DNA from: Gammaproteobacteria bacterium
GTDB taxonomy: Bacteria > Pseudomonadota > Gammaproteobacteria > GCA-001735895
Assembly: GCA_024763505.1 (NCBI GenBank)
Contig: JANTFI010000011.1
Coordinates: 1 to 41,853 of the forward strand
Reading direction: 5' to 3'
DNA length: 41,853 nt
Shown: piece after piece, positions 1-41,853 of the stretch
Layout of the letters: each line of letters starts with the position of its first letter
How positions within the stretch are numbered: the first letter of the stretch is position 1
The notes under the pieces: model-generated
Databases searched by the model: none
What the model was told of the DNA's origin: nothing
Seen by the model: only the letters and a program-made list of their open reading frames with translations
Made by a program: the position numbers and the translations under genes

Positions 1-477
1 ATGTAGTGCAATCCACAGCAGCATCAGATCCGTCGACAGGCTATGTAGCTGTTTTATCTGTTCGGTGTAATGGAACAGATTGTAATTGGCCAGAGGTCCC
101 GACCAGTTTTCAGCGCCATCCAATGCGATGCCACTGATGCCTATGGTCAGCAGGGTCAATATCATCAAGACAATCATCATGCCACCAGCCGGGTTGTGCC
201 CCAGATATCGTCGGCTCTGCCCGCTCAGCATCGATCGCAGGTAGCGCCAAAGCGTGACCGGACCTGTCACAAAATCGCTGAAACGAGCATGCCGTGAACC
301 TACAAACCCCCAAAGTATGCGCATCGCTACCAGCGCTATAACCGTATATCCAAACCATAAATGCGGCTGATATTGTTGCTCCTGGGTAAGCCAGGCGACC
401 GAGAAGCTTGCAACCAGAGTCCAGTGGAATACCCGGATAAATAAATCCCAAACCTTAAACTTATTGTCAGTTGTCAT
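1..477 (-). CDS. Cytochrome b561-family membrane protein, C-terminus cut by window edge
   Basis: Integral membrane b-type cytochrome that would move electrons across or within the inner membrane. The 159 visible codons start MTTDNKFKVWDLFIRVFHWT and show the b561 pattern: an early His in VFHW (about residue 18), a second His near residue 39 at the start of a hydrophobic segment, then WGFVGSRHARF and YLGHNPAGG, with further hydrophobic helices near residues 97-115 and 150 onward. These motifs match the COG3658 type of cytochrome b561. The start is supported by GGGGAG at 485-490, inside the end of the upstream VWA gene, and only three bases separate the two genes. It is therefore the last visible member of the ten-gene minus-strand operon. 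The reading frame runs off the window at base 1. Family call is firm; electron partner is unknown. Confidence 0.85.
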   Translation of the reverse strand, partial: MTTDNKFKVWDLFIRVFHWTLVASFSVAWLTQEQQYQPHLWFGYTVIALVAMRILWGFVGSRHARFSDFVTGPVTLWRYLRSMLSGQSRRYLGHNPAGGMMIVLMILTLLTIGISGIALDGAENWSGPLANYNLFHYTEQIKQLHSLSTDLMLLWIALH

Positions 478-480
478 GTC

Positions 481-2946
481 TTAATCTCCCCAGCTGTTGA
501 TGACGGTTGGTGATATTCTAAAGGTGCCAAAGCGTGAATAACTCATCAATAGCAGATAAATAATCAGGAAAAGAAATAGCCAGATCTGGCGTGTCGGCAT
601 ATTTTCTGATCCGGAAGTTATAAATTGTTGAAAGTCTTGCGGGCTGAAAGTCTTGATGGTGCTATTTTCCATACTGTTTATTAGCCAGCGGGATGGCTGA
701 GTGAAATTCATTTCCTGCCGGATATCCTGAACAATCTGAAACTGATATTGCTTTTCACCGAGGTTGAGCAGAAATTTCTCGGCTTGTGAGGGTATGAAGG
801 TCATTAAATCAAATTCTGCGTGATACCTGCCTGCCGCTATGGCTTCGAGTACTTGTGCCTGCGCCAGCGTATTTGTATGTTCAGGCGACAGACGGCGCAG
901 TGTGACCGGCTGGGATTGCCATTGATAATGGTCAGCTGCTATATCCAGATTCAGTAGCAGCTTTGTGGAATCATATTCCGGCATGATCCTAATTTGCGGG
1001 CTACTGCGATGGCTGTTGGCTAGCTCCAGCAGATAAGGCAAAACCGAAGCGCCGTTGTCACGATTCAACCATCCTCCCGGTAGAGCAAACACACGACCCG
1101 CTCCTGCTTGCCACTGAGCCAGCAAAGGATCGCCCGTTTCACTACTGACGAGTATACGGGCGTCGGGTCGAATACGGGTCAGAGCAAAACCATTTAATGG
1201 CTGCCAGTGCCAGTCATTTGATTTTGCAGTAGAGAAATTAGAAAGAGTGATCGGCGTGCTCTGTCGGTTCACCCAGTTTCTTCGGGTTTGCTCCATTGTC
1301 TGACGCAAAGAAAATTCCAGTTTTGCGCTGTTTTTTACTGGTATCAACTGGCCCTTCGACGATGCAACCAATTGCTGCAAGACCTTTGAGGGTTGCCGGT
1401 TGCCGATGACCAGGGCAATTAACTGGATGCGCTGCTGTTGCAAAAAATCGTTTATTTCAAGACTTTCGCGCTGCTTGATAATGCCATCACTGACCACGAT
1501 CAGTAATCGATTGTCAAGATCGGACTGTGACAGGGTTTCGGCCGATTTGCGGATGGCCTTGAGCAGGTCGGTAGAACCGCTTGCTCTCAGCTTGCGCGTG
1601 TTTTTAAATTCTGGAACGGCATCCAGTCTTTTTTCAAGCGGCAACAGAGTTTCGGTTTCCTGATCAAAAACCAGTAATGTGGACTCGTCTCCCGGCAGTA
1701 AAAAACGGGCGCTTTCAACTACCGCCGACAGGGCATTCTCGAGACGGCTGTGGTTCTGTGTTTGTCCATCCATGCTCCCCGATTTGTCCAGTACAAATGC
1801 AAAGGCCGCAGCACTGTGAGCCTTGGCCGGTTCAGAGATGACGGGCAGTATTTTTTCCAGCGCCGAATGTCGATAACCCCCGACGCTAAAAGCATGCTCG
1901 CCGCCATTCACGATCAGACCGAGGGCATGTTGCGTCACTTGCTGGCGTAATGATGAAACAAAAGCTGTGCTGAGTTCGCTGGCCGGGATATTATCCAGTA
2001 TGACGATATCGTAAGCGCTGAGAAAATCGCTGTTTTGGGGCAATTCTTGTGGGAGGAAAATACTTATCTTCCAGTTAGCGGATAAGCGTGCAGCCAACGC
2101 CGATCTTTTCAAACTGTTTGAGACGATTAATATTTGTGACTGGCGCGGCAACGGGCGTGCAAGCCTGCGTTGATCGAGCAATTGATTATTTTGATCCAGT
2201 AATGTCAGCGTTAATCGTTCGTCGCGGTTCGAAATTGGTAGCGGGTCAGTCAATATAACCTGCACGCCGGTGGTTGTCATGTCCGCGTTTTGACTGGATA
2301 GCAGTCGATTGGCTGAACGAAGTTCGACGATGAAGTTAGAAACCTTTTGCGCCTTGATTGCCACGCTTAACCTTGCCCGTTTGGGTGATCTCTGCCAATT
2401 GATCGATTCGATATACGCGGGTGGACGAGCAGTCGTATCGTTGCCCGGACCCTGGTAAAAAACCGTTAAACCGGGCCGGGTCAAATCCATCTGAATTTGA
2501 TCTTTCTGGTTTATGCTCTGCACGCCGTCACTGAGCAGAATAATAGCACTGTGCCGGTCGCCCGATAGGTAACCAAGCGCAGATCGTAAGCCTGCCATCA
2601 AATCGGTCGCACCGGTGTTGAGAGCGCGGGTTCTTGGCAACGGTGTGGATTGCCATTGTTTAACAGTATCACCCTGAATCTCTGTCCAGGGTATCTCCAG
2701 TTCGGCATGATCGGCAAAACGAATCAACGAGACTCGACTGCCCTCGATCAATGACTCGGCCAGCGTCAGAAATTTCTTCCACTGCTGTTGTTTGTACGGT
2801 TCGCTGATACTGGTTGAATCATCCAGCAATAACATGACATCGATTTCCTGGCTGCGGACTTTCAGGTCCGGGTTGAGCCATGCCAGAATTAAAATTAGCA
2901 AAAGTAGCAGGTAAACCGTCAGTAAGGCAGGAATCGACTTAATCAC
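481..2946 (-). CDS. Membrane-anchored protein with two VWA domains and a GATase-like middle
   Basis: An 821-residue envelope protein. A hydrophobic N-terminal helix (about residues 5-24) is followed by a first von Willebrand A domain with an intact MIDAS motif DDSTS (residues 42-46). A class I glutamine-amidotransferase-like segment follows (about 270-370, YDIVILDNIP and NGGEHAFSVGGY). A second VWA domain has DKSGS at 387-391, and a C-terminal membrane helix lies near 785-805. Two metal-dependent adhesion sites on one chain suggest protein binding, as in Bat/MoxR-associated VWA proteins. The GTG start at 2944-2946 has GGAGG at 2951-2955 and overlaps the end of the upstream BatA-like gene by 8 bases (GTGATTAA), implying translational coupling. 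Domain calls are firm; the biological target is unknown. Confidence 0.85.
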   Translation of the reverse strand: MIKSIPALLTVYLLLLLILILAWLNPDLKVRSQEIDVMLLLDDSTSISEPYKQQQWKKFLTLAESLIEGSRVSLIRFADHAELEIPWTEIQGDTVKQWQSTPLPRTRALNTGATDLMAGLRSALGYLSGDRHSAIILLSDGVQSINQKDQIQMDLTRPGLTVFYQGPGNDTTARPPAYIESINWQRSPKRARLSVAIKAQKVSNFIVELRSANRLLSSQNADMTTTGVQVILTDPLPISNRDERLTLTLLDQNNQLLDQRRLARPLPRQSQILIVSNSLKRSALAARLSANWKISIFLPQELPQNSDFLSAYDIVILDNIPASELSTAFVSSLRQQVTQHALGLIVNGGEHAFSVGGYRHSALEKILPVISEPAKAHSAAAFAFVLDKSGSMDGQTQNHSRLENALSAVVESARFLLPGDESTLLVFDQETETLLPLEKRLDAVPEFKNTRKLRASGSTDLLKAIRKSAETLSQSDLDNRLLIVVSDGIIKQRESLEINDFLQQQRIQLIALVIGNRQPSKVLQQLVASSKGQLIPVKNSAKLEFSLRQTMEQTRRNWVNRQSTPITLSNFSTAKSNDWHWQPLNGFALTRIRPDARILVSSETGDPLLAQWQAGAGRVFALPGGWLNRDNGASVLPYLLELANSHRSSPQIRIMPEYDSTKLLLNLDIAADHYQWQSQPVTLRRLSPEHTNTLAQAQVLEAIAAGRYHAEFDLMTFIPSQAEKFLLNLGEKQYQFQIVQDIRQEMNFTQPSRWLINSMENSTIKTFSPQDFQQFITSGSENMPTRQIWLFLFLIIYLLLMSYSRFGTFRISPTVINSWGD

Positions 2947-4519
2947 CTAGGCCTCCAGCTACGGCGGCTCCAATTATTAGGGGCCATAGTGCATCGATTG
3001 CCAGCAATAGAATGCTCAGGCTGATCAGGTAAGCACTAAAATCTTCAAAGCTTCGGGTTTGGAAATTGTCCGGCAGGTTCTCAGATTGCAGCGGCCGGGC
3101 AGAAATCCGGGATTCCTGCAATGGCCTTTGCTCGATCAACGGAGTATGACTGCGTAAATCCTGAGTCAGTTGATCGACCATATTTTCCAACAGCAAAGGC
3201 AAAGAGGCGCTCAGAGCCAGAGCCCGGTCATCTAGATTGAGGTAACTGCTGATCACCGCCGGGGAAGCCTGTTGTTGCAGAATCAATGCACGCTGGTCGA
3301 TGCTGAGCAGTGGCCGGCTAACCCCGGACAGTAAGGGGGCCTGTGGGTTATACGACAGGTTTTCTGGCAATGGTATTCGCTCCGAAATCAGGGGGTGGTG
3401 CCAGTGCGCCTGGGTCGTGCTGATCTTTTCGCTGACTGCCGGAAACAATCTCAGTTGCGGAATTTTTTCATTCGCGGGTTGAGTTTCGCAAGACACCGCA
3501 AAATTGGCCTGCTGTTGTTTCGGCTGCAAGCGCGGAAGCGACAGCAGCGCAGCCCTGACCGGACGATTACAAGCCGCCGAAATGCGGTAATTCAGCGGAG
3601 TCAAAGTCTTGCCTGGGTCGAGCTCGAGCTGGTTATCAAGATCGAGTTGATCGAGCGGTTGCTTGATACTGGCCGTCAATATCGACAGGTTATACAGATC
3701 CGTCTTTATCGATATCGTCTGGTGCTGTCCGGCTTCGAGTTTCAGCGATTTTTCTATCAGAATTTTATCGCCCTGGCGTAAGCTGAATTCCGCATCTAAT
3801 GTTTGTGAACCGGTATTGTCAACTCGTGCCATCACGATGATCAGATTGTCGTCTTGCAGGCTCGGGCGCAGGCTTAAACGGGTCAGAGTCAGGTTGCGAT
3901 TGTTTTTTTCGTTTTCGACCAGGACGACCATGTTGTTTTTTTTCGCCCATTGATTGATGGCCGGATCGCTGGCATCGGTGACCAGCAGTTGCAGGAAGTT
4001 GTCCGGTTGAGCCGATACAGGCAGGCTTGCCGGACCTGTGCTTGCCGAACGTATCCATTGCTGCAGTGCGGTCAACCAGTGCTCGCGCAGGTCGGCATTC
4101 AGTTGCAGTGCCCGGTACGGTTGTGACAAGGATCGAACCTCAACGGATTCGGGCGACAGCTTTTTCAGTACTTCATCGAGTCGCTGCAAGCCCCGGTCGA
4201 TACGGGTTTTCTGTTGCGAACGGGCAAACATACTGATCGACAGATCCAGCCACAGCCGTATTGATGGCGGGCTGGAATGTATCCAGCCGGGTGTCGCTAG
4301 GGCAAGAACAATCAGTGTGCAAATCAATGCGCGCAATAACCAGCGCTTATCCGTTTTGGCTGATTTTTCACTTTGTTGCTGCGATGCTACCAGCGGACGC
4401 CACAACAGGATGCTGGCGACTGCAGCCCGTTTTCTGCGCGGATAGTAACGGTGCAGCCAATAGATCAATGGCAACAGCCACAGTAGCCAAAGCCAGCCGG
4501 GTGATTGCAGACTGATCAT
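2939..4519 (-). CDS. BatA-like protein (aerotolerance-type N-terminus plus VWA domain)
   Basis: A 526-residue inner-membrane protein. The N-terminus PGWLWLLWLLPLIYWLHRYY followed by a basic stretch is typical of the BatA/aerotolerance regulator N-terminal domain. A second membrane segment lies at about 60-80, and a VWA-like domain begins at LWLDLSISM, with a MIDAS-type D92-x-S94-x-S96. A long extracytoplasmic region of beta-rich character follows, and a final hydrophobic helix sits near 500-520. The start codon overlaps the stop of the DUF58 gene by ATGA. In MoxR-associated loci such proteins act with a MoxR ATPase and DUF58 partner; here that partnership is inferred from gene order. The exact role is not established. 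Confidence 0.8.
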   Translation of the reverse strand: MISLQSPGWLWLLWLLPLIYWLHRYYPRRKRAAVASILLWRPLVASQQQSEKSAKTDKRWLLRALICTLIVLALATPGWIHSSPPSIRLWLDLSISMFARSQQKTRIDRGLQRLDEVLKKLSPESVEVRSLSQPYRALQLNADLREHWLTALQQWIRSASTGPASLPVSAQPDNFLQLLVTDASDPAINQWAKKNNMVVLVENEKNNRNLTLTRLSLRPSLQDDNLIIVMARVDNTGSQTLDAEFSLRQGDKILIEKSLKLEAGQHQTISIKTDLYNLSILTASIKQPLDQLDLDNQLELDPGKTLTPLNYRISAACNRPVRAALLSLPRLQPKQQQANFAVSCETQPANEKIPQLRLFPAVSEKISTTQAHWHHPLISERIPLPENLSYNPQAPLLSGVSRPLLSIDQRALILQQQASPAVISSYLNLDDRALALSASLPLLLENMVDQLTQDLRSHTPLIEQRPLQESRISARPLQSENLPDNFQTRSFEDFSAYLISLSILLLAIDALWPLIIGAAVAGGLGD

Positions 4520-5403
4520 GGCTGATAACCGGGTATCAGGTGGCAGAGCAGGGTTTGTTGCCAGCCCCTGTCGGCTGGTTGACAGGAATAACGAATTTGC
4601 TGTGCCTGACAGAACCCGGCCAGTGCGCGGGCATGGCGCTGTGACTGGTGTTTTGGCAACAGCCGAAGTGAATCATGGAACTGGATATCGATGGTTTCTG
4701 CTGTTTCAACATCCTGCAACTGCATAGCACCAAATGTTGGCCACTGGCTGTCCTTTTGCGAATAGATTTGCATAGCTTGCATGCGGTTACTCACTTTGGC
4801 CAGCCTCTGCAAGTCGCGTTGCATGGATTGTTGATCGATCAGAAAGTCACTGATGATGAACAGGCTGCTGTTGCGCTTGAGCGCGGGCAGGCAACAAATC
4901 GGCTGACTGTCGCCACCGCGAGTGGCCGGCTGTTGCCGGGCCAATAACTGCAGAATCTGGTTGTAATGCAAATGACCACGGCCAAGTGCAATCTGGTCTT
5001 CGATGCGCTGGTTGAATAACACCAGGCTGACCCGGTTATCATGCTGCAACAGGAGATAAGCCAGAGCGGCGGTGCACTGCAGGGACAGCGACCACTTGTC
5101 GGCCTGATGGGTCATCATCGAGGCGCTGCTATCGAGCAGGATGGTCCAGTCACTGGAGGCTTCCGTGCTATAGCGCCGCACCTGAGGTTGCTGACAACGC
5201 GCACTGGCGCGCCAGTCAATGCTGCGCCAGTCGTCAGCATGGTTCCAGGCGCGATATTCGATGAATTCGATGCCGCTACCCGCGGCGCGGTTCACCGGTT
5301 TATGTCCGCCATCATGGCTCCAGTCACTATTCAGCCAGCGAGCGGTGATGCGGGACAGCGCAAGCAGGGCGTCTTCGCGGATGGCGCTGAGCGGGGAAGA
5401 CAT
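4516..5403 (-). CDS. DUF58 domain protein (VWA-like), MoxR partner
   Basis: A 295-residue cytoplasmic protein of the DUF58 family. The hallmark block GSGIEFIEYRAWNHADDWR followed by SIDWRASAR lies at about residues 42-68, and a VWA-like MIDAS motif LLDSSASM (D91-x-S93-x-S95) follows. The start chosen is the ATG at 5401-5403, which overlaps the stop of the MoxR gene by ATGA. The frame stays open to 5721, but that extension lies wholly inside the MoxR gene and has no family character. DUF58 proteins almost always sit beside a MoxR ATPase and are thought to be its partners. Nothing visible shows an enzymatic activity. Confidence 0.9.
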   Translation of the reverse strand: MSSPLSAIREDALLALSRITARWLNSDWSHDGGHKPVNRAAGSGIEFIEYRAWNHADDWRSIDWRASARCQQPQVRRYSTEASSDWTILLDSSASMMTHQADKWSLSLQCTAALAYLLLQHDNRVSLVLFNQRIEDQIALGRGHLHYNQILQLLARQQPATRGGDSQPICCLPALKRNSSLFIISDFLIDQQSMQRDLQRLAKVSNRMQAMQIYSQKDSQWPTFGAMQLQDVETAETIDIQFHDSLRLLPKHQSQRHARALAGFCQAQQIRYSCQPADRGWQQTLLCHLIPGYQP

Positions 5404-6386
5404 CAGCCCACCTGTTGCCAGTCGGCAATGATTTGCTGCAGTAATTCGTCGATCGACAGCGACGACAACTCTGCCTCGATGCTTAATAACACGCGATGAC
5501 GTAACACCGGCAATGCCTGCGCGGCGATGTCTTCGATATCGACTTGCAGTCGTCCCTTCATCAAAGCGTGCACGCGTGCCAGCCGAACCAGAGCCTGCAA
5601 GGCGCGCGGGCTGGCGCCCACCTTGAAATGACGGTTGCCGGCATGGCCATCCGGCTGGGTCATCAGAATTAGCCGGATCGCAGACTGTTTGATGTGATCG
5701 CTGACGATAATATGCTGGCAAAGCGCACTGATCTGTTGCAGGCGTGTCAATGAGAGCTGCGGCTCGATCCGGTTGGCCGGCTCTTGATCGAGAGTCAGGT
5801 TAAGCAATTCGAACAAGGCATCGTGGTCAGGATAGGTCACCGACAGCTTGACCATGAAGCGGTCCAGCTGGGCTTCCGGCAATGGATACGTGCCCTCGAT
5901 CTCGATCGGGTTTTGCGTGGCCAGCAGCCAGAATGGCGATGGCAGGGGATGGCTTTTACCGCGATAGGTGACGTGTTTTTCCTGCATGGCTTCGAGCAAT
6001 GCAGACTGGGTTTTCGGGCTGGCGCGATTGATTTCATCGACCAGCAGCAGCGTGGAAAACACCGGCCCCGGTTGAAACACCAGTTGCGGGTCGGCGCTGT
6101 CGGCGGATACCGGCATGTCGCTGCCGGTGATATCGGCCGGCATCAAGTCGGGGGTGCACTGGATGCGTGAAAAATCCAGACCGCAGTAATTCGCCAGAGC
6201 TTTGACCAGTTGGGTCTTGCCCATACCCGGCAAGCCTTCGAGCAGGATATGCCCCTGTGCGAACAAGGCCACCACCAGTTGGCGAGTCAATGCCTGCTGT
6301 CCGGTAATGGTCTGGTCGAGCTGGCTGATCATATTGTTGATGTCTTGCCCAGCTTCGCTGAAGTCTTGTTCTTGCAGTTTTTCCAT
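5403..6386 (-). CDS. MoxR-family AAA+ ATPase
   Basis: A 327-residue AAA+ ATPase. Walker A is GLPGMGKT (residues 51-58), Walker B is LLLVDEIN (113-120), and the family signature RASPKTQSALLEAMQE follows. Further conserved blocks are FWLLATQNPIEIEGTYPLPE (sensor 1 region) and GASPRALQALVRLARVHAL (sensor 2/lid). MoxR ATPases act as chaperone-like remodelers that help assemble or activate protein complexes, usually with VWA proteins encoded next door, as here. The gene starts at ATG 6384-6386, one base after the stop of the upstream gene. Its place in the middle of the operon, just before DUF58 and two VWA genes, fits the MoxR-proper type of locus. The client is unknown; the cytochrome b561 or the secreted proteins of the operon are candidates by inference only. 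Confidence 0.93.
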   Translation of the reverse strand: MEKLQEQDFSEAGQDINNMISQLDQTITGQQALTRQLVVALFAQGHILLEGLPGMGKTQLVKALANYCGLDFSRIQCTPDLMPADITGSDMPVSADSADPQLVFQPGPVFSTLLLVDEINRASPKTQSALLEAMQEKHVTYRGKSHPLPSPFWLLATQNPIEIEGTYPLPEAQLDRFMVKLSVTYPDHDALFELLNLTLDQEPANRIEPQLSLTRLQQISALCQHIIVSDHIKQSAIRLILMTQPDGHAGNRHFKVGASPRALQALVRLARVHALMKGRLQVDIEDIAAQALPVLRHRVLLSIEAELSSLSIDELLQQIIADWQQVG

Positions 6387-6387
6387 C

Positions 6388-7512
6388 TCAGGGTTCCGTC
6401 AGGGTATTTAATTGTTTGAAGTAGGATGCGACTCGCACTCGTTGTCGTGGCGATATTTGCATGCCGGCATCGCTGAGTTTAGATTCAGTGAGTTTACCCA
6501 GTTGTTGGGCGGGGACATGTCCAGCATTTGCAATGTCAGGATTTTGCTGTCCGGGCAGGGATTGATCGTAAGCGGCCGATTGTCCACGGATTTCGGTGGT
6601 GATGGCTTGTCGCGGGGCTTTCGAGTTGATCAAAAGCCGGGCGGTCTTACGTGACCCGCTATAGTTTTCGACATCACTTGCCAGCGTGGATTTGGCGCGG
6701 CTGAAGCGCGAGTCATGCGAAAAATTCGCTATTACCGCGCGGTCGATTTCAGGACTCGCCTGCTCCTGGCTCGCTGGTGTTTGCAATAATCTTGTGCGTT
6801 GTCCCGAAGTCGTTTTGTCAGCGCGGCTTGGCCTGGAAGCCGATGGGGCTGACGGTGAGGCCTCATCTGTCGATGGCTGACGGCGACTTGCCAGCGCGGC
6901 TTGGTGCATGATCTGGCCAAGTTCGGGCCTAGGCTCGAGTTTTGCATTCGCCTGTACGGAATCCTGGGCTACTGCGAGCGGATTCGGGCGGGTCGGCTGG
7001 TTTTCGCTTGCCAGCAACAGTATCCAGGACAGGCTGAGTGCCAGAAGCGTCAGCGCGATAAAGCCCGGTGGGCGATTCTTGCCCCTGCTCTTCGTAACTT
7101 GTGGCCACATTTGCTGCCACTGCGGCAACTGTTGGCGGGCGCGTTGCAGCAACAGGGTCTGCACGGGGTCGATTTTTGGTTGTAACAACAGTTCACTCGC
7201 CGCAATCAACAGACTGTGCGCCTGCAAACTCTGGTCAAGATCGATATAGCTTTGCTGCAGGGAGGGGCGTTCTTGCCATAGGCGCCAGCCCAGCCACAAC
7301 AACAGGATGGCCAGACTCCACAGGGTTGACCAGAGCGGCGAAAAAACCGGGAACAGCCAGTACGTCAGTGCCAGCAAAAAGACCAGTATGCTGGCTGCCA
7401 CGATCACAGGATTGAATTTTGACAGTGCTGCCTGTTTCCACATCCAGCGGCGGTGTTGCCCGATAAATTGCCGCAACGGCCTTGTCTGATCGGGAAGGGT
7501 TACTGAATCCAC
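6388..7512 (-). CDS. Membrane protein with long low-complexity tail, family not recognised
   Basis: About 374 residues if the GTG at 7510-7512 is the start. That start has a perfect AGGAGG at 7523-7528 (10-base gap) and overlaps the TAA of the upstream gene. The frame also opens at ATG 7539, but that ATG lies upstream of the ribosome site. Two hydrophobic helices lie early (FNPVIVAASILVFLLALTYW and a second after SPLWST), then a cytoplasmic-looking segment rich in Gln and Arg, then a third helix (FIALTLLALSLSWILLLA). A long Ser/Pro/Arg/Gln-rich tail without clear domains follows. The early helix pair recalls DUF4175-like proteins, but I cannot confirm this. It lies between the polytopic small protein and MoxR and probably anchors part of the complex. 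Confidence 0.7.
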   Translation of the reverse strand: MDSVTLPDQTRPLRQFIGQHRRWMWKQAALSKFNPVIVAASILVFLLALTYWLFPVFSPLWSTLWSLAILLLWLGWRLWQERPSLQQSYIDLDQSLQAHSLLIAASELLLQPKIDPVQTLLLQRARQQLPQWQQMWPQVTKSRGKNRPPGFIALTLLALSLSWILLLASENQPTRPNPLAVAQDSVQANAKLEPRPELGQIMHQAALASRRQPSTDEASPSAPSASRPSRADKTTSGQRTRLLQTPASQEQASPEIDRAVIANFSHDSRFSRAKSTLASDVENYSGSRKTARLLINSKAPRQAITTEIRGQSAAYDQSLPGQQNPDIANAGHVPAQQLGKLTESKLSDAGMQISPRQRVRVASYFKQLNTLTEP

Positions 7513-7955
7513 GGCCGCCAGACCTCCTGATAATTCCACAAGCCGACCACCAGCAGCGCCAGCGCACTTCGGCTGACCAGTGGCATTGGGTAACGCCTTG
7601 TTGCCAGTGACATCAATATCAGCAGCACAGCCAGCAGGGCCAACAACATATACGCCCGGAGTATGTGGTCAGCGGCGTATCCAGCCAGCCACAGCAACAG
7701 CCATAGCGGTAATGGCGTGAGCAGGCATTGCAGCATCAGCATCAATTCGCTGGCCGGTTTATCCCCGGCCTCGGCCGCGATCAACAGCATGATTCCCATC
7801 TGCCCGATCAGGCTGAACAACGCGGCGCCGGGCAGTAGAGGTGCAATCGCTTGCGGATGCCATTCGGCCTGCCACAGTGAGGCCAATAGCCAGCAAAATA
7901 GCGAGATCAGGTAAAGCAACTGCAGTTGCAGGTTTTTGCAGTAGAGCGACTTCAT
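7500..7955 (-). CDS. Small polytopic membrane protein, unknown
   Basis: A 151-residue, very Leu-rich protein with about five hydrophobic helices: near residues 8-28, 38-62, 72-92, 98-116 and 128-142. It ends in the Trp-rich WNYQEVWRPWIQ. No family motif is recognised. Its ATG overlaps the stop of the upstream gene by ATGA, and its own stop overlaps the start of the next gene, so it is fully embedded in the operon. The combination of short length, many helices and tight coupling suggests a membrane scaffold subunit. That is inference. Confidence 0.7.
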   Translation of the reverse strand: MKSLYCKNLQLQLLYLISLFCWLLASLWQAEWHPQAIAPLLPGAALFSLIGQMGIMLLIAAEAGDKPASELMLMLQCLLTPLPLWLLLWLAGYAADHILRAYMLLALLAVLLILMSLATRRYPMPLVSRSALALLVVGLWNYQEVWRPWIQ

Positions 7956-9424
7956 CGTGGGCGCTCGGCGATGCGAATGACTTGCCAGCCCTTGTCGACC
8001 GGGTTTTGACCCAACGGAATCAAAATGGCTGGTTCGTTATCTTTCAGACGTTGGCTCAGAAGGGTTTCAGCGGCTGACTGCAGGGGTTGCTGCGCGCCTG
8101 TTTCCGGTTGCCAGTGACGGATATTTTTCGCGGGCGTGATCGGGTAGCTGGCGCCGCGCCAGATCAGCCGACTGTTTTCAGCCAGACTGTCGGTTGCCCA
8201 GTCCACGCGCGGCTTGTCATTTGCCATGCTCAGACTGATCGGAGCCGCAACCGGCGAGGTCGAATCCAGCGTGATCAGTTGGCGGGCGAGCAGTGTGCTG
8301 AACCCCGCGAGGGTCAGGGTGGGGCTGGATGAATCGCTGTCGCTGAAACGACGGGTTGTTTGATGCGGCAAATCGGCAGCGGCATAAAGGCGATGATCCG
8401 CCGGATATCGGAACTGATAGTCACCACGGCGATTTCCGCCGGCAATTATAAGTTGTCGGTTACGACTGACCGGATCGCCAGAGTCGGCTTCCCGCCATTC
8501 GATGCGTTGCAGATTGGCCTCGCCGCTCCACCACAGCCAGGCTGCGATCACAAAGATCAGCGCAAGCCACAGGTTGTAGCGCAGCACGTATTTGGATTTT
8601 GAAATCAGCAGTAGCAGCAGGACATACAGCAGAAAAAACCAGAGCAGCCCAGTTAATACCGAGGATTTCTGTTGTTGCTGATTCAAAGCCAGCAAGGTGG
8701 GTGCAGCAGGTAGATCCAGCGGGCGGCGGGCCTGCAATCTGGCCAATTGTTGTGGCAGGTCTGGCAGTTCGGATACCGCGTCGATCTGTCTGCCCTGACA
8801 TCCGGCCCGGCTTTTCAGGGCTTCCAACAATTGAGGCTCGGCACCGAAAACCAGCAAGCTCTGGCAGCGACCGATGAAATCCGCCAGAGCACGATACTGC
8901 GGGTCATTCAGCCGTAACAGCGATTGTTTATCGATCAGCAGCGTCGATACTGGGTCGTAACCCTGCGCGGTATGCGGCAGGCTTGATGTGCCGGCAAAGA
9001 CTTTCCAGTCCTTGATGTCTTGCTGCCGGATAGACAGAGGCAATTCCGCTAACAGTCGTTGTTCCAGCCAGATTGCCGGGCTGGCCCGATATTGAAATTG
9101 CAGGGTTTTCCGGGCCAGATCAACTTCAGCCTGACCGATGGCAATGTCGACCTCCGGGGTCGGTCTAACCGCTATCCAGCGCTCGATGGTTTGCCCTTGC
9201 GCCAGCGCCAGGGGGTAAAGGCTCAAGCCATTCAGGTCGCGGACTTGTAACCGCGCGCTGACCGGTTGGCGGGCCGTGATGCGTATCCGCAATTCACTGT
9301 ATCGACCTTTCACAACGCCCGGACCCAGCGGGGAGGTGATCTCCATCTGCAATGCGGCGTTAGCCGAGGCTTGACTGTGTAGCATCAGCAACAGAATCAA
9401 AAGCGCGCCGGGCCAACGGGAAAT
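7952..9424 (-). CDS. Secreted/membrane-anchored protein with GATase-like and beta domains; probable non-canonical start
   Basis: About 490 residues. A signal-peptide-like N-terminus leads into a beta-rich domain (ITSPLGPGVVKGRYSELRIR). A Rossmann-like segment (ALADFIGRCQSLLVFGAEPQ) resembles the GATase-like region of the double-VWA protein. Two membrane helices follow (about residues 255-300, LLWFFLLYVLLLLLISKSK and LWLALIFVIAAWLWW), then a C-terminal extracytoplasmic domain. The start is unusual. A perfect AGGAGG at 9433-9438 is followed by no ATG, GTG or TTG at normal spacing. The codons at 5 and 8 bases are CTG (9425-9427) and ATT (9422-9424). Reading from ATT gives an N-terminus ISRWPGALLILLLMLHSQAS, a good signal peptide with an Arg. 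The first ordinary start, TTG at 9398-9400, lies 32 bases from AGGAGG and loses the basic residue. I annotate ATT; CTG or TTG remain possible. Confidence 0.72.
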   Translation of the reverse strand: MSRWPGALLILLLMLHSQASANAALQMEITSPLGPGVVKGRYSELRIRITARQPVSARLQVRDLNGLSLYPLALAQGQTIERWIAVRPTPEVDIAIGQAEVDLARKTLQFQYRASPAIWLEQRLLAELPLSIRQQDIKDWKVFAGTSSLPHTAQGYDPVSTLLIDKQSLLRLNDPQYRALADFIGRCQSLLVFGAEPQLLEALKSRAGCQGRQIDAVSELPDLPQQLARLQARRPLDLPAAPTLLALNQQQQKSSVLTGLLWFFLLYVLLLLLISKSKYVLRYNLWLALIFVIAAWLWWSGEANLQRIEWREADSGDPVSRNRQLIIAGGNRRGDYQFRYPADHRLYAAADLPHQTTRRFSDSDSSSPTLTLAGFSTLLARQLITLDSTSPVAAPISLSMANDKPRVDWATDSLAENSRLIWRGASYPITPAKNIRHWQPETGAQQPLQSAAETLLSQRLKDNEPAILIPLGQNPVDKGWQVIRIAERPR

Positions 9425-9436
9425 CAGGGTCGCCTC

Positions 9437-10516
9437 CTATTGAATGACGTGATTCAAAGCGATCACAGACCAAGCCGTGACCAGGTTCTTGTTGCCTTCC
9501 CACCAGCGCGGAGAATCCTGATTGACCCAGGAACCATCCTTGCCTTGCAGGCTTAACAGCTTGCTGGTCAAATCGTTTCGCCAGTTGTGCTTGACGCCCT
9601 TGCTGTCGGTGATTTCATTTTCGCCGTAGGCTTTCATGCTTTTGGCGAAGGCATTGTAATAATAAAACAACCCCTGGTTATGCTTCGCGCCGGGGTTGCT
9701 GTCGAGGGTGTAGTTATCCTGTATCCATTTGTAAACGGTCTGGACACGCGGATCGTTGCGATCGACGCCGGCAAACAACAGACTGATCAAACCGGCATGA
9801 CTCATACTGCCATAGGATACGGCGTCGCCATGCGGACTGTAGCCGGGCATGTAGGCGAATCCGCCATCATTCTTGGCCCAGTCTAGGTCATTGGTTTCGC
9901 TATTGTTCTGGCTGCGGCTGACGAACAATAACGCCTTTTCCCATACCGGATCCTTTTTATCGACACTGGTTTCCTTGAGTGCCTCGATTGCCATATAGGC
10001 GTTGGAAAGATCCGGTCGCTCATCACCGCCATAGCCGATGCCGCCATAGTATTTATGGTCACGCTGGTAGCCGGATTTCTCGGTCAGTTGCAAACCTTTG
10101 AGAAATTTCTGGCCGTTTTCTATGACTTTTTTATATTTCGGATTACCAGTCGCCTGCAACGCGGTGATGGCGACGGCTGTATTGTAATTGCGGTTATTGA
10201 TCGACTCGGTAATCGAGCCGTCTTCCTTGACATGAGAGAGCAGGAATTGCACCGGGCGGGTGATGAACGGGCCATCGTCTTCGTTATAGTGGCGGCGGCT
10301 TTGTAAAAAGGCGCGCAAAGCCAGCGCGGTGATGCCGACCGAACCGGACCAAGAGCCATCTTCGGCCTGTTGTTCGCGCAAGAATCGCAAGCCATTGTCG
10401 GTCGCGCGTTTGGCCTTTTTCTTCAGCGCACCATCCATATTGCTGGAGGCTGCGTGGGCGTTAAAGATAAACAGCGGCAGCAGTAAAAAGGAAAGTATCA
10501 GAGCTCGTTTTTTCAT
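9437..10516 (-). CDS. Secreted prenyltransferase/squalene-cyclase-repeat (alpha/alpha toroid) protein
   Basis: A 359-residue exported protein. The signal peptide MKKRALILSFLLLPLFIFNA is followed by AHAASS. The mature part has repeats of the squalene-cyclase/prenyltransferase alpha-alpha toroid: QQAEDGSWSGSVGITALALR, VKEDGSITESI..NYNTAVAITALQ, GDERPDLSNAYMAIEAL, DGGFAYMPGYSPHGDAVSY with GSMSHAGLISLL, and GKDGSWVNQD near the end. The DxDD acid motif of squalene-hopene cyclases is not visible, so a cyclase activity is not supported. The export signal also argues against a cytoplasmic isoprenoid substrate. It may be a periplasmic binding toroid serving the VWA/MoxR system. Its ATG overlaps the stop of the upstream gene by ATGA. 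Confidence 0.82.
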   Translation of the reverse strand: MKKRALILSFLLLPLFIFNAHAASSNMDGALKKKAKRATDNGLRFLREQQAEDGSWSGSVGITALALRAFLQSRRHYNEDDGPFITRPVQFLLSHVKEDGSITESINNRNYNTAVAITALQATGNPKYKKVIENGQKFLKGLQLTEKSGYQRDHKYYGGIGYGGDERPDLSNAYMAIEALKETSVDKKDPVWEKALLFVSRSQNNSETNDLDWAKNDGGFAYMPGYSPHGDAVSYGSMSHAGLISLLFAGVDRNDPRVQTVYKWIQDNYTLDSNPGAKHNQGLFYYYNAFAKSMKAYGENEITDSKGVKHNWRNDLTSKLLSLQGKDGSWVNQDSPRWWEGNKNLVTAWSVIALNHVIQ

Positions 10517-11196
10517 CAGTGGTTTTCTCCCTGGGGTGCGTGGTCAAAAATGATCAATTTTGGCATCAGTTGCAGCACTGCCAGCAACAGAAGATAGCTG
10601 AAACTGACCCAGCCAAAATCGGGGTAGCGAAAGGGCAGACTGCCAAATACCGAGTGCCGGTAAAACCAGTCTTGCCGAAGGAAATCCAGATCGAGGCTGA
10701 TGGCCAGATGGGTCATCGGATTGAGTGCCAGCAGCGGATTGACCCATTGGGTTGACAGCAGATTGCTGTCGAGCAGCGGGCTTAGCCATAATGGACTGCC
10801 AAGTAGCAGCGCAAAGACAGCGATCAACATCGAGCGGGAAAATACGCAGCGCAGGCTGGCCAGCAGCAGACTCATCAAAAATATCATCATGGCCAACTTC
10901 AGTAATGGGAAAAAAGCGATTTGCCAAGCGCCCGACAGATAGCCGGTCACGAGCAACAAGACACAGCTCAGCAGGCTGCTGATCAATTGATCAGCGATAT
11001 GTCGGGACGGGGGCAATAGCAACAATCCGCTGACCAGTAATACCAGCGCCAGTTGCACAAGCTGCAGTGCAGCGGCTGGGTGCGAAGCCGGTCGGCTGAA
11101 GATAAAAAACAGGGCAATCAGTAATAATGACAGAGCAGTGCCGAGATGTTTTTGAACCCGTATTGACAGCTTTGTTGTTGTCGATTGACTCATCAT
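10516..11196 (-). CDS. Polytopic membrane protein (ABC-2 permease-like shape), first gene of the ten-gene operon
   Basis: A 226-residue protein with about six hydrophobic segments (near residues 19-34, 43-60, 72-86, 91-112, 118-136 and 196-214) and a Trp/Tyr-rich loop before the last helix. The topology, with a run such as NPLLALNPMTHLAISLDL before the last extracytoplasmic loop, resembles ABC-2 type permeases. No ATP-binding partner is encoded nearby, so transport is not established. Two consecutive ATG codons (11194-11196 and 11191-11193) can serve as start, and no strong Shine-Dalgarno is seen. It is the first gene after the sigma-54-like promoter, with a predicted leader of about 100 bases. 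Confidence 0.65.
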   Translation of the reverse strand: MMSQSTTTKLSIRVQKHLGTALSLLLIALFFIFSRPASHPAAALQLVQLALVLLVSGLLLLPPSRHIADQLISSLLSCVLLLVTGYLSGAWQIAFFPLLKLAMMIFLMSLLLASLRCVFSRSMLIAVFALLLGSPLWLSPLLDSNLLSTQWVNPLLALNPMTHLAISLDLDFLRQDWFYRHSVFGSLPFRYPDFGWVSFSYLLLLAVLQLMPKLIIFDHAPQGENH

Positions 11197-11305
11197 GTTG
11201 TGATTTTCTGGTTATTCCAGGCAGTATCCGTGAGTGATCTTGCTGAATATGGGCATTGGCGGCAATACCCTAGTCCTTGATTCAGACCATCCTGAGCTTC
11301 TTTGA

Positions 11306-11321
11306 AGCAAGAAACAAGCCA
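11306..11321 (-). promoter_or_regulatory. Putative sigma-54 (-24/-12) promoter of the ten-gene operon
   Basis: On the minus strand the sequence is TGGCTTGTTTCTTGCT. It matches 10 of the 12 specified positions of TGGCACG-N4-TTGCW, including the invariant GG and GC with exactly 10 bases between them. The predicted transcript start is near 11295, giving a leader of about 100 bases before the ATG at 11196. The adjacent operon encodes an NtrC-type activator, as a sigma-54 promoter requires. Confidence 0.65.
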
Positions 11322-11357
11322 CTGGCGGCTCGCACAGTCGGAATAATATCATTGTAT

Positions 11358-11370
11358 TTTCAAGGACTTG
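11358..11370 (-). promoter_or_regulatory. Putative IHF site between enhancer and promoter
   Basis: TTTCAAGGACTTG on the plus strand matches WATCAA-N4-TTR with one mismatch (second position), beside an AT-rich stretch at 11341-11360. It lies about 63-75 bases upstream of the predicted start, between the -24/-12 element and the 11-bp palindrome. That is where IHF usually bends DNA at sigma-54 promoters. The short motif could occur by chance. Confidence 0.4.
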
Positions 11371-11408
11371 GCGGCGAGGAGTGCATGTTGCTATCGGTAT
11401 TGACCGAG

Positions 11409-11435
11409 CAGCCTGTACATTTATTGTACAGGCTG
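11409..11435. promoter_or_regulatory. Perfect inverted repeat, putative upstream activator site
   Basis: Arms CAGCCTGTACA and TGTACAGGCTG (11 bp, perfect) are separated by TTTAT. The centre is about 127 bases upstream of the predicted sigma-54 start, the usual distance for an NtrC-type activator site. There is no T-tract on either side, so a terminator is less likely. Confidence 0.6.
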
Positions 11436-11460
11436 AGCCACGATATTGTGAATTGGAAGT

Positions 11461-11545
11461 GGCTATAGCCTGATCTGTCGGGCTTGAGGGGCATATAGGC
11501 TGGCTGCAGCCAGAGTGTCGCAAATTTGTACAGCTCAGGAGCTGT
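11461..11545. promoter_or_regulatory. Cluster of additional palindromes, possible secondary activator sites
   Basis: Palindromes in this stretch are GGCTATAGCC (11461-11470), AGCC...GGCT arms spaced by 10 bases (11466-11483), CTGGCTGCAGCCAG (11500-11513) and ACAGCTC-AG-GAGCTGT (11530-11545). The last overlaps the stop codon of the regulator gene and contains a CTGTACA-like half on the minus strand. They share AGCC/GGCT or TGTACA elements with the main repeat at 11409-11435. Multiple sites are common for enhancer-binding proteins, but their role is inferred. Confidence 0.35.
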
Positions 11546-12953
11546 CTGTCGATTTCTGGTCGGGCAATTTATTGCGCAAGGTGCTGCGATGCAGTCCGAG
11601 CAAGCGGGCAGCGCAAGCCTGATTGCCATGACAGGCGGCCAGCGCTTCTTCGATCAGCGCGGTTTCCACCTGTTGCACCAGAGCATGGAACAGGCCACCC
11701 GAAGGTGGCGGCGTCTGCTCGCTGATGGCTTGTTGTAACGCAGCGCGGGCGGATTGTTGCAGGTTTTTCCAGGGCGTATTGTCGCTGCTTGCGGATTCGC
11801 TGTGCTCGCTGAATTGCAGTGCATCGGCATGGATGATGTTACCCCGCGCGAGTAACACTGAGCGGTGAATCACATGCTCCAGCTCGCGCACATTGCCCGG
11901 CCAGGCGGCGCTTTGAAGCTTTTGCAGTGCCGCGTCATCGAGGCTGATCTGCGATTTGTTCAAAACCTGACAAGCCCGTTGCAGAAAGTGTTGTGCCAGT
12001 AACGGGATGTCTTCACGCCGTTCCCGCAATGGCGGTACGCACAGGGTAATTACATTGAGGCGGTGATACAGGTCTTCGCGCAATCGTCCGGCGGCCACTT
12101 CCTGTGGCGGCTGTCGATTGGTGGCGGCAATGATGCGTGCCTGCATGGGCAGCGGGCTGCTGCTGCCAATGCGCTCGAAGCTGTGTTCCTGCAATACCCG
12201 CAACAGCTTGCTTTGCAGCCGGGTCGGCATTTCGGCGATTTCATCGAGAAACATGGTGCCGCAACCGGCGGCTTCAAAGCGTCCGATGCGCTGGCCGTCA
12301 GCGCCGCTGAAAGCGCCTTTTTCATGGCCGAATAATTCGCTTTCCAGCAGCTCGGCCGGAATCGCCGCGCAGTTGACGGCGACGAAGGGGTGTTGGCTGT
12401 TTTGTCCGTTGTGGTGGATGCCGCGGGCCACCAGCTCCTTGCCGACGCCCGACTCTCCGGTGATCAGCGTCGTCAAGTCATTGCTGCTGAGTAATCCCAT
12501 CAGCTTGAATAATTCCTGCATCGGGGCGCTCTGGCCGACCAGTTCGGAGCCTTGCGTAGTCACAGGCAGCGGGTCTGGCGATGCGGCAGGCCGGGTTGAA
12601 TCCAGCATCTGGCGCATCAACTGGCGAGCCTTGTCCAGCTCGACCGGCTTACCAAGATAATCGAAAGCCTCAAGTTTGACCGCTTGCAATGCGGTTTGCA
12701 TGCTGCCGTAGGCGGTCATGATCACGACCGGTATGGCCGATTGCTGCTGCCTCAGCTGTCGTAGCGTTTCCAGACCATCCAGTCCTGGCATTTGAATATC
12801 CATGAAGATGGCGTCCGGTTGCTGCTGTTCGATCAGTTGCAGCGCCTGCTGGCCGTTGGATACAATCAACGGCTCATGGCCTTCCAGCGAAATCATCTGT
12901 GCAAAGGCTTGACAGATTGCGTGTTCATCATCGGCAATGAGGATTTTTTTCAT
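11535..12953 (-). CDS. NtrC-type sigma-54-dependent response regulator
   Basis: A 472-residue regulator with three parts. The receiver domain has IADDE acidic residues (8-10) and phospho-acceptor D52 in FMDIQMPG. The AAA+ central domain has Walker A GESGVGKE (166-173) and Walker B MFLDE (234-238). The C-terminal Fis-type helix-turn-helix is CHGNQACAARLLGLHRSTLR (about 446-465). The sigma-54 contact loop reads GAFSGA (213-218) instead of the common GAFTGA, a conservative change. The start is ATG 12951-12953, which overlaps the kinase stop by ATGA. A longer open frame to 13058 only covers the end of the kinase gene. It should be phosphorylated by that kinase and drive a sigma-54 promoter; the -24/-12 element 214 bases downstream of its stop is the obvious target. 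Confidence 0.93.
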   Translation of the reverse strand: MKKILIADDEHAICQAFAQMISLEGHEPLIVSNGQQALQLIEQQQPDAIFMDIQMPGLDGLETLRQLRQQQSAIPVVIMTAYGSMQTALQAVKLEAFDYLGKPVELDKARQLMRQMLDSTRPAASPDPLPVTTQGSELVGQSAPMQELFKLMGLLSSNDLTTLITGESGVGKELVARGIHHNGQNSQHPFVAVNCAAIPAELLESELFGHEKGAFSGADGQRIGRFEAAGCGTMFLDEIAEMPTRLQSKLLRVLQEHSFERIGSSSPLPMQARIIAATNRQPPQEVAAGRLREDLYHRLNVITLCVPPLRERREDIPLLAQHFLQRACQVLNKSQISLDDAALQKLQSAAWPGNVRELEHVIHRSVLLARGNIIHADALQFSEHSESASSDNTPWKNLQQSARAALQQAISEQTPPPSGGLFHALVQQVETALIEEALAACHGNQACAARLLGLHRSTLRNKLPDQKSTDSS

Positions 12954-14353
12954 CAATTCATTCCAGCCAGAGGCAGTAATACGATAAACCGAGCGCCACC
13001 GAGTTTGCTGTGAGTGACCTCTATTTTCCCCTGATGAGCTTTTGCCAGTTCGGCGCATAGTTTGAGACCCAGGCCAAACCCGCCCGGTTTTTCGCTCAGG
13101 CTGTCGCTAAACAGCTTGTCGCGATCCTGCTCGGCGATACCCGGGCCATTGTCATCGACGGCAAAATATAGATGACTGCGGTCATCGCTGACGCCGTTGC
13201 TGATGCTGATTACTCCGCCTTCGGGCAACGCATCGCGGGCATTCAATAACAGGTTCAGCAGGATTTGCGTCATCATGTCACGATCCATCGCCCGCTCCGG
13301 CAAGTCGGGGTCGAGGTGCAGCTCGAGCCGCAAACCCTGATGTTCGAATTGCGCTTGCAGCAGACAATGTAATTCTTCAATAACCTCGTTGAGCCGCGTG
13401 GGCTGGAAGACCGGTTCGGGGATTTTGCGGTATTGCAGTGTGGACATGACCATCAGTTCAAGGCGGCGGGCTTCATCCAGCAGCCGGTCGATCAGGTTTA
13501 CATCGTTTGCCTGTGCGCTTTCCCTGAGTAATTGCAATTGCATCTTGATGGCGGTCAGCGGGTTGTGAATTTCATGCGCGATCCGCGCGGTCAGTTTGCC
13601 CAGTGCCGCCATGCGGCTGTGACGGGCGATTTCCTGCTCGTAGCTCGATAGCTTGCGTGCCATCTCATTAAGTGCTTCAGCCAGATGTCCGATTTCATCC
13701 TGGCGGTGGATGGGCGCTTGAACATGGCGATCGCCTTGTGCTATCTCGGTGGCCATCTTGGCCAGCTCCTGAATTGGCTGGGTGATGCTGCGGCTTAGCC
13801 GGAAGCCGATAAACATCAGTATCAACAGGCCTGCCAAAGCGCTGGCCCACAGCCACGCGGCGACGCGCTGGCGTGTTTGCTGAATATCGGCGAGGCTGGC
13901 CAGTGCGCCGATGGCATAGACGCGCGGATCGCGCAATTGGCGGCTCTGCAATAGCAATAACATGAATTGCTGACCCGCCAGCGTCACCACTTCGGCTTGC
14001 TCCGGCTGGTGTTTGAGCTTGTAAGGCAACAAGGCTTGCAACTCTTCAACGAAACCGCCTCCGGGGTGCAGCAAGGCAGATTGGTAAATTGCGCCATTGC
14101 GATCAATCAGCACGATTTGTGCGCGCACCAGAATGGCCAGTTGTTGCAACAGTTGCGGGGTTAATGGAATGTTGCCACTGGCCAGCAGCTTGACCGTGTG
14201 GCTTAACTGGTCCTGCAGCCGGGTTTGCAGGGTCTGGGTAAACAGTTGGCTGGCGATCAGCCAGGTGCCGCCCAGTGCGATCAGCAATATCAGCACATAG
14301 GGCGCAAACAGCCGGTGGTAAATCTTGTTGCGCGTTGCAGGTGGCTGGCTCAT
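12953..14353 (-). CDS. Membrane sensor histidine kinase, partner of the NtrC-type regulator
   Basis: A 466-residue kinase. A first membrane helix (about residues 17-37) is followed by an extracytoplasmic sensor region of about 125 residues, a second helix (about 166-186), and a HAMP linker (SRSITQPIQELAKMATEIAQ). The dimerisation box IAHEIHNPLTAIK carries the phosphorylated His260. The catalytic domain has the N box LLNLLLNARDAL, G1 DDNGPGI and G2 GFGLGL. The gene begins at ATG 14351-14353 and overlaps the regulator. The periplasmic sensor has no recognisable fold, so the signal is unknown. Since the presumed target operon is an envelope system, an envelope or redox cue is plausible but inferred. 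Confidence 0.92.
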   Translation of the reverse strand: MSQPPATRNKIYHRLFAPYVLILLIALGGTWLIASQLFTQTLQTRLQDQLSHTVKLLASGNIPLTPQLLQQLAILVRAQIVLIDRNGAIYQSALLHPGGGFVEELQALLPYKLKHQPEQAEVVTLAGQQFMLLLLQSRQLRDPRVYAIGALASLADIQQTRQRVAAWLWASALAGLLILMFIGFRLSRSITQPIQELAKMATEIAQGDRHVQAPIHRQDEIGHLAEALNEMARKLSSYEQEIARHSRMAALGKLTARIAHEIHNPLTAIKMQLQLLRESAQANDVNLIDRLLDEARRLELMVMSTLQYRKIPEPVFQPTRLNEVIEELHCLLQAQFEHQGLRLELHLDPDLPERAMDRDMMTQILLNLLLNARDALPEGGVISISNGVSDDRSHLYFAVDDNGPGIAEQDRDKLFSDSLSEKPGGFGLGLKLCAELAKAHQGKIEVTHSKLGGARFIVLLPLAGMN

Positions 14354-14549
14354 GCAGTGGAATGGCGTGGCTATTCTGAATGTCGATTATGGCATTGCTA
14401 TTGGACAGGTGAAACAGCACCCCGCCAATTATTTTTTACTGCGTGGTTGAATATGAGCATAATGTTTGGCCCGTTACCGATAAAAAGAAACTTGCGTAAG
14501 CCGTTGCAAAGCTGACGCTTTCGCTAATAAAGTCATTGCCGGAGGAAAC

Positions 14550-15569
14550 ATGAGCCAACAAGCCCACTCAGGAAAGCCACTCGACCCGTCGCCTATTCTG
14601 GCGCTATCTACCGCTTACTGGGATGCCCAGACCCTGCTCACCGCCAATCGCATGGGCCTTTTCGGATTGTTGTCTTCTGAAGCACTGACTCTGCAGCAGA
14701 TTGCTGACGGGTTGAACAGCCAGCCGCAGGCTTGTCGGCTGTTGCTGAATGCCTGCATCGCCCTGCAACTGGTCAGCGAACAGGATGGGCTGTATGCCTG
14801 TAGTGAATTGAGCCGGGCTTTTCTGGCCCCTGGCTCTCCGGCTTATCTGGGCGATGCGATCCGTTACAGCGATGATTTATATCAAACCTGGGGGAAATTG
14901 CAGCAAGCACTGGAAACGGGTCAGCCGCAAATGCCGGCGCAGCAGTACACCGGCGAAAACGAACAGCAAACCCGACATTTTGTCTACGGCATGCACAATC
15001 GTGCTCTGGGTGTGGGCCGGGTGCTGGTCGATTTGCTTAACCTCGAGGGGCGCCGCCAGATGATCGATGTGGGCGGCGGTCCGGGCACTTATTCTTCACT
15101 GCTGGCGCAGCGTTACCCTAAATTGCACTCTACTGTTCTGGATTTGCCTTCGGTGGTGGAAATCGCTGATGAAATCATCGATTCGATGAAGATGTCAGAG
15201 CGGGTAAAAACCCGGCCGCTGGATTATCATCATGAAGATTTCCCGACGGGCAACGATGTGGTGCTGATATCCGGCGTGTTTCACCGTGAAACGGAAGAAA
15301 CCTGTCGCGGATTTATCGAGCGCGCCCGTGACGCGCTTGAGCCGGGCGGGATGCTGGTTATCAGCGATATTTTTACCGATGCCAACAGTCAAGGGCCGCG
15401 TTTTGCCACGCTGTTCGGGCTGAATATGATGCTCACCGCCGAGCAGGGTACGGTGCATGCCGATGCCGCCGTGGTCAACTGGATGGAACAAGCCGGCTTT
15501 GGCCAATTGCACAGACGCGAATTTCCACCACCAATGCCACACCGCGTGGTTTATGGAGTCAAACAATGA
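14550..15569 (+). CDS. SAM-dependent O-methyltransferase (acetylserotonin/hydroxyneurosporene type)
   Basis: A 339-residue methyltransferase. The N-terminus carries a winged-helix dimerisation domain (LLTANRMGLFGLLSSEALTL with QQIADGL and QACRLLLNACIALQLV, about 30-85). The C-terminal Rossmann domain has the SAM motif MIDVGGGPGTYSSLLAQRYP (about 171-190), VLDLPSV, and later EPGGMLVISDIF. This is the plant-type/PF00891 O-methyltransferase layout with normal length. It has GGAGG at 14541-14545, four bases before the ATG. It overlaps the next gene by ATGA, so the two are co-translated. In the context of EboD and EboC-like genes downstream it may methylate a small prenylated or cyclic metabolite. 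The substrate cannot be read from the sequence. Confidence 0.87.
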   Translation: MSQQAHSGKPLDPSPILALSTAYWDAQTLLTANRMGLFGLLSSEALTLQQIADGLNSQPQACRLLLNACIALQLVSEQDGLYACSELSRAFLAPGSPAYLGDAIRYSDDLYQTWGKLQQALETGQPQMPAQQYTGENEQQTRHFVYGMHNRALGVGRVLVDLLNLEGRRQMIDVGGGPGTYSSLLAQRYPKLHSTVLDLPSVVEIADEIIDSMKMSERVKTRPLDYHHEDFPTGNDVVLISGVFHRETEETCRGFIERARDALEPGGMLVISDIFTDANSQGPRFATLFGLNMMLTAEQGTVHADAAVVNWMEQAGFGQLHRREFPPPMPHRVVYGVKQ

Positions 15570-16291
15570 AAACGCCCGCCCTTGCTTTATTGAATCTTTT
15601 GTTGCTGTCCGCCCTGACGGTGCAGGCTCAGCAGCCGGCCATGCCCGAACCGGCCGCGCCGCGTGGCGACGGCATGATGCAGCAAAAACCGCTAGCGCGT
15701 GATCTTGGCGGTGGCCGCTACCAGATCGGGTCGATTCTGATCGATAAAAACCGTAAAAGCATGCAGCTTGATGGCTCGATGCTGACGGTAGATGCCAACA
15801 AGGCAATCGAATTTCTGGCCACCACACCGAAGGGATTCAAGTCTTATGAAAGTGTCATGGAGCTTCAGGCCAATGCCTTTGAATTCAATCTGGCCTGTAT
15901 CTTGATCGGTCTGGATGCAGCCAAAACACCGCCACGTTTTCACTTTGACCCCAATCCGCTGCAGGGTGATCCGGTGTCGATCACGATCAGTTGGCAGCAA
16001 CAGGGGCGGCAGCGGATAATGGATGTGATCGACATGCTCAAGGTCGATGGAAAAAAACCGCCATCCCCGTCACGCTGGAATTACACCGGGTCGATGTTTG
16101 AGCCGAATGGCGCTTTTCTGGCACAGATGGATGGCGTATTGATCGGGATCATCCATGACCCGGCCAGTATTATCGACCACTACAGCGGACTGGGCCTGGG
16201 TAACTGGGGAGCGATTACGGTCGATCCGGCTCTGGCACCGCCCTCTGGCAGTCGGGTCACTCTGACCATCAAAAACAGAGAGCAGGACTGA
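15566..16291 (+). CDS. YdjY-domain secreted protein
   Basis: A 241-residue exported protein. The signal peptide (MKTPALALLNLLLLSALTVQ, cleavage near AQAQ) is followed by a Pro/Met-rich linker and then a YdjY-type domain. Its characteristic strands are YQIGSILIDKNRKSM, EFLATTPKGFKSYESVMEL and NLACILIGLDAAKTP. A Ser-rich C-terminal half follows (YTGSMFEPNGAFLAQMDGVL), again like YdjY proteins. The function of this domain is not established; it usually sits in periplasmic redox or membrane-metabolite loci. It overlaps the methyltransferase stop by ATGA. The hairpin at 16322-16346 lies just behind it. Confidence 0.75.
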   Translation: MKTPALALLNLLLLSALTVQAQQPAMPEPAAPRGDGMMQQKPLARDLGGGRYQIGSILIDKNRKSMQLDGSMLTVDANKAIEFLATTPKGFKSYESVMELQANAFEFNLACILIGLDAAKTPPRFHFDPNPLQGDPVSITISWQQQGRQRIMDVIDMLKVDGKKPPSPSRWNYTGSMFEPNGAFLAQMDGVLIGIIHDPASIIDHYSGLGLGNWGAITVDPALAPPSGSRVTLTIKNREQD

Positions 16292-16321
16292 GCTCCGGCT
16301 CGTTCACGCCCCGCCTGAAAA

Positions 16322-16351
16322 GGCTGATTCGGTCACACAATCAGCCGTTTT
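16322..16351 (+). terminator. Possible intrinsic terminator between YdjY-domain gene and eboD
   Basis: An 8-bp stem GGCTGATT / AATCAGCC with a 9-base loop is followed by GTTTTC, and preceded by AAAA. The T-run is short, so termination may be partial. A TAGAAT -10-like hexamer at 16373-16378 follows, without a convincing -35, and could start a separate eboD transcript. Confidence 0.5.
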
Positions 16352-16409
16352 CGGCATGTTATGCTGTGACTGTAGAATCACTGGACTGCTCTGGCAGGAA
16401 TCATCTTTT

Positions 16410-17606
16410 ATGTTAACTGTTAAACCACCCAAGCCATCGCAAGATGCTGATTTTGAAGACCTTATCGAGCAAAAAATCAGCATTCCTGCGGATTATCAGG
16501 TGTATTTTACGCGCGACGTGTTTGACCTGGGTAACCCTGTGTTACGCCAAGAAATTCTGCGTCAGAGCGAGCTCCAGGTTTCGGCTGCCGTGTTTGTTGA
16601 TGCTTCGGTGATGGCCGCCGATCCCGCACTGGAACAGAAAATTACCGACTATTTTACAGCGTCGGCTCAAATCAACCTGCTTAGTGCGCCGATCATCGTG
16701 CCGGGTGGTGAAGCCTGCAAGAATGATCCGGCCTTGTTGAACGATTTTTATCAACGCGTAATCGAGCTGGCGATTGATCGTCACAGTTGCATCGTAGTGA
16801 TCGGCGGTGGCGCGGTGCTCGATTTTGTCGGTTACGGCGCGAGCACGGCTCATCGGGGAATACGGTTGATTCGCGTGCCGACCACGGTGTTGTCGCAAAA
16901 TGACTCTGGCGTCGGCGTTAAAAATGGCATCAATTTCGCCCACCGCAAGAATTTTCTCGGTACCTTTAGCACGCCGGATGCTGTGATCAACGATGTCGAT
17001 TTCCTATATACCTTGTCGCCGCGCGATCAGCGTGCTGGCATGGCTGAAGCGATCAAGGTCAGCCTGATTCGGGATGCCGGTTTTTTCGACTGGCTGGAAC
17101 GCCACGTCACGCAGATGGTGTCTTTTGAAGTGGACGCGGTGTCTTATTCGATTCGTCATAGTGCGCGTATCCATGCTAGGCAGATTGCTAGCGGCGGTGA
17201 CCCGTTTGAAAAGGGAAGTGCGCGGCCACTCGATTATGGTCATTGGCTGGCGCATAAGCTGGAAGCCCTGTCCGATTATTCGGTGCGCCATGGAGAAGCG
17301 GTGGCGATCGGCATGCTGGTGGATGCACGTTATTCCAACCTGAAGGGATTACTCGACTGTGCCTCGCTGGAGCGGTTGACAAGGCTGCTGAAAAATTTCG
17401 GTTTTACCCTGTGGCATGACAGCCTGCAGCAGCATGATTCACAGGGGCAGCTGCTGGTAATGCAGGGGCTGGCAGAATTTCGCGAGCATCTCGGTGGAGA
17501 ATTGACCATTACCCTGCTGACTTCGCTGGGCAGCGGCGTGGAAGTGCATGAAATCGATGATGAACTGATGCAGCAAAGTCTGGATTGGGTCAGGCAGCAG
17601 GCCTGA
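16410..17606 (+). CDS. eboD: EboD-type 3-dehydroquinate-synthase-like enzyme
   Basis: A 398-residue member of the dehydroquinate synthase superfamily. The NAD-binding glycine motif VVIGGGAVLDFVGY is followed by RVPTTVLSQNDSGVGVKNGI with NFAHRKNFLGTFSTP, then AEAIKVSLI. The block GGDPFEKGSARPLDYGHWLA followed by HKLEALSDYSVRHGEAVAIG carries the metal-binding Glu and His residues. The GSARPLDYGHW and GVKNGINFAHRKNFLGTF wording fits the EboD branch rather than AroB. It probably cyclises a sugar-derived substrate, but that substrate is not known here. The ATG at 16410 has AGGA at 16396-16399. An in-frame ATG at 16356 lacks a ribosome site. It is followed by an EboC-like gene. Confidence 0.82.
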   Translation: MLTVKPPKPSQDADFEDLIEQKISIPADYQVYFTRDVFDLGNPVLRQEILRQSELQVSAAVFVDASVMAADPALEQKITDYFTASAQINLLSAPIIVPGGEACKNDPALLNDFYQRVIELAIDRHSCIVVIGGGAVLDFVGYGASTAHRGIRLIRVPTTVLSQNDSGVGVKNGINFAHRKNFLGTFSTPDAVINDVDFLYTLSPRDQRAGMAEAIKVSLIRDAGFFDWLERHVTQMVSFEVDAVSYSIRHSARIHARQIASGGDPFEKGSARPLDYGHWLAHKLEALSDYSVRHGEAVAIGMLVDARYSNLKGLLDCASLERLTRLLKNFGFTLWHDSLQQHDSQGQLLVMQGLAEFREHLGGELTITLLTSLGSGVEVHEIDDELMQQSLDWVRQQA

Positions 17607-17632
17607 TTCAGGCCCGAACAAAGCAGACAGAC

Positions 17633-18493
17633 ATGAAAGCGCGCGTGGCATTGCAATTGGGGAGGGTGTCCAATCTGCCGACAGTGTGGAGTAATACCGC
17701 GGCGGGGCTGACACTGGCCGGCGTCGGTTTTTCATTGACGCATTATCTGCAAATCGCGCTGGCGATGTCGCTGATGTATGTGGCGGGGATGTTTTTCAAT
17801 GATGTCTTCGATGCGGATTTTGATGCCCGGCACCGTCCGCAAAGAGCGATTCCATCGGGCCAGGTGCAACGCGTCGAAGTAATCTGGTGGGGCAGTGTGA
17901 TGCTATTGCTGGCGATTGCGTTGGCGGCCGTTCCGTTTCAATTTCCTTTATCCATCAATCTGCCTGCCTTGCTGGCGGCATTGATGCTGGCCAGTCTGGT
18001 GTTGTGGTATGACTGGCGGCACAAGGGCAACGCACTAGCGCCATGGATTATGGGAAGCTGCCGTGGAATGGTTTACCTGACCGCGCTGCTGAGCCTGTCA
18101 TCGGTTTTGCCCAGCCAGGCGCTACCGGCCGTGGGCGGGATCATATTATGGGTAGTCGGATTGACGTTGGTGGCCAAAAAACAGGCTCTGCCCGGTCTGA
18201 TTTTATTGCTGTTAGCGCTGAATCTGCTGCTGTACGTTTTTATCGCGCCGGTTTTTTCGGGCATTTTGACGCTGGGGCTGGCGGTGCTAGGTTCTGGCGC
18301 GACTCTGTGGGTGGTTTATCGCGCGCGCTGGGGTCAATTTTACAACCCGGTAACACTGTTGATTGCCGCCATCAGCCTGATTGATGCCCTGGTTATTGCT
18401 GGCGTGCGCCAGCAAGTCGATTTTCTAGTGATGGCGACCGCGAGTTGTATGGCGCTGACCTTGCTGATGCAGCGCTGGATAGAAGGTTCCTGA
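17633..18493 (+). CDS. eboC: EboC-like UbiA-family prenyltransferase
   Basis: A 286-residue membrane prenyltransferase. The first aspartate-rich motif is NDVFDADFD (about 56-64) followed by RPQRAIPSG. The second is LWYDWRHKGN with APWIMGSCRGM (about 124-145). About eight to nine hydrophobic helices cover the rest. Length and motifs are normal for UbiA proteins. The DHQS-like neighbour and the RVSNLPTVWSNTAAG opening suit the EboC branch. It would transfer a prenyl group to a small polar or cyclic acceptor at the inner membrane. ATG 17633 is chosen; a TTG at 17585 in frame overlaps the end of eboD and is an alternative. The Ebo partners A, B, E and F are absent. Confidence 0.82.
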   Translation: MKARVALQLGRVSNLPTVWSNTAAGLTLAGVGFSLTHYLQIALAMSLMYVAGMFFNDVFDADFDARHRPQRAIPSGQVQRVEVIWWGSVMLLLAIALAAVPFQFPLSINLPALLAALMLASLVLWYDWRHKGNALAPWIMGSCRGMVYLTALLSLSSVLPSQALPAVGGIILWVVGLTLVAKKQALPGLILLLLALNLLLYVFIAPVFSGILTLGLAVLGSGATLWVVYRARWGQFYNPVTLLIAAISLIDALVIAGVRQQVDFLVMATASCMALTLLMQRWIEGS

Positions 18494-18553
18494 CACTCTA
18501 AATCAGCATGATTTCACTAGCAGGCTGGCTAGGTGTGGCGGGGTAGTCTAGGC

Positions 18554-18991
18554 CTAGGTCATCAGATAGCCGAGTATTTCGACTACCTGCGCCGGTGTTT
18601 TGGCCCAGCCCTGCGCGCTGGCATCGACTTCCTTGAGCGGGTGTACGATGTTGGCATCGTGCAGGGTGATGTAAGGCTTGTTCAGTGCCGCGCAGAAGCC
18701 GGCGTCGAAGGCTGCATTCCATTGCTTGTATTCGCTACCGAAGCGGATGATGGCCAGATCGCACTGGCGGATAAGCGTCTGAATGCGAATCGCATTGATA
18801 CTGGCCGATTGGTGATCGCGCCAGAAGTCATCCTGTGGCTTGCCGAGCACATCGCCTGCGGCATCGCTGGCGGCATGATCGGTTACCGGTGAATGAAACT
18901 CGGCCGGTAATTGCTGTTGCAAAGCACCGGAAATAATTTGTTCGCGCCAGTCGGTGTGAATTTCACCCGATAAATAGATATTCCACGACAT
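18554..18991 (-). CDS. YtoQ family protein
   Basis: A 145-residue soluble protein that starts MSWNIYLSGEIHTDWREQI. Together with the blocks SPVTDHAASDAAGD, DHQSASINAIRIQTLIRQCD and FGSEYKQWNAAFDAGFCAAL it matches the YtoQ family (nucleoside 2-deoxyribosyltransferase-like fold by resemblance). No activity is established for YtoQ. The ATG at 18989-18991 is preferred because the family begins there; a TTG at 19003 is four codons upstream. It lies 25 bases behind the DUF5062 gene and may be co-transcribed with it. Confidence 0.85.
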   Translation of the reverse strand: MSWNIYLSGEIHTDWREQIISGALQQQLPAEFHSPVTDHAASDAAGDVLGKPQDDFWRDHQSASINAIRIQTLIRQCDLAIIRFGSEYKQWNAAFDAGFCAALNKPYITLHDANIVHPLKEVDASAQGWAKTPAQVVEILGYLMT

Positions 18992-19016
18992 ATTCTTTCT
19001 CAAAAATGGGTAAGGA

Positions 19017-19250
19017 TTACAATCGGGACGCCCAGATCGCCAGCTTGTGTCGCATGCTTTGCTGGTTGACCTGAATTTCCGGAATCGGCTGGATCAGCTT
19101 GTCGTGAACCAGCAAACGGTAGATATACTCGACCTTGTCATTGGCGGAATCGCTGGCTTCGAATTCGGCGGCACCGCGTTTCTGGGCATATTGAATACCG
19201 ATATCGATCGCCTTTTTCACCAGCTCTTTTTCGTTCTCCAGTTTCTTCAT
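19017..19250 (-). CDS. DUF5062 family protein
   Basis: A 77-residue cytoplasmic, highly charged helical protein. It has the pattern MKKLENEKELVKKAIDIGI, AQKRGAAEFEA, KVEYIYRLLVHDKLI and HKLAIW, which I recognise as DUF5062, a small family of marine gammaproteobacteria. No function is known. A GGAG lies 9 bases before the ATG. It follows the FKBP gene by 54 bases on the same strand. Confidence 0.75.
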   Translation of the reverse strand: MKKLENEKELVKKAIDIGIQYAQKRGAAEFEASDSANDKVEYIYRLLVHDKLIQPIPEIQVNQQSMRHKLAIWASRL

Positions 19251-19304
19251 AGGATAATCTCCGCATAAAGCATGAAACGAACGAACACAGCTTCGTTTTT
19301 TTGG

Positions 19305-19922
19305 TTACAGAATATCGAGCAATTCGATCTCGAAAATCAATGCCTGATAGGGTCCGATTGCACCACCGGCACCCTGTTCGCCATACGCCAGTTGATAGGG
19401 AATATACAGCTTCCATTTGGATCCGACCGGCATCAGTTGCAGCGCTTCGGTCCAGCCGGCGATGACGCCGTTGACCGGAAACTCGGTCGGTTGATTACGG
19501 CTGTAAGAGCTGTCGAATTCACTGCCATCGATCAGCGTGCCGCGATAATGGGTACGAACGGTACTTCCGGCCCCGGGTTTTTCGCCATCGCCACTTTCAA
19601 TGATTTCATATTGCAGGCCGGATGCCAGCACGTTGACTTCTGGACGCTCGGCATTTTGTTTCAGAAAGGCTTCGCCATCGGCCGCATATTGCGCCGCATT
19701 CTGATCCGCCTGTTCTTTTAACTGCTGCTGAATTACTTGAAAGGCCTGATTGATTTCATTCGGGTTGACGCGAGGCGAGGTGCCGACAAAGGCATCCTCG
19801 ATGCCGGCCAGCGCCGCTTCCAGCGAAACTCCGGCAAAGGCATTGCTCAATTGCTCGCCCATCTGCATACCGATGCCGTAAGAAGCCTTTTGTTCAGTAC
19901 TGTTCAATTCCGGTTCACTCAT
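19305..19922 (-). CDS. FKBP-type peptidyl-prolyl cis-trans isomerase (FklB-like)
   Basis: A 205-residue protein. An N-terminal FkpA/FklB dimerisation domain (QKASYGIGMQMGEQLSNAFA, then a helical linker ending AEAFLKQNAERPEV-like) is followed by an FKBP catalytic domain. The domain has GLQYEIIESGDGEKPGAGST, VRTHYRGTLIDGSEFDSSY, VIAGWTEALQLMPVGSKWKL and IPYQLAYGEQGAGGAIGPYQ. It speeds proline isomerisation in protein folding. No signal peptide is visible from the preferred ATG at 19920-19922, so a cytoplasmic FklB-like role is likely. Upstream in-frame codons to 20018 give a longer form without family character. Confidence 0.9.
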   Translation of the reverse strand: MSEPELNSTEQKASYGIGMQMGEQLSNAFAGVSLEAALAGIEDAFVGTSPRVNPNEINQAFQVIQQQLKEQADQNAAQYAADGEAFLKQNAERPEVNVLASGLQYEIIESGDGEKPGAGSTVRTHYRGTLIDGSEFDSSYSRNQPTEFPVNGVIAGWTEALQLMPVGSKWKLYIPYQLAYGEQGAGGAIGPYQALIFEIELLDIL

Positions 19923-20124
19923 GGTTGTTTTTCGCTCTGGGTTCAAAACAGGGCATGATAAACCGTCTGCAGCGGGAAACCTAATCGGCCAGCGTCCGGA
20001 TCGAATTCGATGGCTCATCCTGTACAGTCGTCAACTCGGGCGCATCGGTCGGCTGAGCTGAAAAATCGCTGGGAAAGCTGCGGTTGTATTTACCCATGTT
20101 AATGTGATATCTGGCCAAAATATT

Positions 20125-20130
20125 TATAAT
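20125..20130 (+). promoter_or_regulatory. Possible -10 element of the DUF3365 gene
   Basis: TATAAT lies 34 bases before the ATG at 20164, in an AT-rich stretch. No good -35 is visible at 16-18 bases, so the promoter would be weak or activator-dependent. Confidence 0.35.
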
Positions 20131-20163
20131 CACTAACTTTTGAAAATTGCAATGGGGATTCAG

Positions 20164-20733
20164 ATGAACGGAAAATTGATCACTACTCTGGCCGTTTGCG
20201 CCACCTTGACGCTTCCAGCGCCGGTGCTGGCCAAGGAAGTTAACCAGGCCGCACTGAAGCAGCAGGCGGTCGGCATCGTCAAACAGTTTGGCGGCAGCCT
20301 TAAGCCGGCGCTGAAAAAAGCCCTCAAAACCGGCGGTCCGGCGCATGCTATCGATGTTTGCTCGGTTCAGGCACCGGCTATCGCGCAGCGCTTGCAAAAG
20401 GAAACCGGCTGGTCTGTCCGCCGGGTCAGCCTGAAACCGCGCAATGCCGAAACCGCAGTGCCCGATGCCTGGGAGAAAAAGGTGCTCGAGCAGTTTGATG
20501 CGCGTCAGGCCAAAGGCGAGTCAGCGAAAAAGATGGCGTATGCCGAAGTGGTCGATGGAAAGTTTCGATTCATGAAGGCGCAGGGCGTGGAACCGGTTTG
20601 TCTGACTTGTCATGCCGCCAAGGTGAGCCCGCAGGTGGAAGCGGCGCTGCAGCAGAAATATCCGCAGGATCATGCGCTCGGTTACAGCCTCGGACAGATT
20701 CGGGGCGCTTTCAGTCTGGCCAAGGATCTGTAG
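20164..20733 (+). CDS. DUF3365 (Tll0287-like) periplasmic haem protein
   Basis: A 189-residue exported protein. The signal peptide MNGKLITTLAVCATLTLPAP (cleavage near VLAKE) is followed by a DUF3365 domain: AIDVCSVQAPAIAQRLQKET, SLKPRNAETAVPDAWE and a C-terminal c-type haem motif CLTCH in EPVCLTCHAAKVSP, then GYSLGQIRGAFSLAKDL. The single CxxCH indicates one covalent haem, placed in the periplasm; the domain is thought to act in redox sensing or electron transfer. ATG 20164 with GGGGA at 20154-20158 is the start. ATG 20152 and TTG 20140 are in frame but less likely. Confidence 0.88.
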   Translation: MNGKLITTLAVCATLTLPAPVLAKEVNQAALKQQAVGIVKQFGGSLKPALKKALKTGGPAHAIDVCSVQAPAIAQRLQKETGWSVRRVSLKPRNAETAVPDAWEKKVLEQFDARQAKGESAKKMAYAEVVDGKFRFMKAQGVEPVCLTCHAAKVSPQVEAALQQKYPQDHALGYSLGQIRGAFSLAKDL

Positions 20734-20740
20734 GATTTGC

Positions 20741-20758
20741 AGCCCGGGTTGCCGGGCT
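20741..20758. terminator. GC-rich hairpin between convergent genes
   Basis: A perfect 7-bp stem AGCCCGG / CCGGGCT with a GTTG loop sits between the DUF3365 stop and the stop of the CvfB-like gene, which overlaps its end. There is no T-run on either side, so it may be a weak bidirectional terminator or an RNA 3'-end stabiliser. Confidence 0.5.
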
Positions 20759-21633
20759 CAGGCGTTGCCAGAATCAGCGTTGCCAGAATCAGCGTTGGCA
20801 GAATCGATCAGGCGGATGCCATCCTTGCAGATGTCGATGACGCGCTGCTTGTAAAGCCCACCTAGTGCTTTTTTGAACGCATTCTTGCTGATGCCGAATA
20901 ATCGCGAAATTTCGGCCGGGTCGGTTTTGTCGTGGACAGCGGCAAAGCCGCCCTGTTTTTGCAGATATTGCTGAATGATTTTCTGATTGCGGTCACGCGT
21001 CACCTGACCTCCCTGCAGAGTCAGGTCGATCTTGCCGTCGGCGCGTATCTTCTTGATGTAACCCTTTTTATACTGGCCATAGCTGAGGCGCTGAAACACT
21101 TCATCGGCGTACAACACACCCCAGTTACGATGATTGATGATGGCTTTGTAACCGAGCTCGGTGCTGTTGGCGATGATCAAATCCACCGCCTGGCGCGGTT
21201 TGAAATCGTGCGCCCGTTCGTCGTCCAGAAAGCGATCGATCTTGGATGAAGCCATGATGCGTCCATCGGCCGGATTGTGATGGACATAAACGATGTAGGA
21301 TTTGCCGGGCTCCATTTTCCGGTGTTGTTCGCGAAACGGCACGAATAAATCCTTTTCCAGGCCCCATTCGAGAAATGCCCCGATGTCGGTCACATCGATC
21401 ACCTTGAGGTAAGCGAACTGTCCAACTTCGGCTTTCGGTCTGGCAGTGGTCGCAATCGGCCGGTCTTCCGAGTCAAGATACAAAAATACATCCACCCTGT
21501 CGCCTTCGGCCAGATCTTCCGTGCAATGGCGTTTGGGTAACAACACTTCGCCGAGTTCTGCGGCATCCAGATATACACCGAAATCGACGGTTTTGATCAC
21601 CGACAGCGTGTGGCGTTGGCCCGTTTGCATCAT
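20758..21633 (-). CDS. CvfB/YitL-like S1 RNA-binding protein
   Basis: A 291-residue protein made of consecutive S1-type OB domains and a C-terminal winged helix. The first S1 begins LSVIKTVDFGVYLDAAELGE. The second is YLKVIDVTDIGAFLEWGLEK with DLFVPFREQ. The third is the GYKAIINHRNWGVLYADEVF region, followed by KKIRADGKIDLTLQ. The winged helix is AEISRLFGISKNAFKKALGG and LYKQRVIDICKDGIRL. This layout is that of CvfB (virulence-factor B, YitL), which binds RNA; no enzyme activity is expected. The C-terminus ends in a three-copy repeat of about DSGNA encoded by 15-bp units. The Shine-Dalgarno is weak. Confidence 0.87.
   Translation of the reverse strand: MMQTGQRHTLSVIKTVDFGVYLDAAELGEVLLPKRHCTEDLAEGDRVDVFLYLDSEDRPIATTARPKAEVGQFAYLKVIDVTDIGAFLEWGLEKDLFVPFREQHRKMEPGKSYIVYVHHNPADGRIMASSKIDRFLDDERAHDFKPRQAVDLIIANSTELGYKAIINHRNWGVLYADEVFQRLSYGQYKKGYIKKIRADGKIDLTLQGGQVTRDRNQKIIQQYLQKQGGFAAVHDKTDPAEISRLFGISKNAFKKALGGLYKQRVIDICKDGIRLIDSANADSGNADSGNA
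20762..20806. repeat. Three 15-bp tandem repeats at the 3' end of the CvfB-like gene
   Basis: Units are GCGTTGCCAGAATCA (twice, 20762-20776 and 20777-20791) and GCGTTGGCAGAATCG (20792-20806), encoding three near-identical five-residue steps (DSANA, DSGNA, DSGNA) at the C-terminus. Confidence 0.9.
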
Positions 21634-21746
21634 GACGAAGCTCGTAAGCGATAAGGCCGGTAATTATAACGCACTCGTCAAGGGCTTTGGGGTATTATCC
21701 GGCTTCTTTAAGATTGCATCATCCGAACCGCAGGAGAATAGATTCC

Positions 21747-23117
21747 GTGTCTTATCAAGTCATTGATGCCCTGATTTCGCCACAAGGCCAGATGGAAACC
21801 CTGTCGCAACTGGAAGTGTCGCGCATTCTGGAAACCAGTCAGGGTGAACTGGGACAATTGTTTCGCAATTGCGCGCTGGCAGTGCTCAATTGCGGCAGTG
21901 CGCTCGATGATGGCACCGAATTGCTGGCGCGTTATGCAGATTTCTCGATCAACGCGATCCAGAGTCAGCGCGGTATCAAGCTGGAATTGAAAAATGCACC
22001 GGCGATCGCCTTTGTCGATGGCGAATTGATTGCCGGAATCAATGAACATTTGTTTACGGTGCTGCGCGATGTGATCTATGTGAGCAACAAGATTGTGCAT
22101 TCGTCCCGTTTCAATCTCGACAGCTCCTCCGATGTCACCAATGCCGTGTTCCATATCCTGCGCAATGCCAATGTCTTTTTGCCGGGGCATTTACCCAATC
22201 TGGTGGTGTGCTGGGGCGGTCATTCCATTGGCCGCGAAGAATACGACTACACCAAGGAGGTCGGTTATCAGATGGGATTGCGCGATCTCGATATCTGCAC
22301 CGGCTGTGGCCCGGGCGCGATGAAAGGCCCGATGAAAGGTGCGACCATCGGTCATGCCAAACAACGCACCGGGGTCGGGCGCTATATCGGCCTGACCGAG
22401 CCAGGTATCATCGCCGCCGAATCCCCCAACCCGATCGTCAATAAACTGATTATCATGCCGGATATCGAGAAACGGCTGGAAGCCTTCGTTCGCACCGGTC
22501 ATGGCATTGTGGTGTTTCCCGGCGGCGCTGGCACCGCAGAAGAAATTCTTTATCTGCTTGGCGTATTGCTGCACCCGGATAATAAATCCATGCCCTTTCC
22601 ATTGATCTTTACCGGGCCGAAATCCTCGGAAGATTACTTCCGCCAAATCAACCAGTTTATTCTCGATACGCTGGGGCTGGATGCGCAGCAACGCTATCGC
22701 ATCATCATCGATGACCCGGCCGAGGTTGCAATCAGCATGAAACAGGGTATGCAACAAGTGCTGCAATTTCGTCGCGAGCAAAGCGATGCCTTTCACTTCA
22801 ACTGGTATCTGACGGTGGATGCCGAATTCCAGCGCCCGTTCGAGCCGAATCATCACAACATGAGTAACCTCGATCTGACCCGCAACCAGCCGGTGCATCA
22901 GTTGGCAGCCAATCTGCGCCGCGCGTTTTCCGGGGTGGTGGCCGGGAATGTCAAACAGCAAGGTATCCGCGAGATCGAGCAGCAAGGCGTATTCGAGCTA
23001 CACGGCGATGCTGACATCATGCAATCGATGGATGCCTTGCTCGAAGCATTTGTGCAACAGCAGCGGATGAAACTGCCGGGCTCTAATTACCAGCCCTGCT
23101 ATCGTATCGTGCGTTAG
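21747..23117 (+). CDS. ppnN: Pyrimidine/purine nucleotide 5'-monophosphate nucleosidase (LOG family)
   Basis: A 456-residue protein of PpnN type (454 in E. coli). It opens SYQVIDALISPQGQMETLSQ like PpnN and contains the LOG motifs: VCWGGHSIGREEYDY, LDICTGCGPGAMKGPMKGAT, and VVFPGGAGTAEEILYLLG. It hydrolyses the N-glycosidic bond of nucleoside monophosphates to base and ribose 5-phosphate in the cytoplasm, and in E. coli is stimulated by (p)ppGpp. The GTG at 21747-21749 is chosen because AGGAG at 21732-21736 precedes it and the protein length then fits. An earlier in-frame start at 21687 adds residues without family character. Confidence 0.93.
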   Translation: MSYQVIDALISPQGQMETLSQLEVSRILETSQGELGQLFRNCALAVLNCGSALDDGTELLARYADFSINAIQSQRGIKLELKNAPAIAFVDGELIAGINEHLFTVLRDVIYVSNKIVHSSRFNLDSSSDVTNAVFHILRNANVFLPGHLPNLVVCWGGHSIGREEYDYTKEVGYQMGLRDLDICTGCGPGAMKGPMKGATIGHAKQRTGVGRYIGLTEPGIIAAESPNPIVNKLIIMPDIEKRLEAFVRTGHGIVVFPGGAGTAEEILYLLGVLLHPDNKSMPFPLIFTGPKSSEDYFRQINQFILDTLGLDAQQRYRIIIDDPAEVAISMKQGMQQVLQFRREQSDAFHFNWYLTVDAEFQRPFEPNHHNMSNLDLTRNQPVHQLAANLRRAFSGVVAGNVKQQGIREIEQQGVFELHGDADIMQSMDALLEAFVQQQRMKLPGSNYQPCYRIVR

Positions 23118-23137
23118 CAGCCTGCTCCTTATGGCCG

Positions 23138-23461
23138 TTATTTCGGCGTCGGCATCTCGACCATTTCTGATACTTCCAACGTGCCATCGATATCGAGAAA
23201 CGGGCAGCTTTTGGCCATCGTCAGCGCATCTTCCAGATATTCCGCCTCTATGATGGTGTAGCCGGACATTGCCATTGCACTGCCAGTGGTGACCGAGCCA
23301 TCAGGTAGTACCGTTTGAGTGTTCTTGAGCGGGTTGGCCGGACTGATTGCGGCTTCGCCGAGTGATGCAATCCAGTCCATATACTTTTTGAAATGCTGCT
23401 GACCCTGTTCCGGGCTGGATGGAGGATGACCACCAAGGTAAACGATCAGGAAACGTGACAT
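23138..23461 (-). CDS. YCII-related domain protein
   Basis: A 107-residue protein with a YCII/DGPF-like ferredoxin-fold domain. It opens FLIVYLGGHPPSSPEQGQQH with FKKYMDWIASLGE, then AMSGYTIIEAEYLEDALTMA followed by KSCPFLDIDGTLEVSEM. YCII proteins are small dimeric proteins of mostly unknown activity. The ATG has AGGA six bases upstream. It converges with ppnN, 20 bases apart, and no clear hairpin lies between them. Confidence 0.85.
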   Translation of the reverse strand: MSRFLIVYLGGHPPSSPEQGQQHFKKYMDWIASLGEAAISPANPLKNTQTVLPDGSVTTGSAMAMSGYTIIEAEYLEDALTMAKSCPFLDIDGTLEVSEMVEMPTPK

Positions 23462-23599
23462 GTCAATTCCTTTCGGTTTGTGCGCGCAACCATCATACGC
23501 GCCTTGTGGCCGAAGGCCAGAAAACCTGGTAGATCAGACTGCGTTTCTGCTGCAACGATGGCAGCCGGGCGGTGGATGATGATTGACCCGGGTCGTGAC

Positions 23600-24997
23600 T
23601 CAAGCGGGTGGTGTTTTGTCCGGGTCGGCTTTTTCATGCAGGATTTCATCGGCCGGGCTGTCATATTCGGACAAAGCCTGTTCCGCCTGTTGCTCTCTCT
23701 CTACCTGCTGCGCCTCGGCAATAGCTTGCTGGGCTTGATCGTGTTGTTGCTTGATCTTGAGCATGGCGGTAAAAGCCGAGCGATCGCCGACGATGGCGCG
23801 GGTAGCGATATCGGCACTGACCACGGCGATCATGCCGGGCAGGATGATATTCAGGTTGCCGGTCAATTCCATTAATGCTACCAGTGCCGCCAGCGGTGCT
23901 CTCAGAATTGCCCCCATCATCGCGACCATGCCGGTCAGTGCATAAAACCCGGCCGACCCTTGATAAAAAGGATACCACTGGCTGGTCAGTAATTCGGTTA
24001 GTCCGCCGACCGCACCGCCGAGTATCAACGACGGGCCAATAAAGCCGCCGGGTAGTCGTACACCAACAGAAATCGCGGTCGCCAGCAGTTTGGTGGCGAG
24101 CAGGATGAGCAACGCTGTAATACCAAGGTTATTATGAAAGATGCGATTGATCGCGTCATAGCTGACGCCCATGATGGCAGGGGACCACTGCGCCAGCAGC
24201 CCGGTCAACAGTCCGGCGAAAACAAAAGCGTACAGTGGGCGCCAGCTCAGGGTATAACGGTTGGCGGTGGCCGCCAGTTGAATGAATGCAGCCGCCAATA
24301 AGCCAATGATGATCCCCATCAGCATAATGACCGGCAACTCGGCCAGCGATCCGATCGACAGCGATGGAACCTCGAACGCCGGGTAAGCGCCGAAAACCAG
24401 TTGGCTGATGACCGTGGCGACGACCGTTGCCACAATCACCGGCACGATATGATTGACCGCATAGCGCACGCGGAAAACCTCGATGACAAATATCACTCCG
24501 GCCAAAGGCGTGTTGTATGAAGCTGCAATAGCAGCCGCACCGCCAGCTGCGGCGAGCAAATAATTTTCATCTTCGGAAAACTGGAAACGTCGTCCCAGCA
24601 GCGTTACATTGGCCGCGCCGAGATGAACGCCGGGACCCTCTCGGTCGACCGAGTGACCAGAGACAATTGCGATCAGGCCGCCAAAAAATTGCACGACGGC
24701 ATTGGCCAGGGGCAGGCGTTGCTTGCGAAATCGCAGGTAATCGAGCAGATGTACAATCCCGACCGAGCGTTTATCGACGCTGATCCGTTCGAAAATCAGG
24801 CCCAGCAAGACTGCTCCGGCGACCGGCAAGGCCAGTCTGGCCCAGCCTGGCAGGGCTTCATAATTGCCGATTTGCCCCTCCGGCAGCAGCCATTGCTGGC
24901 TGGTTTCGATGGAGAGTCGAAACAGGATCACCAGTAACCCGGCCATCGCGCCGGTGATCGCGCCGAGCAGGGTGATTCTTAAAACGAGTTTATCCAT
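23600..24997 (-). CDS. ClC-family anion channel/transporter with channel-like residue
   Basis: A 465-residue integral membrane ClC protein with about 16 to 18 hydrophobic helices. The gating glutamate is present in the DREGPGVHLGAAN motif (E120, counterpart of E148 in E. coli ClC-ec1). NTPLAGVIFVIEVFR aligns without gaps with NAPLAGILFIIEEMR of ClC-ec1, so the proton glutamate E203 is V173 here, as in ClC channels. The serine motif GSGIP is replaced by RSVGIV, and the central tyrosine Y445 region reads GNLNIIL, so Tyr is Leu. Selectivity and coupling may therefore differ from Cl-/H+ exchangers. A Gln/Glu-rich tail ends the protein. ATG 24995-24997 is preferred; an in-frame GTG at 25072 has no ribosome site. 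Confidence 0.88.
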   Translation of the reverse strand: MDKLVLRITLLGAITGAMAGLLVILFRLSIETSQQWLLPEGQIGNYEALPGWARLALPVAGAVLLGLIFERISVDKRSVGIVHLLDYLRFRKQRLPLANAVVQFFGGLIAIVSGHSVDREGPGVHLGAANVTLLGRRFQFSEDENYLLAAAGGAAAIAASYNTPLAGVIFVIEVFRVRYAVNHIVPVIVATVVATVISQLVFGAYPAFEVPSLSIGSLAELPVIMLMGIIIGLLAAAFIQLAATANRYTLSWRPLYAFVFAGLLTGLLAQWSPAIMGVSYDAINRIFHNNLGITALLILLATKLLATAISVGVRLPGGFIGPSLILGGAVGGLTELLTSQWYPFYQGSAGFYALTGMVAMMGAILRAPLAALVALMELTGNLNIILPGMIAVVSADIATRAIVGDRSAFTAMLKIKQQHDQAQQAIAEAQQVEREQQAEQALSEYDSPADEILHEKADPDKTPPA

Positions 24998-25083
24998 TCG
25001 GTAGTTGGATTCCTTGATTGACAGGGAGAATTTTTCTGCCAGACAATTGAAAAATAAAGGATTGTACTGCACGCCTTGATTTT

Positions 25084-25100
25084 TTGTGACATATTCACAA
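25084..25100. promoter_or_regulatory. Palindrome TTGTGA-N5-TCACAA in the ClC/RND divergent gap
   Basis: Perfect 6-bp arms flank CATAT. It resembles a CRP/FNR-family half-site pair, but the spacer is N5 where CRP usually has N6. It lies about 85 bases upstream of the adaptor gene start and also upstream of the ClC gene. Confidence 0.4.
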
Positions 25101-25127
25101 TTATAAGCTGTATTATTGTAGGTATAA

Positions 25128-25147
25128 ATATTAGAATAGTCTAATAT
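25128..25147. promoter_or_regulatory. ATATTAG-N6-CTAATAT operator-like palindrome before the RND operon
   Basis: Perfect 7-bp arms; with the inner AAs the arms extend to 8 bp (ATATTAGA/TCTAATAT). It is followed by ACT, so its right arm overlaps a TATACT -10 at 25145-25150. The same arms and spacing recur at 34331-34350, also overlapping TATACT. A repressor site is likely; the regulator is not in the window. Confidence 0.6.
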
Positions 25148-25184
25148 ACTTTATCGAACCAGAAACCGAACAACAGGAATATTC

Positions 25185-26216
25185 ATGAAACCGATTCTCA
25201 AAACATTGATGATTGCAGGCGGATTACTGATCGGGCACGGTGCCCTGGCGCTGGAAGGTATCGAATCAGAAGAAGCCCTTCTGAAAGAAGTCTCATCATC
25301 TTATATGCTCGATGGAATTGTCGAGGCCGAGCTGAGGACTACGATTTCGGCCCAGACCAGTGGCATTGTCAAAGCTGTAAACTTTGATGTGGATGATTTC
25401 GTCAAAAAGAATCAGATTGTGGTGTTGATCGACAATACCCAGCAGCAAGCCAGTTATCAGCAGGCGATTGCAGCAGAAAAAGAAGCCCGCGCGCGCCTCA
25501 AGGAAGCCGAACTGGAATATGACCGGGTAGAAAAGGTGTACGCAAAAAAAGTGGTACCCAAAGCGTCTTTCGATAAGGCTGCGGCTGCATTGGCATCGGC
25601 CAAGGCCCGGTTGGAATCGGCAAAGGCAGCCTTGTCCAAAGCTCGGGAATCTCTCGAATACACGAGGGTTCGTGCCCCGTTCAGTGGTGTGCTGACCCAG
25701 CGTCTGGTCGAGGTCGGAGAAACGGTCAATGTCGGCACCCAACTGGTCTCGGGGGTATCGTTGGAGCGACTGCGGGTACGGACTCATGTCCCGCAAAGCA
25801 TATATCAGGCAGTGCGCGATCATCAACGCGCGATCGTGGTAACAGAAGATAGTGAAATCGTGTCGCGTGATATGACCTTCTTCCCGTTTGCCGACCCACT
25901 TAGTCACAGTTTCGAACTGCGGGTGCGTATACCACTGACCGAAACCGGCTTGCGCCCGGGCATGTTCGTCAAGGTCGCGATGGAAGTCAGCCGGGAAGAA
26001 AAAACCGTCATTCCTTTCAACTCGGTTGCTTTTCGCGGTGAAGTAACCGGCGTGTATGTACTGGAAGGAGATACGCTGCATTTTCGCCATGTCCGTCTCG
26101 GTCGACGATTGGCAGACAATGAAGTGGTAGTGCTGGCCGGTATCAATGTGGGTGATCAGGTGGTGACCGACCCGGTGGCAGCCGCTATTACCATCAAGCA
26201 AGCCAAAAGTGAATAG
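25185..26216 (+). CDS. RND efflux periplasmic adaptor (membrane fusion protein)
   Basis: A 343-residue exported adaptor. The signal peptide is MKPILKTLMIAGGLLIGHGA with cleavage near LALEG. The biotinyl-lipoyl part (AEVELRT-like EAELRTTISAQTSGIVKAVN) and a coiled coil of Ala/Lys/Glu repeats (about 90-155, AKARLESAKAALSKARESLE) are followed by YTRVRAPFSGVLTQRLVEVG, ETVNVGTQLVSGVSLERL and the membrane-proximal domain. It links an RND pump to an outer-membrane channel. The ATG has AGGA 8 bases upstream. The operon has an ATATTAG-N6-CTAATAT operator in front and no TolC-type gene behind. The pump gene follows after 8 bases. Confidence 0.9.
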   Translation: MKPILKTLMIAGGLLIGHGALALEGIESEEALLKEVSSSYMLDGIVEAELRTTISAQTSGIVKAVNFDVDDFVKKNQIVVLIDNTQQQASYQQAIAAEKEARARLKEAELEYDRVEKVYAKKVVPKASFDKAAAALASAKARLESAKAALSKARESLEYTRVRAPFSGVLTQRLVEVGETVNVGTQLVSGVSLERLRVRTHVPQSIYQAVRDHQRAIVVTEDSEIVSRDMTFFPFADPLSHSFELRVRIPLTETGLRPGMFVKVAMEVSREEKTVIPFNSVAFRGEVTGVYVLEGDTLHFRHVRLGRRLADNEVVVLAGINVGDQVVTDPVAAAITIKQAKSE

Positions 26217-26224
26217 GGGGCGTC

Positions 26225-29200
26225 ATGTCTGATTCGAACCTGACTGAATCCTCGGGCAAGCTGGGTATATCTGGCGCACTGGCGAAAAAATTCCTGTTTT
26301 CGGAAATCACGCCTTTGTTGGCTCTGGTCGGCGTGCTGCTTGGTATTTTCGCGGTGATCGTGACACCGAAAGAAGAAGAGCCGCAAATCAATGTGACCTT
26401 TGCCAATATCTTTATTCCGTTTCCTGGCGCATCGGTGTCCGAGGTCGAGCATCTGGTCAGTTCACCGGCCGAGCAGGTGATCTCGGAAATATCCGGAATC
26501 AAACATGTGTTTTCGGTATCGCGTCCGGGCATGTCAATTCTGACCGTCCAATTCAAGGTCGGTGAAGATCGAACCGATGCTATTGTGCGCCTGTATAGCA
26601 AGGTGTTTTCGAATAATGACTGGCTGCCACCGAATCTCGGTGTCGGTCAACCGATCATCAAGCCCAAAGGTATCGACGACGTGCCGATTATCACTGCCAC
26701 GCTGTGGGCGAAAGATGAAAGCCAGGGCGCACACGAATTGCTCAAGGTCGCGCATGCGATTGAGGCGGAGCTGAAAAGGGTTCAGGGTACGCGCGATATT
26801 TATACTATCGGTGGTGCTCAGCACATGGTACGGGTAGAGCTGGATGCACAAAAGATTTCAGCCTTCAACCTCGATATCAATGCGATCAAATTGGCGCTGA
26901 CCAGTGGAAACCGTTCTTCTAATGCCGGAGCACTGATTCACGATGACAAAGAAATTCCGGTTCAGGCTGGTGTTTTTATGACCAGTAGTGATGAAGTCGG
27001 CAGTCTGGTGGTCGGTATGCACAAGGGGCGGCCGGTTTACCTCAATGAAATCGCCACGATCATCGATGGTCCTGCCGAGCCTGAACACTATGTCTGGTAT
27101 GGCACCGGAGCTGGTGCAGGTGAAGCAGGGCTGGAACCGATCCCCGACATGACCCCTGCTGTAACCATTGCCGTTGCCAAAAAACCGGGTACCAACGCAG
27201 TCGAGATTGCCGATCGGGTGATCAACCGTTTCGATCAATTGCAGGGCACTTTTATTCCGGAAGGTGTCAAGGTTACGATTACCCGAAACTATGGTGAAAC
27301 CGCTGATCATAAGGCCAGCAAGCTGATCACCAAACTGATTTTTGCGACGGCAGTAGTGATCGTACTGGTGGCAATTGCTATCGGTTTGCGCGAAGCCTTT
27401 ATCGTCGGTGTGGCGATCGGTATAACACTGTTGATTACGCTGTTTGCATCCTGGGCCTGGGGCTTTACACTGAACCGGGTGTCGCTGTTTGCGCTGATTT
27501 TTTCCATCGGTATTCTGGTCGATGACGCAATCGTAGTGGTGGAGAATATTCACCGCCATATGTCGCTAGGCAGCAAATCGCTGGCCGAATCGATACCGCT
27601 TGCGGTGGATGAAGTGGGTGGCCCGACCATTCTTGCTACCTTTACCGTAATTGCCGCGTTGTTGCCGATGGCGTTCGTAACCGGATTGATGGGGCCGTAT
27701 ATGAGCCCGATTCCGATCAATGCCAGTATGGGAATGATCATTTCGTTACTGATCGCTTTTGTCGTCACCCCCTGGCTCAGCTACAAGGTGTTGGCCTCGA
27801 AGCAGCATGAAATCGCGGCACATGGCGAGCATGATCAGGATATCCATAAAACTCGCATTTACCGTTTTTTCAAACGCATCATGACGCCTTTCGTCGATGG
27901 AGAACATCAGACCCGGAATTTTGTGTTATTGAATTTGATGGTCGTGGTGCTGATCGTGCTTTCAGTCGGTTTGGTGGCGATCGACAAGGTGGTGCTGAAG
28001 ATGCTGCCGTTTGATAACAAGTCGGAATTTCAGGTTGTGGTCGACATGCCGGAAGGCACGGCACTGGAGCATACTGCGATGGTTATGCACAAGCTCGGCG
28101 ATGCGATTGCCAAAGTGCCTGAGGTAGCCGATTATCAGGCTTATGTTGGAACTGCGGCACCGATTAATTTCAATGGTCTGGTACGTCAGTATTATCTCAG
28201 AAAAGGGGGCAATGTCGCCGATTTGCAAGTTAACCTGGTGGACAAGAAACATCGCGATCGAAGCAGCCACGAGATCGCATTGTCGGTGCGAGATGAAATG
28301 CAACGTATCGGCAAGCTATATGGGGCCAATGTAAAACTGGCCGAAGTACCACCTGGTCCGCCTGTGATGGCACCGTTAGTGGCCGAGGTCTATGGGCTGG
28401 AATATCAGGGACAGATCGATGTGGCAAAAAAATTGCGCCCGTTGTTTGAGCAGACGCCCGACATCGTCGATGTGGATGACAGCGTCGAGTATCCGGCCAG
28501 CCGGTTCATTATTCATGTCGATCGGCAAAAGGCGGCCCGCTTTGGTATCAGCCAGTCGCAACTGGTGGATACCATCAAAACGGCATTACAAGGTGAAGAT
28601 ATCAGTTATATCCACGGCAATAATGTCAAGTTCGCTACGCCGATTCGAATCAAGCTGCCGACCTCAAGTAAGGAAGATCTGATCAATACCCTGTCGATCA
28701 AGTTACGCACGTCGGAAGGAAGACTGGTTGCTTTGTCTGAGCTGGTTTCGATTGAGGATTCTCGGATCGAGAATGTTATTTACCACAAGGACTTGCTGCC
28801 CGTAGTATTCGTCACCGGCGATATGGCCGGCGAACTCGACAGTCCACTCTATGGCATGTTCGAGATAACCGCCGAACTTGAAGAAAAATTTCCCGAATTG
28901 AAACAATACTTCATCCGGCCTCCAGATAATCCATACCAGTTCAGTATCAAGTGGGATGGCGAATGGCAAGTGACTTATGAAACTTTCCGCGATATGGGGA
29001 TTGCCTACTCGGTCGGCATGATCATGATTTATCTACTCGTGGTGGCGCAGTTTCGTTCCTACGTCGTGCCGCTGGTGATCATGGCGCCGATACCTTTGAC
29101 CATTATCGGGGTATTGCCGGGTCATGCCTTGCTGGGTGCAAAATTCACTGCGACTTCGATGATCGGCATGATTGCGCTGGCTGGTATCATCGTGCGAAAT

Positions 29201-29470
29201 TCGATTTTGCTGGTTGATTTTATTAACGAACAACTTGCGGCCGGTCATACCTTTGCAAACGCGGTCATTAAATCGGCTGCTGTGCGCGCCAAGCCGATTA
29301 TCCTGACCGGTCTGGCAGCGATGCTCGGCGCGTTTTTCATCGTTGACGATCCGATTTTCAAGGGGCTTGCAATCTCTTTGATTTTCGGCATTTTTGTATC
29401 TACCCTGTTGACCTTGCTGATTATTCCGGTGTTGTACTACCGGGTGTCCGGTTCGCAGGCTAAACCGTAA
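26225..29470 (+). CDS. RND-family efflux transporter permease
   Basis: A 1081-residue inner-membrane pump of normal RND length. An N-terminal helix (LLALVGVLLGIFAVIVTP) is followed by the porter domain beginning PFPGASVSEVEHLVSSPAEQ. The TM4 region has GILVDDAIVVVENIHRH, with the paired Asp residues that relay protons. After the second periplasmic loop, the second helix bundle has GMIALAGIIVRNSILLVDF and AMLGAFFIVDDPIFKGLAIS. It exports compounds in exchange for protons together with the adaptor upstream. Substrate (metal, antibiotic or sulfur species) cannot be told from the sequence. Eight bases separate it from the adaptor. Confidence 0.93.
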   Translation: MSDSNLTESSGKLGISGALAKKFLFSEITPLLALVGVLLGIFAVIVTPKEEEPQINVTFANIFIPFPGASVSEVEHLVSSPAEQVISEISGIKHVFSVSRPGMSILTVQFKVGEDRTDAIVRLYSKVFSNNDWLPPNLGVGQPIIKPKGIDDVPIITATLWAKDESQGAHELLKVAHAIEAELKRVQGTRDIYTIGGAQHMVRVELDAQKISAFNLDINAIKLALTSGNRSSNAGALIHDDKEIPVQAGVFMTSSDEVGSLVVGMHKGRPVYLNEIATIIDGPAEPEHYVWYGTGAGAGEAGLEPIPDMTPAVTIAVAKKPGTNAVEIADRVINRFDQLQGTFIPEGVKVTITRNYGETADHKASKLITKLIFATAVVIVLVAIAIGLREAFIVGVAIGITLLITLFASWAWGFTLNRVSLFALIFSIGILVDDAIVVVENIHRHMSLGSKSLAESIPLAVDEVGGPTILATFTVIAALLPMAFVTGLMGPYMSPIPINASMGMIISLLIAFVVTPWLSYKVLASKQHEIAAHGEHDQDIHKTRIYRFFKRIMTPFVDGEHQTRNFVLLNLMVVVLIVLSVGLVAIDKVVLKMLPFDNKSEFQVVVDMPEGTALEHTAMVMHKLGDAIAKVPEVADYQAYVGTAAPINFNGLVRQYYLRKGGNVADLQVNLVDKKHRDRSSHEIALSVRDEMQRIGKLYGANVKLAEVPPGPPVMAPLVAEVYGLEYQGQIDVAKKLRPLFEQTPDIVDVDDSVEYPASRFIIHVDRQKAARFGISQSQLVDTIKTALQGEDISYIHGNNVKFATPIRIKLPTSSKEDLINTLSIKLRTSEGRLVALSELVSIEDSRIENVIYHKDLLPVVFVTGDMAGELDSPLYGMFEITAELEEKFPELKQYFIRPPDNPYQFSIKWDGEWQVTYETFRDMGIAYSVGMIMIYLLVVAQFRSYVVPLVIMAPIPLTIIGVLPGHALLGAKFTATSMIGMIALAGIIVRNSILLVDFINEQLAAGHTFANAVIKSAAVRAKPIILTGLAAMLGAFFIVDDPIFKGLAISLIFGIFVSTLLTLLIIPVLYYRVSGSQAKP

Positions 29471-29531
29471 GTCTCCACGGCACAGGGAGGTGCCAACTTT
29501 TCCTGCCGAGTCATCAGCGCTCGTTTCTGCG

Positions 29532-30557
29532 CTATTGCCTGAACACCATCTCCATTCGCAGCGTGAGTGAAAACCCGGGCTCGAAATTATTTTCCAGCAG
29601 GTATTGAAACTGCGGGATGATCTCCCCGAACAGATAGTTGCTGTGCAACAGGCGGCGATAGCGAATCTGTAACAGGTATTCTTCCGCATGCGTATCGGGT
29701 TCATTAATGCCGTACACTCCAGCCAGATATACAAGCGCCTGTTTGCCGTCAATGGAATGCGTGAATGAAAATACCTGGGACAGTTGCCACCAGTCTTCCG
29801 CCTGTTCGCGTTTTGCAGATGTCTGTGAGCGCAGCAGCCCGTGATCGCCAGATCGGCGATTGAGTTCGAACTTGCTGTCGAAACGATAACCGGTGGAAGA
29901 AAAATGATACAGCGTATTGCCGAAATAGCCTTGCCATAATGTGCTGATATCGAAGTTTCGGCTGGCGCGAAACCGCCAGTACAGATCCAGACTGCGATTG
30001 AGTTTAATCCCCAGCCCGGGACGAAAACGCCAAAGTTCGAATTCACCGACCAAAGCTTCGAGTCCGGCAAAATAATCTTTCTTTTCGGCGACTTCGAGCG
30101 GGTTGTTTTGCAGGGATGGCTGTTCACTTTCGCGCTCCTGATTCGGGTCACTCTCGAATACCAGTCGCATCTTGTTTCGGGTATTGGGTAAAACCAGTCT
30201 GGCCCGGGTGCTACCGGTAAAGCCCCAGCCTTCCCCTTCGGTGAAAATGCTGTCGGCGGTCAGGCGAATAAAGCTGCCATTGTTTTCATACTCGGCCTTT
30301 TCGCTGGAAAAAAACTCATCTACCGACTTGCTGAAGCCGAGAAATCCTGCAGCGATATATTGCTGCGGTTGATCGAGCATAGTGAAAAACGATGTGTCTT
30401 CATCTGCATTCGTCGCTGTCGGTTGGATTTCGGCTTGCACCGGTTTCGGCGTTTGCTGGTTGCCGGTCGAAAGTGAGTCGGGAGGCAGATCGTTTGCTCT
30501 CAGCTCGGGAGCTAGTAGCATCAGCAAACAAAGAGCAGAATATTTCAAAATGAGCAT
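29532..30557 (-). CDS. Predicted outer-membrane beta-barrel protein, unknown
   Basis: A 341-residue exported protein: signal peptide MLILKYSALCLLMLLAPELR followed by ANDLP, then an acidic Gln/Thr-rich linker. The C-terminal 260 residues alternate polar and aromatic residues (SFIRLTADSIFTEGEGWGFT, FELWRFRPGLGIKLNRSLDL, YWRFRASRNFDISTLW, LGEIIPQFQ-like FGEIIPQFQYLLE) and end in RMEMVFRQ. That fits a beta barrel. It does not match TolC-like channels, which are mostly helical. It is convergent with the RND pump and divergent from the FimV-like gene, so it is not in the RND operon. No Shine-Dalgarno is evident at the ATG. Confidence 0.7.
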   Translation of the reverse strand: MLILKYSALCLLMLLAPELRANDLPPDSLSTGNQQTPKPVQAEIQPTATNADEDTSFFTMLDQPQQYIAAGFLGFSKSVDEFFSSEKAEYENNGSFIRLTADSIFTEGEGWGFTGSTRARLVLPNTRNKMRLVFESDPNQERESEQPSLQNNPLEVAEKKDYFAGLEALVGEFELWRFRPGLGIKLNRSLDLYWRFRASRNFDISTLWQGYFGNTLYHFSSTGYRFDSKFELNRRSGDHGLLRSQTSAKREQAEDWWQLSQVFSFTHSIDGKQALVYLAGVYGINEPDTHAEEYLLQIRYRRLLHSNYLFGEIIPQFQYLLENNFEPGFSLTLRMEMVFRQ

Positions 30558-30799
30558 TTCAAACGTAAGGTTTTTTCGGGCTGAACCGGTTATCTCCAGG
30601 CAAACACTCAGTTCAAGCTATATGGCCGCGAACACTGAAGCGCCGCTGACCGAGTGTTGGTAAATGAGCAGTCAGCATGCCGACCTGTGGTGGAAACGTC
30701 AACGCCTGTCATTCGACTGGTCTGGATTGTTCGGGGCCGGGCAGTAAATTGAAAATCCACTATACTGGCTGGATATTTTATTTTTTTTCCGGAACGAAA

Positions 30800-32962
30800 A
30801 TGGCAGTACAGAAATTGATTCGCCTGGGGGTGGCCGCCGCTATGTTCGCAGGCTCGGCTCAGGCACTGGAACTGGGGCCGGTGACCTTGTTGTCGCATCT
30901 GAATGAACCGCTGCTTGCACGCATCGATCTAGGTGAAGTCGCACAAACTGAACTGGCAGACTTGCACTTCGCATTGGCCGACCAGAAAACCTATCAGAAT
31001 CTTGGCTTGAGCAAACCGTTTTATCTCAATGATTTACGCTTCCGGCTGATCTCTTCCGGCAATCAGCAGCATGCGGTTGAATTGCGAACCCGGCAGCGTT
31101 TGCGTGAACCGATTATCGAGATTCTGTTGAGTGTGGAAGGTATGCAAGGAAGCTTGACCCGGCTGTATTCTCTGATGCTGGATCCTCCGCTGTTACGCCC
31201 GGCCACCCATCCAACCACTCTGTCCAGGTTAGCGGTGGCCACGGCGCAGCCGGACCGCGAGAGTATTGGCGAACAGCCGGAGAAGCGTTTGGAGAAAGAA
31301 CAAACATCCACAATCCAGACGTCCGCAAACAAGGTGACACCACTGCAAGGAAACCAGCCTGTCGCCAAAACCGGAGCGGTTTCTGCGGCGAAGATGACAA
31401 AATTACCTGCCTACCAACCCGGCAAGCGCTTGCAGGTGGGACGCGACAGCATTTCGATTATCGCGCAAAATTCGAAGTTGCATGAAAAATACTCGGTTTA
31501 CCAAATCATGCGCGCCTTTTATCTGCTCAACCCGGATGCCTTCATCGCCGGTAACATCAATCATTTGCAATCCGGCAGCGAGTTGATGATCCCGGACCAG
31601 GCGCTGGTGGCCGAAGTGCCGCGCCAGCAAGCCGTCAATTTTGTTTTGTCGGTTTCCAGAGATCACCCTGAAATCAGTCACCCATTGCGCCGCTCTTCTT
31701 TTTCGCAAAGCCCGACGATTATTCAAAAAACAGCCGAGACTGATACCAAGACAAGCTCTGTCCAAAAGAAAACGGATGTGGTCGATCGCAAAGTGGCTAC
31801 GCCTGCTGAGGGTCCGGAAACGCCAATGCAATCTTCTGCCGCGCCTGCGGTCGATGCAACCTCGGTCCAGCGCATGCAGCAGGATGTCAAAAGCTGGCGC
31901 TCGATGGCGGATGAATTTTCCGGCCTGACAGCCTTGACGCAGTCCCAGAACCGGGTACTGCAAACTCATGGCAAGGTGTTGAATGCGCTGGATCAACAAA
32001 TGCAACAGCAGATGGAGCGCATTTCTCGTCTTGAGCAACAAAACACAGGGGCGGCCTCAGACGCAAATGTTCAGCCCACTGCGGATTCTGTGGATGCCGG
32101 TGCGAATGCGGCAGCAGTAGGGGGTTCGCTCGAGCGTCTGGAACAAACCATCCAAAATCTGAACCAACGATTGCAGTTGCTGGAAGAGCGTTCGGTACCG
32201 CTTGCAACACCAGCGAACCCGAAAGAGGTCGCAGATCGCATACCCGCGAATGAAGAAAGCAGCTGGTGGAATTCGGCTTTGCCGCTTTATCTGCTGCTCG
32301 CTGTAACGATGTTATTGCTGCTATGGCGAGAAGCCAGTTGGCGACGTCGTGCTGCCAGCGTGCAGCAGGCATCGAAGGACCATAGTCAAGCAGACAGGGC
32401 TCAAACGGATACCGAGACGAATGACACGCGTTCTGTGGAACCGGCTTTGCAAACACCGACTGAACATGGAGAGGAAGTCAGGCAGGAACCCAAACTGGAT
32501 TCTCAAATGAATATTGGCCAAACACTGGTAGCATCGAACCTGCAAGCAGCTGAAGCCGAAAAACAGACCGAGTTAACAGAGCTGCCAACGACGGAAGCGA
32601 CGGTTGATCTTTCTGCAAATCCTGATCACTCGCTACCCTCGGGCGAGGCCGTCGAGCACAAACCGTCCGGGGAGGACGATATTCAAGCCACGGTCGCCGA
32701 AATCGATATTTTGCTGGCTTATCAATTATATGAAGAAGCCGAGCAGCATATCGCCAGGTTGAAACAATCGGGTGTGGAATCTGCGCAACTGGAAGTTCGG
32801 GAAATGGAGGTGATGGCGCGACTGGGCCAGAATGATTTGTTCATGATGCGATATGAAGAAATGGCGACCACTTTGAGCCAGGCTTGTCCGCAATGCTGGA
32901 AAAAGATTGAAGCGCTGCGTGCCGAAATGATTAAGGGTTACCCGCGCGCGGTCGAGTTATAG
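30800..32962 (+). CDS. FimV/HubP-like protein
   Basis: A 720-residue protein: signal peptide MAVQKLIRLGVAAAMFAGSA followed by QALELGP, FimV N-terminal region (LSHLNEPLLARIDLGEVAQT), a LysM-type peptidoglycan domain region (AYQPGKRLQVGRDSISIIAQ, IMRAFYLLNPDAFIAGNINH, SGSELMIPD), a coiled coil (about 395-515), one membrane helix (LPLYLLLAVTMLLLLWR, about 495-512) and the C-terminal FimV cytoplasmic motif (ATVAEIDILLAYQLYEEAEQ with HIARLKQSGVESAQLEV). FimV/HubP proteins act at cell poles in pilus or flagellar organisation. It is not beside truA or asd, the usual fimV site, so it may be a paralogue. ATG 30800 is chosen; in-frame codons from 30677 add no family residues. A TATACT -10-like hexamer lies at 30761-30766. 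Confidence 0.85.
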   Translation: MAVQKLIRLGVAAAMFAGSAQALELGPVTLLSHLNEPLLARIDLGEVAQTELADLHFALADQKTYQNLGLSKPFYLNDLRFRLISSGNQQHAVELRTRQRLREPIIEILLSVEGMQGSLTRLYSLMLDPPLLRPATHPTTLSRLAVATAQPDRESIGEQPEKRLEKEQTSTIQTSANKVTPLQGNQPVAKTGAVSAAKMTKLPAYQPGKRLQVGRDSISIIAQNSKLHEKYSVYQIMRAFYLLNPDAFIAGNINHLQSGSELMIPDQALVAEVPRQQAVNFVLSVSRDHPEISHPLRRSSFSQSPTIIQKTAETDTKTSSVQKKTDVVDRKVATPAEGPETPMQSSAAPAVDATSVQRMQQDVKSWRSMADEFSGLTALTQSQNRVLQTHGKVLNALDQQMQQQMERISRLEQQNTGAASDANVQPTADSVDAGANAAAVGGSLERLEQTIQNLNQRLQLLEERSVPLATPANPKEVADRIPANEESSWWNSALPLYLLLAVTMLLLLWREASWRRRAASVQQASKDHSQADRAQTDTETNDTRSVEPALQTPTEHGEEVRQEPKLDSQMNIGQTLVASNLQAAEAEKQTELTELPTTEATVDLSANPDHSLPSGEAVEHKPSGEDDIQATVAEIDILLAYQLYEEAEQHIARLKQSGVESAQLEVREMEVMARLGQNDLFMMRYEEMATTLSQACPQCWKKIEALRAEMIKGYPRAVEL

Positions 32963-33002
32963 GATTCACCTTGCAAGGATTCGCTCAGCAAGGAACAGGT
33001 CC

Positions 33003-33035
33003 AAAAAAACCCCAGCGAGAGCTTGCCTCTCGCTG
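33003..33035 (-). terminator. Intrinsic terminator for the YfdX gene
   Basis: On the minus strand a 9-10 bp stem (AGCGAGAG / CTCTCGCT core, extended by C/G) with a GCAAG loop is followed by GGGGTTTTTTT (A's at 33003-33009 on plus). It lies 78 bases behind the YfdX stop at 33113. Confidence 0.82.
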
Positions 33036-33112
33036 CGGCTGGCCGGTTAGACTGGCAATTTCTTAGACCGGGACCGGCAAATCCCTTTTCGAAATCCCGG
33101 ATTATTCCGACG

Positions 33113-34036
33113 CTATTTTTGCGGGGCGGAAACCTGCGGCTTGGCTTCTAGATGAATCAAGTCAGCCAAAGATTTTTTCAATTCTCCGTACAGCCGTTCT
33201 ACCGCGTTGGGTCCCTTGACTGCCCAGCGCAAAGACTTGATTTGCGATACCAGCGCTTCATAGGGGGCAGAGTCTTCATTGGTGTATCCCAGCGCGATTG
33301 CCAGTTGCACCTGATCTTCAGCAGCGTTGAGTAAATCCAAAGTCTGGTCTTTCTGTTTATCCTTTTCCAGTTCGCCTGCTTCAAGCAGGAAGGCTTCAGC
33401 TCGTAATAGTGGCAGCGGAATTACTGACTCGCTGACCACGAAGCTGGTCAAGCCTTGTGTCAGAATTTGACGGGCCTTGTCTGTTTTTCCATTGACCAGA
33501 GCGGCGGCCGCCAGTTTGATGGTGTCCGGGTAGGTTGCCATGGGCAGATAAGTCGTTGTAGTCACCAACTCATCCTGCAATGGCAGCAGTAACTTTAGAG
33601 CTGCCTGAACCTGATGATCGCGTAACAAATCCAGCGCTTGCTCGGTTGTGTTTTCGACCATTTCCCAATCGGTGATCAATTCGAAAATATTGACGCTCGA
33701 ATCAATCGAAACCAGACCCAGCTCTGGCTTGGCGGCGAGAGCGATGTCAAATTTCCCAGTGGCCGCTTCGAGTGCGGCAATGGCTTGTCTGATTTTGTCT
33801 GTCTGTTCCAGCAAGCGAATGGCTTTTTTCACTTCATTGAAACCATCCAGAACATTCTGGTTGATCTTTTGTTTCAGTTCATCCTGCTTTTTAACGGCTT
33901 TTTCAATGGCTTTATCCGCAGTCGCTTGCTGCGCTTGATTCAATCCATTGTCTGCGGCCAACGGGTTATCGGCCGCCGCACTGGTTGCGAACGCGAGTAT
34001 TAACAAAAAGGTTCGTAAGATTTTTTTGGCATTCAT
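33113..34036 (-). CDS. YfdX family protein
   Basis: A 307-residue exported, mostly helical protein of the YfdX family. The signal peptide is MNAKKILRTFLLILAFATSA followed by AADNPLA. Family-like blocks are DGFNEVKKAIRLLEQTDKIR, SIDSSVNIFELITDWEMVEN, LPMATYPDTIKLAAAALVNG and LLRAEAFLLEAGELEK. The start has GGAGA 6 bases before the ATG. YfdX proteins accompany acid- or stress-related loci, and their molecular role is not established. The palindrome TCTGTC-AGGT-GACAGA at 34102-34117 lies about 75 bases upstream. A strong terminator follows. Confidence 0.82.
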   Translation of the reverse strand: MNAKKILRTFLLILAFATSAAADNPLAADNGLNQAQQATADKAIEKAVKKQDELKQKINQNVLDGFNEVKKAIRLLEQTDKIRQAIAALEAATGKFDIALAAKPELGLVSIDSSVNIFELITDWEMVENTTEQALDLLRDHQVQAALKLLLPLQDELVTTTTYLPMATYPDTIKLAAAALVNGKTDKARQILTQGLTSFVVSESVIPLPLLRAEAFLLEAGELEKDKQKDQTLDLLNAAEDQVQLAIALGYTNEDSAPYEALVSQIKSLRWAVKGPNAVERLYGELKKSLADLIHLEAKPQVSAPQK

Positions 34037-34389
34037 TTTTCTCTCCAGATGTCGGGTTATTTGAATGCACTGAAAGATGGGTTTCTGACCAAAATTTTCT
34101 GTCTGTCAGGTGACAGATGGCGGGAAAAGTCAGAAAAGTCATGTGCTTACGAAAGGGCTGGGAGCACGGCATTGTTCTTTCGATTTGTCAGATCTGCCCG
34201 CTTTTTTGGATGGGTTTACTGCAATGTGAAATTTCTACATTATTAAGGATTTATAAAAAGACTATTTATATCAATGGGTTAAGAGTGCGAATGGCTTCCG
34301 CAAAGGGTATGGGCAGTCATTGATCTTGAAATATTAGAAATTACTAATATACTAGAGACTATCCCGAAGTTCTTGATGGAGGTGTTTCC
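34037..34389. other. 353-bp gap between YfdX and the small membrane peptide gene
   Basis: No longer gene is supported. The YfdX end carries a perfect TCTGTC-AGGT-GACAGA palindrome at 34102-34117. The middle (about 34220-34290) is AT-rich. The right end carries the promoter and operator of the small peptide gene (34326-34353). Confidence 0.6.
34326..34353 (+). promoter_or_regulatory. Promoter with embedded ATATTAG-N6-CTAATAT operator
   Basis: TTGAAA (34326-34331), a 16-base spacer and TATACT (34348-34353) form a good sigma-70 promoter. The palindrome ATATTAG-N6-CTAATAT (34331-34350) fills the spacer and overlaps the -10. This is the same operator arrangement as before the RND operon at 25128-25147. 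Confidence 0.6.
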
Positions 34390-34473
34390 ATGACCGTTTT
34401 GACATATATATTGATGGTGATATTGGCCGCTTTACCAGTTGCAGCTATTTTTTACCTGAAAAAACAAAAGTAG
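34390..34473 (+). CDS. 27-residue single-helix membrane peptide
   Basis: A short open frame of 27 codons, with GGAGG seven bases before the ATG, opens MTVLTYILMVILAALPVAAI and ends FYLKKQK. It is one membrane helix with a positively charged cytoplasmic tail. The strong ribosome site and the well-formed promoter with an operator make it a real gene rather than a chance frame. An A/T-rich hairpin and T-run (34471-34480) may end the message. It matches no family I know. It may be a small regulator of a membrane protein; the RND pump is one candidate because of the shared operator, but that link is inferred. Confidence 0.7.
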   Translation: MTVLTYILMVILAALPVAAIFYLKKQK

Positions 34474-34538
34474 TTTTTTTATGGTTTCTGACCGAACCTG
34501 AGTGTCGTAGTCGGACTGATATCAACCACAAAAACGAT

Positions 34539-35102
34539 TTACGGTAAGGCCGGATGGTCGTCTAACTGTCGTTGCAGAGCATCGATCTGGTTTTGCAATG
34601 CCTGTCGTTCGAGCTGGTATTTTGATTCAATCTTGCGCTGCTGCTCGAACAATTCCTGTTGGCGAAATTCAGCCAGAACAACATCGTCAATATCATCGGA
34701 ATTGAAATCCAGTGAATCCATCTCTTCGCTAATCTCTTTCAGCGCTGTCTGTTTGTTTTTTTCCAGCGCTCTGATTTCTGCACGCAAGCGAATAATCTTG
34801 CGCCGCGCCTCACGTTTTTTTCTTTCGGCTTCGAGCCCCTGATTGAGTTGGTGATATTTCTCCTGAACGCTGCGAGATTGTCTGCGAGCATCCGGGGTTA
34901 CCGGTTTTTCAGCGGGCAGCGCAGTTGACTGTTGCCCGCTGGAACACGGCGTATCACTATAAGTGATACGACCCTGCTGTGTGCATTTATAGGTTGCAGC
35001 ATCGAGCTGAGTCGAAAAGCCGGTTGCGACCAGCAGGCCGAATAGAGTTACGCAACGGACGATTGCTGGAATGGCGGTGGTGGCTGTCTGGCGTTTATTC
35101 AT
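34539..35102 (-). CDS. DUF4124 domain protein with coiled coil
   Basis: A 187-residue exported protein. A signal sequence (CVTLFGLLVATGFSTQLDAA) leads to a DUF4124 domain, YKCTQQGRITYSDTPCSSGQ with the two cysteines of the family. A long charged coiled coil follows (EAERKKREARRKIIRLRAEI onward, to LERQALQNQIDALQRQLDD). DUF4124 proteins are periplasmic with unknown role. Starts: ATG 35102 gives MNKRQ and a good export signal; ATG 35156 in frame adds 18 residues. Confidence 0.8.
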   Translation of the reverse strand: MNKRQTATTAIPAIVRCVTLFGLLVATGFSTQLDAATYKCTQQGRITYSDTPCSSGQQSTALPAEKPVTPDARRQSRSVQEKYHQLNQGLEAERKKREARRKIIRLRAEIRALEKNKQTALKEISEEMDSLDFNSDDIDDVVLAEFRQQELFEQQRKIESKYQLERQALQNQIDALQRQLDDHPALP

Positions 35103-35223
35103 TTGATTCGGGTTCGCAGGCAAGGCGGGGTACAAGAAACGCAATGAAAGTATCATAATCCATTTTCAGGGTTGCCCAAAGAGTAAACACCGAACCGGCA
35201 GATAGAATTGACCGTATCCGGTT

Positions 35224-35788
35224 TTGATCGCTCTCCCGGGCAAGCCGTGCTGGTTTTTCATGCTACCCGGGACAGGCTGGTGGTCCGGCATCATTCGATT
35301 TATTCTTTCGGCAGTTACCGTGTCGGTGTTGCTGGGTAAAAGCGAGCAGGATGTCGTGCAAACCCTGCAAGCCGCGGGATGGCAGCAGGCAGATGGAATC
35401 AAGCTGGATAAACTGATCCGGCTGTGGTGATTATCAAACCACGCCATTGACGTCCGCCTTCTGGAATTCACGGGTTATTGATACAGCTACTGTAGCAATA
35501 TCCGCAACCGGCGTACGATAAACGCTGCGGTTGTGGAAAACTCGCTGTCGAATCAACAGCAAGAACTTTTTTGTCGTGGTGGAAAGAGAAGTTGACGGTA
35601 TCCGCTTTGGCTTGTTTTCTGATGTCGCACCGGATGTGGAGATGGCTACCGACGCGGTGGATGGATCCCTGTTTTCCAGCGGTCGAGCCGTGTCGGAATC
35701 GAACTTGCCTTTGCAGCAAGCAATGGTCGGAAATACCTGCCGGGTGGATCATTTTATTCGGGTAGTGATGTGCGGCAGGTCGAACTGA
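35224..35788 (+). pseudogene. Decayed LssY C-terminal-domain-like gene (frameshift plus internal stop)
   Basis: In one frame (35224-35430) the translation contains VTVSVLLGKSEQDVVQTLQA followed by AGWQQADGIKLDKLIRLW and stops. In the next frame it continues with QTTPLTSAFWNSRVIDTATV, AISATGVR, an in-frame TAA at 35519-35521, then TLRLWKT and VVVEREVDGIRFGLFSDVAP, ending at 35786-35788. The order (AAGW..AD, FWN, LRLW, a VA/VV strand, G.RFG) matches LssY C-terminal-domain proteins as I recall them. One frameshift near 35430 and one stop would have to be repaired. The family call is moderate; the disrupted frame is plain in the sequence. Confidence 0.55.
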
Positions 35789-35926
35789 AATGATTTGGCA
35801 GGTTTTCCTGACTTCGGGCAAAGTTGTTCTTGCCTTACAATCCACCGGAGACTGGAGCAGGCCCGAAAAGGCTGAAGCGGGAAATCTAACGAATTCTCAA
35901 CTGAATTCTTAACAAAGGTAATTTCG

Positions 35927-36283
35927 ATGAAAAACCAGCCGATTTCGATCAAGATTCGTAATGCCTTGCACGGGCTTCGCATCGCCTGGCGTGATGAAGA
36001 TAATTTCCGTTTCCATATTGTGTCCGGTATTGCGGTATTGCTGCTGTTTGCATGGATTCAACCAGCAGCCATCTGGTGGGCCTTGATCATACTGTGTATC
36101 GCGCTGGTGCTGGCTGCCGAGTTGGTCAATTCGGCGATCGAAGCCCTGGCCGATCACTTGCACCCGGAACTTCATACCGCAATCGGCAAGGTCAAGGACA
36201 TACTGGCCGGGATGGTGCTGCTGCTCAGTATCGCGGCAGCAGTGATCGGTTTGCTGGCATTGTTGTCCGTAATTAGAAGTTGA
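35927..36283 (+). CDS. dgkA: Diacylglycerol kinase
   Basis: A 118-residue membrane enzyme close to the 122 residues of E. coli DgkA. Three hydrophobic helices and the conserved block AAELVNSAIEALADHLHPEL followed by HTAIGKVKDILAGMVLL (about 63-100) are visible. It phosphorylates diacylglycerol to phosphatidic acid at the inner membrane; undecaprenol activity cannot be excluded. AAAGGT is eight bases before the ATG. It stands alone between the pseudogene and cydA. Confidence 0.92.
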   Translation: MKNQPISIKIRNALHGLRIAWRDEDNFRFHIVSGIAVLLLFAWIQPAAIWWALIILCIALVLAAELVNSAIEALADHLHPELHTAIGKVKDILAGMVLLLSIAAAVIGLLALLSVIRS

Positions 36284-36574
36284 TCACTCGTCTGGATTAA
36301 GGCGCCATCAGAACACAGTGATAAATTGCAGGCGACGTATGATTACCAAAGGCATTGCGGATTTTTACGGTTTCCGTGAGTAAATTGGCCGAAAATTGAG
36401 CAACAAACCTGAAAAGAAAGCCACAAGGTACAGGCATTGATTGACTTCGATTAGTTAAACCTTGATTTTTTGTCTGAGTGGAAAATAAAAAACACTCGAG
36501 TACTTTAATTATCAAAATTTTGGGAGTACTCTGCGCCGATTATAGTATTAACTTTAGAACAGGAGAGCAGCAGT
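36284..36574 (+). promoter_or_regulatory. Upstream region of cydA with two AGTACT palindromes
   Basis: The 291-bp gap behind dgkA holds GAGTACT (36498-36504) and GAGTACTC (36524-36531), which face each other across 20 AT-rich bases. TATAGT at 36541-36546 is a -10-like hexamer, 29 bases before the ATG, and TTTTGG (36518-36523) 17 bases upstream is a poor -35. The palindromes flank the -35 area, as an operator would. I see no TTGAT-N4-ATCAA FNR box. AGGAGA at 36561-36566 is the ribosome site of cydA. Confidence 0.4.
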
Positions 36575-38152
36575 ATGTTTGACCCTACCTTTATCGAGCT
36601 GTCCCGCTTTCAGTTTGCGATGACGGCGCTGTACCATTTTCTGTTTGTACCACTGACACTGGGCTTGACGTGGATACTGGTGATCATGGAGACGGTGTAT
36701 GTCATGACCGGCAAGCAGGTGTACAAGGATATGACCCAGTTCTGGGGAAAATTGTTTGGCATCAATTTTGCGCTGGGCGTGACCACTGGTTTAACCATGG
36801 AATTCCAGTTTGGCACCAACTGGGCTTATTATTCCCATTACGTTGGCGATGTCTTCGGTGCACCGTTGGCGATTGAAGGCTTGATGGCATTTTTTCTCGA
36901 GTCGACTTTTGTCGGTATGTTTTTCATGGGTTGGGAACGCCTGTCCAAACGCCAACATCTTACCGTTACCTTTCTCACAGCTCTCGGTACCAACTTGTCG
37001 GCGTTGTGGATTCTGATAGCCAATGGCTGGATGCAAAACCCGGTTGGCTCGGAATTCAACTGGCAAACCATGCGCATGGAAATGACCAGCTTTGCGGATG
37101 TTATTTTCAACCCGGTCGCCCAGGTCAAGTTTATCCATACGGTTTCCGGCGGCTATGTCGCCGCATCTATGTTTGTGCTTGGTATTTCCTCCTATTACCT
37201 GCTGAAAGGGCGGGACGTCGGCTTTGCCAAACGCTCGTTCGCAATCGCAGCGGGTTTTGGCCTGGCTTCTATCTGTTCGGTAATCATTCTGGGTGATGAA
37301 TCCGGCTATGAGATCGGCGATGTGCAAAAGGTCAAGCTGGCGTCGGTGGAAGCGGAATGGCATACCGAAGAAGCCCCTGCCTCGTTTACCGTATTCGGCT
37401 TCCCCAATCAGGAAACCGAACACACCGATGGTGCGTTCAAGATTCCCTATGTGATGGGTTTGATCGCGACACGCTCGACCGATGAAGAAGTGACCGGACT
37501 GAAAGATATCATGAGTGCCAATGAAAACCGCATCCGCCGGGGTATGATTGCTTATGATTATTTGCAAAAGCTGCGCGCAGGCGAGGTAACTCCGGAAAAC
37601 GAGGGTTTCTTCGAAGAATACAAGGATGACCTCGGGTATGGCTTGCTGCTGAAAGCCTATACTCCGAATGTCACGGATGCCACCGAAGAACAGATCGCGA
37701 TGGCGGTGAAAGACACCATTCCTCAGGTCGCGCCACTGTTCTGGTCGTTCCGTATTATGGTTGCCTCTGGTTTCCTGATGTTGTTTATCTTTTTGGCCGC
37801 GTTTTATTACAACGCGAAACGGGTGATCGAGCAGAAACGCTGGCTGTTGCGGCTTGCACTGTACGGCATTCCGCTGCCCTGGATCGCCATCGAAACTGGC
37901 TGGTTTGTGGCTGAATTTGGCCGTCAGCCCTGGGCCATTGGTGAAGTGCTGCCGACTTTTCTGGCGACCTCCAGCCTGACCACGACCGACTTGATTATCA
38001 GTATTGCCGGATTCATGGCTTTCTACACCTTTCTGGCTGTCATTGAGTTATGGCTGATGTTCCATTTCGCTCGCAAGGGACCGAGTTCCATTCATACCGG
38101 TCGTTACCATTTCGAAAAGCTCGCCCATTCGGGTTCCGAGTCACACGCATAA
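36575..38152 (+). CDS. cydA: Cytochrome bd ubiquinol oxidase subunit I
   Basis: A 525-residue oxidase subunit (E. coli 522). The N-terminus [20 protein letters not shown] holds the haem-ligand His near residue 17 (H19 in E. coli). [20 protein letters not shown] carries the second haem His. The long Q-loop is present ([20 protein letters not shown]). The signature [20 protein letters not shown] is complete. It oxidises ubiquinol and reduces oxygen at high affinity, in the inner membrane. It is the first gene of cydA-cydB-cydX. Confidence 0.97.
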
Positions 38153-38165
38153 GAGGTATTGCATC

Positions 38166-39305
38166 ATGATTTTGGATTACGAAACACTGAAACTGATCTG
38201 GTGGTTGTTTGTCGGCGTGCTGTTGATCGGCTTTGCAATCACTGATGGAATGGATATGGGTGTCGGCAACCTGCTTCCATTTCTGGGTAAAACTGATGAC
38301 GAGCGACGGGTCATGATCAACACGGTCGGACCGCACTGGGATGGAAACCAGGTTTGGTTGATAACCGCCGGCGGCGCGATTTTTGCCGCCTGGCCTGCGG
38401 TCTATGCGGCTGCATTTTCCGGCTTTTATTTCGCCATGTTACTGGTGCTGTTTGCATTGTTTTTCCGTCCGGTGGGCTTCGATTACCGGGGAAAATTCGA
38501 GGATGAACGCTGGCGCAAGGCCTGGGACTGGGGCTTGTTTGCAGGCGGTGCAGTTCCATCGCTGGTATTCGGCGTTGCCTTTGGCAATCTTTTGCTGGGC
38601 GTGCCTTTCCATCTGGATGAATTTTTGCGGCCTTTTTATACCGGTTCTTTCTGGGCATTGCTGAACCCTTTTGCCTTGCTGGCCGGAGTGGTTTCCTTTG
38701 CTTTGCTGACCATGCATGGCGGCATCTGGATTCAGATGCGCACCCACGGTGAAATCACCGAACGGGTGAAGGGCTGGATTACGATTATGGGCGTGGTTGC
38801 GATTGCCGCATTTGCTCTGGCTGGACTCTGGTTAAGTCTGGGAATCGATGGTTATCGTATTGTTTCAATGCCAGCCGGTGATGCACTGCCCAATCCGCTC
38901 GACAAGTCGGTAGAAATAACCGCCGGTGCCTGGCTGGCCAATTATCAGGCCATGCCATGGACCCTGATTTTTCCCGCGCTCGGATTTGCCGGCATGGTGT
39001 TGACGATTCTGATGTCGCGGGCCAATCGACCGGGGACCGGCTTTGTGACTTCATCGCTGGCGATTGTCGGTGTCATCATGACCGCGGGAGTTTCGATGTT
39101 TCCGTTCATCATGCCTTCGAGCACCAATCCGGGGCACAGTCTGACCCTGTTCGATGCCAGCTCCAGCCATTTGACGCTGACCGTCATGTTCTGGGCGACC
39201 GTCATCTTTTTGCCGATCGTCATCAGTTACACCTTGTGGAATTATCACAAGATGTGGGGCAAGTTGAGCGTGGATGAAATGAAAGATCGTTTCTCGGCCT
39301 ATTGA
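38166..39305 (+). CDS. cydB: Cytochrome bd ubiquinol oxidase subunit II
   Basis: A 379-residue oxidase subunit (E. coli CydB 379). It opens MILDYETLKLIWWLFVGVLL, with ITDGMDMGVGNLLPFLGKTD and NTVGPHWDGNQVWLITAGGA, which are conserved CydB blocks. It forms the heterodimer core with CydA. AGAGG is nine bases before the ATG, and the gap to cydA is 13 bases. The stop is followed by a hairpin and then cydX. Confidence 0.97.
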   Translation: MILDYETLKLIWWLFVGVLLIGFAITDGMDMGVGNLLPFLGKTDDERRVMINTVGPHWDGNQVWLITAGGAIFAAWPAVYAAAFSGFYFAMLLVLFALFFRPVGFDYRGKFEDERWRKAWDWGLFAGGAVPSLVFGVAFGNLLLGVPFHLDEFLRPFYTGSFWALLNPFALLAGVVSFALLTMHGGIWIQMRTHGEITERVKGWITIMGVVAIAAFALAGLWLSLGIDGYRIVSMPAGDALPNPLDKSVEITAGAWLANYQAMPWTLIFPALGFAGMVLTILMSRANRPGTGFVTSSLAIVGVIMTAGVSMFPFIMPSSTNPGHSLTLFDASSSHLTLTVMFWATVIFLPIVISYTLWNYHKMWGKLSVDEMKDRFSAY

Positions 39306-39331
39306 TTCCGTAAGCCCGAAATTAAACCTGC

Positions 39332-39351
39332 CGGGTGAGTGTAATCACCCG
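39332..39351 (+). other. Hairpin between cydB and cydX
   Basis: Perfect 7-bp arms CGGGTGA / TCACCCG with a GTGTAA loop lie 20 bases before the cydX start. No T-run follows, so it is not an intrinsic terminator. It may protect the cydAB message end or tune cydX expression. Confidence 0.55.
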
Positions 39352-39371
39352 TCAAACCGGAGATAGAGATT

Positions 39372-39482
39372 ATGTGGTATTTTACCTGGATTCTTGGTGT
39401 AATGTTGGCGCTGGCTTTTGGCGTAATCAACGTCATGTGGTACGAGTCGGAAAATTGCCTTGGCGAAGAAAACGACGAATAA
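39372..39482 (+). CDS. cydX: Cytochrome bd accessory subunit
   Basis: A 36-residue membrane protein, MWYFTWILGVMLALAFGVIN followed by VMWYESENCLGEENDE. The opening matches E. coli CydX (MWYFAWILG), with one membrane helix and an acidic tail. CydX stabilises the haem sites of the bd oxidase. GGAG nine bases before the ATG supports translation. It is too short for ordinary gene prediction, but its place after cydB and its sequence are typical. Confidence 0.95.
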   Translation: MWYFTWILGVMLALAFGVINVMWYESENCLGEENDE

Positions 39483-39505
39483 ATTCACACCAGCATGAAC
39501 AACAG

Positions 39506-39530
39506 CCCCGGCTTGACCGGGGTTTTTTTT
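39506..39530 (+). terminator. Strong intrinsic terminator after cydX
   Basis: Stem CCCCGG / CCGGGG (6 bp, all GC) with a CTTGA loop is followed by eight T's. It ends 25 bases before the cydD start. Confidence 0.9.
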
Positions 39531-39555
39531 GCTTGCAAATGATGATCGGGATGCC

Positions 39556-41343
39556 GTGAAATCTTCTACTCAGAAATCAGAAAATCCAGCACAGGAGTTT
39601 CTCGGCCAGCAGCAAGCGCGGGTACGCAAGCCAGTATCGCTGGCGATTGCACTGGGCAGTTTTTCCGGCTTGCTGATCATTGCCGAAACCTGGTGTCTGG
39701 CCAATGTGGTCAATGCCGCGATGATCGAACAGCAGGCGCTGGCCGAGTTGATGCCGTGGCTGTGGGCGATGCTGTTGATTCTGCTGGTCCGCGTCGCCAC
39801 CGTGTATCTCTCCGAGCAAGTTGCATTTTCGGCTGCAGCCACCGTCAAGCAACTGATTCGTCAGCGGCTTGTTAATAAACTGCAGCAACTCGGGCCGCTG
39901 GCTCTTGGCGATACGCACAGCGGCGGTCTGTCAGCACTGTTGCTGGACGGGGTCGAATCGCTGGAAAATTATTTTGCAAGATACCTGCCGGCAATGTCGA
40001 TCGCAGTGTGGGTGCCGCTGGCGATTTTACTGTTCGTTTTTCCGCTGGACTGGAAATCTGCTTTGGTGTTCCTGTTTACTGCGCCATTGATTCCATTTTT
40101 CATGATTTTGATCGGCAAAGGTGCGCAGCGGCTGAACCAGCAACAATGGCAAGTGTTGACCCGTATGGGTGGACATTTTCTGGATGTAATTCAGGGTTTG
40201 ACCACGCTCAAACTGTTCAATGCCAGTCGCCGTGAAATCCGCCTGATCGAAAAGATTTCCGAAGATTACCGTCTGGCCACCATGCGGGTGCTTCGGCTGG
40301 CTTTTTTATCCTCACTGGCGCTGGAATTTTTTGCCACGGTGTCGATCGCTATCGTCGCGGTACTGGTCGGTTTTCGGCTGTATTTCGGCGAAATGGATTT
40401 CTTGACCGGCTTTTACATTTTGCTGCTGGCTCCCGAATTTTATCTGCCCCTTCGCAACATGGGCACGCATTATCACGCTCGTATGGATGCCCTGGCAGCC
40501 GCAGAATCGCTGCATCAATGGTTCACACGGCCATTGCCAACCCGCCCGCAACCGGCTGAACCCGAGCAGCCGCCAACCTTGCCCGCATCGGCGGCACCGG
40601 CCATCGAGTTTGACCGGGTCAGCCTGAGTTATGGCGATCGGCAAGCGTTGCAAGGGCTTTCCTTTGACATTCAAGCAGGCGAGCAGATCGCTCTGGTGGG
40701 GCCATCGGGCGCCGGTAAATCCTCGGTGATTCACTTGTTACTGGGTTTCGTGCAAGCGGATGCCGGGCATATCCGCATAGACGGCCAGCCGTTGCAACAC
40801 TGGCAGCTGGACGAGTGGCGCAGGCAGATTGCCTGGATTCCGCAGCGTCCCCGACTGTTCCACGGCAGTGTGCGGGAGAATATCTGTCTGGGACTACCGG
40901 CATGCAGCGATGAGCAAGTTCATCAGGCGCTGCTGCATAGCGGTTCGCTGGGCTTTGTCGAGCGCTTGCCGCACGGCCTGGATACGCTGGTCGGAGAATC
41001 GGGCCAAGGGCTTTCGGGCGGCCAGGTGCAGCGTCTTGCGATAGCCCGCGCGTGGATGCGCGATGCCCGTTTGCTGTTGCTGGATGAACCGACCGCGCAT
41101 CTGGATTCGCACACCCAGCAAGCCGTCAACGATGCGCTGCAGCGATTGAAGCAGGGCAAAACCGTACTGACCGTCGCGCATCGCCTATCGACCATCGAAG
41201 ATGCGGATCGTATTCTCGTGATGTCCGGTGGACAAGTGGTCGAGCAGGGCAGGCCTGTCGAATTGCGTGAACAAGACGGCTTGTATCGCCAGTTGCTGTC
41301 TTCCCAGTTGCCTTCTTCAGAGTTCGGTGGGGAGCTGCGATGA
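39556..41343 (+). CDS. cydD: ABC exporter subunit for cytochrome bd assembly
   Basis: A 595-residue half-transporter (E. coli CydD 588). Six membrane helices (about residues 25-290) are followed by an ATPase domain: Walker A GPSGAGKSS, Q-loop region IPQRPRLF, signature LSGGQ, Walker B LLLLDEPTAH and switch His in TVAHRLS. With CydC it exports reduced thiols to the periplasm and is needed for bd oxidase assembly. The GTG at 39556-39558 is the start chosen; a TTG at 39529 lies inside the terminator T-run and is unlikely. It overlaps cydC by ATGA. Confidence 0.93.
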   Translation: MKSSTQKSENPAQEFLGQQQARVRKPVSLAIALGSFSGLLIIAETWCLANVVNAAMIEQQALAELMPWLWAMLLILLVRVATVYLSEQVAFSAAATVKQLIRQRLVNKLQQLGPLALGDTHSGGLSALLLDGVESLENYFARYLPAMSIAVWVPLAILLFVFPLDWKSALVFLFTAPLIPFFMILIGKGAQRLNQQQWQVLTRMGGHFLDVIQGLTTLKLFNASRREIRLIEKISEDYRLATMRVLRLAFLSSLALEFFATVSIAIVAVLVGFRLYFGEMDFLTGFYILLLAPEFYLPLRNMGTHYHARMDALAAAESLHQWFTRPLPTRPQPAEPEQPPTLPASAAPAIEFDRVSLSYGDRQALQGLSFDIQAGEQIALVGPSGAGKSSVIHLLLGFVQADAGHIRIDGQPLQHWQLDEWRRQIAWIPQRPRLFHGSVRENICLGLPACSDEQVHQALLHSGSLGFVERLPHGLDTLVGESGQGLSGGQVQRLAIARAWMRDARLLLLDEPTAHLDSHTQQAVNDALQRLKQGKTVLTVAHRLSTIEDADRILVMSGGQVVEQGRPVELREQDGLYRQLLSSQLPSSEFGGELR

Positions 41344-41853
41344 AAAACCTGCTTCGGTTGCTGGCCCTGTTTAAACCCTACCTCGGCTGGATGCTGCTGG
41401 GCTATGTGCTGACCTTGATCACTTTGTTTTCGAATGTGTTGCTGATGGCGGTTTCCGGCTGGTTTATTGCTTCGATGGCGCTGGCCGGTCTGGCCGGCGT
41501 GAGCATGAATTATTTCAGCCCGGGCGCGATTATTCGTGGAGCAGCGATTTTTCGCACATCCGGCCGCTATGCTGAGCGTCTGGTTACGCACGAAGCCACC
41601 TTCCGTTTGCTGGCGCATTTGCGGGTCTGGTTTTATCAAAAAATCGAACCGCTGGCTCCGGCAGTGCTGGAGCAATACCGCAGCGGCGACTTGCTGAGCC
41701 GCATCCGTTCTGATATCGATGCGCTGGATAATTTTTATATCCGCGTGCTGCTGCCGTTGCTGGCCGCCATCAGCGGCGTATTGCTGTTTGTGTTCGTGAT
41801 GTCGCGCTATGATGCTGCGCTGGCCGCAGTGCTGCTGTTTTTTTTATTGCTGG
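41340..41853 (+). CDS. cydC: ABC exporter subunit for cytochrome bd assembly, C-terminus cut
   Basis: The first 171 codons are visible. They open MKNLLRLLALFKPYLGWMLL and show SGWFIASMALAGLAGVSMNY, IIRGAAIFRTSGRYAERLVT with HEATFRLLAHLRV, and SGDLLSRIRSDIDALDNFYI, which are conserved CydC membrane-domain blocks. The ATPase domain lies beyond the window. It pairs with CydD in the thiol exporter. The ATG overlaps the cydD stop. Confidence 0.95.
   Translation, partial: MKNLLRLLALFKPYLGWMLLGYVLTLITLFSNVLLMAVSGWFIASMALAGLAGVSMNYFSPGAIIRGAAIFRTSGRYAERLVTHEATFRLLAHLRVWFYQKIEPLAPAVLEQYRSGDLLSRIRSDIDALDNFYIRVLLPLLAAISGVLLFVFVMSRYDAALAAVLLFFLLL

Follow-up and report, generated by a model that had tools for sequence, protein, structure and literature searches.

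A narrowly distributed 27-residue membrane peptide gene behind an operator of a sulfur-related regulon in uncultured Gammaproteobacteria

The stretch of DNA analysed here (41,853 nucleotides; "the window") carries a 27-codon gene that looks real, as judged from its sequence features, and whose promoter holds an operator found throughout the family ahead of sulfur-related genes. We consider it probable that this is a genuine, genus-restricted gene repressed by a protein of the ArsR family and induced by persulfide, the product being an accessory membrane subunit. The relevant features of the window are as follows.

34326-34331, plus strand: -35 hexamer TTGAAA, identical in the ortholog from a second species of the genus (genome G007)
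34331-34350, no strand: operator ATATTAG-AAATTA-CTAATAT, a perfect inverted repeat, putative site for a BigR/SqrR-type ArsR repressor
34348-34353, plus strand: -10 hexamer TATACT, which the operator overlaps
34378-34382, plus strand: Shine-Dalgarno sequence GGAGG, 7 nt ahead of the ATG
34390-34473, plus strand: open reading frame of 27 codons plus TAG, MTVLTYILMVILAALPVAAIFYLKKQK, with one transmembrane helix, predicted N-out, C-in
25128-25147, no strand: a further operator of this type (ATATTAG-AATAGT-CTAATAT), within the promoter of the RND adaptor gene
25185-29470, plus strand: RND efflux pair (periplasmic adaptor, 25185-26216; permease, 26225-29470), behind the same type of operator here and a candidate partner

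Ten of the 12 bases in the -35 and -10 hexamers agree with the consensus, and the two are separated by a 16-nt spacer that the inverted repeat fills, bearing out the initial annotation, which had described an operator embedded in the promoter and a well-spaced GGAGG. This placement of the operator suggests that the gene is normally repressed. The expected count of such an operator in the window is 0.00. The promoter match by itself is not above chance (2 found versus 1.5 expected), and support for the promoter comes from its conservation in G007 and not from the match score. ORFs of 20 to 60 amino acids that start with ATG and combine a Shine-Dalgarno sequence with a transmembrane segment number three on both strands of the 41.9-kb window: the peptide gene, the genuine cydX and one other. 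A comparable ORF arose in 42 of 20,000 shuffles of the downstream segment, and of the seven GGAGG motifs that stand at a suitable distance from a start codon, that of the peptide gene alone precedes an ATG.

The presence of cydABX nearby (cydAB lies 2 kb downstream of the peptide gene), together with the peptide's size and single helix, brings to mind a CydX-like small subunit of a terminal oxidase; bd oxidase tolerates sulfide. Such a role is nevertheless extremely improbable. A canonical CydX (MWYFTWILGVMLALAFGVINVMWYE...) already follows cydB at 39372-39482, and the CydX sequence is not found in the peptide, whose gene has a promoter of its own and lies beside a helicase gene in G007. The likely cydX gene (MWYFTWILGVMLALAFGVINVMWYESENCLGEENDE) sits between cydB and a gene for a CydD-like ABC transporter.

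The ortholog in G007 (MTFLMYGLLLVLGLLPVVAILYLRKNRE; C403:4616-4699) shares 14 of 27 residues with the peptide (52%; 27 versus 28 residues), and the two agree in start, length and basic tail and both contain Pro16. When the hydrophobic core was shuffled 400,000 times, fourteen identities were never reached. Identical bases at codon positions 1, 2 and 3 number 19, 20 and 13 of 27, and six codon changes are synonymous. In a neutral simulation run at the observed nucleotide divergence of 36%, at least 14 identities without a stop codon were obtained in 3.7% of the runs; coding constraint alone is therefore moderate evidence for a real protein. Alignment of the two DNA sequences resolves two conserved blocks, one comprising the -35 hexamer, the operator and the -10 hexamer, the other the ORF, separated by a 5' leader that diverges in both sequence and length. 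The promoter-operator string conserved in both holders reads TTGAAATATxAGxAATTACTAATAxACTA. No neighbours are common to the two genes: the peptide gene has yfdX and a DUF4124 gene as neighbours, while the ortholog adjoins a SNF2-type helicase gene (named from sequence), a comparison that covers the upstream side, the G007 contig stopping about 150 nt past the ortholog's stop codon. The initial annotation had proposed a real small protein and, as a check, conservation of the frame in relatives. That check was run here and turned up the ortholog, so that the proposal stands unrefuted; frame, start, length and promoter-operator are all kept in the second species.

The same alignment bears on a different interpretation, namely that the operator controls a small regulatory RNA and that the ORF is incidental. 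The transcript would be short and looks monocistronic, and a hairpin is found past the stop codon of the G007 ortholog. However, conservation falls on the ORF, with the bias by codon position and the synonymous changes given above, and not on the leader; the folding energy is ordinary (z -0.55), and there is no Rfam match. We regard an RNA as very improbable.

When about 85,000 species were scanned for the DNA pattern, the sole match was the G007 contig, from an uncultured gammaproteobacterial MAG; tblastn over the genome contigs gave no peptide match. The peptide was not detected in the six other genomes of the genus, some of which are at least 95% complete, and no further copies were found in 41 genomes of the family, 369 genomes of the class, viral contigs or plasmids. 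Weak matches in other family genomes were attributed to chance, most of them falling inside long reading frames. Neither Pfam, NCBIfam, PHROGs nor PADLOC yielded a match above cut-off, nor did the PDB yield any, in agreement with the earlier view that the peptide belongs to no known family. Two candidate identities were rejected as generic likenesses of a helix plus basic tail, both below cut-off: BatA, which only the G007 copy resembled (E 0.004), and an archaeal CTERM family (E 0.06-0.1). By these searches the peptide is a narrowly distributed, genus-restricted orphan among small membrane proteins.

A short hydrophobic helix with a basic tail, placed under what looks like a stress-type repressor, could also be a TisB-type, toxin-like peptide that depolarises the membrane on induction; TisB is controlled by LexA. 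This appears quite improbable, given that no promoter-like site for an antisense RNA occurs on the minus strand at 33900-34700, that neither Rfam nor any toxin family matches, and that the charges of the peptide are all carried by its KKQK tail.

The yfdX gene (33113-34036) was considered as a possible partner of the peptide gene. YfdX is encoded in this genome and absent from all seven others of the genus, and was ruled out as a conserved partner on account of its presence in one genome of eight. Such a distribution suggests recent gain or repeated loss of yfdX.

The extent of the operator family was assessed with the pattern ATATWAG-N6-CTWATAY, using the reversed pattern as control. Perfect sites number 6 to 14 per strand in each of the eight genomes of the genus (0 to 1 for the reversed control), and the pattern occurs in 34 of 41 family genomes (this genome, G000, and 33 others; examples L008, L025, L026 and L133). 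Among the genes that directly follow the sites are those for sulfur globule proteins (PF17228; one copy above cut-off, two others below) and for YgaP-like membrane proteins (PF11127), as well as a SulP-type permease gene and a rhodanese/M48 peptidase pair (all three names from sequence) and an alpha/beta hydrolase gene; RND adaptor genes follow such a site in three members of the genus. Several of these promoters are built like that of the peptide gene, with TTGAC[AT] directly followed by the operator and a TATAxT hexamer overlapping its end. Some sites are paired on one stretch (L110, G005:C28; L135, G007:C305; L008, G000:C22). Several of the pairs lie near contig ends, where repetitive sulfur globule genes perhaps break the assembly. 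The operator is not pump-specific but belongs to a family-wide, sulfur-related regulon, and it probably marks a single BigR-like sulfur-storage regulon. Since the peptide gene has its operator in common with sulfur globule genes, the peptide is probably made upon build-up of sulfide or sulfane sulfur. Control of these genes by one (per)sulfide-sensing repressor did not surface in the searched literature that mentions both sulfur globule proteins and a repressor.

According to the initial annotation, the operator of the peptide gene equals that of the RND pump. This is true of the half-sites, which are identical, and not of the six central bases, which differ (AAATTA versus AATAGT). The special tie to the pump implied by that statement is not supported, in view of the size of the regulon and of the situation in G007, where the peptide gene keeps its operator and the orthologous pump does not. 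By analogy with AcrZ, the peptide might nevertheless bind the transmembrane part of the co-regulated pump and tune its activity. The common half-sites in this genome speak for such a partnership, as does the occurrence of a pump ortholog (about 80% identical) in both holders of the peptide, and Pro16 of the peptide falls at the position of the Pro16 bend that AcrZ requires for binding AcrB (PMC7267776), in itself a weak argument. Yet the pump promoter of G007 has no site at fewer than 4 mismatches, while G002 and G003 have the operator on the pump and no detectable peptide. Co-occurrence is uninformative, the pump being present in six of the eight genomes of the genus. Moreover, alignment of the peptide to AcrZ is not significant at any offset (permutation p 0.22-0.39), no AcrZ match exceeds the Pfam cut-off, and the AcrZ tail is missing from the peptide. 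On balance an AcrZ-like partnership seems unlikely. The pump promoter of G004 resembles that of G007 in lacking a site at fewer than 4 mismatches. The operator of the orthologous adaptor gene is thus kept in G002 and G003 but not in G004 and G007 (L121, L125, L186, L187), and membership of the pump in the regulon turns over within the genus, to judge from these promoters.

Two ArsR genes (HTH_5) were detected in the genome, at C106 and C66. The first (G000:C106; L032:977-1306) heads a rhodanese-glutaredoxin-SecB-like group (names from sequence). The closest solved structures to its product are BigR, YgaV, HlyU and SqrR, and both sensor cysteines align with those of BigR, YgaV and HlyU. Characterised persulfide-sensing relatives invariably carry a conserved pair of cysteines and are sensors of sulfane sulfur (PMC12423496). 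The C106 protein is 97-98% identical across all eight genomes of the genus (L154-L161), a conservation that is unusually high for an ArsR protein. It scores 78.3 bits against the 155-bit equivalog cut-off of the NCBIfam BigR model (NF040642) and, being near BigR but under that cut-off, is termed BigR-like. Its own promoter contains a variant of the operator, ATATTAG-N6-[AG]T[TA]AT, just past the -10 hexamer in 8 of 8 genomes, with at least 2 mismatches to the consensus in one half. The published SqrR/YgaV site is ATTC-N8-GAAT (PMC9774250); set against it, ATTAG-N6-CTAAT is similar but coincides only in the outer ATT and AAT of the halves. The C106 protein, of BigR/SqrR/YgaV type, is the likely repressor. 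We take its pairing with the operator as a strong inference, in view of the mismatches at its own site and of a published site that has a related spacing without being the same. The C66 protein was rejected as the regulator: its cysteines are arranged differently (a C-terminal CC), its gene adjoins one of glyoxalase type, and the site upstream has 2 mismatches, a class in which chance matches are common.

From what is established here, namely the ORF and its conservation, the position of the operator, the regulon and a gene for a two-cysteine regulator, we infer the binding of that regulator to this operator, induction by sulfide, translation of the ORF, topology and an accessory role. Under the reading we prefer, that of a persulfide-induced accessory subunit, the ArsR repressor would occupy the operator between the -35 and -10 hexamers and block transcription. 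Persulfide or polysulfide would then link the two cysteines of the repressor and cause its release, and the peptide would be produced alongside the sulfur globule proteins and further membrane proteins that handle sulfur. It would insert as a single helix with the N-terminus out and the KKQK tail in the cytoplasm, a topology predicted by the positive-inside rule, and would most likely join an inner-membrane complex of the sulfide response as a subunit that assists or modulates it, the RND pump being one candidate. A single helix with a basic tail and without a soluble domain makes an accessory role the most economical guess. We advance more tentatively, as possible, the full proposition that the peptide represents a new, sulfide-induced family that binds an inner-membrane complex (the RND pump, SulP or a YgaP-like protein) and tunes it while sulfur globules form, and that it belongs to a BigR-like master regulon, not described before, for storing sulfur in uncultured gammaproteobacteria.

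Small membrane proteins under regulation are difficult to detect from sequence alone, and in the present case independent evidence comes from a conserved operator. Through that operator, one repressor that senses (per)sulfide appears to be linked with sulfur globule proteins, YgaP-like proteins and an efflux pump in an uncultured family that stores sulfur, and this regulon may be a lead of more value than the peptide.

Among known systems, the ArsR-family persulfide sensors SqrR, BigR, YgaV and HlyU offer a parallel in that the candidate regulator keeps both of their sensor cysteines. As with YgaV on ygaVP, the operator of the peptide gene overlaps the RNA polymerase site, and the YgaP-like and rhodanese targets of SqrR/BigR-type regulons recur here. 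The operator, however, is ATATWAG-N6-CTWATAT and not the ATTC-N8-GAAT of the SqrR type, and the regulon differs in being centred on sulfur globule proteins and in including an orphan small peptide. AcrZ (YbhT), the 49-residue partner of AcrB, is likewise a small single-helix membrane protein with Pro16, and in this genome the peptide gene shares its type of operator with an RND pump, a sharing that is not conserved; the peptide has 27 residues, shows no significant similarity and ends in KKQK instead of the longer C-terminal part of AcrZ. TisB-type stress peptides are also short, hydrophobic and under a stress-responsive repressor, but the peptide has no antisense RNA signal, a different charge distribution and no family match. 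CydX and other small oxidase subunits resemble the peptide in size (about 30 residues), in having one helix and in lying near cyd genes; they differ from it in that the genuine CydX is encoded elsewhere in the window and shows no sequence similarity to the peptide.
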